Assembly: GCA_003707065.3 (NCBI GenBank) | Contig: PPXM03000010.1 | Span: forward strand, 434,001-498,000 | DNA from: Trigonopsis variabilis | Taxonomy: Eukaryota > Ascomycota > Trigonopsidomycetes > Trigonopsidales > Trigonopsidaceae | Length of the DNA stretch: 64,000 nt | Direction: 5' to 3' | Shown here: positions 1 through 64,000 of the stretch, piece after piece | Layout of the letters: every line of letters starts with the position of its first letter | Numbering within the stretch: position 1 is the stretch's first letter | The notes under the pieces: generated by a model | What the model was told of the DNA's origin: nothing | Databases searched by the model: none | The model's input: the letters and a program-made list of their open reading frames with translations, nothing else | Program-made: the position numbers and the translations under genes

Positions 1-2044
1 TTGACCAAGCTCTTCAGCCCGTGGCCGATGTACAATAGCATCTGGCTGAAGCTCTTCTGCCAAGAAATAATCCCGAAGACGACCAATAGCTACACTAGCC
101 TCGATGAGAGAAGTAATAACCATGGGAAAGACACTCAGAGGAAAATTTAACAGATTAAACAAGGACAATGCCGGGAAAACAATGTCTGTCGACAAAGGCT
201 TATCATAAAGGTAAACGAACAGAGCAAATGTCGAACAGGAGACCATGAACGGAGTGCATGACCAAAGAAAAGACGACAGAGCATTGAAAATACCAATGAA
301 ACGAAGGTTCGCGAGCTCTAGATTATTCCGGACATATCTGAGCTTGGCCATATAAGGCTCCTCCCATGAATAAAGTTTGATAGATCTCATATTTCCGAGA
401 ATTTCATTGACCAATCGTGTCCGCTCGTCTTTATTTTTCATTTGCTTTTGGTTCAGCTTTTTGGAATAAGATGCAATCACCGAGTTCACAGGGATCATGA
501 TGATCATGATCAACACTCCCGCCCACATACTGTTGCCCAACAAATTGTGAAGTGACGCCAGACATAGAATAATTTGCAGGGGGCCTGACCATATAGTTTG
601 ACCATATTGACAGAGATCTTGCAGTCTTTGAGCGTCCACCGACATGAGATTGACGATTTCTCCGGTAGTCTTTTGAGATCGTGCATCATTAGACAATACA
701 AGTGCTTTTTCATAGATAGCTCCAGTAAGAGCAGATTTTAATCTCATGCCTGTATCAATAACTCTTTGGAAATATTGATGAAGAAAGGCAGTTTGGGTAA
801 CTGAAACACAAAGCATCCCGACTGCAAGCATCATTCCTTTGAAAACCGAAGTTTCCTCTGGTTTATTATAATAGTCATTAACGAAGCGAATCAGGTACTT
901 GAGTAATTGAGGTTGAGTGAAGGCTAAAATATCCTGAGAGAACTTGAAGCATGATCCAATCATGAAAGGTTTACCAAAAGCCCTAAATAGAGCTATGGAT
1001 AGACTAGGATGTTTCTTCTTGGTCTGGGCTTTCCATGCTTTTTCAAATGCAGGCACCACGGTGGACATTTTGTCTACTTCAGGAACGTCGTTTAGATCTT
1101 CCTGAGTAAGATAAGACTTGTAACCCAAATGCATCAGAGGGGAGAGCCACGTAAAAGTCAGCCGAGAGAATAGATGTGCATCTTCTATGGGATTATGGTC
1201 AGTTTGAGCCCAAAGGGCATCATAGGGTGATTTTGGGAAAGGGAATGTAGTTTCCACTGAAGTTAGTACCGCAAGAAGTTTAAAGCTCTTACAAATCAGT
1301 AGAGCGATCGACGAAATGACAGTCAATCCATAAATGGCAATATTGAACATTGACACATTATAGCCTGGGTCAGAAAGCAGAGCTTGGAGCTTGACTAGAC
1401 CAAATAATGAAGCAAATAGCCAATACATCAGTAGCACCCCATTAGCCACATGTCCATGGAAATGCTCGACATAGTGAAGAATCACAGCAACAGCCAGGGC
1501 TACAGATTTCAAGGCTGTAGATAATACAAGCACGTCGACAACATGATTGCTTAGCACCAGATGTACTAATTGATAAACAGTCGAAAAAAGAACAAATGAA
1601 GCAAACGCCTGAAGTTAGCAAGCGTATACTATAAGCAAGAAAAGAGAATGAAGACCAAAGACAGGAAGATAGAATATAGTAGGAATAACACATAGAGTAG
1701 ATATCGAATTTCTGGATAAGATAGTTATTTCAAACCTTGCTAGTCTATCGATCATAGACATTCTCACCTCTTCCGGCCAAAGCACTAACCAATTTAGCTT
1801 TAAGTAACCAGTTAAACTCCCTCTCGCGTCGTGGAGCATTAGAGAGACTCCATATCTGAGCTGATCCCAGCAATAAAAGGAGCAAGGCTGGTATGATGAC
1901 TAGTACGCCTTCAATAAAACAAAGCCCTAAACCCATATACTTTTCAGAAATTGGGCTCCAGCCGTCGCTATCATTACAAAGGCATTCGATATAGCTCGAA
2001 TTTCTCGATAAAAAGACATGTGGAACCGAAAAGATCGCCTGCAT
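1..2044 (-). CDS. ABCC (MRP/Ycf1-type) ABC transporter, N-terminal part
   Basis: Full-size ABCC transporters move glutathione conjugates and other organic anions, in fungi mainly across the vacuolar membrane. Two exons are visible: 2044-1790 and 1608 down to the window edge, joined in phase 0 across a 181-nt intron with donor GTTAGT and a GCTAAC branch site. Exon 1 begins MQAIFSVPHV and carries the family pattern of a Cys/Asp-rich stretch followed by WSPIS and hydrophobic helices (TMD0). Exon 2 holds the linker (FSRLTFTWLSPLMHLGYK), then TMD1 with HQYFQRVIDTGMRLKSAL, and ends around SLIEASVAIGRLRDYF and AEELQPDA, just before the first nucleotide-binding domain. Both ATPase domains lie outside the window, so the exact member (Ycf1, Bpt1 or Vmr1 type) and transport activity cannot be judged. 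Family assignment is firm; the first splice choice is inferred from frame. Confidence 0.85.
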
Positions 2045-3103
2045 ATTGGCTGAGTCTCACGTTATCTCGTTCAAAGTTCAGATGCAGTAGACTTTGCAAG
2101 GAACAACGATCAAAGAATGATCAAGTTGGAAAGAAGGACGCGGCAGGGGTTCTGGTAACTAACGGTAGATTCGAAGGCAATCAGAGTGCGACTGGGTTTT
2201 GTACCGTTTCGCAGATACAACGTCACTAATAGTAATGGCCTTATCTAGGCTAGCAACCAATCAATCGGACGTCTTTGTCACGACTCTTGAGATTCCCTTA
2301 GTCAGCTGTTGATTATCATAATTTTTTGAAGATAAAAGACATAGAAGCTCTTTCGGCATCTGCCTAGAACTGGCTTTTGATGGTTTTTTTCGACTTCGGA
2401 GTTTATCCGATGAATTGTTAAAATCGTATGTTATAGTTGCGAATCCTGCAAGTGCGAATCTCTTGAAAAGATGATCGGTCCATCTCGATGTCATACAGAT
2501 TACAGTAGCATAGGATATTATAACTCATATATAGCATATCACTATCCTTTAATTGCCGACTTCTTTGGTATTCATGCCACGGCTTGCCAAACTCAGTAAT
2601 TGATTGGTCCAGTTCAATACCGCTTCCTTTTTCAGCTTACAAACTAGCCCAGTTTCCTTCGGCTAGCTCCTATAATAAGTCATTAAAACACCGCATCGAA
2701 AGTTATTTTTTTTTACAGACACCCGTGATCATTCATCATTTGCATAGACTTGGATTCTTGCGAAGGAAAGATTTCGGTAAACGTAGCTGGTTGCTGTAGA
2801 GAAAGAGACTTAAATAAGAAAAGTCATGACTAACTAGACCATGAAAGTAATATGTATGACCGTCTTGTCTGCCGCGAGCGTGACTGTGATCAATCGAAAA
2901 GCAGATCAATGATTGATAAGGCCTAATCCTATTATTTATAAGGCATTTATGAGACATCAATACTATGTATGCTTTTAGCCTAAGGGTTGTAGTAGGTCTG
3001 AGTAGCTGCACTGCAGTTTACCCCCTATGCACAGCTGTGTTGAAAAGACAATGACGCTTTACACCTTTGCTACTGCCAGCTATCATCACAGAAAATACAC
3101 TTG
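2045..3103. other. Intergenic region between divergent ABCC and SPT4
   Basis: About 1.06 kb between two divergently transcribed genes, so it should contain both promoters. Short open frames here have no recognisable protein features or splice structure. I see no repeat, RNA gene or clear motif. Confidence 0.5.
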
Positions 3104-3536
3104 ATGTCGAGCCGGACAGAACGAGCTTGCTTGGTGTGTGGGATCATCAAGCCATATCGAGTAAGTCTCTATTAAGAAGCGAGCTAATTTCAGGAATTTG
3201 CAAGCAAGGGATGTCCGAACTGTGAGGCGATATTGGGGTTTGCGAACTCGGACGAAGGTCTTGCCCAAGACTGTACGAGCCCCTGTAAGAGATAGCTGCA
3301 TTTTTACTTACAATAGCATTTGAAGGTTTGCTGGCGCTAGGTGAACCGAGTAGCTCATGGGTACGTCTGACATTCTCCCGTTCTGACTATAGACTGCGAG
3401 ATGGTTGCGGATCGACGGATTTCAGCCTGGATTATATGCTATTCGAGTAAATGGTCGGCTGCCGGATCATGTAGTCCAACAACTAGCGGATAAAGGTGTC
3501 ATTTATCGTCCAAGAGACGGCTCTGCTCAGGACTGA
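3104..3536 (+). CDS. SPT4: Transcription elongation factor Spt4
   Basis: Spt4 pairs with the NGN domain of Spt5 (the DSIF complex) and keeps RNA polymerase II processive. The gene is split into four small exons: 3104-3160, 3194-3284, 3317-3360 and 3393-3536. They are joined by introns of 33, 32 and 32 nt, all GT-AG and all phase-consistent, giving 111 residues, normal for the family. The N-terminus [13 protein letters not shown] plus the later [10 protein letters not shown] supplies the four zinc-ligand cysteines. The middle carries [14 protein letters not shown] and [16 protein letters not shown], and the end carries the hallmark [10 protein letters not shown]. No single exon is long enough to stand out, so the gene is easily missed. 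It is divergent from the ABCC gene and tandem with the NTA1-like gene. Confidence 0.93.
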
Positions 3537-3762
3537 TCACCATCCTTTCTCCTGTATCTGTTCCGGACAGTTTTGTATAATATTAAGCTTTATTTTAATT
3601 TCGGTTTGTATGTTCCTAATTTCTACATTTTTTTTTCTTAGCGATCCTCCATTTTATTATAATTTGACTCCATTCTTTAGAGGGAGCAGTTTGCAGTGGT
3701 GACAACGAGACACACATTTAGCACAAAGACAACTCACCTCGACCAAACTAGAGATTATATTG

Positions 3763-4685
3763 ATGGCATTATTTCCTCGAGTTCCTCGCCATATATCATC
3801 CATGTCGCATCAATTTGGGCCAACAATTACATTGCTACAGCTAAAACCCGAACTGGGCAAGTTTCAAGCTAACATCACCCGGGCTACGGCCATGTTAGAG
3901 AGCTCCCAACCAAGTCTATCCAAAGGTCTGCTGATTCTGCCTGAAATGGCATTTACAGGTAAGTCTTTCTAGGTTTCTGATCTAATTCAGGTTATAACTT
4001 CTCCTCGCCTGACCATATAAGACCCTTCTTAGAATCATCAGAAGGCCCCTCCTACCAATGGGCATGCGACACATCGAGGAAATATAATTGTTATACAGTT
4101 ATAGGTGACTTAGCTCTCGTTCGAACACTCACATAAGGTTACCCCGAAAAAGCCGACGATTTAATCTATAACTCGCTAGTGGTCACTGATCCTGAAGGAA
4201 AACCTCATTTTCGCTATAGAAAGACGTTTCTCTATAGCCAAGACAAAATTTGGGGTGCAAGCGAAGGGAATGGATTTGGTCTGACATCTATTCCGGGCTT
4301 TGGGAAAGTTGCGATCGGGATCTGCATGGACTGGAGCCCCTACGAGTTTAAAGCTCCTTTCGACAGGTTTGAATTTGGAACCTTTGCAGCAGAGAATAAT
4401 GTGGATACAGTGTTGGGTTCAATGGCTTGGCTTCGCGACTCTGATCCAGATCCGGATAGTCTTCCGCGATACTGGGCAACTCGACTGTTTCCTTTAGCCA
4501 ACCGTCCCCGAAATGCGTTGCATCCACCGCTGGTTGTTATTTGCAACCGAACTGGAGTCGAAGAAGGCGTAGCATTCGGAGGTAGCTCTGTTGTGATGAC
4601 TTTAGGCTACAAGACATACACCCCCCTTGGGCAGCTATCGAAAGATGAGCCAGGAAGCCTAGTAATTGATTCGAGCGATAAATGA
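3763..4685 (+). CDS. NTA1: Protein N-terminal amidase (carbon-nitrogen hydrolase)
   Basis: NTA1 deamidates N-terminal Asn and Gln, turning them into tertiary destabilising residues of the Arg/N-degron pathway. Three exons (3763-3958, 3991-4104, 4138-4685) are joined by 32- and 33-nt introns with the frame kept, giving 285 residues. The nitrilase catalytic triad is visible: Glu in LPEMAFTGYNF (the codon after MAFT spans the first intron), Lys in RYRKTFLYSQD, and Cys in AIGICMDWSPYEFKAPF, the last very like yeast Nta1. The protein is shorter than S. cerevisiae Nta1 because the C-terminal extension is absent. I chose the first in-frame ATG; a second one (MSHQFGPT, about 14 codons in) is equally possible. 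It converges on CBF1, with about 110 bp between stops. Confidence 0.85.
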
Positions 4686-4795
4686 GTCTGGTTAATGAGT
4701 CTGCAACCTGATACAAACAAACACAGACTTTGAGCCTTACTGTGACTTTATCTACAATCTTGAAGTCAACTCCGAATCCCATATAAATCACATAT

Positions 4796-5548
4796 TCAGT
4801 TCTCGTCAGGTTTTTTAATGCCTGCGGAGGCACAAGCACGTTTCCAAGCGTCTGCTTCACGCCAAGCTCGAGATACCTCCGCCTTTAGCTTCTCGTTACT
4901 GGCGCTCAACTCGGCTATAGTTTGATCCAAGAGTAACTTCTCAAGAGTGTGTTTCTCGATCGCTTGTGCCTCATTAGCTTTCAACTGCCTGATATATTGA
5001 ACGGCATGGATAAGAATAGCACCTTTATTTTTATCACATGGGGGAATAATCTTCGCTAGCTCATTTATACCCTCATTGATAGCCTCTCGACGGCGGCGCT
5101 CAACCTCTTTATGGTTATCTTTACGTTGACGGTGCCATTCTTCCGATCCTACTGGAGGTTTATTTTGAGATCCCAAAGCCGAAGCAGCGGCAACCGCTGC
5201 AGCCGAGGCCATACTTTGTTGAGCCTGAAGATGAGGTAAAGGAGGTAACTGACCGAGATTGGAGACACTCCTAGGTTGTAATCTTGAGTCTTCCAGAACT
5301 CCTCCATTATTTGGTCCGTTACTAGTTGCGCCTAAATGTTCTTGAATCCGCTTTTGAAGCTCAGACGTGTCGTCTAGTTTGGTTGGATTGTAGCCAAGAT
5401 TCATAGTTGCAGTTTTCTTATTAGGATTATCCAGCTTATCATCAGACAGAAGTCCACCCGAATGAGTGAAGTAATTAGTTTCCTCATCTCGTTTTCGTTT
5501 AGATGCATCGTCGCGACCGTAGTCTCCGTGCTCAGAATTTACTTGCAT
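4796..5548 (-). CDS. CBF1: bHLH-leucine zipper factor, centromere-binding factor 1
   Basis: Cbf1 binds TCACGTG and acts at centromeres and at promoters of sulfur, respiratory and, in many fungi, ribosomal-protein genes. The single exon encodes 250 residues. The first ~140 residues are low-complexity and polar. The basic region KEVERRRREAINEGINELAK follows with the E-box-reading H-E-R pattern (HKEVERRRR), then loop and helix 2 (ILIHAVQYIRQLK), then a coiled segment (LEKLLLDQTIAELSASNEKL) that forms the zipper. An Ala-rich run (SAAAVAAASAL) precedes the basic region. CACGTG boxes lie upstream at 5723-5728 and 5898-5903, the first within a full TCACGTGA palindrome, which suggests autoregulation. 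Length and domain order match fungal Cbf1; a USF-like paralogue is the alternative. Confidence 0.85.
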   Translation of the reverse strand: MQVNSEHGDYGRDDASKRKRDEETNYFTHSGGLLSDDKLDNPNKKTATMNLGYNPTKLDDTSELQKRIQEHLGATSNGPNNGGVLEDSRLQPRSVSNLGQLPPLPHLQAQQSMASAAAVAAASALGSQNKPPVGSEEWHRQRKDNHKEVERRRREAINEGINELAKIIPPCDKNKGAILIHAVQYIRQLKANEAQAIEKHTLEKLLLDQTIAELSASNEKLKAEVSRAWREADAWKRACASAGIKKPDEN

Positions 5549-6446
5549 TTCTAGACGTTAGGATCCTGATATGGAGTGGCAAGTTACCAAATAAATGATA
5601 ACATCGTAGGAGAAAAAAAGATAGAAGTAGAGAGCGTGCCAGTTTAATCCCTAGTGACGAAACGGGACAAGATAATGATGGAGATTCACAAAGTCGATGA
5701 TGAGATGGTGATACTGGACGCTCACGTGAAGAGAAAGCTCACATGACCGGCAAAAGGGAAACAAGCCAGAGAAGAAAACGTACCTGAAGAGCAAGGGTGG
5801 AAAGGGAGTAATAAGATGTTGTACTAAGACAAAACACGGAAATAGCTGGACCCCAAGTCTTCGAGAGGAGCAAGGTAAACAAGTTAGGCCAGGTTGCCAC
5901 GTGACACTTCTCTCATTCTATAATATACCGCAGATGTAATAGGCAGTATCAAATATACAGCTCTTTGGCAAGCCATTCTGTTTTAGTTTTCATCTAGATT
6001 GTTTCGAGGTTAGTTGTCTCGTTCAAATATTCTTGTGGGTCAAAAAGGCTTCGATACCGATATCCTGCAACTAAATCATGGGTGAAGTGGATGCACACTC
6101 ATAATTAGCAGTTAATCTTGCATCACATCACTCTGCGTGGTTAGTAGCACTTATGCACTGATCCTTCAATGTGCTATTCAGCCATGACGTGAAGGAAACC
6201 AGCCAGAATTTCGCACTGACATGAGTATGACAACAGGCGTCTGCATTTTTGCATTACGTATTTTTTTGTATAGCTTTTAGGATTAGATGTATGCTATATA
6301 TATATCAGTTATACCTATTCTGAGATTCTTGAACTGATGTCCAACAGCCGTCCTCTTTACCATGCCGCATTTACTTCCCCTTTCGTCTATAAATGTCAGT
6401 TGTGAAGTTGCCTGGTTTGGATGGATGATGAAAGTATGACTGGTCT
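5549..6446. promoter_or_regulatory. Divergent promoter region of CBF1 and the MADS-like gene, with two CACGTG boxes
   Basis: This 0.9-kb gap contains TCACGTGA at 5722-5729 and CCACGTGA at 5897-5904, both Cbf1-type E-boxes, about 175 and 350 bp upstream of the CBF1 start. The half near the plus-strand gene is AT-rich with a run of TATATATA near 6295. No protein-coding signal is seen. Confidence 0.5.
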
Positions 6447-8027
6447 ATGAAAGTGGCACATATCATATGCGATACAAAATCAAGGGTCAGCAAAATGGAA
6501 GCCCATGTGAGATATTGTTTTTCCAAACGACCTATCTCTCTTAAGATGAATGAGTTGTTATCTTCTCCAGCTCGCCGAGTGCGCCATAATCGCTCGAAAA
6601 CCAAACAGTTATTGAAGCAATTGAATCTTTTGGAATATAGATCAGGTACTCAATTTGCCCTGATTCTTGTCACTCCCGATGGTTCAGTAACTATGCAGTC
6701 TTCCCAGGGATTTCAACACCCTGCTCGGAAATGGTTCTCCGAAGTGGATATCAGTCAAGCTAAAAAAATAGCAGGTCAGCATTACCGAGTTGCTCTAGAA
6801 GAAAAAAGGAAGCGTCAGTCCAATTTTCTATCTAAACTGACAAAGCCTCACTCTCGGCTTCAGGGCAAGGAGAATATCACCCTGAAAAGTCCTGTGCATT
6901 TGGTTGAGAAGAATGACCGACAAGTGACAGTCGGATATGGGCCATCCTCACATATATTTCGAACTCCACTTTCTCTCAAGATCGAGCAAAAAATGGGATC
7001 AGATCCATCAACCAAGACCAACCAGATGAGAAGTTTGGATAAAGCGGATGACGGGACTGTCTCATTCCATCTAAGAAACAAGTATGGAAGCCAGAGTACT
7101 ACTGGGGTCTCTTCAAATTCCACTGTTATTCTCCATTCGTCTCCTACTGGGGGCTTCTGTCACAGCCCTAAACTTTCTAGCGCCTCAAAACGGTCTGCTT
7201 CCTCGGTCATGCTTCGGAGACCTGATCCTCAGATTATATCTTCGAAACAAACGATTACGAATTGGGCTATTGGAGACTATAGAGCTCTTGCGCTTTCTGA
7301 TTCAAAGGCTATTCGTCAAGCTCAAGCTACGGGCTTTGATTTATTGCAGCAAGCGACTTGTAAGATTGTTGCCAAAGCTTGGATTAAGGTAATTGAGCCC
7401 AAGAAACAGACGAGCCACCCTTACAAAGGTGGACAAGCGTCGGCTCCGTCGTGGTGGCCCACTCATATTCGGCACCGGGAGCCCGATCATTTAGTAAAGG
7501 CCGAGCGAGTCGAATTAATGCTAGCAATTCTGAATTCGCTCAAAGTGGAAATCTCCCAGCTCCGTCAAGCTACGGCAGAGTGCTCAAATTTTCTCAACGC
7601 TCAGAAACGAGAGATATTAGATGAGATTTATTACATTGCTGATGCGTTCAGGCAATCACCTCTAGACCAAGGTAAGTAATAAGGTTTGAAGTCGAGCTGA
7701 TTTAAAGATGTCGTAATCTGGGTTCTATCGCAGTTTCTGGTAGACCGTGCCCCAGAGAAAGATGCGCGTTTGCTCGAAGATTTTCAATCTAGGAATGATT
7801 CTGGTAACACTGTGGGTTCTGCATGGCTTGATTCAAAACCGCTCCACCTTGAATTGGAACATGCTCCTTGGACATCCACACTGATGCCTGACTGGCATCC
7901 CCATGAATGCGCTCATTTGCCTTTTTTTCAGCGCTCCTTCAGCGAAGAAGATACTCGCTGTCTGAGTTCTAATGATGATGTATCATCACTATTGTGGCAA
8001 GATCTTTGTCAGTTTATTCAAGAGTGA
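6447..8027 (+). CDS. Unknown protein with a MADS-box-like N-terminal segment
   Basis: I do not recognise this gene. Two exons, 6447-7671 and 7708-8027, join across a 36-nt intron (GTAAGT, branch CTGAT, AAAG); the nearer acceptor at 7733 breaks the frame, so 7707 is preferred. The product is about 515 residues, basic and Ser/Lys-rich, with no membrane segments. Near residues 50-90 there is a stretch (TKQLLKQLNLLEYRSGTQFA followed by LILVTPDGSVTMQSS) whose spacing resembles the helix and first strand of a MADS domain (KKAxELSxLTGTQVLLLVVSETG). A preceding VRYCFSKR segment also recalls MADS, but the two are separated by an insertion. The C-terminus has an aromatic, acidic tail (HAPWTSTLMPDWHPHECAHL). 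Starts at 6495 or 6546 are possible. The MADS link is inference from pattern only. Confidence 0.6.
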
Positions 8028-8416
8028 CATTCTTGCAGGCTGGCTCTTCAATTTGATTCAGACAGCTTTGATGGGACAAATACAGTCTATTAGAGTCTGT
8101 TATCTCTCAAATGGGTGTAGATATCGTGTTATGATGTTTAGATAGGTTTATGGCAATTGATAGAGAGTAATGTTACATGAGTGAAGATAACCTAGTGGGC
8201 TATCTTGAAAGGCCAAGACCTCACGGTGAAAAATTTCGTGTTCATAGTTGAACTGGTAAATGCAAGCATAAAAAAGGTATGGTGGGGTTGAGCCGATGTA
8301 ACTATTGTAAGTGGACAGCGAGGTGCGTGTATTGGAGATGATACCGGTAGGCGTAGAATAATGGTACCTTGATTTGGGGGTGTCGGGAACCAGATCTCCC
8401 TTCACTTATCATCTTG
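8028..8416. other. Intergenic region between the MADS-like gene and SNZ
   Basis: About 390 bp between tandem plus-strand genes, holding the 3' end of one and the promoter of the next. I see no distinct element. Confidence 0.4.
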
Positions 8417-9527
8417 ATGGCACCAGAGTCTACTGAAACTGTCAAATCTTCCCGGCCCCCTGTGGACCATAATGCTTCTGTCAATGGGATGTCCTTTACG
8501 CTGAAGAGCGGATTGGCCCAGATGCTCAAAGGTAAAGTACAAAGAAGTGATGAGTCATAATATTTCTAACAAATAGGCGGAGTGATTATGGAGTAAGTTT
8601 TATTCCGAAGACAAGGTTAGCTTATTGCCAGTGTTGTAAATGCAGAGCAGGCCATGATCGCTGAAAGAGCTGGCGCCTGCGCAGTGATGGCCCTTGAACG
8701 AGTTCCGGCAGATATTCGAGCCGAAGGAGGAGTGGCGCGGATGAGCGACCCGAAGCTGATCAAGGAGATCATGGAGGTGTAAGTTTATATATGACGACAA
8801 GTAACTTACCTGGAGGGTTTCTATCCCCGTGATGGCCAAATGCCGAATTGGACACTTTGTCGAGGCGCAGATTCTCGAGAGTCTCGGATGCGACTACATT
8901 GATGAGTCCGAAGTGTTGACCCCTGCTGACCAGGAATACCATATTACGAAGCATAATTTCAAAGTGCCATTCGTATGTGGCGCCCGGAACCTTGGAGAGG
9001 CTCTACGACGAATTTCGGAAGGTGCGGCGATGAGTAAGTATAACTGGCAAGTCCGAAGAGCTCTAACTGACTTTCTAGTTCGAACGAAAGGAGAAGCTGG
9101 TACTGGTGATGTGACCGAAGCAGTCCGTCACATGCGCCAGATTTCGTCGGAGATCAAGCGAGCCTCTGTGATGAATGAGGAAGAGCTCTACGTGTTTGCG
9201 AAAGAAATCGGTGCATCCCATCATTTGCTGAAAGAAACAGCGAAACAAGGCCGGCTTCCCGTGGTGAACTTTGCAGCTGGAGGAGTAGCTACACCGGCCG
9301 ACGCTGCTTTGTGTATGCAGCTTGGATGTGATGGCGTCTTTGTTGGCTCGGGAATCTTCCTGGGACATGATCCAGAAAAAAGAGCCAAGGCAATTGTTCA
9401 GGCAGTCACTCACTTCAATGATCCCAAGATCTTGGCCGAAGTCTCTACTGATCTTGGGCCTGCAATGGTCGGTCGCACCGTGGAAAGTCTATCGAAAACA
9501 GAAAAAATGGCCGGCCGAGGCTGGTAA
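8417..9527 (+). CDS. SNZ1: Pyridoxal 5'-phosphate synthase, PdxS/SNZ subunit
   Basis: PdxS (SNZ, PDX1) builds PLP from ribose 5-phosphate, glyceraldehyde 3-phosphate and ammonia supplied by its glutaminase partner SNO/PdxT. Five exons (8417-8531, 8577-8592, 8632-8778, 8816-9033, 9079-9527) join in frame to 314 residues, the expected TIM-barrel length. Exon 2 is only 16 nt. Visible family sequence includes [32 protein letters not shown] (substrate-binding region), [20 protein letters not shown] with the catalytic Lys, [11 protein letters not shown], and [19 protein letters not shown] with GVFVGSGIF. No SNO gene is present in the window. The assignment is certain; the exon 3/4 junction was fixed by matching [11 protein letters not shown] to the conserved length. 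Confidence 0.96.
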
Positions 9528-9670
9528 TATGTGATGAAGCAAGAAAAACATTAGTCCTTATTTAAAGATCAAGTTTGCTGGAGTCGTTCATTTACCCATT
9601 ACTTTGACGTAGTCTGGGGTAAGGTGGGACAAGAAAGTACACCACTCCGCTCAGCAAGAGATTTGAGCAT

Positions 9671-9676
9671 CACGTG
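9671..9676. promoter_or_regulatory. Cbf1-type E-box (TCACGTG) upstream of RPL41
   Basis: CACGTG preceded by T, about 120 bp upstream of the RPL41 start codon. It matches the Cbf1 site used at ribosomal-protein promoters in several non-Saccharomyces fungi. Function is inferred from position and sequence. Confidence 0.45.
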
Positions 9677-9795
9677 TACAATGTCACAACTTGGGGTTTG
9701 CAGCCAACGCACTTGACCGACGCAAATGTTACACCCTATATAAGGCTTCTGGCTACCTCTCTCTCTCTCACTCTACACTTTGATCCTGATCCAAG

Positions 9796-9916
9796 ATGAG
9801 AGCCAAATGGGTGAGTAGCAAAAGGCGGAATAACAATCAGACTAATTGAATAGAGAAAGAAGAGAGTTAGACGACTTAAGCGCAAGAGACGGAAGATGAG
9901 AGCTAGGAGCAAGTAA
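9796..9916 (+). CDS. RPL41: 60S ribosomal protein L41 (eL41)
   Basis: eL41 is the smallest ribosomal protein, a single basic helix at the intersubunit bridge eB14. Two exons, 9796-9810 and 9854-9916, encode 25 residues beginning MRAKW and continuing RKKRVRRLKRKRRKMRARSK, essentially the universal eL41 sequence. The 43-nt intron has GTGAGT and a CTAAT-type branch site. The gene is far too short for ordinary ORF finding, and only the canonical sequence gives it away. It lies 270 bp downstream of SNZ on the same strand, with its own TATA-like and CACGTG-containing promoter. Confidence 0.97.
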
Positions 9917-10237
9917 ATAGCATCATCCTTCCCAGCCAAGTTGAATGAATGATGATGTATCATAAAAATGCATTGCTTCTATCACGTGGAAAGGCCTCGG
10001 CCACTAGTTTAGTGATGGTTGGATGATTATTGTCTGTAGCTTTATTTGCATCGTTCTCGTAGTGTTCAAAATGAATTGAGAATCAGAGTCAACACGAAGA
10101 GCTGTGGAGAAGATGCGTAGCGTTGGAAGAGGGAGTGCTACTGCAATAATCGAGTGACGACGACATCAACGACAGCACCACTCTTCGGTCTATAGCTTCA
10201 TCTACACACAGACATATATTGTTGGTCACCTTTTCTT
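9917..10237. promoter_or_regulatory. Gap between RPL41 and the GNAT gene, with one CACGTG box
   Basis: About 320 bp. TCACGTGG occurs at 9982-9989, about 250 bp upstream of the GNAT start and 66 bp after the RPL41 stop. No other signal is seen. Confidence 0.35.
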
Positions 10238-10732
10238 ATGATTCGTTACGCACAAGCTAAAGATACAGAACAATGCTATGAGCTTGAAGTTAGAGCCTAC
10301 GAAGGAGACGAAGCGGCCACCAAGGACAAAATCGCCAAACGAATCGCGCAGTACAGTCCCGGTTTCTTTGTCTTAGAGGATGATAGCGAAAGAGATAGGA
10401 TAGTAGGATTCATCAACAGTGGCTGTTGCTATGAAGTGCAACTATCTGATGAATCATTGAAGGAACTCGTTGGGCACGACCCCGCGGGACCAAACGTCGT
10501 CATCATGTCTGTCGTCGTCGATCCGGAACATCAAGGACAAGGCCACGCTAGGACTCTTATGGATACATTTGTAAAAGAAATGAGAACTAGAGGAAAATCA
10601 AAGATTTTTTTGATCTGCAAAGATCGTCATATCGATTTGTATCGCAAGCTTGGTTTTACGCTCATAGGTCCCAGTGAATCTTCTCATGGAGGCTTCCAAT
10701 GGAATGAAATGATTATGAATTTGAGTGCTTGA
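10238..10732 (+). CDS. GNAT-family N-acetyltransferase (arylalkylamine/polyamine type)
   Basis: A single exon encodes 164 residues with the GNAT fold. The acetyl-CoA-binding motif A is clear: MSVVVDPEHQGQGHARTLM, with the QGQGHA pyrophosphate loop. Motif B follows in KIFLICKDRHIDLYRKLGF, with the usual Tyr near the C-terminus. The N-terminus (MIRYAQAKDTEQCYELEVRA) and the segment SGCCYE resemble serotonin/arylalkylamine N-acetyltransferases and yeast Paa1, which acetylate polyamines and arylalkylamines in the cytosol. Substrate cannot be read from the sequence. No introns are needed. Confidence 0.8.
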   Translation: MIRYAQAKDTEQCYELEVRAYEGDEAATKDKIAKRIAQYSPGFFVLEDDSERDRIVGFINSGCCYEVQLSDESLKELVGHDPAGPNVVIMSVVVDPEHQGQGHARTLMDTFVKEMRTRGKSKIFLICKDRHIDLYRKLGFTLIGPSESSHGGFQWNEMIMNLSA

Positions 10733-10994
10733 AATTGATCGGAGGACAGAAAAAAATGGCTGTAGTGCCGCGTAGTCAATTCGGCAGTAATTGTTGTTGA
10801 CCCACACCGCATTCGGGTGGGCATTGAGTGTCTCATCATCCTGTGAAGAGCCCGCATTGCTCTGCTTACCATTGACGATAATGCGTGAAGTTTGGAGAGT
10901 AATTGCTGAGTTGAACCACCAGTCATGACGACTCACGAAGTAGATGTTCTTTGGCCTTTTTGCCGTTGGGAGTAACGGTGCGTTACAAATTTTT

Positions 10995-12257
10995 ATGAAG
11001 TCAGGCGAAATCATATATGCGGAGGTCCAGCCCATTAATGAACCAGTATTTTTAGGTGAGTGATATTATATGAAGCAGTTTAATGGATAGGTTCATTTAC
11101 TGGGGTCAGAGTGGCGCCTGAGACCACGTTTACCGTGGCCGAAGGAAAAGGAGAGTATGTCGTCCATGGGGAATCATCAAGAATGGTATATGATGGAGAA
11201 AGCCTTTCAAATGATGACGCGTAAGAGGGTAGACATACAGAGACTAAGTGAAAGGTACTATTTAGCATTATACGATGATAAGAACCAAACACTAGAGCTT
11301 TGTCAGGCTCCCATGATAGATATTAGGAGTCGTGTGAAGAGAAAACGCAAGACAGCGGATACTGTTTCCGCAGATCAAACTAACTTGGCTCGTCGACAAG
11401 CTCTTGGAGAAGCGTTCGGGACGAAGAAGGCCAAAAAGGCAATTTCAGATCTCCAACGTAACGCGATTAACAGCGGAGATCTCATTGATCTACAGCAAGA
11501 TATCACTGAAAATGTTAAGGAAGCCACTTCGTCATTACCGACTCTTTTAAAGCTCGAAGAGGAGCTGGACGACGAGCGACCAATTCCTAAACCCAACCTG
11601 GAAGCTACCCGAGTCGAAGACGTTTATCCGATATCATCCGTTGTCTCAGAGAAGGAGTGGAATGTCATACTGGCTGGTCCAATCATCAGCGAGAAAGATG
11701 CTCAGAAACGACTGCAAATGTTACCATATCAATCCTCACAGTATATATCTGCTGCATTGACTGCTATTGAGGGGCCTCAGCATACTGAGAAGGCCAAACT
11801 TCTTTACTATATTTCACTTTTGATGGGATTATATCATAACCGCCGCACTGGGATTAAGAAAGCTTTGGCCGCAAAGTTAAATAACCCATCTGAAGTACTT
11901 TTGGATGGCCTATTATCTAGATATACTCAGAAACGGGGTACTATGGTAGGTAAATCGAAGTCTTTTGCTTTTATCATCGATCCTAAGCTGGAAGACAAGT
12001 TGCTTTGTCATCTTTTGGCTCTCTGCCTCCGCCTTGATAATTTTATTGTTGAAACGACACCATTGGCTCAAGAATTATCAATCAAACCTCTTAAAATTAA
12101 CGAGCTTTTTAAAGCTCTAGGATGCCAGGTTAAAAACTGTACCACAACTCAACGAGAGGCGCTCGGGCTGAGCGTTGCAGAAGCTGCGAATTATAAACTT
12201 GCGTCTTTGAATATTCCGTTCAAGCTTCCTCAGGTAGCAAGACGAAGACGGCGGTAG
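10995..12257 (+). CDS. RPA49: DNA-directed RNA polymerase I subunit A49
   Basis: A49 forms a TFIIF-like heterodimer with A34.5 and has a C-terminal tandem winged helix that helps Pol I initiation. Three exons (10995-11055, 11091-11220, 11255-12257) join in frame to 397 residues. The dimerisation part (SFTGVRVAPETTF, GEYVVHGESSRMVYDG) is followed by the linker RRQALGEAFGTKKAKKAISD, nearly identical to yeast, then YPISSVVSEKEW and the winged helices (KAKLLYYISLLMGLYHNRR, LEDKLLCHLLALCLRLDNFI). It ends in the basic tail PQVARRRRR. An upstream in-frame ATG at 10944 would add 17 residues (MFFGLFAVGSNGALQIF), so the start is uncertain. The main exon alone lacks the dimerisation domain, so the two small upstream exons matter. 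Confidence 0.92.
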
Positions 12258-12428
12258 GGAGTGTGTGAAGGCCCCGATGTATTCATAGCTGGTTGTACAG
12301 ATAAGAAAAGTTTTCGAGCTCAATTTTTAGCTTGCTCCTCATTACTGAAGACGCGATCTTGTTCAACGACTTACGATGGTACTATGAGTGGTTCGTTATT
12401 CATTAATGTACACCCACAGCATCGACAA

Positions 12429-13022
12429 CTAGACCAAACCAAGTTTCTGATTTAGCGACTTCAAGGCCGACTTTACTTCACCATCCTGATCATGACGTAG
12501 TCCATTTTCGAGAGTGATTTTCGCATCATAGAGCTTACCTAGGTTTTCGAGACATTTTGCCTTTCTATAATAAGCTTTGACAGCCGTCGTATCAAAGTCC
12601 AGTGCTAATGAAGCGTCAATCAGAGCATCTGGCCACTCCGACTGCTGCATGTAGGCAAAAGCCCGATTACAGAGAATCGTCGAGATCTCCTTGCAAGTGA
12701 ACATTGCCGACTCCCATAGAGCTCGTCGCTGAGCCATTTCAAGAGCCAAGGAGTAGAGTCGAATAGCATCTGGAATTTGATTTTTCTTGAGGCTCTCATT
12801 CCCAGCATCTTTCAGTTTTTTCACTTGATTAGCAAGGGGGCCATTGACTGTATTCGGTGGTGCTGGGACCTCTGCATTCAGTCCAACTAGGTCCTTCACA
12901 AGTCGGTTCAAGCGTGCTAGGTCCTTCTCAATTTCAGAATTAACGAATGATTCATCTATAGAGATAATTTTAGAAGTTGGATCCATGGACACTGGCAGAA
13001 AGTTCTCTGGGGTCGACGCCAT
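12429..13022 (-). CDS. SEC72: TPR protein of the ER translocon, Sec72-like
   Basis: Sec72 is a fungal cytosolic subunit of the Sec62/63 post-translational translocation complex and uses TPRs to dock Hsp70. The single exon encodes 197 residues. The N-terminus (FLPVSMDPTSKIISIDESFV, then LNRLVKDLVGLNAEVPAPPN) is typical of Sec72. It is followed by the dipeptide-carboxylate-type TPRs: VKKLKDAGNESLKKNQIPDA, IRLYSLALEMAQRRALWE, LCNRAFAYMQQSEWPDALID, AVKAYYRKAKCLENLGKLYD. No membrane segment is present, as expected. The gene converges on RPA49, with about 170 bp between stops. A generic TPR co-chaperone (Cns1/TTC4) is the alternative but is longer. Confidence 0.75.
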   Translation of the reverse strand: MASTPENFLPVSMDPTSKIISIDESFVNSEIEKDLARLNRLVKDLVGLNAEVPAPPNTVNGPLANQVKKLKDAGNESLKKNQIPDAIRLYSLALEMAQRRALWESAMFTCKEISTILCNRAFAYMQQSEWPDALIDASLALDFDTTAVKAYYRKAKCLENLGKLYDAKITLENGLRHDQDGEVKSALKSLNQKLGLV

Positions 13023-14163
13023 GGTAAAATTGGTCCACTAGTAAGGGCAGGTTCAGCGTGGTGACGAAAGTAACAACGGACCATCAGCAGTCATATTTCA
13101 ACAAATCTCCCTTTTTACTTTCTAGGAGGGAATTATGCTTCACATGATTAGAGTCAAAGGAAAATGAGAAATTAGGAATCCACTCATATCGCTTCCTCGA
13201 TGTCTTGCCTCTCTGGTTCTTAGAGGGACTGGTGCAAGAATCTTTCTAAGGTGGCTCTTGGCAGTAATATGACATATGAGAAATACTAGCTCATAATCAG
13301 CAAATGTTTAGAAAAACAACATGCTTTGAGCTCTATAAAGTATAGATGGCCTATGAGTATACCCATGATGCCTCGAACTCGACCATTCACCCGCCACAAA
13401 CTTGATTAACTTTTGAATCTATAGGATAGTTTTCTGAGTATTCTGTCGTTCGGCATTCTTCTCTCACATATGCATAAGTTTGATACCATCCTGTGAAGGA
13501 AGCACAATACTTGCTAATGGTCGATAAGATTGGTCTTAGTATCCTTGTTCATATTATTCATTACCATCGGCTACTGGTTAGTATTCTGATGATCGGTCGG
13601 GAAGAAGTAGCTATCTGGATTTCTCTCTATCGTTTGACTTGTGGAACATGTTTTGCCTTTGCAATTCCTCCTTTATCTAAAATCTGACAAAGTGTCAACC
13701 TTCAAATATAATGTCGGAGTATAGTGGTTATTGTTCTTATTCTGCTTCATACCATACTTGACCCTTGGGGATTTCCGTGAGAAGAGGTTCTTTGGAGTCA
13801 ATGACAATGTCCATGACTGATATGACTCCATAGCTGTTCCTTTATCTATAAGACACAGCGAATCGCTTGTTTATGCGTTGCTCGAGGTTTTGCTATCCAT
13901 TCGATCAAAAAACTAGCAGTGCATGTGTCTCAGCTACATGGATGCAAACAGGTGCAATCTGAAAACTCTGTATTATTCTAAGATTTAGGAAGAAAGCGAC
14001 TTGCCTCTATGCGCGGCGTACAAGCGGAGAGTGCTGACTTCATGTGATGGGCCGCAAAAGCTGCGGCGACGCAGATATAAATTTCTCTGCCATGCCCGCA
14101 CTTCATTTGTCTTTTTTACTGGTTTCTCTTTGCTTGTCTTCTTTCCCGCGTTATTGATAGCTC
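13023..14163. other. Intergenic region between divergent SEC72 and the small membrane protein gene
   Basis: 1.14 kb without a convincing gene. One 64-codon open frame at 13493 has no homology or splice support. The last 150 bp before 14164 contain a TATAAA-like stretch (near 14075) that could serve the plus-strand gene. Confidence 0.4.
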
Positions 14164-14739
14164 ATGATTATGTCTAACCTATTTCCCAGCCCCACATTAC
14201 CCGTTATCGCACAGGCTGGTGCCAGGTATTCATCTATGGATATATGCACCATGACTAATTCCCTAGTACGAATGCGCCCGTACCATCTGGGGGCTATAAC
14301 TCTGATTCACAAAAGTGCCCTACGAGTGGCTCAAGCAATAAATGTGGGTCATTGGCTTGCACTGTGTGCTTTCTTGTTTCTCTTGCCTTGGCTGCATTGC
14401 CCGTTATTATTTTTGTGATTTCTGTTATCTCGGTGATAGCAGTTGTTGCCGTCCTTGGCATTGGTACCGTCGGTGCGTGGCTTATGGCAAATGGTAGGAT
14501 CTACTTCATTTCAATTATTTCTAACAGGACTAGGTGCTATTCTCTTAGCTGTCCTTTTGGGTATCGGACTTATTGGCCTTGGTGTTGGTGGCTTTGTCGG
14601 TCTTATTTGTTTTTCAATACGTCTATTGTTGCGCTTGCTGAAAGTGCTCTCCAGATTGCTGAAGGAGCCCAGCTGCAAAGACCCCTGTCGTCCTTCTAAG
14701 CCCTGCAATCATCCAAAGGCTCCCCCAAAGAAGTGCTAA
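14164..14739 (+). CDS. Small glycine-rich two-segment membrane protein with a Cys/Pro/Lys tail
   Basis: Not recognised. Three exons (14164-14225, 14267-14493, 14528-14739) join in frame across 41- and 34-nt introns with good GACTAAT and CTAAC branch sites, giving 166 residues. The layout is a ~50-residue polar head with three Cys (KCPTSGSSNKCGSLACTVC), a long hydrophobic stretch (VSLALAALPVIIFVISVISV and beyond), a second glycine-zipper-like stretch (LGIGLIGLGVGGFVGLICF), a basic amphipathic helix (RLLLRLLKVLSRLLKE), and a tail CKDPCRPSKPCNHPKAPPKKC. Spacing of small residues suggests tight helix packing or oligomerisation. It could be secreted-path or plasma-membrane located; no classical signal peptide is seen. 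Gene reality is supported by consistent splicing; function is unknown. Confidence 0.7.
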
Positions 14740-15080
14740 GGATCGTGGCATGATTAAATAGCGAAACTAGGAAGGAGAGGTTAGAATACTAGTGAATATA
14801 TTCTGTATACTTAATGGGTGCATCTTATTACTCTGAATGGTCGCTTTTCTTTTTTTTTTTTTCTGTTGGCGCTAGACTCTGTAAAAAAGCATTGTGCTCT
14901 TGATTCGTAATGTGGATGCAAGTCTTTTTCCCTTTTCCATTAATAAGTTTGTCGCCAAAGCTTTTATCCACCTTTGGCTCGCTATTAAGAAGCGTGAGTT
15001 CTCGAGAGTTGTCTCTTGCTTTTCTTAGCTCCATTCTGCTCATGACTGGGTAGGGTGACGCGAAGAGCGACGCGTCTGCC
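14740..15080. promoter_or_regulatory. Gap with an ACGCGT box just before the T5orf172 gene
   Basis: 340 bp including a T-rich run near 14850. ACGCGT (an MCB-type element) lies at 15070-15075, only five bases before the ATG at 15081, so it would sit in the leader. Functional meaning is doubtful for a single box. Confidence 0.3.
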
Positions 15081-16130
15081 ATGTCAGTTCGGCATACCTG
15101 CCAGGCCATCGCAACTTCAAGTGGACAAAGGTGCAGACGACAGATCCGAGCTACTGAGAGCTTTTGCTATCAACATTCCAGCTCACATGCGAGTACTAAT
15201 CCAACGCCAGGCATGGGTAAGCCGAAGATCAACGAACTCTCTGGTCGGGCACAGCCCACTACAGACAAGGAAGAAACCAGAAAGACTTCAAGAAATAAAG
15301 GAGGCTTCGGAAGATATTTCAAGACTCTATTAACATGCTGTATCACAGGAGGAGCCCAAAGAGAACCGGAGAATAGTGGGAATACCCGAGGAGGCAGACT
15401 AGCTACGGAACACCGACGCAATATGAATACTAGCACTGACGCTAGAATGGGTTCAGCTACTAGAAACCTAATGTCTATACAGACAGGAATAATAGTGAAG
15501 CCCTCAGTGCGAACAGACGGAATGATCAAGGCAGAACTGGATAGCGCAGATAACAATATCGTTAGGTCGATTCCAGGGTATTCTCCGATCTTGGAGAGTT
15601 TGATAGATCTACGGGCGAATCAGCGAGCCCGGATCATAGCCGAGATGAACAAGCCGCTCTCATTGAGTGAAGAGCCGGGGTTTATTTACATGTATCGGCT
15701 TTCAAATCTTCAAGGGCGCGGTCTTGCAGCGGATAGTCTAGTGAGTAAGAAGCTCGAAAACTATGAACTGTATAAGATAGGCCGAAGTGGGAATGTGAGA
15801 CGGAGGATGGGACAATGGGCAAATCAATGCGGGAGAGAAATTACGTTGGCCAGATATTTTCCTGACTCAGTTGAAGGAGGTCAGCTCTGTCAGGCGACGC
15901 ATCGGGCCGAGCGACTTGTTCACTTGGAGCTATGGGCAAGATATCGTCAGATTTTGACAAATCAGGGGGTGTCTGACCCTCCCGATTCGAATCGAGGACG
16001 AAGAAAACGAGGAATATGGTGTCCTACATGTCATAGAGCGCATTTAGAATGGTTCGCCATACCAACAAAAGAGGTTGAGCAAGTTGAGGGAATTATTAGC
16101 AAATGGGTCAAGTACGTTGGGATAATCTGA
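15081..16130 (+). CDS. T5orf172 (DUF1766) domain protein, GIY-YIG superfamily-like
   Basis: The single exon encodes 349 residues. The N-terminus has a small Cys/His unit (CQAIATSSGQRCRRQI then CYQH), consistent with a zinc-binding knuckle. After a ~150-residue basic, low-complexity linker comes the domain: GFIYMYRLSNLQ, then LYKIGRSGNVRRRMGQWANQ (the KIG-R-NV-RR-W pattern of T5orf172), then CQATHRAERLVHLELWARYR with its conserved His/Glu helix. It ends with a second Cys/His unit (CPTCHRAHLEWF). Fungal genomes often carry several such proteins; the family is linked to DNA binding or nuclease folds, but fungal members have no established role. The start at 15081 is the first ATG before the Cys/His unit. 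Confidence 0.75.
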   Translation: MSVRHTCQAIATSSGQRCRRQIRATESFCYQHSSSHASTNPTPGMGKPKINELSGRAQPTTDKEETRKTSRNKGGFGRYFKTLLTCCITGGAQREPENSGNTRGGRLATEHRRNMNTSTDARMGSATRNLMSIQTGIIVKPSVRTDGMIKAELDSADNNIVRSIPGYSPILESLIDLRANQRARIIAEMNKPLSLSEEPGFIYMYRLSNLQGRGLAADSLVSKKLENYELYKIGRSGNVRRRMGQWANQCGREITLARYFPDSVEGGQLCQATHRAERLVHLELWARYRQILTNQGVSDPPDSNRGRRKRGIWCPTCHRAHLEWFAIPTKEVEQVEGIISKWVKYVGII

Positions 16131-16452
16131 CGCGGTTGGGAAATGAGATTGATGTAACGGCTACCGTGCGACCGTGTTAGGTAATAGATTTAGAAGGACT
16201 GATGGACTCAGGGGAAAAAAGGCAACTTGTTTGCACTTCTATTGGGATTGTAATATTAATAATTGTTGCGAGTTCCCAAGAGATTTTTTCTAACTCAATC
16301 TAATTATGCAAGTGCGTCAGATAGCAGGGCCTAAGTTAGTTACAGCTCTCACACAGATGATAAATCCAAGACACCCTGTTGTGACGTAGTTGCCTCCGAT
16401 AAGCCGTAAGGTCCCATTATCAGCCATCGTCATCTCTAATCTCGTCTCAATA
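16131..16452. other. Intergenic region after the T5orf172 gene
   Basis: About 320 bp between tandem genes. Nothing distinctive is seen. Confidence 0.35.
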
Positions 16453-17734
16453 ATGGCTTATCATAGCTCTCCCACGGGACCATTGATACCTTCTCAAGAG
16501 AGGGGGGCTGTGTCTGATTTTAGGACACGTGAAGGTGCCTACGGTGCCCACTTGGTCGAACCGTCGATCACTCATAGTGAAGAATGGGTTGTCTTTTCCG
16601 CTGATAGGGATCAGTCTGATGAACATGACTCGTCTCTCTCGGATGATCATGTATTGGATCAGCTGTTGGATATAAATGGAGAGGATCAGGTGAGTTTAAG
16701 TAGAGGCGATAGAGCTGCGACCCAGAGAGCTGAAGGAAATCAAGTTCATCTTAATAGCAGCTGGTGGTTCGATATATGGTCAGACATGACAGCAGTCAGT
16801 ATCGGCTACTCTTCGTCTTGATGTGCGCTCTTGATTCAAATCCATATTCGGCCGGCTCTGTCACTAGCCACTTCAGACGGCTAACGTATCTAGAGTCTTT
16901 CTTTACCTTTGCACGATGGAACTGGGAGTTTTATAAACTCGCTTCATAGCTCAGACTTTAACGAGAGAATCAATGCTTGGAGATTGGAACAATCTCAAGC
17001 CATGCTGAGTGAGTTTCAACGACTCCAACTTCGCGACAGCCAGCTCTGCTCCGATCGATCATCATCATCCTCTGATTGGGCTCTTTCAGAGCAAGACGCT
17101 GATACGGCCTCTTTCGAGTTACTATCGGATGAACCAACTGTCTCATTCCACTTTCTTTCTCCTCGATCATCTCAGCATTCGCCTTATATCCCGCCATCAG
17201 CTTCCTCAGCAAAGTTTGCGAAATTCTCCGAGTCTACAACTGTTTTTTTTCGAAGCTTATTTGGACTGGAAAACTCCGTATTAGATGCTCTATATTCCGA
17301 TCTATATCCTGGCGGGGATGTGGTAGAGCCTGACTGGCAATCAGCAAGCCAGTCGGGTGATTTACCCTCTGCATCTGAGTCACGACTTTATCGTGTTGTC
17401 CGGAAAGAACTCTATTTCCTGTTCTCTCCCTCGCTTCCCACCGATCAGCCGGCCTTGATGCCTGATTTTAAACCTGAGATATCTTTGGATGTCGCCATTC
17501 GTGCCATAATTGGCCTTAGGCTCGATAAGAAGGAGCATAGAGAGTCGGGGTTGAAGCTGTTGGTTGCTTGCATCACTAATGGGCTGAGGCGAGGACGAGG
17601 ACGAGGACAAGGACAAGGACGAGAACAACCATGCGAGGCGATCAATCACCATCGCTCTCGACGAGTCATGGACAGACGCTTACCTCCAAGCCGACGTCTA
17701 CGGCCAGCACTTGCTCATCCTTTTGTTGCACTGA
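16453..17734 (+). CDS. Conserved-looking Ser/acidic-rich fungal protein, function unknown
   Basis: Not recognised. Exon 1 is 16453-16794, ending ...WWFDIWSDMTA at donor GTCAGT; exon 2 starts at 16894 after a CTAAC...CTAG acceptor. A structured look is suggested by WWFDIWSDM, the helix ERINAWRLEQSQAMLSEFQR, and FFRSLFGLENSVLDALYSDL. Past residue ~335 two endings are possible. Unspliced reading gives an Arg/Gly-Gln tail to 17829 (425 aa). Removing a 31-nt intron at 17563-17593 (branch CACTAAT) gives an Asp/Glu/Lys run then RRSITIALDESWTDAYLQAD, stopping at 17734 (383 aa). I prefer the spliced form because that last stretch reads like ordered protein and has normal composition, whereas the other frame is a basic simple repeat. 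No membrane segment is seen. Confidence 0.6.
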
Positions 17735-17981
17735 AGAGTCGCGCGTCTAGCAGTCGCACACGATCGAGTCGATCCACTCGGCCGTATTGGCATGACCGTT
17801 CCAGCATGGCATCGGTGGAAGTGTTTTGAACTCACGGTTCGCATGGCTACGGCATGAATTCTTTTTAATGTTAGTAATGGTATAAAATCGATCGGAACTA
17901 GAAAAGACGTAAGGCAAAAAAACATACGGCGGGGACGACGAACGACGCCAATTACTTTTGTAAAATGTACAACGGCTTTGT

Positions 17982-18545
17982 TTAAACCTTGAAACCGCGA
18001 GATCTTCGGCGACCACGAGCACGCTCAAATTTGCGGCCAGTAGACAAGATACGGGGAGCCTTGTGCTTGTGAGGGCCAAAGCCAAAGTGACGAACGGCCT
18101 CTCGCGAGTTCTTGGGGCCCCGAAGAAGAAGAGTGTTTTTACCAGTAGGAGCCCGTTTAGCAAGTTGGTCCAAAGTAATGGCCTCACCGCCAGCAGCGAC
18201 GATTCGGGTCTTGGCGCCTTGAGTGAACCGGAGAGCAGCAACGGTCAGCTTGGGGACATCAGCATCAGAAACGATGCGGACATCATCCGTAACGGTACCA
18301 ACAACGACAATGACTTTGTCGGGTTGAGCTTGAGCGTTTCGAATGATTGACGAGATAGACACAGGGGGTCGGTTGATCTTGGACAAAAAGAGACGCTTAA
18401 GGACGACCTTGTTAAAGGACGAGTCAGTCCGGCGAGCCAAGAAACGGTAGAGTTTCACGAGAAGACCGAGGTAAGGGTTCTCGGACTTAGGAGCTTGGCG
18501 ATGCGAAGATCGCTGATGCTGTTTCGTACTGTGGTCCTTTCCCAT
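17982..18545 (-). CDS. RPL18: 60S ribosomal protein L18 (eL18)
   Basis: eL18 is a core protein of the large subunit. The frame runs upstream to 18746, but the conserved start is [14 protein letters not shown] at 18545, giving 187 residues as in yeast eL18 (186). The whole chain is diagnostic: [108 protein letters not shown], and the tail [20 protein letters not shown]. The upstream frame ([10 protein letters not shown]...) is leader, not protein. TCACGTGG lies at 18642-18649, about 100 bp upstream. The gene converges on the unknown protein gene at 16453. Confidence 0.96.
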
Positions 18546-18642
18546 GGTGTAAGGATGAAGGGCATGTGCGTTGATTGACAAGACAGTACGGGCCAACGCA
18601 GTCACGCAAACCCTGGAAAGCAGTTTCTGCAACATAGTTAAG

Positions 18643-18648
18643 TCACGT
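18643..18648. promoter_or_regulatory. Cbf1-type E-box (TCACGTG) upstream of RPL18
   Basis: CACGTG with 5' T on the plus strand, about 100 bp upstream of the RPL18 start. RPL41 carries the same motif at a similar distance, so shared Cbf1 control of ribosomal-protein genes is a reasonable inference. Confidence 0.45.
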
Positions 18649-18858
18649 GGTTGCACGAGGATGCAACCTAAACCTGAAAACTTCATTTTTATGATGTCTC
18701 GTAGGTATGGCTGAAGGGATTCCTGGTACACTGAAGAGCCTCTCATAGTGGAAAGAAGATTTATTTGTTAACACGAGTCTTCGTACTAATAAAAGATCAT
18801 TTTTCATGATCGCTAGTTTTTGCTCGGTATATTTATCATTGTATACACTAATTTACAT

Positions 18859-19930
18859 TCAGATTGTAGCATTCTTTTTGCCTTGCAGAGCGTCCTTTAC
18901 AACCTCATATGTGAGCCAGCTACTCGCCATGCTTGGAGCGACTTTCTATTATTAGTACCGGTAGAGATTCCAACGCACCAGCAAGTTAGCCGAGATGCCT
19001 CGATAAAGGCCTAGGAAACCTTCGGATTTAATGATTTGGGTGATGGCATCCCAGACTGAATTGTAGTGGTAGCCTAAATCAGAGACGGCAAGAACTTGGA
19101 ATCGCCGACGAAGGACATCAAAAGGATAAGTTAAAGATTGGGCGACCGCTCCACTAAGAGCACCAGCAACCAATTTCCCCCATGTTCCAGGTTGAACTTC
19201 TCCGGCCGGGGTGAACCAGTCTCGGATTGATTCATAGACAGCAAAGTTCAGTCCCACATAAGGCGCCACTCCTAGGACAGTAGGGACAAGGCCTCGATAT
19301 AGTCCAATAATTCCGCCCTCACTGGAGTACATGTGTTTTAGTGTGAACCACATTCCCGGGGGTTTTCGGTGCGCATGATGATTGAAACTGGCAGTCTGGA
19401 TCGAAAGCCTTGTTCGAACTATATCCAAAGGATATGTAACTACCACACAGGTGATGCCAGCCAACGCCCCACTCAATAGACGGCCGTAGGTATCGAGATC
19501 AGCTTGACCAGGATATATCAGGAGCTTCTAGGTGAGCCAAGAGAGCCATGAAAAATAAAAAAACAAAACTAAACAGACTTACCTGTTTATATATAGTATA
19601 ACTGCCGTATTGAACGGCACTATATGGCACGATTCGCACGCAGTTTGTACCGTTTCCTCGCATGAACCCTCGCCAGCCTTCCTCCTGCCACATTTTCTTT
19701 AGCGTACCAGTAACACCAATATAAGACGGCGATCCGGGGATCTGCACCTGGAATAGAATCTTCATTCGTTCCAACGGACTGACCACAGTCCTAGACACCG
19801 CGCCGGCAGCCCCGCCAGCGAGAAAGGCCGACACAGTCGGTGTAGCTAGCCAGTCCGAGAACGACCGCAGAGTACCCTTAATACGTGATGTACTCTCAGG
19901 CCTCTTGGCCTCGAGAGAAGTCGCGGTCAT
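18859..19930 (-). CDS. Mitochondrial carrier, APS/PAPS transporter type (YPR011C-like)
   Basis: Yeast Ypr011c carries adenosine 5'-phosphosulfate and PAPS across the inner mitochondrial membrane. Three exons (19930-19583, 19527-18979, 18945-18859) give 327 residues with three Px[DE]xx[KR] repeats: SPLERMKILFQVQ, YPLDIVRTRLSIQTA and YPFDVLRRRFQVLA. The last two stretches and PPGMWFTLKHMYSSEGGIIG match Ypr011c closely. The short third exon supplies the end of helix 6 (KVAPSMASSWLTYE) after a 33-nt intron with a TACTAAT branch; without it the protein looks truncated at GISANLL. CACGTG sits only four bases upstream of the ATG (19935-19940), notable because Cbf1 controls sulfur assimilation in yeast. 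Substrate is inferred from similarity. Confidence 0.85.
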
Positions 19931-19934
19931 CTAT

Positions 19935-19940
19935 CACGTG
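19935..19940. promoter_or_regulatory. Cbf1-type E-box abutting the carrier start codon
   Basis: TCACGTGC ends within a few bases of the ATG (19930, minus strand). Either transcription starts very close to the ATG or the box lies in the leader. Confidence 0.4.
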
Positions 19941-21808
19941 CGGATTAGTGGTCGGCGTTGGTTGGGTCGAAAAGTCTAGTCGGTCGCGACCGGTTGCACC
20001 CGACAGTAGCTGATAGAGAGGGATCAATACCAATTACAAAATACTACATGCTAAAAGCTGCTACTCTCCTTTGATACCAGTCGGTGGTTCTGATGGACTA
20101 GCATCTGGCACCATTGCAGCCCTATAGCTTGTTTTCTGAGAGCGGTCCTATGGTGGTCACGATCTTATAGTTTCGCAAACGGAGATGAATATTAGCAGTG
20201 GCCGCAAAATGATCGCTTTGCTGGGGAGTCGTTGGGGCTCTGTCAATCTGCAACTGTCATTGATCTCTATTAACGTTTTGGAGTTGTTTTGGGTCTCTTG
20301 GGTGGGCCAATGTAATGACATTTACGTTAGGCAGGATTGGCAGTTAGTGGTAACAATCTCCACTGCGGTTGCTACCAGCGAGTGTAATCACCAAAAGAAA
20401 CTTGTCTGTATTACTCTAAGTACATGCTTATATAGTCCCAGTAATGGATCAGGTCATTATCAAAGTGGTCCGACTAATGGTCTGACTTCTGACGAATCCC
20501 TGATCCTCAATCATAGTATCATCCTTGAAGTCTGGCGAGACAGGTGGAATCGTTACGACCGATTCGTAACAGTTGACTACCGACCGTTACGTTCTTCTGA
20601 CGTACATAGCTAATCTCCTGAAATCCCCTGAGGTCATCTCCTTGTAAGCTTGGCTATGGAATGAGGTCGATTTTGGTTCTACTAGTATTACTCTAATTGT
20701 GGTTAACATTAGTGCTACTGGACTGGTGCATCAATTGCTAAAAGTTGGCTGAGGAGAGGTATTTCGCTCTCTACTATTGTCTATTATTCAAATAAAATAA
20801 TGGCTGTGCAGTATAATGAAGGTTGTTTTACTGTTTCAAAATTATAATTGCAATTCTAAATAATTAATATACCGATCGAGAGTATCCCAACTTAACTAGT
20901 CAATATGAATGTCACAGTGTCCAAGGAAGGCCAAGATTTTATTTTTACCATAGCACATAGTTCACTATGTACTATTATTGATCGTCCTGAGCCTAGATTA
21001 TCGATGTGTCGTTCAACTGGCCATGGAAGTTGTCCAGTCTTTTAGGTAATGTCAAGAATGGGAGGCTGAATATGCTCTACGAGCTAGTGCTGCAGATTTT
21101 CTCTTTTCTGTTCTTCTCTGCCGAAGAAATGCGCACATCACAGGTCGACTCTTTACAGCTGCTTACAGATGTACAAACATGTCCAGCGCAAAACTCGTCT
21201 ATACTACAAGTTTAAGCATGGGTCATTCACTCGTTTCGAGGAAGTTTCTTTTTCTCTGAGCAGTCTGAAAGATTCTTATTCGATCTGCACCATCGTCGCA
21301 AAACCGCGAATCAGTGGATATCCATTTTTGCTTCGACATTAATTTGTCTCAAATCTCGCTTCAACTGTGTCAATATGTACCATTCTATTATATACCCCTA
21401 CTCTTCTCATATCTGCATCAGAGTACAGATTATCGATGCGAAAGTATACTTGGAGGCGACGTTTCCGCCCACGCGCTCTAGAAATCCGTAATGCTTGTTC
21501 TATTTCCGACGGTCGCGCTACGCTCCATCACATGTTTTACCGCATCTTCTCAGCCGGCCGGTTTTTCTGTGGACCTACGAGTTTTATCTCGCATTTACAC
21601 GCATCTCCGCATCCTCTATTATGTCAAGAAATTTGATGTCGTTTCCGTTAATTTAACCGCCCACTAAACCCACAACAGTCAGCCTTGCACATTATAGCTA
21701 CATCCATACAAGCTGCAAGTATACCAGGCATCCATTTAAATAGCTGATTATCCATACTATCCACAATTCTAGACCTAACTTGCCGCTCAAACCTTGCTCT
21801 CTTAATTT
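19941..21808. other. Gene-poor region holding one LTR relic
   Basis: About 1.9 kb between the carrier promoter and the VAC7 3' end. Apart from the solo LTR at 20348-20571 I see no gene; the open frames here lack protein features, and 20700-20900 is AT-rich. Confidence 0.4.
20348..20571 (+). repeat. Solo LTR relic, copy 1
   Basis: This ~224-bp block reappears, inverted, at 63182-63401. By eye the copies are about 80-85% identical across their whole length. The ends carry a short inverted repeat of TG...CA type (TGGTAAC at the left, GTAACA at the right), and an internal TTATATAG box sets the likely sense strand as plus. These are the marks of an LTR without internal region. The flanks read GTTAG before and GTTGA after, only a weak match for a target duplication, so the copy seems old. 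Ty1/copia or Ty3/gypsy origin cannot be told from the LTR alone. Confidence 0.7.
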
Positions 21809-23503
21809 CTACTCCATGTTAATATCGATGTCTGAGTCAGCGCTCACTTTCCTCGTCTTCGCAACTGCCGTTGATTGAATAGCACTCGACATTGGCAGCT
21901 GGTATTTTAGAACACCACGGACGATCAAATTGAAAGGACTCTTTATAATTTTGGCCCATTTCTCTGACCCTCCTTCTTCGGTCTGATTTCCAGGTTTGGC
22001 CAACCGCACCTCGCCCACTGACTCTTGGATCCGCCGCGATAGCAATCCTCCTTCAAACACCAGCGCTGTGTCAAATCGAGTGATTCTTCCCAATAGTAAA
22101 TTGCCATTTTCATCGTCGCCGTCATCTGGGTTTCCTGGCCAAAGACCATCAATTTCAAAAGCTGCGTCTTTCTCCTTCGAGGCCTTAGATGCGAAAACAT
22201 TGATATCTAGTCGGTCCACGTGGACAGCAAGGAGACCAGGATTGAAAGCTTGGACCACCAAGTCAAACATCAGCTCTTCTTCACTCACTAGAACCTCACT
22301 AAGCTCGGCAATATGGACATCCTGGAGAGGGCGATTAGATGCTAACATGAATCCAAGGGCAAATCCGACCAGCAATGTCCCTAAGATTCCCAGGAAGATG
22401 CACCCACCTAAGCGAGCACGCCGAATCCACGACTGATCGCTGAACTGATTTCTAGAGTAAACTCGCCGGGCGCGTTGTCTACCTAATAAGGCAGTCTCAC
22501 TATCATCATCCCCACTAGCCTCAGCGTCGAATGTCCTTCCTAAACCCGCTCTTGCTAGCCGATACGTGCTATCCATCGCTCCTGATGAAGTTACAAATCC
22601 ACCTTGATGGATGACGGGACTATTGTGATTTGTTCTGGGAGTCCTACCTGTATATACCCGCAGAGAATGAGCTGAGGCTTTTTTCCTTGGATTAGCAGCC
22701 GACTTTTGCCCAAATAGAGTCCCATCAATTGATCCTGTAAACGGTCGTTGACGCCCCAGAGACCCGTAGTCAGGCCTGTTACCGGAAAATGATGAGTTGG
22801 AAGGGCTTTTAGAAATAAATCCTGGGCGAGACAGCTCAGAAGCCGTGCTCTCGTAAACAAAAGTCTCATCACTATCAGGGGAGTCTGCATCATCCACTGC
22901 TGAAGCCACTTTAGCTGCAAAGATATCAGCTCGAGAACCATAATTCAAAGCCTTTGGTCGCCTTTTCTTCTTTTCTTTCTTTAGTGTAGCGCCCCCATTA
23001 CTGCCTGCTCCTTCTCCACCTCCCGTCTTCTTTCCTTTCACAGTCATTGGTCCATTCACAGCAACCTGAGGTACTGCAGCCACTGTTTCCGTTTCAACGG
23101 TCATGTTTCCTCGCTCATTCTGACTTGACAGCCTTCTCAACGCCGTAGCACTCAAGACCTTTGGAGCGCGAGAAGTATCTGAGTCTGAAGAGACCTTATG
23201 TTCATCTGAGAACGTTTCAGGCCCATTATTTTTGTATCTTCTTACTCTTCTATCGTCTTCTCGCACCGTCGATCCACCATTTTCACTTTGATCTTCATCT
23301 TCTGTCGCCGTACTAACTCCTGATGTATAACTTTGCGCCTCTTCTTGTTGTCCATTAATTTCACTTTTCAGAACATCATGTCGATTGGCATCTGCACTCC
23401 TGCTAAACTCATAAACATCGTCGTCATATTGATCTTCCGTTTCACTCTCCCGGATCGATGATTGTCGCGAAGGCACTCGCGACTTCTCCTCGGCTCTCTC
23501 CAT
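21809..23503 (-). CDS. VAC7: Vacuolar phosphoinositide regulator Vac7-like
   Basis: Vac7 is a fungal vacuole-membrane protein that activates the Fab1 PI3P 5-kinase, raising PI(3,5)P2. The single exon encodes 564 residues. A long disordered N-terminal half rich in Ser, Asp and Glu contains a basic run (KKEKKKRRPKALNYG) and the signature ADIFAAKVASAVDDADSPDS followed by DETFVYES, the conserved Vac7 motif. One transmembrane helix follows basic residues (RRARLGG then CIFLGILGTLLVGFALGFML), and a C-terminal lumenal LEA14-like beta domain (ELMFDLVVQAFNPGLLAVHV, DRLDINVFAS) completes it. The architecture matches fungal proteins annotated as phospholipid metabolism enzyme regulators. It is divergent from WEE1. 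Confidence 0.85.
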   Translation of the reverse strand: MERAEEKSRVPSRQSSIRESETEDQYDDDVYEFSRSADANRHDVLKSEINGQQEEAQSYTSGVSTATEDEDQSENGGSTVREDDRRVRRYKNNGPETFSDEHKVSSDSDTSRAPKVLSATALRRLSSQNERGNMTVETETVAAVPQVAVNGPMTVKGKKTGGGEGAGSNGGATLKKEKKKRRPKALNYGSRADIFAAKVASAVDDADSPDSDETFVYESTASELSRPGFISKSPSNSSFSGNRPDYGSLGRQRPFTGSIDGTLFGQKSAANPRKKASAHSLRVYTGRTPRTNHNSPVIHQGGFVTSSGAMDSTYRLARAGLGRTFDAEASGDDDSETALLGRQRARRVYSRNQFSDQSWIRRARLGGCIFLGILGTLLVGFALGFMLASNRPLQDVHIAELSEVLVSEEELMFDLVVQAFNPGLLAVHVDRLDINVFASKASKEKDAAFEIDGLWPGNPDDGDDENGNLLLGRITRFDTALVFEGGLLSRRIQESVGEVRLAKPGNQTEEGGSEKWAKIIKSPFNLIVRGVLKYQLPMSSAIQSTAVAKTRKVSADSDIDINME

Positions 23504-24192
23504 AGCGTATTCCCAATGAGTTCGAGAACCTCTTCCTAATCTTTAGGCGCCCTCTTCTTGCAACTGCTTGACTATAGAGACGAAGGCAGTAATAGCCTTC
23601 GCAAAAGCTCTTGCTAAACATTGTCTTATTTATGCCATATGTCTCTAGGCTGGATCGTTGCTGCTACATCACCTGCCCACGCTCCCAAGCCTCGTGTAAT
23701 ATCAATCCTGTTAAACGCTTGCTTTTATTTTCTGGCCCCTCTTTCCCATTTATATACTGGAATCAATCCCTATTCTTTTCCACGGCTCAATTTCCCTTTC
23801 ATTTGATCTTACACCGCTCTCTCTATTTCCTTTTTCTACCCCAAAAGGTGTCGCGACGAGACCAAGGGCAGATCTTAGAAACTTCCGTGCTCCTTGAAAT
23901 AAGTAATAATAATCGACAAGAAACTAGTTATATCTGTTGACCTGGAATTCCGCTATTCAGCCATTTTGTTTTGGGTTTCTTGTACTATTCGCCACCAGCC
24001 CATTTACAACGTGTCTGGTCGCTAACCCATCATTTTGGCAATCTGTTATCGCAAGTCCTTTCTTTGCGAGCGCGCTATTGATACGGATTTTTGAACTGTT
24101 ATTTTTCTAGTCTTTGGTCTCGGTAAGCTTTAACAACGCGTCAGAACGCGTGATCATATATAGATACCTTTCGCCTACTGCTTATTCTGATC
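23504..24192. promoter_or_regulatory. Divergent VAC7/WEE1 promoter region
   Basis: 690 bp, pyrimidine-rich on the plus strand around 23740-23840. It ends in two ACGCGT boxes at 24136-24141 and 24146-24151, spaced ten bases apart. Confidence 0.45.
24136..24151. promoter_or_regulatory. Paired MCB (ACGCGT) elements before WEE1
   Basis: Two ACGCGT boxes begin at 24136 and 24146, about one helical turn apart and 42-57 bp before the WEE1 ATG. MBF (Mbp1-type) binds this element at G1/S genes, and yeast SWE1 is a known late-G1 gene. Confidence 0.55.
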
Positions 24193-26199
24193 ATGCAAAC
24201 TCCTTCTCAAATTCGACAACTAGATATTCAGCATCCGGCTAATTCTGATTCGACGCCTTCATTCACTCGATCTGATCTTTCTCTTCGCGTCCCTTCTCCT
24301 CCTCCTCCGCAGCCTCAGCTCGCGTTACCGCGCTCCCAATCGATACTAAATCTCGATGAAGCTTCTCAAGGTTCTCCGGTGGCGAAGAGATTTGATTCTT
24401 TTGCTTCTCCAAGCCCAACCTCTCCTCTAGACCGCGTCGCAAAAGGGATTTTTGCCAATCAGCCAAATAAACGTGTTCACGCTCATCGAGAGAGAAAGGC
24501 CAGTCATTCGAAACATCGTCGATCTTTCCTTGACTCTCATGATATCTTTGGTGGAACTTTTACTCTGCCCGACCGTGATGCCCATGATCAGTTGGTGCTG
24601 GGTTCTTTATCTTACGAGTTGGGAACCCCCAAGAACCCTCTAACCAAGATACGCAAGACAATGTCTATGGAAAATGGCCTCGGAAAACGTGAAAGCCCCT
24701 TCACTATCAAACATCCTCTCCCGAATGCTTCTATTCACCCTCAGCACTCCGATCACAACGTGCTCCAATACTCTAACTCCTCGAATCTCAACCCAGAAAA
24801 CCACGATAAACCTCGAAGATTTCCTCTTTTAGCGAACGTCGAACCTCGCTTTTCAACTCCGACATATCGAGGAGTGAGGCCCCTTCAGACAGCGTTTATG
24901 AGTACTGGTTTGATCTCCAAGAGAAATAGACCAGTTATCGAAAGCAACCCAAGGCCTCCAGAAACCCCATGTAAAAGACCAGGCCGGCTAGAGTCGGTAA
25001 CGCGGACGGATTCAGATTCAAGTGATCCACTGACCCCCACTAAACAAGCGCCAAGTATACGCAGACAGATGCATCGGCGGCGCTCGTCACTTCAGTCGAC
25101 AGTTACCTTGGCCTCTTTACGGCAGTGGGACAGTTTAGACTCAGCCGTCAGTCCCTCGACACCTGCTAAAGAACAAAGCGTTGAAATTCTGGACCCTTGT
25201 CTAGTGAGTCGGTTCGAATCGGTTACTTTACTCGGTATAGGAGAGTTCTCGGTTGTATTTGCCGTGCGAGAAAGGATAAATGAGACTAAATGGGCCGTAA
25301 AGCGAACAAAAAGTACGATCGTTGGCGCTAAAGCTCGTCGGAGGCGGCTGGAAGAGGTTGAAGTTTTGCATGGGCTCAACAATGGTGTTGGTGACGGCCG
25401 GGAGTATGTTGTTCAAATGTCTTTTTTCTGGGAGGATCGTGGGTTTTTGTACATTGCGACCGAATTATGTGAAAATGGAAGTTTGGATGTGTTTCTAAGT
25501 GAAAGCGGGCGCGTGGCGCGTCTGGACGGCTGGCGGGTTTGGAAGATCCTTGTCGAGCTCGCTCTCGGGCTCCGTTATATCCATTGTTGTGGCTTTGTTC
25601 ATCTTGACATCAAGCCGGCTAATGTCTTTATAACATTTGATGGTAACCTTAAAATCGGGGACTTTGGAATGGCCACGCGTTATCCTGTCGAACCTGGCAG
25701 CGAGCGAGAAGGGGACCGAGAATACATTGCACCCGAGGTCTTAACTCAGCAAGAATATGGTCCGCCTGCCGATATTTTTTCTTTAGGATTGACAATGCTC
25801 GAGATAGCGGCTAACATCGTGTTACCTGATAATGGAGAGCATTGGCAGAAATTGCGATCTGGGGACTTGTCCGAAGCTGGTAGATTATCATCCGGCGATA
25901 TGAGTGCTAAAGCAGAAGAGGAAGTGGACAGCAACAGTTGTTCACCTGAGCCACCATGGGTCCCCAAGTTTATGGGAGAGCGAGCAGATGTGCTTGACCG
26001 CTTGGTGAGATGGATGACCAGGCCAGATCCACATGAGCGGCCAACTGCAGATGAACTGGTCAGCCGTGAAGAATTCCAATACATAGAGCGGACGCGAAAG
26101 GCTGGTGCAGTAATCTACGAAGGGGATTACGGGCCTGCGCCCTCTGAAGAGATGGGAGAGGTGTCCCGATGGCGGGCAGATAGCCGCATACGTGGCTAA
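24193..26199 (+). CDS. WEE1: Wee1/Swe1 mitosis-inhibitor kinase
   Basis: Wee1 phosphorylates the inhibitory Tyr of Cdk1 and delays mitosis. The single exon encodes 668 residues. The first ~330 are disordered, with many SP/TP sites, as usual for the regulatory half. The kinase domain starts near residue 337: glycine loop GIGEFSVVF (G348), Lys370 in WAVKR, catalytic loop HLDIKPAN (D472) and DFG Asp at 490 (IGDFGMATRY), then EYIAPEV and PADIFSLGLTMLEIA. The Wee1 trait is the GFVHLDIKPANVFI form with LDIK instead of the usual RDLK, and an EGD-R-YIAPE activation loop. An acidic insert follows NIVLPDNG. Paired ACGCGT boxes lie 42-57 bp upstream. Confidence 0.9.
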   Translation: MQTPSQIRQLDIQHPANSDSTPSFTRSDLSLRVPSPPPPQPQLALPRSQSILNLDEASQGSPVAKRFDSFASPSPTSPLDRVAKGIFANQPNKRVHAHRERKASHSKHRRSFLDSHDIFGGTFTLPDRDAHDQLVLGSLSYELGTPKNPLTKIRKTMSMENGLGKRESPFTIKHPLPNASIHPQHSDHNVLQYSNSSNLNPENHDKPRRFPLLANVEPRFSTPTYRGVRPLQTAFMSTGLISKRNRPVIESNPRPPETPCKRPGRLESVTRTDSDSSDPLTPTKQAPSIRRQMHRRRSSLQSTVTLASLRQWDSLDSAVSPSTPAKEQSVEILDPCLVSRFESVTLLGIGEFSVVFAVRERINETKWAVKRTKSTIVGAKARRRRLEEVEVLHGLNNGVGDGREYVVQMSFFWEDRGFLYIATELCENGSLDVFLSESGRVARLDGWRVWKILVELALGLRYIHCCGFVHLDIKPANVFITFDGNLKIGDFGMATRYPVEPGSEREGDREYIAPEVLTQQEYGPPADIFSLGLTMLEIAANIVLPDNGEHWQKLRSGDLSEAGRLSSGDMSAKAEEEVDSNSCSPEPPWVPKFMGERADVLDRLVRWMTRPDPHERPTADELVSREEFQYIERTRKAGAVIYEGDYGPAPSEEMGEVSRWRADSRIRG

Positions 26200-26312
26200 T
26201 GTAGGATTAGATTGACGATACGAAAGTGAACAGGACGTGTAAACCACATAACAATCATATTGATAACTATTATAAACAACGAGCGACCAAGTCAAAGACC
26301 GGGCAGCGAGGG

Positions 26313-26930
26313 CTAGGCAGATTGAGATTCGGCAGCTGAAGCTGTGTGAGTCTCTGGCGTGGGAGTAGCCACTTTGGCAGATGCCAAATTTGACGTCGGT
26401 CGCTTTGACTGGTAGTCTTTGATAGCACTTTTTATCGCGTCCTCGGCGAGCATCGAGCAGTGTAGCTTGACAGGCGGTAACGAAAGCTCCTTAGCAATGA
26501 CTGTATTTTTAATCTTGGCAGCATCTTCTAGTGACATTCCATGGACAAGTTCAGTGAGGTAGGACGATGAAGCGATTGCAGAACCACAGCCAAAGGTCTT
26601 GAACTTCGCCTCCTCGATACGGCCGTCTTTACCCACCCGGATTTGGAGTTTCATGACATCTCCACAAGCAGGGGCACCTACTAGTTAGCACAATATCCCA
26701 TATATTGAAGAGGAGACTCACCTACTAGACCTGTACCCACATCAATATCATTTTTATCCATGGAGCCGACGTTGCGAGGTCGCGCATAATGGTCTAACAG
26801 TAAAATGGTTAATTAAAAGTAGATGAAAAAGTCACTTATCTTTCTGATGATAGAACCGACTACTAGAAACAGTAGGAAAAGCACGAAGTGGTTGCGTTCG
26901 TAAACTTCTTAGACTGAGTCGTGACAACAT
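26313..26930 (-). CDS. ISU1: Mitochondrial iron-sulfur cluster scaffold Isu1
   Basis: Isu1 is the scaffold on which the Nfs1 complex builds [2Fe-2S] clusters in the matrix. Three exons: 26930-26840, 26799-26722, 26677-26313, giving 177 residues. Exon 1 is an arginine-rich presequence (MLSRLSLRSLRTQPLRAFPT) ending YHQK. The ligand cysteines are in APACGDVMKLQ, KFKTFGCGSAIASSS and LPPVKLHCSMLAEDAI, which includes the LPPVK loop recognised by the Hsp70 Ssq1. Intron 1 (26839-26800, 40 nt) appears to be AT-AC: it starts ATAAGT and ends TTTTAC. Only this choice gives YHQK-VLDHYARPRNVGSMDK, matching the conserved KVIDHYENPRNVG; GT-AG choices break the frame or drop conserved residues. Intron 2 is an ordinary 44-nt GT-AG. 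A ~45-residue C-terminal tail beyond DYQSKR is longer than usual. Confidence 0.92.
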
Positions 26931-28473
26931 TGTGAGATTGGGGAGAGAGCGACGGTGAGGGCTTAGATATAAGTGCTCGACCAGTGGCAAAGGAGATTGC
27001 GGGCGGAGATATGACATATGTGGCACAAGTACCACATATTGTTACAGTTATACCAGTAATGTCCTTTATCTCCGGGGTATCACACGAAGATGCAGATTAT
27101 GATGTAAAGTTGCAAACAAAGCAATGACATAAATTTCACAGGACATGATTTCAGATCAGCAAAATTAGTTTCTCCTTAAAATTTTTGAGGGAACGATCAT
27201 GTGACTCCTAAAGATCCGTTTTACTCGACCAAGTCGTTGCCGTTGTCGCTCTGCCTCTCTCAATGACAAATGCGGATAAAAGCTAGCATACATGTGCGAC
27301 GCTGATAAGCCTTCTCCGATGTCGGCTCAGAAAAACATTACCATCTTGCTTCTAGCAAATATTAAAAGAAAATGAGGTATTGATATGATTTTGAAATCTT
27401 CTTTATCTAGATTGTTGACCTTGCGTAATAAAGAGATACACGCCGATTAGCTTCACTTAATTCTGAGAGCAAGTAGGGCAGTGATAGGAAAGCCCTTATT
27501 ACATCGGGGAGGCTTGGTGATGTCCAGTGGCCTCATGTCCTGTTAACTCAGGTCTAGGTACTCATTTTCTTACAGTCAAGCAATCAGCTCTTCACTCGAA
27601 AATGATGAAAGACTGTGAGCAGAGTAGTAGAGTAGTAAAATGTTAAACGAACATCATCTGTATTTTCTAACTCACAAGAGATATTGACAAGCTGTCGTGC
27701 TGACAGCAACAATAGACTCTTCAATCAAGCAGCCATATATGAGCTTTTACCATTGTAAAACAGCTAATATTCACGGGTATTGCATATCTCTGCGGATGCG
27801 CCGGATGGATGAAAGGTGACCTTTCTTTTTTGTACTGTGGATGCGAAGCTCAGATTATGGGGTGATCAGGCTACCCGTCCGGTATGTAATATTCGTACTT
27901 TCGTACGTCTCCTATACACCATATACTGATCGGCCAATTGAGCAACATAGGAGAAAGAATAGAATATATTTCTCCGAAGAGGTTTAAGTAGACGCGTTTA
28001 CAAACATGCGATTAAGATTGTCTTTTTCGAAACTAGAAAATGGCCGGGGCTCCTGAAAACCAACTCTTCCTCCTCACTCTACTGTCGATCCTCAAAACTC
28101 TCGGTGCTGTGAAAAATCTCTACAATTTGTAGACAAAATTCATGTCTCTAATGTTATGGAGGGCATTAATTAGTAGTAATGATAATGGTCACGAAACTGT
28201 CATAATGAAGCCTTGTCATCATATCATCAACATGTAAACAAGCCATTTCTTAGCTATTAAACTCAATCGCGAAGAATATTCAGAAATGAAATGGTGCCTT
28301 CCCTTATATGCCATATGCAGTTGACTACGAATTTGAGTTGATCTGAGTTCTAGCAGAAAAAAGATTGCGTGGTACCGGTACAGACTCTGGTCGGTTGCTT
28401 TATGAGTCGCTCTCCATCCACGCGTCAAACCTGTACAACGCGTCTCCCAGATCTTAATTAAGGACACGTCGCG
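26931..28473. promoter_or_regulatory. Long divergent region between ISU1 and RFA1, with MCB boxes
   Basis: 1.5 kb with no clear gene. ACGCGT occurs at 27992-27997, 28420-28425 and 28438-28443; the last two sit 30-54 bp before the RFA1 ATG. A 30-codon open frame at 28040-28132 (MAGAPENQLFLL...) is unsupported. Confidence 0.45.
28420..28443. promoter_or_regulatory. Paired MCB (ACGCGTC) elements before RFA1
   Basis: Two ACGCGTC boxes begin at 28420 and 28438. Replication genes including RFA1 are classic MBF targets in yeasts, so position and sequence agree. Confidence 0.6.
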
Positions 28474-30387
28474 ATGAGCCAACAATATGGCGAAGCACCG
28501 GCTGAATTAAGCCGAGGCGAGTTGGAGAAGGTGTTTGAAAAGGCTCAGAACTATCTTAAAGAGACGGGGAATCCTCCGAATGATGTCTTCACCGAACCGT
28601 TAGTGCTCCAGGTTCTTCAAGTCAAAGATATGATGACTGGTAATCCAAATGATCCTAAGAGTCAGCGTGTTCGAGTGGTTTTATCTGACGGAGAGTCTTA
28701 CTGCAGCTGTATAGCTCAGTCTTCTGCTTTCGACTCTGATATCAAACCGTTGAGTTTTGTTCGACTTCCGGGATATAAAATAACGTTAATGAAGGCTCGT
28801 CGAACATGGCTTATATTACCTTTGCAGATAGAACCCTTGCCTCATCTGGGAAAGGTTCAACTTGCTCGCCCTCATCCGGTTAAGATATTTTGGCCACCCG
28901 AGACCGAGCAAGATCATGCGTCAGGTCAAATCCAACAACAGCATCAAGAGTCTTTCTACGGCTCCGATTCTAAGGTTACTAATGTCAATAAGTACCAGAC
29001 CACGGCTCATTCAAATAATCCTGTTATTCCTCAATCTATGATCACTCCAATCGAGAGCGTCACTCCCTATCAAGGAAAATGGGTCATCCGGGCCAGAGTG
29101 ACACACAAGACTGAGCTACGACAATATTCAAATGCTAAAAATACTGGAAAATTATTTAATGTGACATTTTTGGATGAATCTGGAGAAATTAGAGCTACTG
29201 GGTTTAATGAGCAGGCCGACTTGTTTTATGATATGTTGAAAGAAGGCCAAGTCTATTACGTTACGAACTGCAGAGTAAATATTGCTAATCGCAAGTTTTC
29301 AAATGTGAATAATAATTATGAGCTGATGTTTGAGCGAAACACAGAAATCAAGCCTGCTGAAGATATCACCAATATTCCTCAACTCCGATTCAACTTCACT
29401 AAAATTGCTGATTTGGCTAAGGTCGACGAAAATTCGATTATAGATGTTATAGGCTTGATCCGATCCGTTGGCGAACCAAGCACTATCATCTCTAAGACCA
29501 ACCGCCAGTTCACCAAACGTGAAATTCAATTACTCGACCAATCTCGCTGGGCCGTGACAATTACCCTCTGGGGTGCTGAAGCGGAGAAATTTAAAGGAGT
29601 CGAAGGTTCAGTCGTGGCCTTTAAAGGTGCCAAAGTCGGATCATTTAATGGTCGCTCCCTGAGCAGCTTGAATTCAACCACTGTTGACCTCGATCCTGAT
29701 ATCTCAGAAGCTCATGAGCTTGCCGGCTGGGGCGCCTCTCAAGGAGATCTTAGTGCTCTGGATGTTCTTACCTTTTCTCGCTCGGCCACTACCCAGGGCG
29801 CTCGAGAGATCGGTGATGAAGTCTTGACCATCCGACAAGTCAAAGAAGCCCAGTTAGGCTCCGGAGACAACCCTGATTATTTCTCTATCAGAGCTACGGT
29901 CATGTATATCCGTCATCAAAACGTGTGCTATCCTGCTTGCCCCTCCGAATCGTGTAACAAAAAGGTTGTCCAGGTGGGTGTAAACCAATGGCGATGCGAG
30001 CGTTGTGATAAGACGTATGAGAAGCCTGAATATCGATATATCATGACCTTCTCCGCGGCTGATGATACCGACAGCTTGTGGTTATCATGTTTTGACGAAG
30101 TTGGTAAACAGATCATGGGAATGAGTGCGGATGAGTACATTGCCTTGGGGCTAGAAGATAAAGCTGATATGGGTGACATGGGTGATTTCGAATTCAACAC
30201 CGATGAATCGAAACGATGCAATGAAGCTCGCTACGATGCATCGGTCGGTACGTACATCTTGAGATGTCGTGCACGACAGGACAATTATAATGACACAGTC
30301 AAGATCCGGTATTCGGTGTCTTCGGCGAAGCCCATTTCATTTGTGGACGAAGGTCACCGTCTTGCGAATCTAATTGATAAGTATTAG
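28474..30387 (+). CDS. RFA1: Replication protein A large subunit (RPA70)
   Basis: Rfa1 is the main ssDNA-binding subunit of RPA, needed in replication, repair and recombination. The single exon encodes 637 residues, normal for the family (yeast 621). Order: N-terminal OB fold (MSQQYGEAPAELSRG to about residue 110, with KPLSFVRLPGYK), a linker, then DBD-A (ITPIESVTPYQGKWVIRARV, TGKLFNVTFLDESGEIRATG), DBD-B (FNFTKIADLAKVDENSIIDV, SRWAVTITLWGAEAEKF) and DBD-C with a zinc ribbon (CPSESCNKKVVQVGVNQWRC then CDKTYEKPEYRY, around residues 485-520). It ends with YNDTVKIRYSVSSAKPISF, which mediates trimer assembly. Two ACGCGTC boxes lie just upstream. Confidence 0.96.
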   Translation: MSQQYGEAPAELSRGELEKVFEKAQNYLKETGNPPNDVFTEPLVLQVLQVKDMMTGNPNDPKSQRVRVVLSDGESYCSCIAQSSAFDSDIKPLSFVRLPGYKITLMKARRTWLILPLQIEPLPHLGKVQLARPHPVKIFWPPETEQDHASGQIQQQHQESFYGSDSKVTNVNKYQTTAHSNNPVIPQSMITPIESVTPYQGKWVIRARVTHKTELRQYSNAKNTGKLFNVTFLDESGEIRATGFNEQADLFYDMLKEGQVYYVTNCRVNIANRKFSNVNNNYELMFERNTEIKPAEDITNIPQLRFNFTKIADLAKVDENSIIDVIGLIRSVGEPSTIISKTNRQFTKREIQLLDQSRWAVTITLWGAEAEKFKGVEGSVVAFKGAKVGSFNGRSLSSLNSTTVDLDPDISEAHELAGWGASQGDLSALDVLTFSRSATTQGAREIGDEVLTIRQVKEAQLGSGDNPDYFSIRATVMYIRHQNVCYPACPSESCNKKVVQVGVNQWRCERCDKTYEKPEYRYIMTFSAADDTDSLWLSCFDEVGKQIMGMSADEYIALGLEDKADMGDMGDFEFNTDESKRCNEARYDASVGTYILRCRARQDNYNDTVKIRYSVSSAKPISFVDEGHRLANLIDKY

Positions 30388-30474
30388 AAATGACAAGGTT
30401 AGTTGGGAGTTGTGCGTAAATATCAAAAGCCAGAGAAAATATATATATATGCCCAAAGTATTATCATTTCTATC

Positions 30475-31465
30475 TTACAAGTCCTTGCGAGTCATCTCAG
30501 GGCCCGATACTGGGTTAGGAGACAGGAGGACTTTCTGGCCGGACTTGGGTTCGATTGTTTTTCGGCCAGATTGAGGTCCAGGGGTGACTTTGACGCCAGC
30601 CTTGAGGTCTTCCAAGACCTTCTTTGCCGTTTCTGGAGTAAGGTCTTCGAAATAATCGTCATTGATACAAATCATGGGCGCATTTGAGCAAGCACCTTGG
30701 CATTCAACTTCGCTTAGAGTGAATTTCTTGTCTTCGGTAGTCTCGCCCACTTTGATGCCGAGCGTTTGCTGGACAGTGGTCAAGATATCATCAGATCCAC
30801 ATAGTACACATGGTGTCGTAGTACAGACTTGGACGTGGTATTTGCCCACAGGATTTCGGTTGAACATGGTGTAGAAACTAGCGACTTCGTAGACTCTCAT
30901 GGGAGGCATTTCAAGGAGTTTGGCTACATAGTTCATCACGCTGATAGATGTAAAGCCAAGTTGGCGTTGTCCAAGATCCAATAAAGGCATCACGGCAGCC
31001 TTTTTGTAGGTTGGGGGATATTTGGCAATGACGGACTTAGCCCGCTCCAAGTTTTCCGGAGTGAATTCAAACGGAATCGATGGGTTATTGTCAGGAGTAT
31101 CTCGATGCTAAGAGTTAGCATTTATACAGAAGCTTAAATCGACTTCATGACGGTAAATAGTCCACGGCTGCCAATATTCCTCCGTTAAAACACTCAAGCT
31201 ATACCGCCGATTCCACAACTGAAACCGCTACTGCCTATATCACCCCCATTAATTAGAAAGTCGATTCGAACGCAGTATAACCCGAGCAACATTACGCACT
31301 AGTTATCTTCGCGTGCAGACAAGAGCAAATATTGGCGGCCCTGGGAACCATAGCGTTTTTCAAATGTCGAAAAAAATTAGTCCAACTTACCACTGATAGA
31401 GCAGAAGAATGTCTAACTAATCGAACGCTTCGAGTTGACCGCTTGACTATAAGGTTTCGAATCAT
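30475..31465 (-). CDS. Complex I 24-kDa subunit (NDUFV2/NuoE)
   Basis: NDUFV2 carries the N1a [2Fe-2S] cluster in the NADH-oxidising arm of respiratory complex I. Exon 1 (31465-31391) encodes a basic presequence [21 protein letters not shown] 283-nt intron follows, long for this window, then exon 2 (31107-30475) begins [20 protein letters not shown], giving 235 residues. The cluster ligands are in [13 protein letters not shown] and [15 protein letters not shown]. Other family marks are [35 protein letters not shown] and [10 protein letters not shown]. It converges on RFA1, only 87 bp between stops. Its presence means this fungus retains complex I, unlike Saccharomyces and fission yeast. Confidence 0.94.
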
Positions 31466-33176
31466 GGTCGATGTTGGACGGATGGAATAGCAAAGGTATG
31501 ATTGGCCATCGAAAATATGATACTGTAACGATTTCGAAAAGACCCCGGCATGGAGTCGAGGCCTACTGGCAACGTCCACTGAATAGACCGATTAACTAAA
31601 TAGGCTAAGATTGAGAACGAATGAATTGATATGAGTAATATGAATAGCTAATACTATCTCCCCACCACTGATTAGCGTAGGCTACTTGAGCCAGATTCGC
31701 AAAATCGACATCATCCTGTTTTTCGCCTTCTTTTCTTATTTAAGAAGATTTTAGTAGTACGTTATCTTAGAGATAAGATTTTTCAGGATATTATTTCTCT
31801 TCTTGCCCTTTCTATTCTAGTTGACACTCTTCATTTAAAGGTTTGCCGATCATCTAGAGAAGGAAGATTGAGTATTATCAACTCATTCCCGCAGAGCGCC
31901 TTGTGGAGAAAACCCATGCTCATATTAGTATGCCACTGCTTTATGAAGCATCCGGGGATGCTTCATAGATCAATCAATCTGGTTTTGACGATTTTCCAGA
32001 TGGTGGTGCATCTAGGATTTCCGCTATCGTGATACTCTTCCTTCACTAGAATCCCTTCCGCTCATCTTGGCCATTTATTAATATCTGAAGCGAGGTGTAC
32101 CTAGAATGCGCTTCTATACTTCAACCTCATACCACAAAAGTGAAGAATCCTCTATAATTGTCATTGAGAATTTAGATAAGCGGTTGTGTCCACCTAAATA
32201 ATAATTAAGCGTAGTTTCGTGAACAGAGTTCAAGACCATCTTTCCATTAGCTAGCCAGTGTTGACCCAACGTTCATGTAGGCAGTCATTCATATAAGGAG
32301 TTACAACACCGGTTCTCTAGACATGATGCCTACATTCTTTCACCCTCTCTTGGCCATAAACCAATGGATCTTCTTGGGAATAAACTCAGTTGCTAGCGTA
32401 CTTTGTATTGTGGCATTGGAAAATTTAGCAATTAGTGAGTAGTGATAAAAAAAAATTAACTGTCAGCTGATTTTTCTCGTTTTGGACTGGAGAAGGACAA
32501 GTCTCTTCCTTACTTGTTTAGCTATTTCTCGTTTCTTCCCTTGGTACAATATTTAATTTCCTTTTGTAAGTCGACGAGTAATTCCTCCTTCCAGGAATGA
32601 TATGTGTTCTTGTGATCACAGTTTCTCATACAGTTTCAATTCTCTTGCCTAGGCGTCATAGTCCGGCCGCGTATATTCCCATTAATGCATTACTATGAAA
32701 TCGGTATCAATCTAAAAAAATGAGCCGAAACTTGCTGGATAGTTTCTTCGTTCGACTTGGAGGGTACACAGAATATCGGAACAATGTAACGACCGTTCCC
32801 CCGGAAATTGCTTTCACTCCCGGCGCCATGTAAGCCGACTCCAAATTCGGAAAGATCAGAAGGGGATGGTACCGGATGTTAACTAAACGCGGTAATTATA
32901 TGCAATTAATAGAAGAAAAGCCGCAAAATCACCGCTTGACGAGGTCAAAAGCGGGTTTATCAGATACGAAACATTTTTAGATCCTGCTGGGTCTGTTCAA
33001 CCCGGACCCCAGGCATTAATCGAAATAACAATCTCTTGTGTAGTGAGTAACTACACTTATCGAGTCTATTCATCTTCTCGGTTCTATTTAAAAGAAAAGA
33101 AAGAATGGGTAAACTACTACGCACTAAGCAGTAACAGCAACAATGTGTCATAAAATTCAATAATAGCAGTCATAAA
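31466..33176. other. Gene-poor 1.7-kb region with a perfect hairpin
   Basis: Between the NDUFV2 promoter and the ADH 3' end. No gene is found. A perfect inverted repeat with 12-bp arms and a 2-base centre lies at 31942-31967. Confidence 0.4.
31942..31967. repeat. Perfect 12-bp inverted repeat (hairpin)
   Basis: Arms at 31942-31953 and 31956-31967 (TATGAAGCATCC and its complement) flank GG. It could be a protein-binding palindrome or a hairpin in RNA. No neighbouring gene end explains it. Confidence 0.6.
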
Positions 33177-34265
33177 TCACTTAGAAATATCGAGAACAGC
33201 CCGACCAGCAATTTCTCCCTTAGACATCTTCTCGTAAACCTCATTAAGTTGAGAAAGACCATAGATGGCGATTGGGACATCGATAAGACCACGAGCGAAG
33301 AAATCAATAGCTTCGCTAGTATCACGACGATTTCCGACGTAAGAGCCCTTGATTGTAATAGATCTGACAACCGTAGAGAAGACTTCGGATTTTACGTAGG
33401 CATTGGCCGGAAGGCCAACGACAACCACACAGCCACGAGGACGAACATACTGGGTAGATAGATTAATGGGCTTTTCAGCAGCAGCGACATTAATTACACC
33501 ATGAGCACCGCCGTCAGTGTAATTCAAGATCTCGCTGACGATATCCTTAGTTTTGGTGAAGTCAACAAAATGCTCGACACCCAGACGCTTAGTTAACTCT
33601 CTTTTTTCTTCACCTCCATCGACACCAATAGGACGCATTCCCATGGCCTTAGCGTACTGAATGGCTAGAGTACCAAGACCACCTCCAGCACCAGTGATAG
33701 CAACGAATTGACCAGGTTTGACTCCAGACTCTTTCAAAGCCTTGTAGACAGTGATACCGGCACAAAGAATAGGAGCGACCTTGGCGAGATCAACATTCTT
33801 CGGGATGTGTGCGGCGTGGATGGCCTTAGCAATTGCATATTCTTGGAACGATCCGTCGACAGTGTAGCCGGACAGAATAGCATGAGGGCAGTTAGATTCA
33901 TAAGATTCTTCGCAATATTCGCAAGATAAGCAGGATCCATTGAGCCACTTTCAAGATGTCAGTTATTGTATGTATATGCGACTTACCTTAATCCCTGCGT
34001 AATCTCCAAGCTCGAAATTGTCGACTAGTTCGCCTTTTGCGACTACCACGCCGGCCCCCTCATGGCCACCAACTAATGGCAATTTAGTAGGCAAGGGCCA
34101 GTCTCCCTTCCAGGCATGGAGATCGGTATGGCAAACTCCGGAATATTTAACGTTGATCAAGATCTCATCAGGACCTGGCTTAGGGACAGGGATTTTCTTG
34201 TACTCAATAGGACCTCCGGTCTTTTCGAACACTTGAGCTCGCTGTTCAGTAGGTAGATTGGCCAT
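33177..34265 (-). CDS. ADH1: NAD-dependent zinc alcohol dehydrogenase (Adh1-type)
   Basis: Cytosolic-type medium-chain ADH that interconverts acetaldehyde and ethanol. Two exons (34265-33987, 33947-33177) joined by a 39-nt intron give 349 residues, the yeast Adh1 length. Catalytic zinc ligands are in [18 protein letters not shown] and GGHEGAGVV; the structural zinc cluster [15 protein letters not shown] begins exon 2. The Rossmann part shows [20 protein letters not shown] and an acidic GVDGGEEK, consistent with NAD rather than NADP. The junction reads YAGIK-WLNGSC, exactly as in yeast ADH. No obvious mitochondrial presequence precedes [14 protein letters not shown], so a cytosolic form is likely. 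Confidence 0.93.
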
Positions 34266-35412
34266 TTTAGCAGTCTCTCTTGTATAATATCTAGGAGGAG
34301 CAGGAATTGAATGGTTATGATTAACGCAAGACGCTTGGTTGTGAACTGATGTATCCCAAGGGTCAAATATAAGATTCTTTATAGTAATTCCACTAAAAAG
34401 ATGTTAGAGAATTAAAATGTTCCGAGTAAACGGGATATACCTTGCGCGGGAGACCTTATATTAATATACGTCAACTGACACAGACCTTACCTGGGCTTTA
34501 GCACAAGTTGAGAATGTTCTAGGCACAAAATTGAATAAGGCTTTGGAACTCATTCGGATTTGTAAACGTCATGCTCCCCATAGCGCCTTTTTATTTGCTG
34601 CATTCGGCCCCTTTAATCCCAATGCGGATTACTGAATCACTGGTATCGAAACGTCGAAAATTGCATGCTTATATCCTCTTAACCGAAATAAACCCCTGAT
34701 ATAGTAACATGTTTATAAATCGAGGCGCCATTGTTGTGTTCCCTTTCCTTGTTGGTTTTCCTTCCCATCTTTGATATCTCAAATTGAATACATTTTTTAT
34801 TCTCCTCGCTGGTCATCGGAGATCTTTCCACCCTTGCCCCACTAAGACGGCCTTTTCCGTAGTCTTTTCCTTTCTAGTCTTTCCTGTCACGCCTCACAGA
34901 TGAACCCACTATAGACGTCATTCCTTCCCTACTTATACCCATTTCCCCCATAACCACCAATGTTCATTCTGGACTACCTTATCGGTTATCCATATATATA
35001 CACTTTAAAAGTGTAAATGGCTTCGTAATGTTCGTTCGTAATATGTTCCTTCGATTGCTCGGTCTTTCTACTGGGGAGCCGGTCAATGCTCATACCGTTT
35101 CAGTCTTGGTGATGTGCTCTGGACATTAATAGACGACATTCTTTCTCTTGACGCACGATGAGGTTTTCCTCTCTCGTTTGGAAGTATATTTCATAATGAT
35201 CTTAAGAAACTATCTAGACTATTATAACAACTGCCATCATCTCCAATTGTACTGTCTCTTCTCTGTTCACTCTTGTAAAATCTGAATCGTTCTTGTTCAT
35301 ACGGTATTTGTCCTCATGTTACACACTATTTTGTCCTTGCATCTCGTTTCGCTCTGATCCCTGTTCTCAATTGGCTTGTCAAAAAAGAGAGTAATCAAGT
35401 TTACCTAACCAA
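34266..35412. promoter_or_regulatory. Long ADH upstream region
   Basis: 1.15 kb between the divergent ADH and candidate small-protein genes. It is pyrimidine-rich on the plus strand between about 34740 and 34950. A 33-codon open frame at 35029 looks like a chance or leader ORF. Confidence 0.35.
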
Positions 35413-35779
35413 ATGGATCGATCAAAATATTCCTCCACTTTATCATATGGATCTCTCCGTTTGTCCTTTCGAGCCCAGATCCCCAGGGGCCTGAATGGGC
35501 CCTTAGATGGGAGAAGCTTGCTTGCCTGTCCCATAGGATCAGCGGGAATCAATTTGTCCACCTAACAAATAGCGGCGTTTGCCTCAGCGGGAATATCGTC
35601 ACCCGAAAGTTCCGGACCTAGACTCTATCTGAGAAAGTATGCAGGCGGATGGCAGTCAGAAATTGTTCCTCAGGTATGGAGTCCTAGAACTAAATGATCC
35701 CAAAGCCTGCGACTAACGTAGAACATTATGATTGCAGATCTCTATTAAAGAGTGTACGATACACCCAGAACAGGAATAA
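35413..35779 (+). CDS. Candidate 85-aa protein with a mitochondrial-like presequence
   Basis: Not recognised. Three candidate exons, 35413-35527, 35573-35673 and 35738-35779, are phase-compatible and give 85 residues. The last intron is convincing (GTATGG donor, GACTAAC branch, ATTGCAG acceptor). The first has a weak GTCCCA donor but a good CCTAAC...ATAG end. The product begins with a Ser/Arg/Leu-rich, acid-poor stretch (YGSLRLSFRAQIPRGLNG) like a matrix-targeting sequence, then SAGISSPESSGPRLYLRKYA and GGWQSEIVPQISIKECTIHP. A 60-codon open frame on the opposite strand at 35379-35561 overlaps and lacks splice support, so I prefer the plus strand. It would converge on SCJ1. Confidence 0.4.
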
Positions 35780-35943
35780 TGTTGGCGCTCATGTAAGGCC
35801 CTTTCCAGTCATTTGCTGCCAGCTAAGTGCGGAACCCTACTTGTAGCTAATCATATTGCCTGTCGCAGCAGTGCTGGCACATAATGTCTCTTCAATGGGA
35901 AATCACAACGCTCTTGACATTGATATCCTATATCTATGCTAAT

Positions 35944-37083
35944 CTACAACTCATCATGCTTTCCCCCATTTCTCGTGATGACCACGTACTCAATGTAGAG
36001 ATCTCCAAACCCATGTGAAGTATTAGGCATTCCTTTTCCTTTAATCCGTTCAACTTGACCATTTTGGATGGTAACCCCTTTGGCTCGACTGACTTCAATA
36101 GTGCTATCGCCAAAGAATGCCATATCTCTCTTCCATCCTCCTTGGGAAGCTTCGCTTTGACTCAAGGCCTCTCTGCGGAATAAGTCATAGCCTCGTCGCC
36201 AGTAGCCTAAGTTACCTTGGCTGCGGTCCTCCCTAATTTGAACAACCACGTCACCTCTAACCTGCCATTCAGGACCTTCGTCACCTTTCCCTTCAAATCT
36301 AATGAAATCGTTCCTAGAAAAGCCTGGTTCAGCAAACGCCGAGAAGGAATCCTTCTCGTCCTTGACCCGTTTTCCTCCGCAAGATTTACAGGGGTGAGAA
36401 ATCACCGAGCCTTTTCCTTCACATTCTCCACAAGGTTGTTGGATAGTCTGAACAAAACCAGGTGCTAATTGTACTCGCACTATTCGAACTCCTTGACCCC
36501 CGCAAGCTCCGCATTGTTTCCGCTCTCCATCTTGAGTCCCAGATCCCTTACAGCTCGAACAGTAATGTTGAATGTTGACATCAAAATCAATCTTCTTGCC
36601 CAAGTAAAAGTCTTCAAGTGGTAGATCAATAAACAGATTCTTATCAGGGGCTCGACGGATTCGTTGTTGTCCGAAAAATCCTCCAAATGGATCACCTCCG
36701 AAAAATTGCTGCTGTGTATGACGGGGATCTTGTCCTTGCGATAACTTCTCGATTCCCTCATGTCCATACTGGTCGTACACATCTCGTTTGTCAGAGTCAG
36801 ATAAGACCTCGTATGCAGACTGGATCTCGACGAATATCCGCGAAGCCTCTTCATCACCACTATTATTAATCATTTATCGTTAGTAACTCACGAGTTTTTG
36901 TCAGGGTGATATTTTTTTGTCAATTGTCGATAAGAAGATCGGATGTCCTTCTCGGAAGCATCCTTCTCTACGGCAAGGAGCTAGTCTCAGATATGTTTCC
37001 AATAATATACTTACTTTATAATAATCTTCAGCGGCGGATACACTCACCAACAAGGCTAATAGCCCTAGCATCAACCACTTCAT
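35944..37083 (-). CDS. SCJ1: ER lumenal DnaJ (Hsp40) co-chaperone, Scj1-like
   Basis: Scj1 assists the ER Hsp70 Kar2/BiP in folding and quality control. Three exons (37083-37015, 36980-36892, 36859-35944) with introns of 34 and 32 nt give 357 residues. Exon 1 is a signal peptide (MKWLMLGLLALLVSVSAAED). The J domain follows across the junctions (YYKLLAVEKDASEKDIRSSY, KKYHPDKNS with the HPD motif), then a Gly/Phe linker (FFGGDPFGGFFGQQ). Four CxxCxGxG-type repeats come next (CSSCKGSG, CGACGGQG, CGECEGKG, CKSCGGKR), then the substrate-binding C-terminal domain. The chain ends KHDEL, an ER-retrieval signal of the HDEL type. TCACGTGG lies about 45 bp upstream (37125-37132). Confidence 0.93.
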
Positions 37084-37766
37084 CGATGGACGATGGAATC
37101 TATGTGTAACGCTAACGGGAGCTGTCACGTGGAATTCAGTCGGCCAGGTGAAGAGACTAGAACGCAAACTAAGAAAAGTATGTACAATTGACAGTGAGCG
37201 AAGTAGGCTGTTCTTAAAGAGATTCAAGAGTCCTACGAGATTGGTGCTTAGATGAACTACTCGAACGAACTATGTACCGCTAAGTACTTCGGTCTGCTTT
37301 TACTACTCATAAGTGAACTTAATTCTAACTCGCAGTATGTCGAAGTGGCGCTTACCAGGCTTGTACCTCTCCCGAACAGGTGCATCAATCCTTGTATGTA
37401 TATAATCCATCAGACAGTCAGTCATCCTCCGCAATGCAGCCTAGGAGTTCCAAATGGTGAAAAGCATTAGGTGCCGATTAAAGTCCAGTATGATCATACT
37501 TAGTACAAATCTCTACGGAACATCATGTAAAGATTGTTTACATGTTTACATCAGTGCAATATATTGTTAATAGCTTTGCTATCTAGACCGTATCCATGGG
37601 ACTTCGTTTCCAAATTGAGCGCGGCCTCAACTGTATCAGACCAATCAAGTGACGGTTGTGCCATAACAGCCCTATCGTTGCCGACACAGTTGTCAAGCTG
37701 TGCCCAATCAAAAGAGCTGCAATTTCGGACCGTCCTTCAACTTCATTTTTGCGTCCGACATAACGA
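37084..37766. promoter_or_regulatory. Divergent SCJ1/HEM1 promoter region
   Basis: 0.68 kb. TCACGTGG at 37125-37132 lies 43 bp before the SCJ1 ATG. The right part should contain the HEM1 promoter and leader; an open frame at 37534-37773 is probably leader. Confidence 0.4.
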
Positions 37767-39590
37767 AGTATGAACAGTTTGCCATAGATCTAACGTAAAG
37801 TGGAACCACTTATCCGGAAATCTCGTGCGATCTGTCCCTTTGTGGCACATGCCTCTTCTTCGACTCTTCGAGCTATGGCTACTCATCAGTCGGTTGGAGA
37901 ACCTTCTTCACTTCAGTTAGCTGCTGCCCGGTGCCCAGTTATGGGAGCCGCTATGCAATCTAGAGGGTTTAGAACTCAAATTAAACCTGAGGTGAAAGCC
38001 TCATCTCCAGCTTCTGCTGAGTCTCCTTCCTTGGAAGCCATTCATGCCCAAGCTGGTGTCTTTGATACCTCTAAAGGCCGATGTCCGGTCGCCCACGCGG
38101 CGGTCGAAGCAGTCAAAGGCCAAGATGTTGCAGAAGAAAAGGATCACCTGAGATTCAATTATAACCGGTTCTATAAGGCCACATTAGACAAAAAACGAGC
38201 TGACAAGTCCTATCGTTATTTTAATAATGTTAATAGGTTAGCTAAAAAATTCCCAAAGGGGCACTTGGCGGAGCCAGAAGATCTCGTCACGGTATGGTGT
38301 TCTAACGATTATCTTGGAATGAGTCGCAATAAACGAGTTGCCGATGCTATGAAAGCTACGATTGATCGTTATGGATCTGGCGCTGGAGGTACTCGGAATA
38401 TAGCCGGTCATAATCAGCACGCCATTGAATTAGAACAGACAATCGCCAGACTGCATGGAAAAGAAGCGGCTCTGGTTTTTTCGTCATGTTTTGTTGCTAA
38501 TGATGCAACATTGTCAACTCTCGGTTCTAAGTTACCAGGATGTGTGATTTTTTCGGATCGATTGAATCACGCTAGTATGATTCATGGTGTGCGAAATGCT
38601 CGAACTGAGAAAGTTATATTCGAACATAACGATGTTGAGGATTTGGAGGCAAAACTCAAACAATATCCGCTGTCAACTCCGAAAATTATCGCTTTTGAGT
38701 CAGTCTATTCCATGTGTGGTTCTGTTGCACCTATTGAGAAGTTTTGTGATCTAGCAGAGAAATACGGTGCCATCACTTTTCTTGACGAGGTCCACGCTGT
38801 TGGGTTATATGGCCCCTCAGGTGCGGGTGTTGCGGAGCACTTGGATTTTGATGCCCATCTTGCAGGTGAACGCCAAGGAACAGTAATGGATCGAGTCGAT
38901 ATCATCACTGGAACGCTAGGAAAATCTTTTGGTGTCGTCGGTGGATATATTGCTGCCAAAGCTGATTTGGTTGACACTATTCGTTCTCTTGCTCCTGGGT
39001 TTATCTTCACTACCTCACTTCCTCCTTCTGATATGAAGGGTGCTAGTACAGCCATCAAGATACAGTCTGACACTATGACAGACCGTGCTCTTTCCCAACT
39101 CCATACACGATATGTTAAGACTGAACTTGCCAAGGTTGGTATCCCTGTTGTCCCTAATCCATCTCATATTGTTCCTGTTCTTGTTGGCGACGCCGAGTTA
39201 GCCAAAAAAGCCTCCGATCTTCTTCTGTCTAAGCACAAAATATACGTCCAAGCCATTAATTTTCCCACTGTCCCTGTTGGAGAAGAGCGATTGCGTGTCA
39301 CGCCTACTCCTGGTCATAAGCAAGCTCTTTGTGATCAACTCGTGGCTGCTATTGATGATGTCTTTAGTGAGCTTAACATTAAGCGTGCCAACGACTGGAA
39401 ACGCGATGGAGGCCATCCTGCTTTGCTACAGCCAAAAGGACATACTGAACTACTCTGGAGTGACCGTCAGCTGGAAATTGCCTTCAAGGTTCCCTCTGGT
39501 ACTTTTACTCATTCAACTGTTGATGCTCCTAAAGCAACTATTGCCCAGTTGACTGCTGCTGATGCAGATATCAAGGACATATCTATCTGA
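37767..39590 (+). CDS. HEM1: 5-aminolevulinate synthase, mitochondrial
   Basis: ALAS condenses glycine and succinyl-CoA, the first step of heme synthesis, using PLP in the matrix. The large exon is open from 37801 and encodes 595 residues from Glu2. The N-terminus [13 protein letters not shown] matches fungal ALAS starts of the form MESLVRQSKVLCPF, yet no ATG precedes it: the genomic codon at 37800 is GTG. A 33-nt intron 37768-37800 (GTATGA, TCTAAC branch, AAAG) would bring the A at 37767 next to TG at 37801, making a split ATG. Three Cys-Pro heme-regulatory-type motifs occur (ICPF, RCPVMG, RCPVAH). The catalytic core includes [34 protein letters not shown] and the PLP lysine in [17 protein letters not shown] initiation, or a downstream start at MATHQSV (37872-37874), are alternatives. 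Confidence 0.94.
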
Positions 39591-39726
39591 GATCAATCCG
39601 TGATGCCAATGGTGGAAGTAGGCTAATGATTGATATTTACGAGTAGTAACTTAGACGTAGTCTTTATAGCATTATGGCATTATAAGGTTGCTTCTGGCCT
39701 GCTAAAGCCCATCGCTACTACCAACC

Positions 39727-40910
39727 ATGACAACGACCTTTAAGCCCGGTTTTCGATATTTCAGTCAATCTTGTGTTCAGCACCAAATAAGAAGCGTCAC
39801 TGAATTGACAGAGAGGCAGCTCCCGAGATATGAAGGTAGTTTGGGCGGACGCACCCATTATCTAATCCTTAGGCGAAGGCCGGCTCCGCAGAGTTGTTTG
39901 GCCTCGAGGCAAGGCAAAGAATGTTTTTATTGTAAAAAAGCCCTTTCAAGATTCGACACGGAAATGTATGGAAGAGTTGATAAAGTATAGAAGTCCAGAC
40001 TTGGTTGAGCTGACAGGACTAGATTCATGACAAGAGAGTATGACGAAGCCAAGATCATTGTGGAACCTGATGCCGGAGAAGAATTAGAAAACCGAGTCGA
40101 CTGTGATCTATATACCGGTAAACACGAACTTTATAGGTTTGTTAACTTGTTATAGGGTCAATTGTGAAGATACGAGAAAAAGCCGATGCACTGGTGACAC
40201 TTGGAGGAGACGGGACGGTTCTGCATTCCGCTTCGATTTTTGCAACTGATGAGATTCCCCCTATGCTAAGCTTCAGTTTAGGAACTTTAGGCTTCTTATT
40301 ACCTTTTCCTTTTTCAAAATTCCGTCAAGCATTTGCCGATTTGTATGGGGGAGGACGAGCGCTAGAGCGAATCAGGCTTCAGAGCATACCTTCTCATGGA
40401 ATGAACTACGTAAATGGAGTATCACCGCCGCTTCAATCACGCTATGTTCTTAATGAGGTGGTCCTCCATCGTGGAAAGAGCCCACATTTGAGCATCATGG
40501 ATATCTATATCGATGATCATCATTTGACCGAAGCTATAGGTGATGGGATCATCATTTCCACTCCTACAGGCTCCACTGCTTATAGTTTATCTGCTGGTGG
40601 TAGTATTATCCACCCAGGCGTTCCCTGTATTCTCATCACTCCTATCTGTCCCCGGTCTCTCTCATTCAGGCCTTTGGTCATACCAGTGACTTCGCTCGTC
40701 AAAATTGTTTTATCTGAGAAAAATCGAGGGACTGCCCAGTACATCGTCGATGGACGAGAATTGGGTGAACTGAGACGTCAGGATGGCGTAACCATCCATC
40801 ATCCTTCGAGTTCTCAGACTAGTTTATGGGCTATGACCAATGGTGACAGTGACTGGGTGACAGGGTTGAACGGCCTACTTGGGTTTAATATGTCTTTCCG
40901 AGGAAGGTGA
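39727..40910 (+). CDS. NAD/NADH kinase (Pos5/Utr1 family)
   Basis: NAD kinases make NADP(H); the mitochondrial Pos5 type supplies NADPH to the matrix. Four exons (39727-39835, 39873-39984, 40017-40117, 40156-40910) join in frame to 358 residues through introns of 37, 32 and 38 nt. The N-terminus (MTTTFKPGFRYFSQSCVQHQ) is acid-poor and suits mitochondrial import. NVFIVKKPFQDSTRKCMEEL gives the family's first strand; the GGDGTVLHSASIF motif binds the nucleotide phosphates; NEVVLHRG and ISTPTGSTAYSLSAGGSIIH are the conserved NE/D and C-terminal beta-domain signatures. The start and the matrix location are inferred; family assignment is certain. It is 137 bp downstream of HEM1. Confidence 0.92.
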
Positions 40911-41601
40911 CCGGCAATCATTGTCAAACCGATGTAGTATATCCCACGAATGACTCCAATTTGAATCCAACCGATCCTCTAGGGTCATCTCCCTTGAAAA
41001 TTTGACTAAATCTCTTCCTGCGTACGGTGTAAACAATTTTACATCTTCTTTTAGCTTGATTAGCTTCTAAGACCTGTCAGAGTCGTTTTCATCACTCGTA
41101 ACTAGCTAAACTCAAAAATAAATTTCAGGCTTTGCGATTTTTCTATTGTCCTATATTTCGTGTATTAGATTGCATTATGTATGTCCACGAGCTTCCTCCT
41201 CTATATGTATTATATATATTATATGAATTTTTTGTCTGCTATCCACAAATCAAATCGAATGTAAGTGGATATATCTATCTACCGGTATCCCAGCAGATCA
41301 GTCTTGTTCAGAAAGCCTCCTTTCTTTAGTAATGGCTATAAAGAGAGTTCTATCGTGAGAAGAGTTTTGATGGTGATCTCAGGAGTCTATCTATATTCTA
41401 GAGGCTTGTGGTCAAGGCCTTCTTCCACAGCAAACGCATTTCTCTACTTTCACAAAATGGAGACTCATTATTCAACTTCAAAGCTGTATAGAAAGTCTTC
41501 TTTGTTTTGGGGATACCTACCAAGCGACCGTTGTCAGGCAGACGAGCCCCTTACAGCCAATGAGAAACTCCATGATGGAATCGTTCCACTTGCCTTACAC
41601 C
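40911..41601. other. Gap between NAD kinase and the NDUFA4/B12D gene
   Basis: 0.69 kb, AT-rich around 41180-41230 (TATATATTATAT). A long frame at 41265-41702 overlaps the next gene in another phase and is most likely leader sequence. Confidence 0.35.
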
Positions 41602-41919
41602 ATGCGACCAAGTCTTGTCAACGCTATGCGACCCTCAATCGTTCGAATGAATGCTGCCAAGCCTGGCTTTATTCGCAGATATATCGGCGAGATTCCTGCT
41701 GAGGTCTACCCTTTATGTAAGTCTAGAAATGATTGGAGTGCTGACCAGCAGTTGCTGCTATGAGTGTCGCTTTAGGTGGTAGGTCTATTAGGATGGTACT
41801 AATCTAATGAATTTCTAGCTGGCGTGTATTTCACTTATAGACATCTTCGTTATGATAACTTACGTCTCACTCGAAAAGGTCACAACGAGACAAACTATAG
41901 CACTTCAGAGGAGCATTAA
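41602..41919 (+). CDS. NDUFA4/B12D (MLRQ)-family small mitochondrial protein
   Basis: Members are ~80-residue single-helix inner-membrane proteins associated with complex I or IV. Three exons (41602-41716, 41752-41778, 41819-41919) join in frame across 35- and 40-nt introns to give 80 residues; the middle exon is only 27 nt. The chain reads MRPSLVNAMRPSIVRMNAAK, then GEIPAEVYPLFAAMSVALGA, then GVYFTYRHLRYDNLRLTRKG: a short basic N-terminus, P-E/A-V-x-P-L before the helix, and an Arg-rich segment after it, the B12D pattern. The helix is split across all three exons. Upstream in-frame ATGs (from 41560) exist. Role in respiratory assembly is by family. Confidence 0.7.
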
Positions 41920-42141
41920 ATGTATTTGATTATATGAAGTTGTCAATCATGGTCTTATAGCGTACTATAGTGGTATCGTATACAGAGCACTGGAAAGCGT
42001 TTGCCCTATAATTGAGTTGATGCAGTTATTCGATGTGTTCCGCTTTGATTGGATTGGACCAAAGGATCAGTTAACAATGAAACACAATGAAGAAAATGAG
42101 ATAGTTCGATTCCTTTTGGGGTTTGTAAAGTCTTCACATCA

Positions 42142-42547
42142 TTAAGAGATTTCCGCGCTCTGTTTCGCATGCCAACCTTCTTGATCCCACACTGACTTGT
42201 AAGTGTTTTTCTCCTTGTTCCAACTCACCAGCCTTTTTACTATCCAGCCCTTCAAAATCTGATTCTTGATCTTTGAATTTCTGGACTTTGATCACTCGCC
42301 CACCCAATACACTTTGATCCATATTATCAGCTGCATCCTCGGCGCTTTCTGAATCTCCAAACTCGATATAACCAATTGCAGTCGCACGGCCTTGCTGAGG
42401 AGGATTGGTTCGAATCTGAAGGATATCGCCGAAGGTAATGAACAAGTCCTTCAAGTAATCCTGAGTGATTGCTGATTCTAATCCCACTAAAGTTAGGCCA
42501 CTATACTTTATATACTCACAAATTTGTATCGTCGCTTTTTCAGACAT
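42142..42547 (-). CDS. Small RRM protein (cyclophilin-E-type RRM)
   Basis: Three exons (42547-42520, 42486-42229, 42191-42142) joined by 33- and 37-nt introns give 111 residues. The single RRM has RNP2 as IQILGLES (completed by the first splice), the helix YLKDLFITFGDI, and RNP1 as RATAIGYIEFGDSESA, then AEDAADNMDQSVLGGRVIKV, which closely resembles the RRM of PPIE/Cyp33. The last exon supplies AVWDQEGWHAKQSAEIS; without splicing the frame runs into an unrelated tail. There is no cyclophilin domain, so this is a stand-alone RRM, as in several fungi. RNA target and complex (possibly splicing) are unknown. It is divergent from the SNF2 gene. Confidence 0.75.
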
Positions 42548-42947
42548 GTGGCGGTCTATCAATCGGTCTATCGTTGATGTTGAGTCGTTGCTATTCAGAG
42601 ACTAACTGCAACGAAGCCGGTATTAGGGGCTTAGATGATGTGTTAGCGCGATTAGCAATCCTTACTGAGAAGGGCAGGAAAAAGACACTCTTTGGGTTCA
42701 AAGCACAAGGTACCGAATATGCGGGCAGAGAAGGCGGTGGAGATATTGGAATGGGAGTCCGTAGTGCGTAAAATCATAGAGAGTGTTATGGGATTGAGAA
42801 TGTTGTATCAGCTGAATCTTGAAACTGTACAGTTGGAATCGATAAATATACGTTTATATCCACTCGCTATGCCAATGAAGAGGTTTTTGTAATCAGTGCG
42901 GGCTGTTGCATCTCTACTCCCAAGTGGCTCTATTCTCCTATGAATGA
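42548..42947. other. Divergent gap between the RRM and SNF2 genes
   Basis: 400 bp. Two overlapping open frames exist (one from 42577 reading MLSRCYSETNC..., another from 42692 reading ...NMRAEKAVEILEWESVVRK), neither with homology I recognise nor a clean splice between them. They could be leader sequence of the SNF2 gene. Confidence 0.3.
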
Positions 42948-45900
42948 ATGGGCGGGACATCATTGAGTCGGCTACAGCTGATCGCTCAGATCACTAATGA
43001 TCTTGACAATCTTATTCGGCTTGGAAGTATTCATATACCATGCTCAATTAAAATATCTCCTCGGCCTTGCGAAGCACCCGATGGATGGTACTGGCTGCCA
43101 GAATTATCTAATGATATTGACAAGGCCAACAGTCCGAATGAATTGAAACAGATAGCGGAGGCCTTAAGACTATTATTAGCCAACCAGGAGATCAAGGTGA
43201 CTTTCCGGGCTTTTGAGCATCATTATCTGCTACGAGTGTATATTATCCCGCAAGATATTGAAGGAAGGCGCCATTTATTTCCCAAGTCATCAAAAAATGA
43301 TCTGGTAAAGTACTGGGGCATTTTAATCGACGCTTTGGATGCTTCTTTGGAAGCATGGGATGGGCTTGAGAATCCGTCGAGTCCTCTTCGCTTATCAGAA
43401 GTGATCAAATCAAAACATTATCCCTCCAGCTTGTTTAATATCTACAATTCACTGCCTTCCCCAAGTCTCAATTTACTAACTATCAGACAACCTCTATTGT
43501 ACGATCTACTGCACTCTACTCTGAATGACGAAGTCCTGGGTTTAAAGTCAGAGTTATATAATTATCAACGCGAAGCGGTTGCGTCAATGTTATATAGAGA
43601 GTTAGTACCTCGATATTATCCTCTGCCTACTGTACGAACTGTCATTACTCCTCTTGAGTCCAAAGGGTATTATCTAGACCATGGATCACCTTTAAGTAAC
43701 CAAAATTGGACATTTCACCGGTATCCAGAAACATACCGTTCTCCAAAAGGCGGTGTTCTTGCAGAGAATATGGGTGTGGGTAAGACATTGATCTGTTTAG
43801 CTTTAATATGCCTGTCGCGAGATCAACTGAGCATCGCACCCCAATTATATCAACTAGTTGATAAATCTAAGCAATCGTTCCCTTCTCTCATGTGCCTTTG
43901 TGCCAAGTCTATCCAGGCCAATGGCGTCACCTGGCGAGACTACGAGAGTGAACTATCTTCTCAATGTATTGCTAGTATCCAGAATGCGAAAGGGTTCTAT
44001 TATCTACCACCTCCTTTTTCTAAATCCAAGAGACATAGAATTAATATCCAAGGTGAAACTAAAAAAATATTCCTCAGTACAGGAACGCTAGTCATTTGCC
44101 CGGATACTTTATTAGACCAGTGGCGCAATGAGATTCTAAAACATGTCAAGTCAGACTACTTATCAATTATTTACCTTTCTCAAAAGGATCCAATACCGAG
44201 TCCCCAAGAACTGGCCGACTATGACTTGATCCTCATCACGCTGAGTAGATTCAGTAAAGAAGCTGATTCCAATAGCGTTGGATGGTTTGAAGCAAATTGC
44301 AAGTGTACCTATAAAGGCTCCAGTCGTCATATTGTGCACACATGTCAGCATCCCCCGAAACGGCCATCGCCATTAAGTGAGGTTCACTGGAAACGTCTCA
44401 TTGTGGATGAAGGACATAGTATGAGCTCGCCTTCTACCCGTGCTATCTCTTTAGCTTCTAAACTGCTGGTCGATCGTCGTTGGGCAGTCACAGGGACTCC
44501 CACAAAAGGACTAGTCAATGTGGATGGCGGTGCTCCATTCGGAAGATCTAATGAATCGCTTGATCTACGAAAGTTGAAGGTGATTGTAACAGAATTCCTT
44601 CAGATGGAACCCTGGTGGAGTAGTGAAAAGGGTCAACTAGGTGGGCTGAAATCTCGCCATCTCTGGAATAAGCTTGTCGAGCGACCCTTTTTCCAAGGTT
44701 TGACGAGCCCAATAGAGCATATTCTAGAAGGAATAATTATACGTCATCAATATGATGACATAAAACGAGAAATTGAGCTTCCTTCTTTGTATTCGACAGT
44801 GGTTCTGTTAGATCAGAGTCGGCATAATCGCCTTATCATGAATCTTTTTACTGCCATGATTGTTACAAATGCTGTCACTAGCGAGCGAAAAGATCAAGAC
44901 TATCTTTTTCATCCAGTGAATAGAAGTCATCTTCGTCGCCTGATAGCGAACTTGGAGAATGCTACCTTCTACTGGTCTGGATTCTCGGTCAAAGATATTG
45001 AAGGAATGGTAGAAATTTGTCAACGCAACATTATGGAACGAAAAGCTCGGTATAGCAGTGAGGATATTTATCTGCTGAAACAGGCTATCAGATATGGAAG
45101 CGAAGCGCTGCAAGATTCAGTGTGGAGAGCGACAACCGAGAGTCACGAAATGGGTAGGTTTCTTCTTTCATGACTTCAATTTACATTAATTAGGTTATTT
45201 TATTACAAATGTTCCTTTAACTCTTCAGCGTCATGCCTTGGTGCCTTGTGTCGACCGACGTTTTTATTCCGAAGGGACTTTGCTCAGCGGTCCTCAGATA
45301 TTGTATATTCAAGATTATACAGCTAAAAATTGCTATAAGAATGATGATAATCTGATTGCTGGGCTGGATGGCGATCTTGAGAACCAACAAACTGCTTTCC
45401 TTCCCAGGGAGGAGAAATCCAGCCATGGAAGGAACATAGTAGATATAAGCACTATGGCAAGCCCCAAGAAATCTCGAGTGGATAGGAGCTCAAAAACTAG
45501 CTCCAAAAAGCTCCGAATGCTAGACTTAGATACCGAGGCTCATCGAGCTACTATTGAAAGCACCCTGGACCCTAATTCGAAGCTTAACCTTCTTAAGGTT
45601 AAGACTACCAATTCGACAAAACTGACATACCTGGTAGCGAAGTTGAAAAATATTTCCGAAAAGAGTGATGAGAAAGCAATCGTATTTTATGAGCATGGTG
45701 ACAGCGCCTATTACTTGGCCGAAGCACTGGAGATTGTTGGCATCAAACATCTTATTTATGCGACAAATCTCTCCCCAGCAAGACGGTCTCAATATGTTGT
45801 CACATTTAATACGAGCGACCGGTTTCGGGTTCTGATAATGGATATCAGACTTGCTGCTCACGGACTTAACTTGTCTACAGCAAGTCGGATATTCATCATT

Positions 45901-46275
45901 ACTTTTATCTGGAATCCTTCCGTTGAGGCTCAAGCGATGAAGAGAGCCCATAGAATCGGCCAGACCAGACCGGTATATGTCGAGACGTTAGTATTAAAAG
46001 ATACAATAGAAGAATCATTATACCAGCGGCGAATGGCACTGTCTGATGAAGAATTACAGCGTCATGAAACTGCTACTGATGACTTTGGGACCAGGGATAT
46101 AATTGAACATATGCGGTTCCACGACTCTTTTGACGGACATAATACTATCGATCGTGGCTGGCCTGTCCTTGCTTCTTTACCGTTGGAACGATATGCTGAA
46201 TCCGATTTGGTTGATTCAGCTTTTTTAGAGCGTCCATTACCAAAAAAAAAAAAAAGGAAAATTCTCTTCAAGTGA
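42948..46275 (+). CDS. SNF2-family helicase/ATPase (Rad5/Rad16-like subgroup, no RING seen)
   Basis: Two exons (42948-45153, 45194-46275) joined by a 40-nt intron give 1095 residues. The ATPase motifs are: LKSELYNYQREAVASML (Q-like), VLAENMGVGKTLICLALI (motif I, with MGVGKT in place of the usual MGLGKT), TLVICPDTLLDQWRNEI (Ia), RLIVDEGHSMSS (DEGH in motif II) and RRWAVTGTPTKG (III). Motifs V and VI are in the second exon (IRLAAHGLNLSTASRIFIIT, WNPSVEAQAMKRAHRIGQTR). A Cys/His-containing insert precedes DEGH (CKCTYKGSSRHIVHTCQHPP). I see no RING or HIRAN domain. The C-terminus has a nuclear-localisation-like KKKKRK encoded by a long A run near 46241. Probably a nuclear DNA translocase; specific orthology is not resolved. 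Confidence 0.85.
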
Positions 46276-47513
46276 TCATTTGATTCTTATGATAGTGATT
46301 AAAATGATGAATTGGTCCGTGGATGTCCACCTTCTTTTATGATTATCGTGCACAATAAAACAAGGTGATTAGTTGTAGAAGTGTTTACTCGAGTAATAGT
46401 TAGCTTGTGAAGCTTGTGCTGGCAGATATGACGGAGAGTTCTCGTCAACAGTGCTCTCATTCTTGAATTTCTACTTTCAATATCTCAAAATTCATCTATC
46501 TTTGACCTTAAGCACTCTACGATTAGTATTGGGCACTACCGAAGGGAAGAATACTGAAATCTCTTCTATGTTTGGAGTGATCATTTCACAGGCAATGAAC
46601 TTATTCTATTTAATTCTAGCTAAAGTGTTCCAACTCAAGTTATTAGTGAAAAAGATTATATTAGCGAAAAAATGCTCCAAAAGACAGAAGACAGTAACCT
46701 GTTTGTCTAACGACTTCATAAGAAGCCGGTCGAAGATAGGTTGGAGAGGCTGTCCCATCAGGCGACTAGAGGTTAGACTTTTGTTTTCCTTTTATATTCT
46801 TTTCATATCGGTCTTTATTTTATTTTATTTTTATTTTCTCTCTATTTAGTGACACATACATCAGTAGTCTTCTCCAAGGGAAATAAATGGTCGCAAAGCC
46901 GCAAATTTTTTTGGTATTAGTCCCTATTTAATGTACACTAACTAGCGTTTTCCAAAGGATATGATCGTAAAGCCAGCGAAAAATCTTGAGAGTTACATTA
47001 TTTTACCATATGTATAAAAGAAACTGCGTCAAGGGCTACTCCGCTAAGTAGCGGGGCGCTCTCCTCTAGACCTCCCCCAGTATATCTTTTTCTACGCTTC
47101 GCGAAGCATCACTCAGGCAGAACGGTTGATGTTTCGTTCGGGATGATAGCGTGATTGACTTTCCAAATGCCGCCTGATGCTGAGCATGCGACCATGTTCT
47201 GAGCCAACCGGGTCCAACGATCCACTCGTCAGGAGTTAGATGAGTTGCACTGGAGCTGCTTCACGAGTCGGCACCCAACCCGCAGATGGTCTTTAGAGTC
47301 GGCCGCCTCGTTACACAGCTGGTAGTTGAGCTGGTGTGCTAAGGCCTGCCTGGAAGACTCGAAAATCGCCCATTCAGGGTTAAAGCGGTCCACTGTCTTC
47401 AGTTTGTCTAGCGTACTGAGGTGCACAATCTCCCCAGTTACTACATACGAGTTATACCAAAATTAAGGATAATGGAACCCCTTCATAGTTGCAAAATAAG
47501 CTGTTTTGATAAA
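46276..47513. other. Gap upstream of tRNA-Asp with a GC-richer patch
   Basis: 1.2 kb. 46276-47040 is AT-rich, with a 132-codon open frame at 46451 that looks like chance. 47040-47440 is more GC-rich, with an open frame on the minus strand (47229-47426); it may be foreign or relic sequence. A 12-bp palindrome (GCTTCGCGAAGC) lies at 47095-47106. Confidence 0.35.
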
Positions 47514-47603
47514 TCGGTCATAGTTTAGTGGCTAGAATTTCCGCCTGTCAGACACGTGATAGTCAGAGCGCGGGAGACCCGGGTTCAATTCCCGGTGACC
47601 GAG
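47514..47603 (+). tRNA. tRNA-Asp (GTC) with an 18-nt intron
   Basis: The acceptor stem TCGGTCA (47514-47520) pairs with TGACCGA (47596-47602). The D arm is TAGTTTAGTGGCTAGAAT, the T arm CCGGG-TTCAATT-CCCGG, and the discriminator is G. The anticodon loop is CTGTCA followed by C, with GTC at positions 34-36. An 18-nt intron (47541-47558) sits one base 3' of the anticodon, the canonical position, and contains GAC-bearing sequence able to pair with the anticodon. The arms match eukaryotic tRNA-Asp closely. CCA is not encoded, as expected. Confidence 0.95.
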
Positions 47604-48850
47604 ATACTTTTTTATTCTTCAACATTTCTTTCTGCATATTATCTGTATTTAAGGGAATAATATGAGCATTCTTCTAAGTGTCTTTTTTTTTAGTGCAGTC
47701 TCTTGGAACGTAGCTCATGGGAATACGGTTGTGCTTCTCCCTTACCGCTGATGATTAATTTTTCAGAAGAGGCAACCTTTCCTATGAAAACATTGACATT
47801 TATTGTTCCCTCCTCATTTTTAATTAACAGCGATCACTGAGAATAACCGATTTGGTTCATACACGGGGCTGTTATGTATATCACTTGTTTGGTTTTTGTT
47901 TTCATAGTCATTCCTACTTTCCTTATACTAATGGAATGTTTCTGTCAAGTACAATACAGGGACGGGGGGTCACACAAGATTTCAAGGTGCGGCAAGTGAA
48001 ATGAGATATGGTTGGGTGTTTCCAGATTAGTGTCCACTTCGCAGAATAGAGACTTATTTGATCACGATGGCACCACTGAAAAATTCTCAGCTGCACGCAA
48101 TCCAGAAGTCAGGTTCTACTTTTCTTTTTCGATAAATTTTATCCATAGACTTAGCCATGGTACCTTCACTTATTTTGTATCTGCATTACGTAGATGGACC
48201 GTATAGGTAACGGTTGAGATTGTGGAGCAAAGGCGGATCGGTCATGTATCTGCGCAAACAATGTAGACACTAGACTGTGACGACTGGCCCATTGCTGATG
48301 ACGGCCATAACAGAAAGGCCAAAAGGCAAAACGACGAATATAAGAGTACAAATCCAGACTAAACGATAACGATTGAAACATATCTAGGCAGTGCAAACGA
48401 GAAAGAACCAAACATGAAGGACGTAATTGGGTCTCTTTGCTAGCGAGAAAGATTGCCCATGGATTTCATATGGAGCCGCACAAGCAAGGAAGGACAAAAG
48501 AAAAAGTACAAAACGGTAGTGATCCAAGCAGACGGATGAGACTAGGAAGAAGGAGGGGCGGGTGATTAAAGGGATAGATAAATGATAAAACAAAAGACAA
48601 AGAACGTATATATGATAGCCAGATAAAACAATTAAGGATGGAGTAATTAAAGCTACACAAAGTTGAGAAAATGGACGAAGGGGAGCAAAGAGCTCGAAAA
48701 GAGAAGATGGAGTAAGCGAAAGGAGAAATAAAGATGATGAATTGACTAATTAGAAAGATGCAGACACTACTAAATAGTATATAAAGGGAGAATTTTCTTG
48801 ACAAACGATCCATCCTACTTTTACTTCGTTCTACAGCCCTCAGCTTTCCA
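47604..48850. other. Gap between tRNA-Asp and the P450 gene; purine-rich leader side
   Basis: 1.25 kb. After the tRNA comes a T run (terminator-like, next entry). From about 48400 to 48740 the plus strand is strongly purine-rich, which creates false open frames on the minus strand. A TATA-like TATATAAAG is at about 48779, about 70 bp before the P450 ATG. Confidence 0.45.
47608..47614 (+). terminator. Pol III T-run terminator after tRNA-Asp
   Basis: A run of seven T residues begins five bases after the tRNA 3' end, the normal Pol III stop signal. Confidence 0.75.
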
Positions 48851-50730
48851 ATGTTTGTCGTCTACGGAGCTATTATCTTGACCATCATGAGCCTGATAGG
48901 CCATCATATATATCTAAGTCTAAATAAAAGACCAAATGAACCGTTACTTTTAACGGGAAGGATTCCAATTCTTGGACATGCATTATCATTGGCGACAAAT
49001 CCACTCGGATTTTTATCAGAAATGCGTGAAAAGTATGGGAAAGTTTTTGGAGTGCTTGTTGCTGGACAGAGATTTATCATTATTTCGGATCCTATCAGCG
49101 GTAAGTTTACTTTAAATCCCGCTCAATGCGGCATTCAAATAGACAAAATGGTTGTGGGCTAATTTAAAATAGGTATCTCAGATGTCTGGAAGTCTTCAAA
49201 GGCTTGCTCGTTTCGGGACATTACCAAATTCGTGGATCTACAAGTATTTGGGTGGTCTCCTAAAATGACCAATGATGAGCAGTTATACCATGATACGACT
49301 ATCAGCACAGGTAAGTTACAACCATATTTTCATGGATGTCCTTTGTATCGAGGGGGGTGTCTAGCCTAGATCAAAAGGGATGCACGTATTTGTATGCGTT
49401 TTGGCAAAGTCTTCCTAATCGAGAACAGGTTGTGCTCAAGTCCCAACGTGTTGGATCTTTGCGAAAGTCTCTCTCTCTCGATCGTTTTGCATATGAAATA
49501 ATTAAAGAAGACGAACATAATCTAATGTTTAGTTAAATTGATGAAAGACAAGCGACAAATATATGGATTGACTACTCATTACATCAACAATCTCATGATC
49601 CCCTTCAGGAAGTTCTGTGTTGAGGCAGATAATGGACATCTACAAGTCGATCTTTACCATCAAACTCATCAAATGGTCATTTACGCGATCTTGAAATCAT
49701 TTTTTGGTCCATCCTTTCCCGCAGAGAAAGCGGCCGAATTGTTCATGGCGTGGGAGCAAGGCGTTCCGCGGCTCATGCGCTACTTCCCAAAATTCCTAAT
49801 ACCAAAAGTTTATTCCTCAAGGGATGACTTACAACAGTTGATCTGTGATTATCTCGAATCCGATCCCAATATCATGGAATCTGCTAGTAGCATCATGAGA
49901 GAGCGAGATGACATCATGAAATCAATGGACTATTCTCCGATGGATCGAGCCAAGAACTCACTAGGAATGGTTTTCGCCTCATTGGTAAGCATTTTTTATC
50001 TTGTAGGTTTTGCTAACATCTCCAGGCTAATGCTGTCCCGGCTGCATTTTGGCTCTTGACCGAGATGGCTAATGATTCGACAGGAGAGTCTATTTCATAT
50101 GTTCGAGACTTAGTGAGAAAGAATTATGTTTCAAAAGCCGACTGGTTTGACTGGGATAAGATTTTCGCAGACGAGAAGTTCCAATCTATGTGCGAGGAGA
50201 CTGTCCGCATCCATGGAGATATTGTGTCATCTCGGCAAGCTCACAAAGACTTTGTGATCAGATCTGAGAACATGACTCCTTATTTGATTAAGAAAGGCGA
50301 CACTATTCTAATTCCTTCTCAATTGGTTCACATGGATCCTTCCATATACCCTGAGCCCAAGAAGTGGATTGCTGACCGATTCACTCAAGCCCAAAAGGGC
50401 AAGGCTCGAATGGGTGAAGATAGCTGGAAAACCTACCTTAACTGGGGGGGTGGAACCTCGAAATGTGTCGGACAAGTTCTTGCTCGACAAGAAATGATGA
50501 CCTTCGTTTCATTAATGTTTTGGAACTTCGACATAAAGCTACTAGAGCAACCTCGAAAAGTTGATTCGGAATCGAGGTTTGGACTAGGAATTTGTCATAG
50601 CGCCAGCACGCAAGCCATACTGACCAAGCGTGAAACTGAGTGTGCTTATTATTACTCACCGCCGTTGTTCGAGGTGCCAGCAACTACTGTCCAGGACATC
50701 AATGCGTCTGTCTTGGCTCCTGCTGCTTAG
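48851..50730 (+). CDS. Cytochrome P450, CYP7/CYP8-like
   Basis: Four exons (48851-49100, 49173-49310, 49533-49984, 50026-50730) are phase-consistent and give 514 residues, normal for a microsomal P450. An N-terminal anchor (MFVVYGAIILTIMSLIGHHI) is followed by the proline-rich start GRIPILGHALSL. Conserved features are FASLANAVPAAFWLLTEM (I helix, without the usual acid-Thr pair, as in CYP7/8), CEETVRIHGDIVSSR (ExxR in ETVR) and the heme loop NWGGGTSKCVGQVLARQEM with its Cys ligand. Relatives act on sterols or oxidised lipids, often as monooxygenases or isomerases; the substrate here is unknown. Intron 2 (222 nt) is unusually long for this window. No biosynthetic cluster surrounds it. Confidence 0.87.
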
Positions 50731-52217
50731 AAAATCAGAACGTGCTGTTGGAGTATTTTTCGCGAATCATGTTGCGGTTTGGATGGTGAGAAAGGGTGTT
50801 GGATTGAACGGTTTTCTTGTATTTTTAGGCGTTTTTGTGTTTGATTTGTATGATAGCAAGGGAGATAGAGATAGAAAAGAACTTTTACGGTGAAAAAGCC
50901 CGATTAGGAAGACAAACAGCGGCTTGGGAGTTAGATGATGAGCATGGCGAGAAGTGGACAAAGAACAATAGACAACGTAGAGCCACATCTACCGGAAATA
51001 AAACACAGAATAGCTAATTCCGAGGAGTCTGAGGAGCTTAAGCTCGGATCCAAGACCATGGACAACGATTGGTAGAGATGAAAGACGATGATCAATGTCA
51101 TCGATAAGACGCGAGCCGGTGAAAATGTGGGGTAAACGAGTAGAGGATAAAATGAGTCGCAAATCATAATGAAAGCAAAGAGATCACATATCTATAATCA
51201 CATCGCGATAGCTGAAAAGGAAATTATGTGACTGGGTTATGTTATGTGACTCTGCCTGGACAAGGTTCCTGGACTGGGACATAACATTCAGACAACAACG
51301 CACTTTGATAAGCGCTCGAAGAGCAGGGAAGAACCATGATAACGATAAGGGCTGTCCAGAGGAATTGTGTTGCGTCAAGACAGACATTAGCTCACTTTGT
51401 GTTCGCACTGGGAAGCCATGAAGCGATACGAATAATACGGCAAACGACCTCATGAATTTCAGGCGACCCCGATTAGGAATCTGGGCGAAATCTGAGACAA
51501 ACTTTTCAGGTAGGTCCCAAAAACGCCGCAAGTGGCTTATATAATCCCGCCTCAAGAACATGATAACCAAAAGGTAGTGTTTAATAATGGCATTCAGGTA
51601 ATACTTGCATGACCGGATCAGTCAGACCACGCGTTGCCGGAGAGAACGGAAAAGGGATGTTTATGCATGATTGATCTTGATCATGTGAGGAAGTGACATT
51701 TGCTCTGTTGTCAAAGCTCCCTTGCGGCTTAAGCGGAAGTATTGCGGCACCTAAATGAGGAAATCCTATTTGAGGCGATAGGGCAGATTGACCGGTTATG
51801 AATTTGTCTACATATTTTTAGGAAGATGGAAAGACATAAGTAGAATGCTAACCGAAACTTTATACGGAGGAGATCAAGTGAAAATGATCTTACGCTAAAT
51901 TCAGCCGAGCATAACGATAGATTGAGCAGCGGGGGCAAAAGAAGCGAGGCACGTCGCAGAAGCCGTGTGTTCCTCCCCTTACTCTATGGCAGGCCTTTCA
52001 TAGTAAATCCTGTACTGAAATGTGTAATGTGTATACCGATACTATATAAGTTTGATGCAACGCCACCTTCGATTCTTCTTACTTAGGTGTGTGTATAAGA
52101 CAAGCGGAGGATAGGAACAAAATAAAGGAATAGAGAGTTGTGATTTTGTTTGTGAGCTTTAATATAATTGATTTAGTGATTGAATTCTCATTTACCTCTT
52201 GCCTTTAGCCCATAGCC
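50731..52217. other. Gene-poor 1.5-kb region before MPE1
   Basis: Downstream of P450 and upstream of MPE1. Several short open frames on both strands have no recognisable features. No repeat or RNA gene is seen. Confidence 0.35.
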
Positions 52218-53597
52218 ATGTCGTCAGTTGTTTATTATCGCTTCAAGAGCCAAAAGGAGCCTTCTAGAGCTTTATTCGATGGTACTGGTATCTCTGTTTT
52301 TGAGCTAAAGCGGGAGATAATTAATGCCAACAAGATGGGCGACGGTACAGATTTTGATCTAGCCATATACAATAATGATACCAACGAAGAATATAAAGAT
52401 GACTCCACAGTCTTACCTCGGTCAACGTCTGTTATAGTCCGTCGGCTTCCTCCAATTCGACCTGGCAAAGGATCTGCTGTCCGGTATGTGTCTGGTAAAG
52501 CGCCAATAGCTTTGTCATCAGCCCCATCTTCGAGACAATCTTCCAGATCTATGGGTTCAGTTCCTACCCCCTCTATGCGCTCTATGCCTCAGTCGAATCT
52601 GGCAGAATCATCAAAATCTGAGCAGGATCGAATCGATGAGATGTTTGAGGCCCAAAACGAACAATGGCGACAAACTCAGGAACATATGGCCACAGCGACT
52701 CGTGTCCATCGTCCAAATCAGAAAGTTTTGACCGGACCAGTTCCTGACTACCCTCCCCCTCCCGGTTATGTATGCTATAGATGCGGAGAAAAAGGTCACT
52801 GGATCCAAGCTTGTCCAACGAATGCTGATCCAACTTTTGAAGGTAAGCGACTCAAGAGGACAACGGGAATTCCAAAATCATTTTTGAGAACGGTAAATAA
52901 GCCTACAGATGACGACCCTACGGCTGTTATGATTAATGCCGAGGGCCAGTATGTTGTGGCAAGACCAGACGCTGCTTCTTGGGATGCTTATCAACAGAAA
53001 GCGAAGGCTGCACGGGAATATGAGCAGCGTCCATCGGATCCTGAGTTGGAGGACCCTATCACTCATCGATTACTCGAAAAGCCTGTAATGACTCCTTGCT
53101 GCAAGGTCACTTACTCGGAGGACTCGATACAACAAGCTTTGTTGAATAGTGACTTTCTTTGTCCAAACTGTGGCGAGCCAGACATTCTCTTAGATCGATT
53201 AATAGAAGATGAGGAAATGATAAAGCGAGTAGAAGAGTATAAGAAGGCACATGAAGAGCCCCAGAAGTCCAGAAAAAGAGATCGGTCACCAGAATCAGTT
53301 GGGCGCGATGGTAAACGAGTTGAGACGGAGGCGCGGGCGCCTCCCAGTGTTCCCAAAGGTCCAGCGGCGATGATGTATCAACAGCCGTCACAACCGTTTG
53401 CTTTTAATCCATATATGTATGGATATGGAAATTACAACATGTACGGAAATTGGAATCAGTGGAATTATCCCCAGCAGCTTCAACAACATCAGGGTGATGA
53501 TGATGACGGCGCATATCAAAGGACCGCCTTGAATCCCCAGCGAGCTTACAAGCGAAATGGACGGATGCGGCCTAGTGAAGTACGGCATCTAAATTAA
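52218..53597 (+). CDS. MPE1: Mpe1/RBBP6 mRNA 3'-end processing factor
   Basis: Mpe1 is a subunit of the cleavage and polyadenylation factor and is related to human RBBP6. The single exon encodes 459 residues. The N-terminal DWNN ubiquitin-like domain is clear (VVYYRFKSQKEPSRALFDGT, GTDFDLAIYNNDTNEEYKDD, VIVRRLPPIRPGKG). A CCHC zinc knuckle follows (CYRCGEKGHWIQACP), then a RING/U-box-like module (MTPCCKVTYSEDSIQQAL, FLCPNCGEPDILLDRL). The C-terminus is disordered and rich in Asn, Tyr, Gln and Met (PYMYGYGNYNMYGNWNQWNY). Domain order and length match yeast Mpe1 (441). Confidence 0.94.
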   Translation: MSSVVYYRFKSQKEPSRALFDGTGISVFELKREIINANKMGDGTDFDLAIYNNDTNEEYKDDSTVLPRSTSVIVRRLPPIRPGKGSAVRYVSGKAPIALSSAPSSRQSSRSMGSVPTPSMRSMPQSNLAESSKSEQDRIDEMFEAQNEQWRQTQEHMATATRVHRPNQKVLTGPVPDYPPPPGYVCYRCGEKGHWIQACPTNADPTFEGKRLKRTTGIPKSFLRTVNKPTDDDPTAVMINAEGQYVVARPDAASWDAYQQKAKAAREYEQRPSDPELEDPITHRLLEKPVMTPCCKVTYSEDSIQQALLNSDFLCPNCGEPDILLDRLIEDEEMIKRVEEYKKAHEEPQKSRKRDRSPESVGRDGKRVETEARAPPSVPKGPAAMMYQQPSQPFAFNPYMYGYGNYNMYGNWNQWNYPQQLQQHQGDDDDGAYQRTALNPQRAYKRNGRMRPSEVRHLN

Positions 53598-53753
53598 TGT
53601 ATCATACCTGTCAAGACAAATGCATTTGTGTGTATGAGCAGATCGTAGCCGAAGGCTCTGGCTCAATAGCGAGACCTTTGATAGCAAAGAGAAGCTACGA
53701 GCAAGATTCAAACAACTAAAAAGCTCCAATTTATAATAAGGCTCGAATGTTCC

Positions 53754-54788
53754 TTAGGATGCTGCGGCTGCCTCTGCGAGTTGCTCTTCCTGTTTCTGGG
53801 TCTCGAATGGCTCTAAGGAACCAAGACCCCAAGTAGCCAGCAATTGAGCATCTTCGTCCCAGCCATTACATTTCGTAGTGAGCATCCTATCTCCTGTAAA
53901 AATCGCATTGGCTCCAGCCATGAAAGCCATGCCCTGCTGTTCACTCGACATTTCTGTCCTGCCGGCAGCGATGCGGATGATAGAATCCGGCATTGTAATT
54001 CTTGCTGTTGCGATTGTCCGAAGAATGTTGTCAAATGGGATCCTCTTATTTTTACCTAGAGGGGTTCCCGAAATAGGCACGAGCGAATTGATTGGAACCG
54101 ATTCAGGATGGGAAGGCATTGAGGACAAGGTATGCAGAAAAGATATGTGATCTTCAGGGGTTTCACCGAGACCGAGGATACCGCCTGAGCAGACTGAAAT
54201 TCCAGCTCCCCGGACATTGTCGATTGTCTGCAGTCTCTCATCATAGCTCCTGGTAGTAATGACCTTAGGATAGAACTCTCTAGAAGTATCGATATTATGA
54301 TTGTAAGCAGTTAATCCCGAGTTTTTAAGTTCTTGGGCTTGAGCGGGGTCGAGCATGCCTAAGGTCACGCAGCTTTCTAATCCTAGTTTATTAACTTCCT
54401 CAACCATTTGTTTGATCCGTCGGAGCCCCGACTTCCTTCCCTTCATGTCTCTCCAGGCTGCACCCATACAAAACCTAGTGGAGCCATTCTCTTTAGCAAT
54501 CTTTGCGGCCTCGACGACCCGATCGAGATCCATCAAGGGTTCCGCTTTCAAATTGGTCTTATGTCGCGAACTTTGCGCACAGTAAGAGCAGTCCTCCGTA
54601 CATCCCCCTTGTTTTATGTTGAGCAAGGTGCAGAGTTGTACCTTAGTGGGGTCATGAAACTGACGATGAACTGTTGCAGCCTGGTAAACCAAGTCGAGTA
54701 AAGGTGTCTTGTAGATGTGAGCAATCTCTTGCCGAGTCCAGTTACTGCGAACAAAGGTCTTCAAATGCTGAGGTAGTGTCTTCCACAT
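53754..54788 (-). CDS. BIO2: Biotin synthase
   Basis: BioB/Bio2 is a radical-SAM enzyme that inserts sulfur into dethiobiotin. In fungi it is mitochondrial and depends on the ISC iron-sulfur machinery, a functional link to ISU1 in this window. The single exon encodes 344 residues. The radical-SAM cluster motif is KQGGCTEDCSYCAQSSRH (CxxxCxxC). Further marks are RFCMGAAWRDMKGRKSGLRR, LTAYNHNIDTSREFYPKVIT, ISVCSGGILGLGETPEDHIS and the [2Fe-2S]-binding Arg region RIAAGRTEMSSEQQGMAFMA, and NAIFTGDRMLTT. Yeast Bio2 is slightly longer; no strong presequence is seen before MWKTLPQHLKTFVRSNW. Confidence 0.95.
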   Translation of the reverse strand: MWKTLPQHLKTFVRSNWTRQEIAHIYKTPLLDLVYQAATVHRQFHDPTKVQLCTLLNIKQGGCTEDCSYCAQSSRHKTNLKAEPLMDLDRVVEAAKIAKENGSTRFCMGAAWRDMKGRKSGLRRIKQMVEEVNKLGLESCVTLGMLDPAQAQELKNSGLTAYNHNIDTSREFYPKVITTRSYDERLQTIDNVRGAGISVCSGGILGLGETPEDHISFLHTLSSMPSHPESVPINSLVPISGTPLGKNKRIPFDNILRTIATARITMPDSIIRIAAGRTEMSSEQQGMAFMAGANAIFTGDRMLTTKCNGWDEDAQLLATWGLGSLEPFETQKQEEQLAEAAAAS

Positions 54789-55219
54789 GCTATGAAGAAG
54801 AGTAAACCAGATGAGGGTAAGTTGAATATGTGGTGGACAGAAAAGGGCGTGCTAAGTTAGTGAGTGACTAACTAATCCTACTACTGAGAAGCTAACTAAA
54901 ATGGGGCTCAGGCTATCGTTACAAGATAGATCACTTGCGCTTGCGGTATTAGCCAATAAGACCAAAGCCAAAAGTCACTCCGATCCAGTAATAGCTAAAA
55001 TAGTACCAGCAAATTCAATTCAGTGACATGGAATGCTCTAGATTAATTTGCGAAATTATTTGTCTTACAGATTAGTGTTGTGTTACTTTTCACTACGGCC
55101 TGTTGCCATGCCTCGGAGATGAGGTCGGAGCATGACAGCTGGTGAGTGCTTCGCCCAGGGATTAGGAAAGAGCCGTCCTTGAAGGTGCCTTAGCAGAAAT
55201 TCACTCTATATCTATGCAA
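54789..55219. other. BIO2 upstream region
   Basis: 430 bp between the BIO2 start and the Vps62-like stop, both genes on the minus strand. Nothing distinctive is seen. Confidence 0.35.
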
Positions 55220-56556
55220 TTAACCAAAAAATCGATCCAATACAGTGCAAAACCACCCTGCCCACATAAACCGTCGAACAAGACTTCCTAGCCACCGAGG
55301 ACGTATGTTATTTAACAAGCCTCCACAATTTGCGCCTTCAGAATCGATTCCTTCGCCATATTGAATATGCCGCCGTACTCGACATCCACCCCAAAAATTG
55401 TACCACTTTGAGCGCTGGCAGACCGAGGTTCGCATCAGATTTTTCTGCAGGGGGCCCCATGGGCCATCAATATATCGCCATTCGAACGGATGGAACTTCT
55501 GTCTCGGATCCTCAGGTGGAAGCTTCTTATCACCCCAGTGTCCTTTGAATTCTAGCCAGTCATTGTCGTAGATGGAGCTTGTGTTACCCCCAAACTGCCC
55601 AATATCTGATAATGGAGCTCGTTCTCTTGAGCGTATGCCCTGCTCGGTGAGGTGGTTGTCGACATGCTCAACATAATGGGCTCTTGTGGGTTTCTCGCCG
55701 TCATATGTATACCCCAGGAAATTTCTTACGGGATCCCACAATGGTCCTCTATCAGTGAAATCACTGAGGATCCAATAGGGTAAATCATGAGAATGTTGCC
55801 CCACCGAGGCATAATTAGCATGAGTACCTCTAGCCGAGAAAATAATTGGCCGATTGGAGTCCATTTCAAGTTTCTCCATGCCTCCGAATTGGAAGGCCGA
55901 ACCACCGCCATGAGCTGACATCCAGACCACTTGTGGAGCTCCTTTATAAAATCGAACGAGCGAGTGTTCCCAATCACCGACATGGTTGCCATAAGGACCG
56001 GCACCCATTACAAATGGCCCTAAATTAAACGAATAAAAATAAAACCAAAATGCATCCACCCATCCATCGCCTTTATCAACCACAATTAAAGGGACTGGTG
56101 CCTGACACCATCCAGTCACCAAATCCGGCATCCGCCGTATTCCTTGAATCCATCGAGGATCGACACTGAAATCATCTACTGATGTCAAAAAAACGTCTTT
56201 CTTTCGAGGTAGACGACCTAAATCTTGTAGTTCCAATACTCGTCCATTAGTCAGATTTTTGTCTTTATGCACGGCACTCATATGCTGGACGCTATCACAT
56301 AGTTAGTCTCAAGTTCATTATGTTCTTCTCTTGAACTTACAATCTTGAAACATCTTGGGGTAAATAGACTTCCTCTGAATATAAATGAACAGCAGGAGCT
56401 GAAGGGTGAGTTAGCTAATCGCCTTTCGAAGATCAGAGACTCACCATGCCTTAGAACGTACTCAGGTATGACTCCAGGTAGAACCGCCCAATATCTGTCT
56501 ACTGGAGCAGCAATCACCTGGAACAGCAATAAAAATAATGCCTGTATAAACCCCAT
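55220..56556 (-). CDS. Vps62/DUF946-family protein
   Basis: Three exons (56556-56445, 56398-56341, 56291-55220) with introns of 46 and 49 nt give 413 residues. A hydrophobic N-terminus (MGFIQALFLLLFQVIAAPVD) looks like a signal peptide. The fused exons read RHAPAVHLYSEEVYLPQDVS, the standard opening of the family. Later marks are DAFWFYFYSFNLGPFVMGAG, YGNHVGDWEHSLVRFYKGAP, VVWMSAHGGGSAFQF, FSARGTHANYASVGQHSHDL and the tail KWYNFWGGCRVRRHI. Yeast Vps62 was linked to vacuolar protein targeting, but the molecular activity of the family is unknown. CACGTG lies at 56839-56844, about 285 bp upstream. Confidence 0.85.
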
Positions 56557-57012
56557 GGTCGGAGATACTCACTAACGAGTGAAATCAATAATGATGACAA
56601 AGTTTAAAGGGGAACGAGACAAACGAAGACGGAAATAGAGCCTATCTAACTATATAGCTATATAGATAAGGAAGATGGGATGAACAACCCAAAGGGTGAA
56701 TGTATTTATAAGACGAATTTCAAACGCTCCAAACTCAGACGGGGAAGAAAAGTGATAAGTGGAACTTTGACCAGGATGCAAAATGATGTAACGCTGATGA
56801 GGTTACACCGGAACGGCGGGCCGACAGGATCGCCGAGTCACGTGGGACAATAGAGAAGATATTAAAGCAAAGCCAAAGTCCCGAGACGAGTCCGCCTTAC
56901 TTCCCAATTTCAGAGCCGCAGACGAAATTGAAAATAAAGCACGCTGTGAGGTGTGGAAAGAGCATTGCAGCGAGAATCCAGTTGGAGATCACAGGTCCAT
57001 TTGTTTTCGTTC
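56557..57012. promoter_or_regulatory. Vps62-like promoter region with one CACGTG box
   Basis: 455 bp between tandem minus-strand genes. TCACGTGG at 56838-56845 is the only motif I can name. Confidence 0.35.
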
Positions 57013-59847
57013 TCACGTCCATAGAAGCTTCTTTAGACGATATCCTATAAAATCGAGTATCTTCGTTTTTGCACGAGAATCATCTAGGGAAATAATATTT
57101 CCACCCTTAACTGCGGCTTGCGGACATTCGGAGATTAGGCAGCCAAGAAAGTTGCTCCGATCAGACTCGCTCATGTCTAGAGGAAACTTTATTGCCATCA
57201 ACTTGTAAGACCCGTCAAGAGGTTGATCGGCTTCAGAAGATCTGCCTTTTCGACTTTTGATCACTTGTCTAGACTCATGCGTATTTTGACGCTCTTGTTG
57301 TTTGACGTCTGTCAGCTGATTAGATCGAATCAAATCACGTTTGTCGTACTCTAGCAGAACACCTGAGCGATTACGATTAGGTTGAATATTAGTCAAACCA
57401 TCATTTGCACTATAATACGCCCCGTGTCGAATATAGGTGACTTTTTCGACCTGGACTCGTTCAAAGTGCATAACCTTTTCTTGCATTATATCGTAGTCAC
57501 AGAGATAGATAGCTTGATCAGTCAATATAGATATTCTATCTACTAGATTGTTAGCTGTTAGCGTACCCTCCGATTCGGGGGTTTGTACCCATATTCCGAA
57601 GACCATTCTCTCTTGATCAGATGCGATGACTATAGACGCGGATGTTTTTATTGATTGTTGCTTCAACTTCGTTAAATCAATTGATGGATCATGATCAATC
57701 ATAGTAGCTTGATACTCCAAGAATTTCTGTTTGTCAGTGTACCCAAGGATACAATCCAAGATCGCTTGAGACAGAAAATCATTAACAGTGGCATTAAATA
57801 TCGCGATACAGCGAGAAGGCGCCAGTCATTACTCCTCGATATTTGCGCTGTCTTGTTCGAGTGAAGTCTCCTTTGAGAGCTGCAGTAGATGAATATTGTC
57901 GCGATATTGCATCACCGTTATCAGCCCATAAAACATTAAAATGATTTCTAACCACCGGAGCATCAACGACTGCCAGTTGGTAATCTCCTAGCTGACGATC
58001 AAAGACAGACCACCTAAAAGCAACTTTGAACAACATTAGTGCGGTCCAAGCAGTCAATACAGTTGGTTCGCACCACCCCCTTTTGTCGATTGTTACTTAA
58101 GTTATCTGACCACTTGGCATGATCCAAGAATCTGCCCACTGGACTATCAAATATCAAGAAAATATTATCAAACTGCATATTGGAGCATTCGCGGTGGAAG
58201 TCAAACCATTCAAAGGGAATATTGCACTCTTTCGCTAGCTTTTCGTAGCTTTCGCCAAGATCTTTCTCCCGTCCTTTTTTTCTATGAGAGATAGAATAAA
58301 GATTCACCATAGATCTTTTTCAGCCGCCGAAAGTGCCGTAGAAAAATGGGTTTGGTCCAGTTCAAAGGCCTAAGGATCCTAGGTGTGGGATGTAGTTTGA
58401 AGGGAGACTGAGTAAAAAACAAGGGGATCGAACCGCGAACCTGAGTGAATGAGGTTGTCGTATTTGAAACGTACTCATTCTTTTGCCAGTTTAATAGCTG
58501 TTGAGTCTCAACCCAGTTAGCACAATTGCCATTATCGTCAATGCCTCGTCGTTGATATCTTAATCCAGCTCTCAGAATACTTTTCCGTGAGATCAAAGTC
58601 ATCGTACAATATAGCATATCAGCGTGCGAGTCACTAAGAGTCTTTTGATCTAATGCCTGAAAATTAATTTGGCCTATTGAGCCTTGTAAGACTGGAACAG
58701 GCAACGGGGTATCAAGAAAGCGTTTAGAAAGATGAAAGTTAAAGATAAAGCACTTCTTGGCCCGCTCCATTGACATCGGCTGAGGATCCAATAAACTTTT
58801 CGTCAAGTCTGAATTAATAAGTATTTCTCTAGGCTAGTGTACCTATGTCATAACTCAGATAGAAGTCGCCGCTCCTGAAAAGACTCAACGTACGATAGTT
58901 CAATTTGGAAATGATAGGTTCAATTACTGGGATTGTTTCAATAAACGAATGGTTCTTTATAGACTGTTGAGTCACAGTCTTAGCAAGATCTTCGGATCCA
59001 ATGGAGCTCCCATCTCTACAAACTGAACCTGGAGTATAGTTATCGATCACACCCTTGTCCACCTTAATACTATTTTTTTTTGGCTTGTATAGCTCTTTCC
59101 GAGTCAAAAGAATTCCGATTGCAGGTATCACGTTCGGTATCGCTCTCACTGGCTTCCTTTCCGCCCTTAAAGACTAATCCTTCATATGGATCAACGATTT
59201 CTTCCATTGGAGTAGGTCTTTCTGATCCATTGGGGCTAGAGCGAAGATAGATATAGCTGTCAGAGTCAGTTTCGTTATCATTAGGATCCATTTCATCGTG
59301 TAGATTATTTTGTATCAGATTCAGAGTTTTTTGACAGTCCTGAGCACTGGATAATGAGACAGCTTTCACATCAGTGATTCTATAAATTGGCTTTCCTGCA
59401 ACAATAGCAACTTGCTTGGTGTTCGTAATTAAGAGCAGTGTCTCAGAAAGCTCAATTAACCCAATGATTTCTTGCCCCCTAAAAACACCTTTGGTTGGTA
59501 TCTCAGCTGTAATACCTCTCAATGAGTGTGATATTTCCCATTTACATACTTAATTCCTCAATTTGAATCGTTCTGAATTGAATCCTGTACTTTCTTGAGT
59601 TCTTGGGAGGGGGGTTGATTCTGATCAGGTTGCACATAAATAATCTTCGCTTAGCACTTGTGCCACATCTATGTCTACTCACAAGGCCATTGCCTTCTGG
59701 CCATATAAGAACTTTACTCGGAATAGAACATTTCGAACCATCCATTTCTTGCGCCCTTCGCGATAAGGCCGTTACAAGGTAGCAAGGTGCGACCGGTGCG
59801 ACCGGTGCGACCTGCTTTCCGCTGATATCAACGGCTGCCACTATCAT
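57013..59847 (-). CDS. SAC-domain phosphoinositide phosphatase, INPP5F/Sac2-type, with apparent frame breaks
   Basis: Sac2/INPP5F removes the 4-phosphate from PI4P on endosomes. Exons 59847-59550, 59515-59132, 59094-58843 and from 58808 onward join in phase over introns of 34, 37 and 34 nt. The SAC N-lobe (VFRGQEIIGLIELSETLLLI, GKPIYRITDVKAVSL), then ILRAGLRYQRRGIDDNGN, the catalytic CX5R loop NCIDCLDRTNVVQ, then VLWADNGDAISRQYSSTAAL and GDFTRTRQRKYRGVM are all conserved. The hSac2-type C-terminal domain follows (EKVTYIRHGAYYSAND, to KLLWT). The frame slips by +1 at three places: near 58316-58320 (A5 in the coding strand, before MVNLYSIS), at 58016-58019 (T4, after NVVQSCF) and near 57796-57806 (after SLYR). 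No GT-AG intron repairs the last two; a 34-nt GT-AG reading at the first would remove a core strand. Sequencing error or a recently decayed gene are both possible. Exon 1 carries a triple 9-bp repeat coding VAPVAPVAP. Confidence 0.8.
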
Positions 59848-59923
59848 ATGATTATCTACCACGTTGTCAGTCTACGTATTAAATAGAGCACTTTTTGTAA
59901 AATGGATATTCCCATAATTTACA

Positions 59924-62900
59924 CTAATGTACACTGGGCTTACCTGTGCCTTTTGGCATTTTTTTGCGGGTTCCGCCCATATCCTCGAGCTCCTGGTCCT
60001 TGTAAAAATGAGGAGACACCTCAATCAGCCATTGTGGATCTATAGGCATGCAGTTTCTCATAAATTCTTTGCTCGTCAAGACTAATTCATGATAGAGCAA
60101 CCACTTAGGCTTGACTTTATATAAAACACTTGAAGGGTGAATAAAGACCGTCTGATTCGTCTTGGCCGTCCTGTAGCTATCGCCATTCCGATTCAGCCGG
60201 GCCACATGAGGGAAAAACCCAGCAGTAATGGACTTCTGAATTTTCTCCATCCCGCTGCCTTGGACACCACTGGTGCTTAACTCCACTTCCACTCGATCGC
60301 ATAGATTTGCTAGTTGATCTCTCACGTCGCGGGCTCTTTTGAGTGCCTTATGTTGCAAGTAATTCTCTTGTGCCCAAACATAGGAGTATTCTGTATCGAC
60401 CCATTGATTCCAGATCTCCAATAGCGTCAGATGATCGCCTCCAGGACTGGTAAAGGCCTGTCTGGCTCGATCGGCATAAATCTTTCGATCTTTGGGGCGG
60501 AAAAAGAGTGATCCTGACTCTCCAAGCATAGAGAGAATGCTAATTACTTCTTCCACACAGCCATACTTGTTGCTGGCTAAGATTGCTTTAGAAAACGTGG
60601 GATCTAAAGGAAATTCGGCCATTTGTCGACCGATCTTAGTCAATTGGCCCTTGTCATTTAATGCACCCAACGCATACAAGAGCTCTAAAGCTCTCGCCAA
60701 GGACTCGTCAGGAGGTCTGTCCAGAAAGTCAAACTCAAACAAATTGGTGATACCCAAAGATAGCAACAATAAAACCACACTACAAAGATTTGTTCGCTGG
60801 ATCTCAGGAGTCGTGCTTTCAGGGAGCTCATTGAAAAATGCCCATTTAGTGTAGAGCCTAAAGCAATGGCCTGGACCTACCCTTCCTGCTCTTCCTGCGC
60901 GTTGATTAGCAGACGCTCTTGAGCAGGCAGTCACGACCAAACTCTCCATGCTTGTTCTCGGATTAAACACGTTCTCCTTAACGAAACCTGGGTCGATTAC
61001 ATACGCAATACCATCAATAGTAATGGATGTTTCAGCGATATTGGTCGCAAGGACCACCTTTCTCGCTCCCGGAGGGGTGGGTTCGAAAATCTTGGCCTGG
61101 AGTTCGGGGGGAAGATTGGCATAGATAGGACAAACAACCAATTCCGCTATAGTATCGCCCAACTTGTGGCATGCTTCAGTGATATTTTCAGCCATGGTCT
61201 CAATTTCATCTTGACCGGTCAAAAAAACAAGGATATCGCCTCGATCATGCGATGTATGAATTTGAAAGACAGTTGTGATTGCAGCATGGATATAATTAGC
61301 CTCTGGTTGTTCAGTAAAGTGTATTTCAACTGGAAATCGTCGGCCAGGAATGTTCATAATCGGCGCTTGATCGAAGTAGTCAGAGAATTTCTCCGCATCC
61401 ATCGTAGCAGATGAAATTATCAGTCGTAGATCAGGGCGAAACCTGGCTATGTCTTTCACTAGACCGAATAATATATCTGTATGAAGAGTTCTTTCATGCG
61501 CTTCATCAATCATGATCACGGAATAACCAGACAACTCTGGATCAGTCAAAAACTCTCGAAGCAACATTCCATCAGTCATATACTTGATGATAGTATCATC
61601 TGAAGTTTTGTCTTCAAATCGTATCGAATATCCCACCTCGTGACCTAATCGAACTCTCATTTCTTGTGCTACCCGGGTAGCGACCGACATGGCAGCAACT
61701 CGTCGCGGTTGGGTACAGCCAACTTTCTTTCCTCCTCTGGTATACCCAGCTTCATGAAGGTACTGAGGTAATTGAGTCGTTTTGCCTGACCCTGTTTCTC
61801 CCACCACAATCAAGACCTGATGATCATCAATAGCTTGAAGCAGTTCTTGGCGGTATTTGTACATAGGTAACGATTTTCTGACGTCTTCAATACTCATTGT
61901 TTCTCGTTCTCTTTCTTCCTTATCCAGCAATTTATTTAATCTTTCTCCTTCTTCGCCCATTTTTTTGCGGTCTTTATGTGACGATGTAAACGCAATATGT
62001 TGACTAGTATCAAAAACATAGTCGTAATCGTCAGCAGCCGGAGTAGACTTGGTATTAGGCTGAAGTCCCATGGAAGCTTGACCTTGCTCCCATTGATCAG
62101 TTTCATTCACATCTTTGGTTCGATGATTGCGTCGTTCTTCGTACCGTTTATAGAGGACGCTTTGTCGTTTCATTCTATCGATCTTTCCCTTTTCTGTAAT
62201 ATAGTCTTCAGGCAAAGCGTACAATCCTTCTCCTTGATCTAAATTCATCCGCTCCTCCGCCAATCGAAGGATCTCTTTATTGTACTCAACTTCTCGCCTT
62301 TCCTCAGCCGTGAGTTCCACATTTCTGAAAAACATCTCATCTTCTTGGACTTTCTTCCTTAATTCCTCTACTTTTTTTTCTTCTCGAGATTTTAGATATG
62401 TCTGTCGCGATTTCTTGTACAACTCAGGCAATATTTCTTCTCTTAACTTCGAATCCTCTGAGATGCTCTTTCTATATGAAATATCGCTGTTCTTAGTCCG
62501 GTCATGGACCGCTTTCTTGGTTTTTCTTTCATCACGATCTCTTAATCGCTTGGCAAACTCATCACGTTCTCGCTCATCTTCAGAAATACTATATGCGCTT
62601 CCTTTCTCATTGTTCTCTATTTCTGAGTAATCTCTCCTCCTACGTTTATTAGGTAGTTCAGACGATGTTTCCTTCGGCGATGATACCTCTCTGTTATCAT
62701 TCGAAACTGTTGCCTCATCATTTATCATAGATCTAGACGGTAGGTCTCCTGGTTTAGATTGTGATGCATGGGTATAATTCGTTGAATTCCGCAGAAGTTC
62801 TTTGGTACTGGCTAGAATCGGCTTTGAAAGAGTCGTGTCGCCTTCCAAAAGCAAGGCATAACGTTGCGCCTCAGACTTGTTTGTCGCGCGATTCTTCACA

Positions 62901-63144
62901 GGTCCTGCATGTGGTAGTTTTGAATATAACTGCTTAACGAAATCTTGCGCTTCTGGCGTCTTTGGAAGTCCCACACTTTGAAGACTATAGTTTAGGATGT
63001 CTGCTGATTTAGCATCTTTGGCACTCTGAATACAAAATTCGACAAGGTTCGAATCCGTGAAAGAGAGGAGCTAGAGTTAAAACTGAAGGATTTCTGCTTA
63101 CTCACATTAAGAAGGTTGTCCGAAACCCATGTAGTTAAATCCAT
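59924..63144 (-). CDS. PRP2: Spliceosomal DEAH-box ATPase Prp2/DHX16
   Basis: Prp2 remodels the activated spliceosome (B-act to B*) before the first catalytic step. Exon 1 (63144-63106, MDLTTWVSDNLLN) and exon 2 (63070-59924) join over a 35-nt intron to give 1061 residues. The N-terminal third is charged coiled-coil-like sequence typical of DHX16. The ATPase core has GETGSGKTTQLPQYL (I), CTQPRRVAAMSVATRVAQ (Ia), IDEAHERTLHTD (II), SATMDAEKFSDYF (III) and NQRAGRAGRVGPGHCFRLYT (VI). The winged-helix, ratchet and OB-fold regions follow to GGTRKKMPKGTGKPS. The size and MSIEDVRKSLPMYKYRQELL before motif I favour Prp2/DHX16 over Prp16, Prp22 or Prp43. The SAC gene starts 77 bp after its stop on the same strand. 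Confidence 0.93.
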
Positions 63145-64000
63145 GGTAGGGAAGATTTGAATGTAACGATGCAGGCCTTGGTGTTACGAATCAGTCGTAA
63201 TGATTCCATCTGTCCAGCCAGCCTTCAAGGATGGCACTACGATTGGGGATCAGGTCATTCGTCGGAGGTCAGACCATTAATCGGACCACCTTGAATATGA
63301 CCTGATCCATTATCAAGTCTATATAAGCATGTACTTAGAGTAATAGAGACAAGCTTTTTGGATTACATTCGCTGGTAGCAACCGCTGTAGAGATTGTTAC
63401 ATTTGGATGGGAAAGGTTTCGCTGCTTCTTCGACATAGTTTACTCAAGTACAGTACAGACTATATAATCTAGCCATCTTAGAAAGTTGCTCTATCTTATT
63501 CTACCATACACCTCCGTAGAATAAAATATGATAGCTTCTGACGTTTTTTGATGAACACGCAAATGGACAGCCCGTAAGGCCACTAGATAATATCGCGGGA
63601 AGTTACCGTTACAATCAGTGACCCACTAGTCGATCGGTACTTTAAAATCAAGTCCGTGTATCGACGCTCCCTATCACGACATAATGAGCATACCACAGAA
63701 AACGAAGCAGGTAAGACTTCTGTGTATGAGACAAAGACTTACTGTATTTCAGGAAATGGTTCAGATAGGTATGTAAGTCTAAAAAGCCCCCAATGGTTCA
63801 TTTGCACCTTTGCATGCCTCGAATAAATTCGATGAGTTTGCCAGGAGATCGCGATTAAAAGAGTCAACTATTCAGTTTAAAGATAATTGCCGGTTATCTG
63901 TTACCCCTTACAAAAAAAACTAGTAAAAATCCCATGAGTTGTTTTCTTCTCTTTGTGAGTTAGTTGGCAATTTCTTGTGGATTGTTTGCTAGCTGAATGC
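63145..64000. other. Right-end region with LTR relic and a possible gene start
   Basis: Holds the second solo LTR (63182-63401), whose left end lies only 38 bp upstream of the PRP2 start. Beyond it a possible gene start is visible at 63684: ATG with nine codons (MSIPQKTKQ), a good GTAAGA...TTTCAG intron (63711-63752), a 16-nt exon and a GTATGT donor at 63769. What follows is not resolvable before the window ends. Confidence 0.35.
63182..63401 (-). repeat. Solo LTR relic, copy 2
   Basis: About 220 bp, the inverted counterpart of 20348-20571, with TGTTAC at the left end and GTTACA at the right end on the plus strand. Flanking pentamers CTTGG (63177-63181) and TTTGG (63402-63406) agree at four of five positions, a likely target duplication, supporting a solo LTR left by recombination. 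It sits between PRP2 and its upstream neighbour, so it may influence the PRP2 promoter. No internal retroelement sequence is present. Confidence 0.75.

Follow-up and report, generated by a model that had tools for sequence, protein, structure and literature searches.

A probable U2-type AT-AC intron in the ISU1 gene of the fungus Trigonopsis variabilis

The first intron of the ISU1 gene of Trigonopsis variabilis appears to begin with AT and to end with AC, which raises the question of whether the encoded protein indeed calls for these ends and, if so, which spliceosome would act on them. The gene is located in a stretch of 64,000 nt (contig PPXM03000010.1), referred to as the window in the following, where a joined frame of three exons runs on the minus strand from the ATG at 26930 to the stop at 26313. 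The initial annotation had described an exon ending with CAGAAAG and a following segment of 40 nt closing with TTTTAC, leaving the strand unstated. Exactly this arrangement is present on the minus strand, and the features of the locus are as follows.

26840..26930, minus strand: ISU1 exon 1, with the ATG at 26930 and the end CAGAAAG
26800..26839, minus strand: predicted ISU1 intron 1, 40 nt, AT-AC ends, phase 1, AAG/ATAAGT ... TTTTAC/TG
26809..26813, minus strand: candidate branch site TTAAC, assigned by motif only
26722..26799, minus strand: ISU1 exon 2, VLDHYARPRNVGSMDKNDIDVGTGLVG
26794..26795, minus strand: AG of TTAG within exon 2, competing 3' end of an AT-AG reading and of three in-frame GT-AG readings
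26678..26721, minus strand: ISU1 intron 2, 44 nt, GT-AG, branch TGCTAAC
26313..26677, minus strand: ISU1 exon 3, through the stop codon

The joined product comprises 177 aa, and its frame reads ...SSSRFYHQKVLDHYARPRNVGSMDKN... across the junction in question. Judged by eye, the N-terminus encoded by exon 1 (MLSRLSLRSLRTQPLRAFPTVSSSRFYHQK) is presequence-like, and exon 2 begins with TGTTAGACCAT at 26799. NifU_N (PF01592) is matched over residues 27-149 with E=5.1e-51, while the NCBIfam equivalog model iscU (TIGR01999) yields 222.5 bits, above its cut-off of 192.4, and is covered at positions 1-123 of 124. The product is thus a member of the ISU1/IscU scaffold proteins with the full domain present. 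The solved 5t0v (‘Iron sulfur cluster assembly protein 1, mitochondrial’) aligns with E=1.4e-62 and remains ungapped across YHxKVxxHYxxPRNVG. Accordingly, the claim that excision of an AT-AC intron gives an Isu1 protein free of gaps was confirmed. In the neighborhood, a plus-strand protein kinase gene (24193-26199, PF00069) is convergent with ISU1, the two stop codons being 113 bp apart, and a match to Vac7 (PF12751) was found among the genes of the window, which agrees with a fungal host, as do the compact introns and the gene content.

Retention of intron 1 (ATAAGTGACTTTTTCATCTACTTTTAATTAACCATTTTAC; exactly 40 nt, G+C 22.5%) was set aside, as the frame then stops directly after QKDK. Excisions were enumerated for donors from 26900 to 26820 and for 3' ends from within intron 1 to well into exon 2; they had to be in frame, free of stop codons and extended to PRNVGSMDKN, and the conserved block was scored as YHQK[VIL][VILM][DE]HY. 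Although 816 excisions keep the frame in this range, the conserved block (QKxxDHY or YHQKxxDHY) is restored by just three, namely AT-AC, which gives K-V-L-D, as well as GA-TA and AG-TT, which both give K-L-L-D. The latter two keep the block with L in the place of V and were set aside, because GA-TA and AG-TT are not known to be in use as splice pairs and because V prevails at this position in the IscU relatives described below. Among the known splice pairs, AT-AC alone would restore the ungapped conserved N-terminus, and the predicted AT and AC ends are fixed by the frame together with conservation. The bare pattern is not unique, since ATAAGT with an AC at the same spacing has three occurrences over the two strands of the window; the case depends on the conservation of the protein at the exact ends.

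This conservation was assessed with 84 IscU relatives, four of them loci from viral_contigs and 80 kept out of 310 from genome_contigs. As genome_contigs is a collection of prokaryotes, the sequences are usable as protein relatives only and are uninformative on intron position. Gaps over residues 27-43 occur in none of the 84; residue 31 is V in 77, I in five and L in two of them, and residue 33 is D in 80 and E in four. With a model built from these relatives, the AT-AC protein obtained 217.5 bits, followed by GA-TA (215.8), AT-AG (209.1) and two GT-AG readings (209.0 and 207.5), the GT-AG reading from donor 26884 being left out of this scoring. The relatives were collected and aligned using the AT-AC protein as query; the V-L pair was not part of the peptide patterns of the scan. 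The NCBIfam iscU model is independent of the query protein and favors AT-AC over AT-AG by 8.1 bits (222.5 versus 214.4). The four contigs from viral_contigs (L001-L004, match from position 1501) carry an IscU 58-69% identical to Isu1 and may represent host DNA filed as viral.

Regarding the spliceosome, the donor had been described as U2-like and the branch region as compatible with either class, and both descriptions proved accurate. Measured against consensus strings, the donor agrees with ATAAGT at 6 of 6 positions and with the U12-type ATATCCTT at only 3 of 8; beyond the first base it is a U2-type donor with G at +5. The branch region TTAATTAAC agrees at 7 of 9 positions with the U12 consensus TTCCTTAAC. 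In the candidate branch site TTAAC, the branch A is separated by 9 nt from the AC end and by 15 nt from the rival AG end, and an alternative candidate, TTAAT, is found 4 nt upstream of it.

As a control set, 22 GT-AG introns were hand-picked among the matches listed for the window by recognizable protein continuity, without RNA; the underlying searches admitted only GT or GC donors and AG ends, so that the controls are all GT-AG by construction and do not imply an absence of AT-AC introns elsewhere. Their median length is 38.5 nt (32-55), compared to 40 nt for intron 1. A YTRAY motif is present in 17 of the 22, with its A 4-12 nt from the 3' end, and missing in the remaining five; the AC end at 9 nt falls within the range of these 17 introns, whereas the rival AG at 15 nt falls outside. 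The U1 duplex energy of the intron 1 donor (-4.7 kcal/mol) outdoes just three of the 22 control donors, which extend from -11.8 to -4.2 kcal/mol, and this counts against the AT-AC reading. Intron 1 matches the GT-AG introns of the window in size, donor context and branch-to-end distance. Apparent GT-AG introns of 32 nt are located at 3959-3990 (plus strand), 36860-36891 (minus strand) and 41717-41748 (plus strand); their branch motifs are placed 4-6 nt ahead of the 3' end, and their length is near that of the shortest spliceosomal introns known. Long introns also occur in the window, as indicated by an apparent GT-AG intron of 283 nt (31390-31108, minus strand) with a TGCTAAC branch; it was read by eye in a gene encoding a 2Fe-2S thioredoxin-like protein, which is probably the 24-kDa subunit of complex I.

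Intron 1 is, in all likelihood, an AT-AC intron of the U2-dependent subclass that would be excised by the major spliceosome of the host. In the proposed mechanism, U1 and then U6 would bind AAG/AUAAGU via the bases flanking the mismatched +1 position, and step 1 would be performed by the UUAAC branch, which is placed about 9 nt ahead of the 3' end. In step 2, the first A and the last C of the intron would form the contact normally made by G and G, and this A-C contact may direct the cut to UUUUAC instead of the downstream UUAG. Most simply, such an intron could have originated from a GT-AG intron in which both end bases were changed.

Among the alternatives, use of the same donor together with the AG at 26794 deserves the first consideration. 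This AT-AG reading would produce, as main or minor isoform, an Isu1 protein lacking V and L (QKDHY), and the loss of two conserved residues asserted by the initial annotation was thus correct. An intron with A and G as its end bases is expected to perform step 2 poorly, which counts against it. The frame is kept, and a gene finder even rates the AG end (38.6) on a par with the AC end (38.3). Still, the two lost residues belong to a block without gaps in any of the 84 relatives, the score is 8 bits lower with both the model from the relatives and NCBIfam iscU, and the AG is 15 nt away from the best branch, beyond the 4-12 nt range. In the Ganoderma lingzhi table, AT-AG junctions are more numerous than AT-AC junctions (21 versus 13; PMC11590231). 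Overall, AT-AG splicing is considered unlikely at this locus. The gene finder cannot be taken as evidence for AT-AC splicing, be it in ISU1 or at other sites of the window, given the tie between AC and AG and given that, when extended by AT-AC, it accepted 152 such joins across the window; with 18 arbitrary end pairs, 93-223 joins were accepted, 13 of these pairs giving fewer and five giving more than AT-AC.

A broader explanation would be that the fungal lineage of the host is unusually tolerant of AT-AC ends, due to a changed major or a retained minor spliceosome. The intron in ISU1 would then be one of many of its kind, within a genome whose introns mostly measure 32-50 nt, and the intact Isu1 protein would depend on this tolerance. 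We regard such a lineage-wide trait as distinctly unlikely.

Alternatively, intron 1 might be of the U12 type and be excised by a minor spliceosome that this fungus would have retained. The AT-AC ends and the branch region would be in agreement with this; short minor introns are known from Blastocystis (median 39 bp; PMC10639083), and one fungus, Cutaneotrichosporon oleaginosum, was reported to possess genes for minor-spliceosome RNAs (PMC7072748). Nevertheless, the donor is ATAAGT and not ATATCC, with the poor agreement to ATATCCTT given above, and a large survey failed to find convincing minor introns in either Ascomycota or Basidiomycota (PMC10639083). Likewise, U11, U12, U4atac and U6atac were all missing from the 64-kb window, which is weak evidence, and a tRNA alone reached the gathering threshold. 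The U12 explanation is therefore very unlikely. The tRNA in question is a tRNA-Leu with the anticodon CAG (47514-47603, plus strand) that spans 90 bases and possibly contains an intron. A match to the c-di-GMP-I-UAU riboswitch at 32892-32965 (plus strand) obtained 27 bits, compared to a gathering threshold of 65.9 (E=0.15), and was taken as chance.

An error in the sequence or assembly, with true GT-AG ends of intron 1, would be in line with the neighboring donor bases, which match GTAAGT. However, the last base is C and not G, and this speaks against a mere base error at the first position; from the sequence, two separate errors would be needed, each exactly at one of the two terminal bases of the intron and together resulting in the one compensating pair, and this explanation is hence highly improbable. 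The least probable alternative is splicing from an upstream GT donor to the AG at 26794. It had been stated that GT-AG alternatives lose the frame, which applies to GTGACT at 26835 but not to the donors 26884, 26863 and 26860, as these are in frame with canonical ends; yet the three readings (introns of 91, 70 and 67 nt) were set aside on the basis of conservation and donor strength, since relative to the AT-AC protein their products are shortened by 17, 10 and 9 residues and lack YHQKVLD, and their donors, with 3 or 4 of 9 positions in the U1 register and -0.6 to -2.8 kcal/mol, are weaker than all 22 control donors.

The preferred reading, a U2-type AT-AC intron, is in accordance with known cases. 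In human SCN4A, intron 21 is an AT-AC intron that requires the major spliceosome, and the U2-type AT-AC introns of sodium-channel genes feature G at +5 (PMC2831892). ISU1 intron 1 shares the AT-AC ends, the U2-like donor and the G at +5 with this AT-AC II type. It differs from SCN4A intron 21 in being a predicted fungal intron of 40 nt, and while the sodium-channel introns are thought to be derived from U12 introns (PMC2831892), such an origin appears less likely for ISU1 intron 1. To the U12-type AT-AC introns, the similarity consists of the same end dinucleotides and a partly similar branch. In a mutated yeast intron, AT-AC was reported to be second in efficiency only to GT-AG, in a yeast devoid of a U12 spliceosome (PMC6726248). 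AT-AC junctions were also described for Saccharomyces cerevisiae, in the SUT635 protointron and as an alternative junction in RPL30, and thus likewise in the absence of a minor spliceosome (PMC6726248). These junctions are alternative or located in non-coding RNA, whereas in ISU1 the conserved protein would be obtained intact through this junction only. For Arabidopsis, a reporter was described in which an AT-AC intron of the U2 type is in competition with a GT-AG intron; the former accounts for approximately 17.5% of the transcripts in the unmutated line (PMC5473141), which indicates that AT-AC can be the weaker choice.

Fungal AT-AC introns were likewise described in Ganoderma lingzhi, where a table lists 13, one of them with confirmation by RT-PCR and Sanger sequencing (PMC11590231); the confirmed intron is located in another gene (chr6g0094801, zf-C4pol domain). 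The assumption that AT-AC introns are very rare in fungi is only in part sustained by the literature. It agrees with one survey, in which their share of the annotated introns of fungi is 0.019% (PMC7072748, Table 1), but RNA-seq of fungal pathogens gave far higher shares of 0.09-5.19% of junctions (PMC6176087), and with Ganoderma lingzhi, fungal cases had been confirmed earlier. At 0.019%, a window of some 24 introns would contain one AT-AC intron in about 0.5% of windows, a figure that is no test, as the window was picked because an AT-AC intron had been seen in it. Our literature search returned no paper on an AT-AC intron in ISU1.

With good support from its sequence, ISU1 intron 1 would therefore be a further AT-AC intron of an already known kind that is rare in fungi. 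In practice, it represents a hazard for annotation, as gene finding limited to GT-AG and GC-AG introns drops exon 1 of ISU1 and begins the protein within exon 2 (score 31.9). If the intron is spliced as read here, its length of 40 nt and the AG six bases past the AC would make it a compact natural substrate for studying the choice of the spliceosome between AC and AG. Moreover, an intact and conserved housekeeping protein would then depend on an A-C substitute for the contact between the first and last base of an intron.
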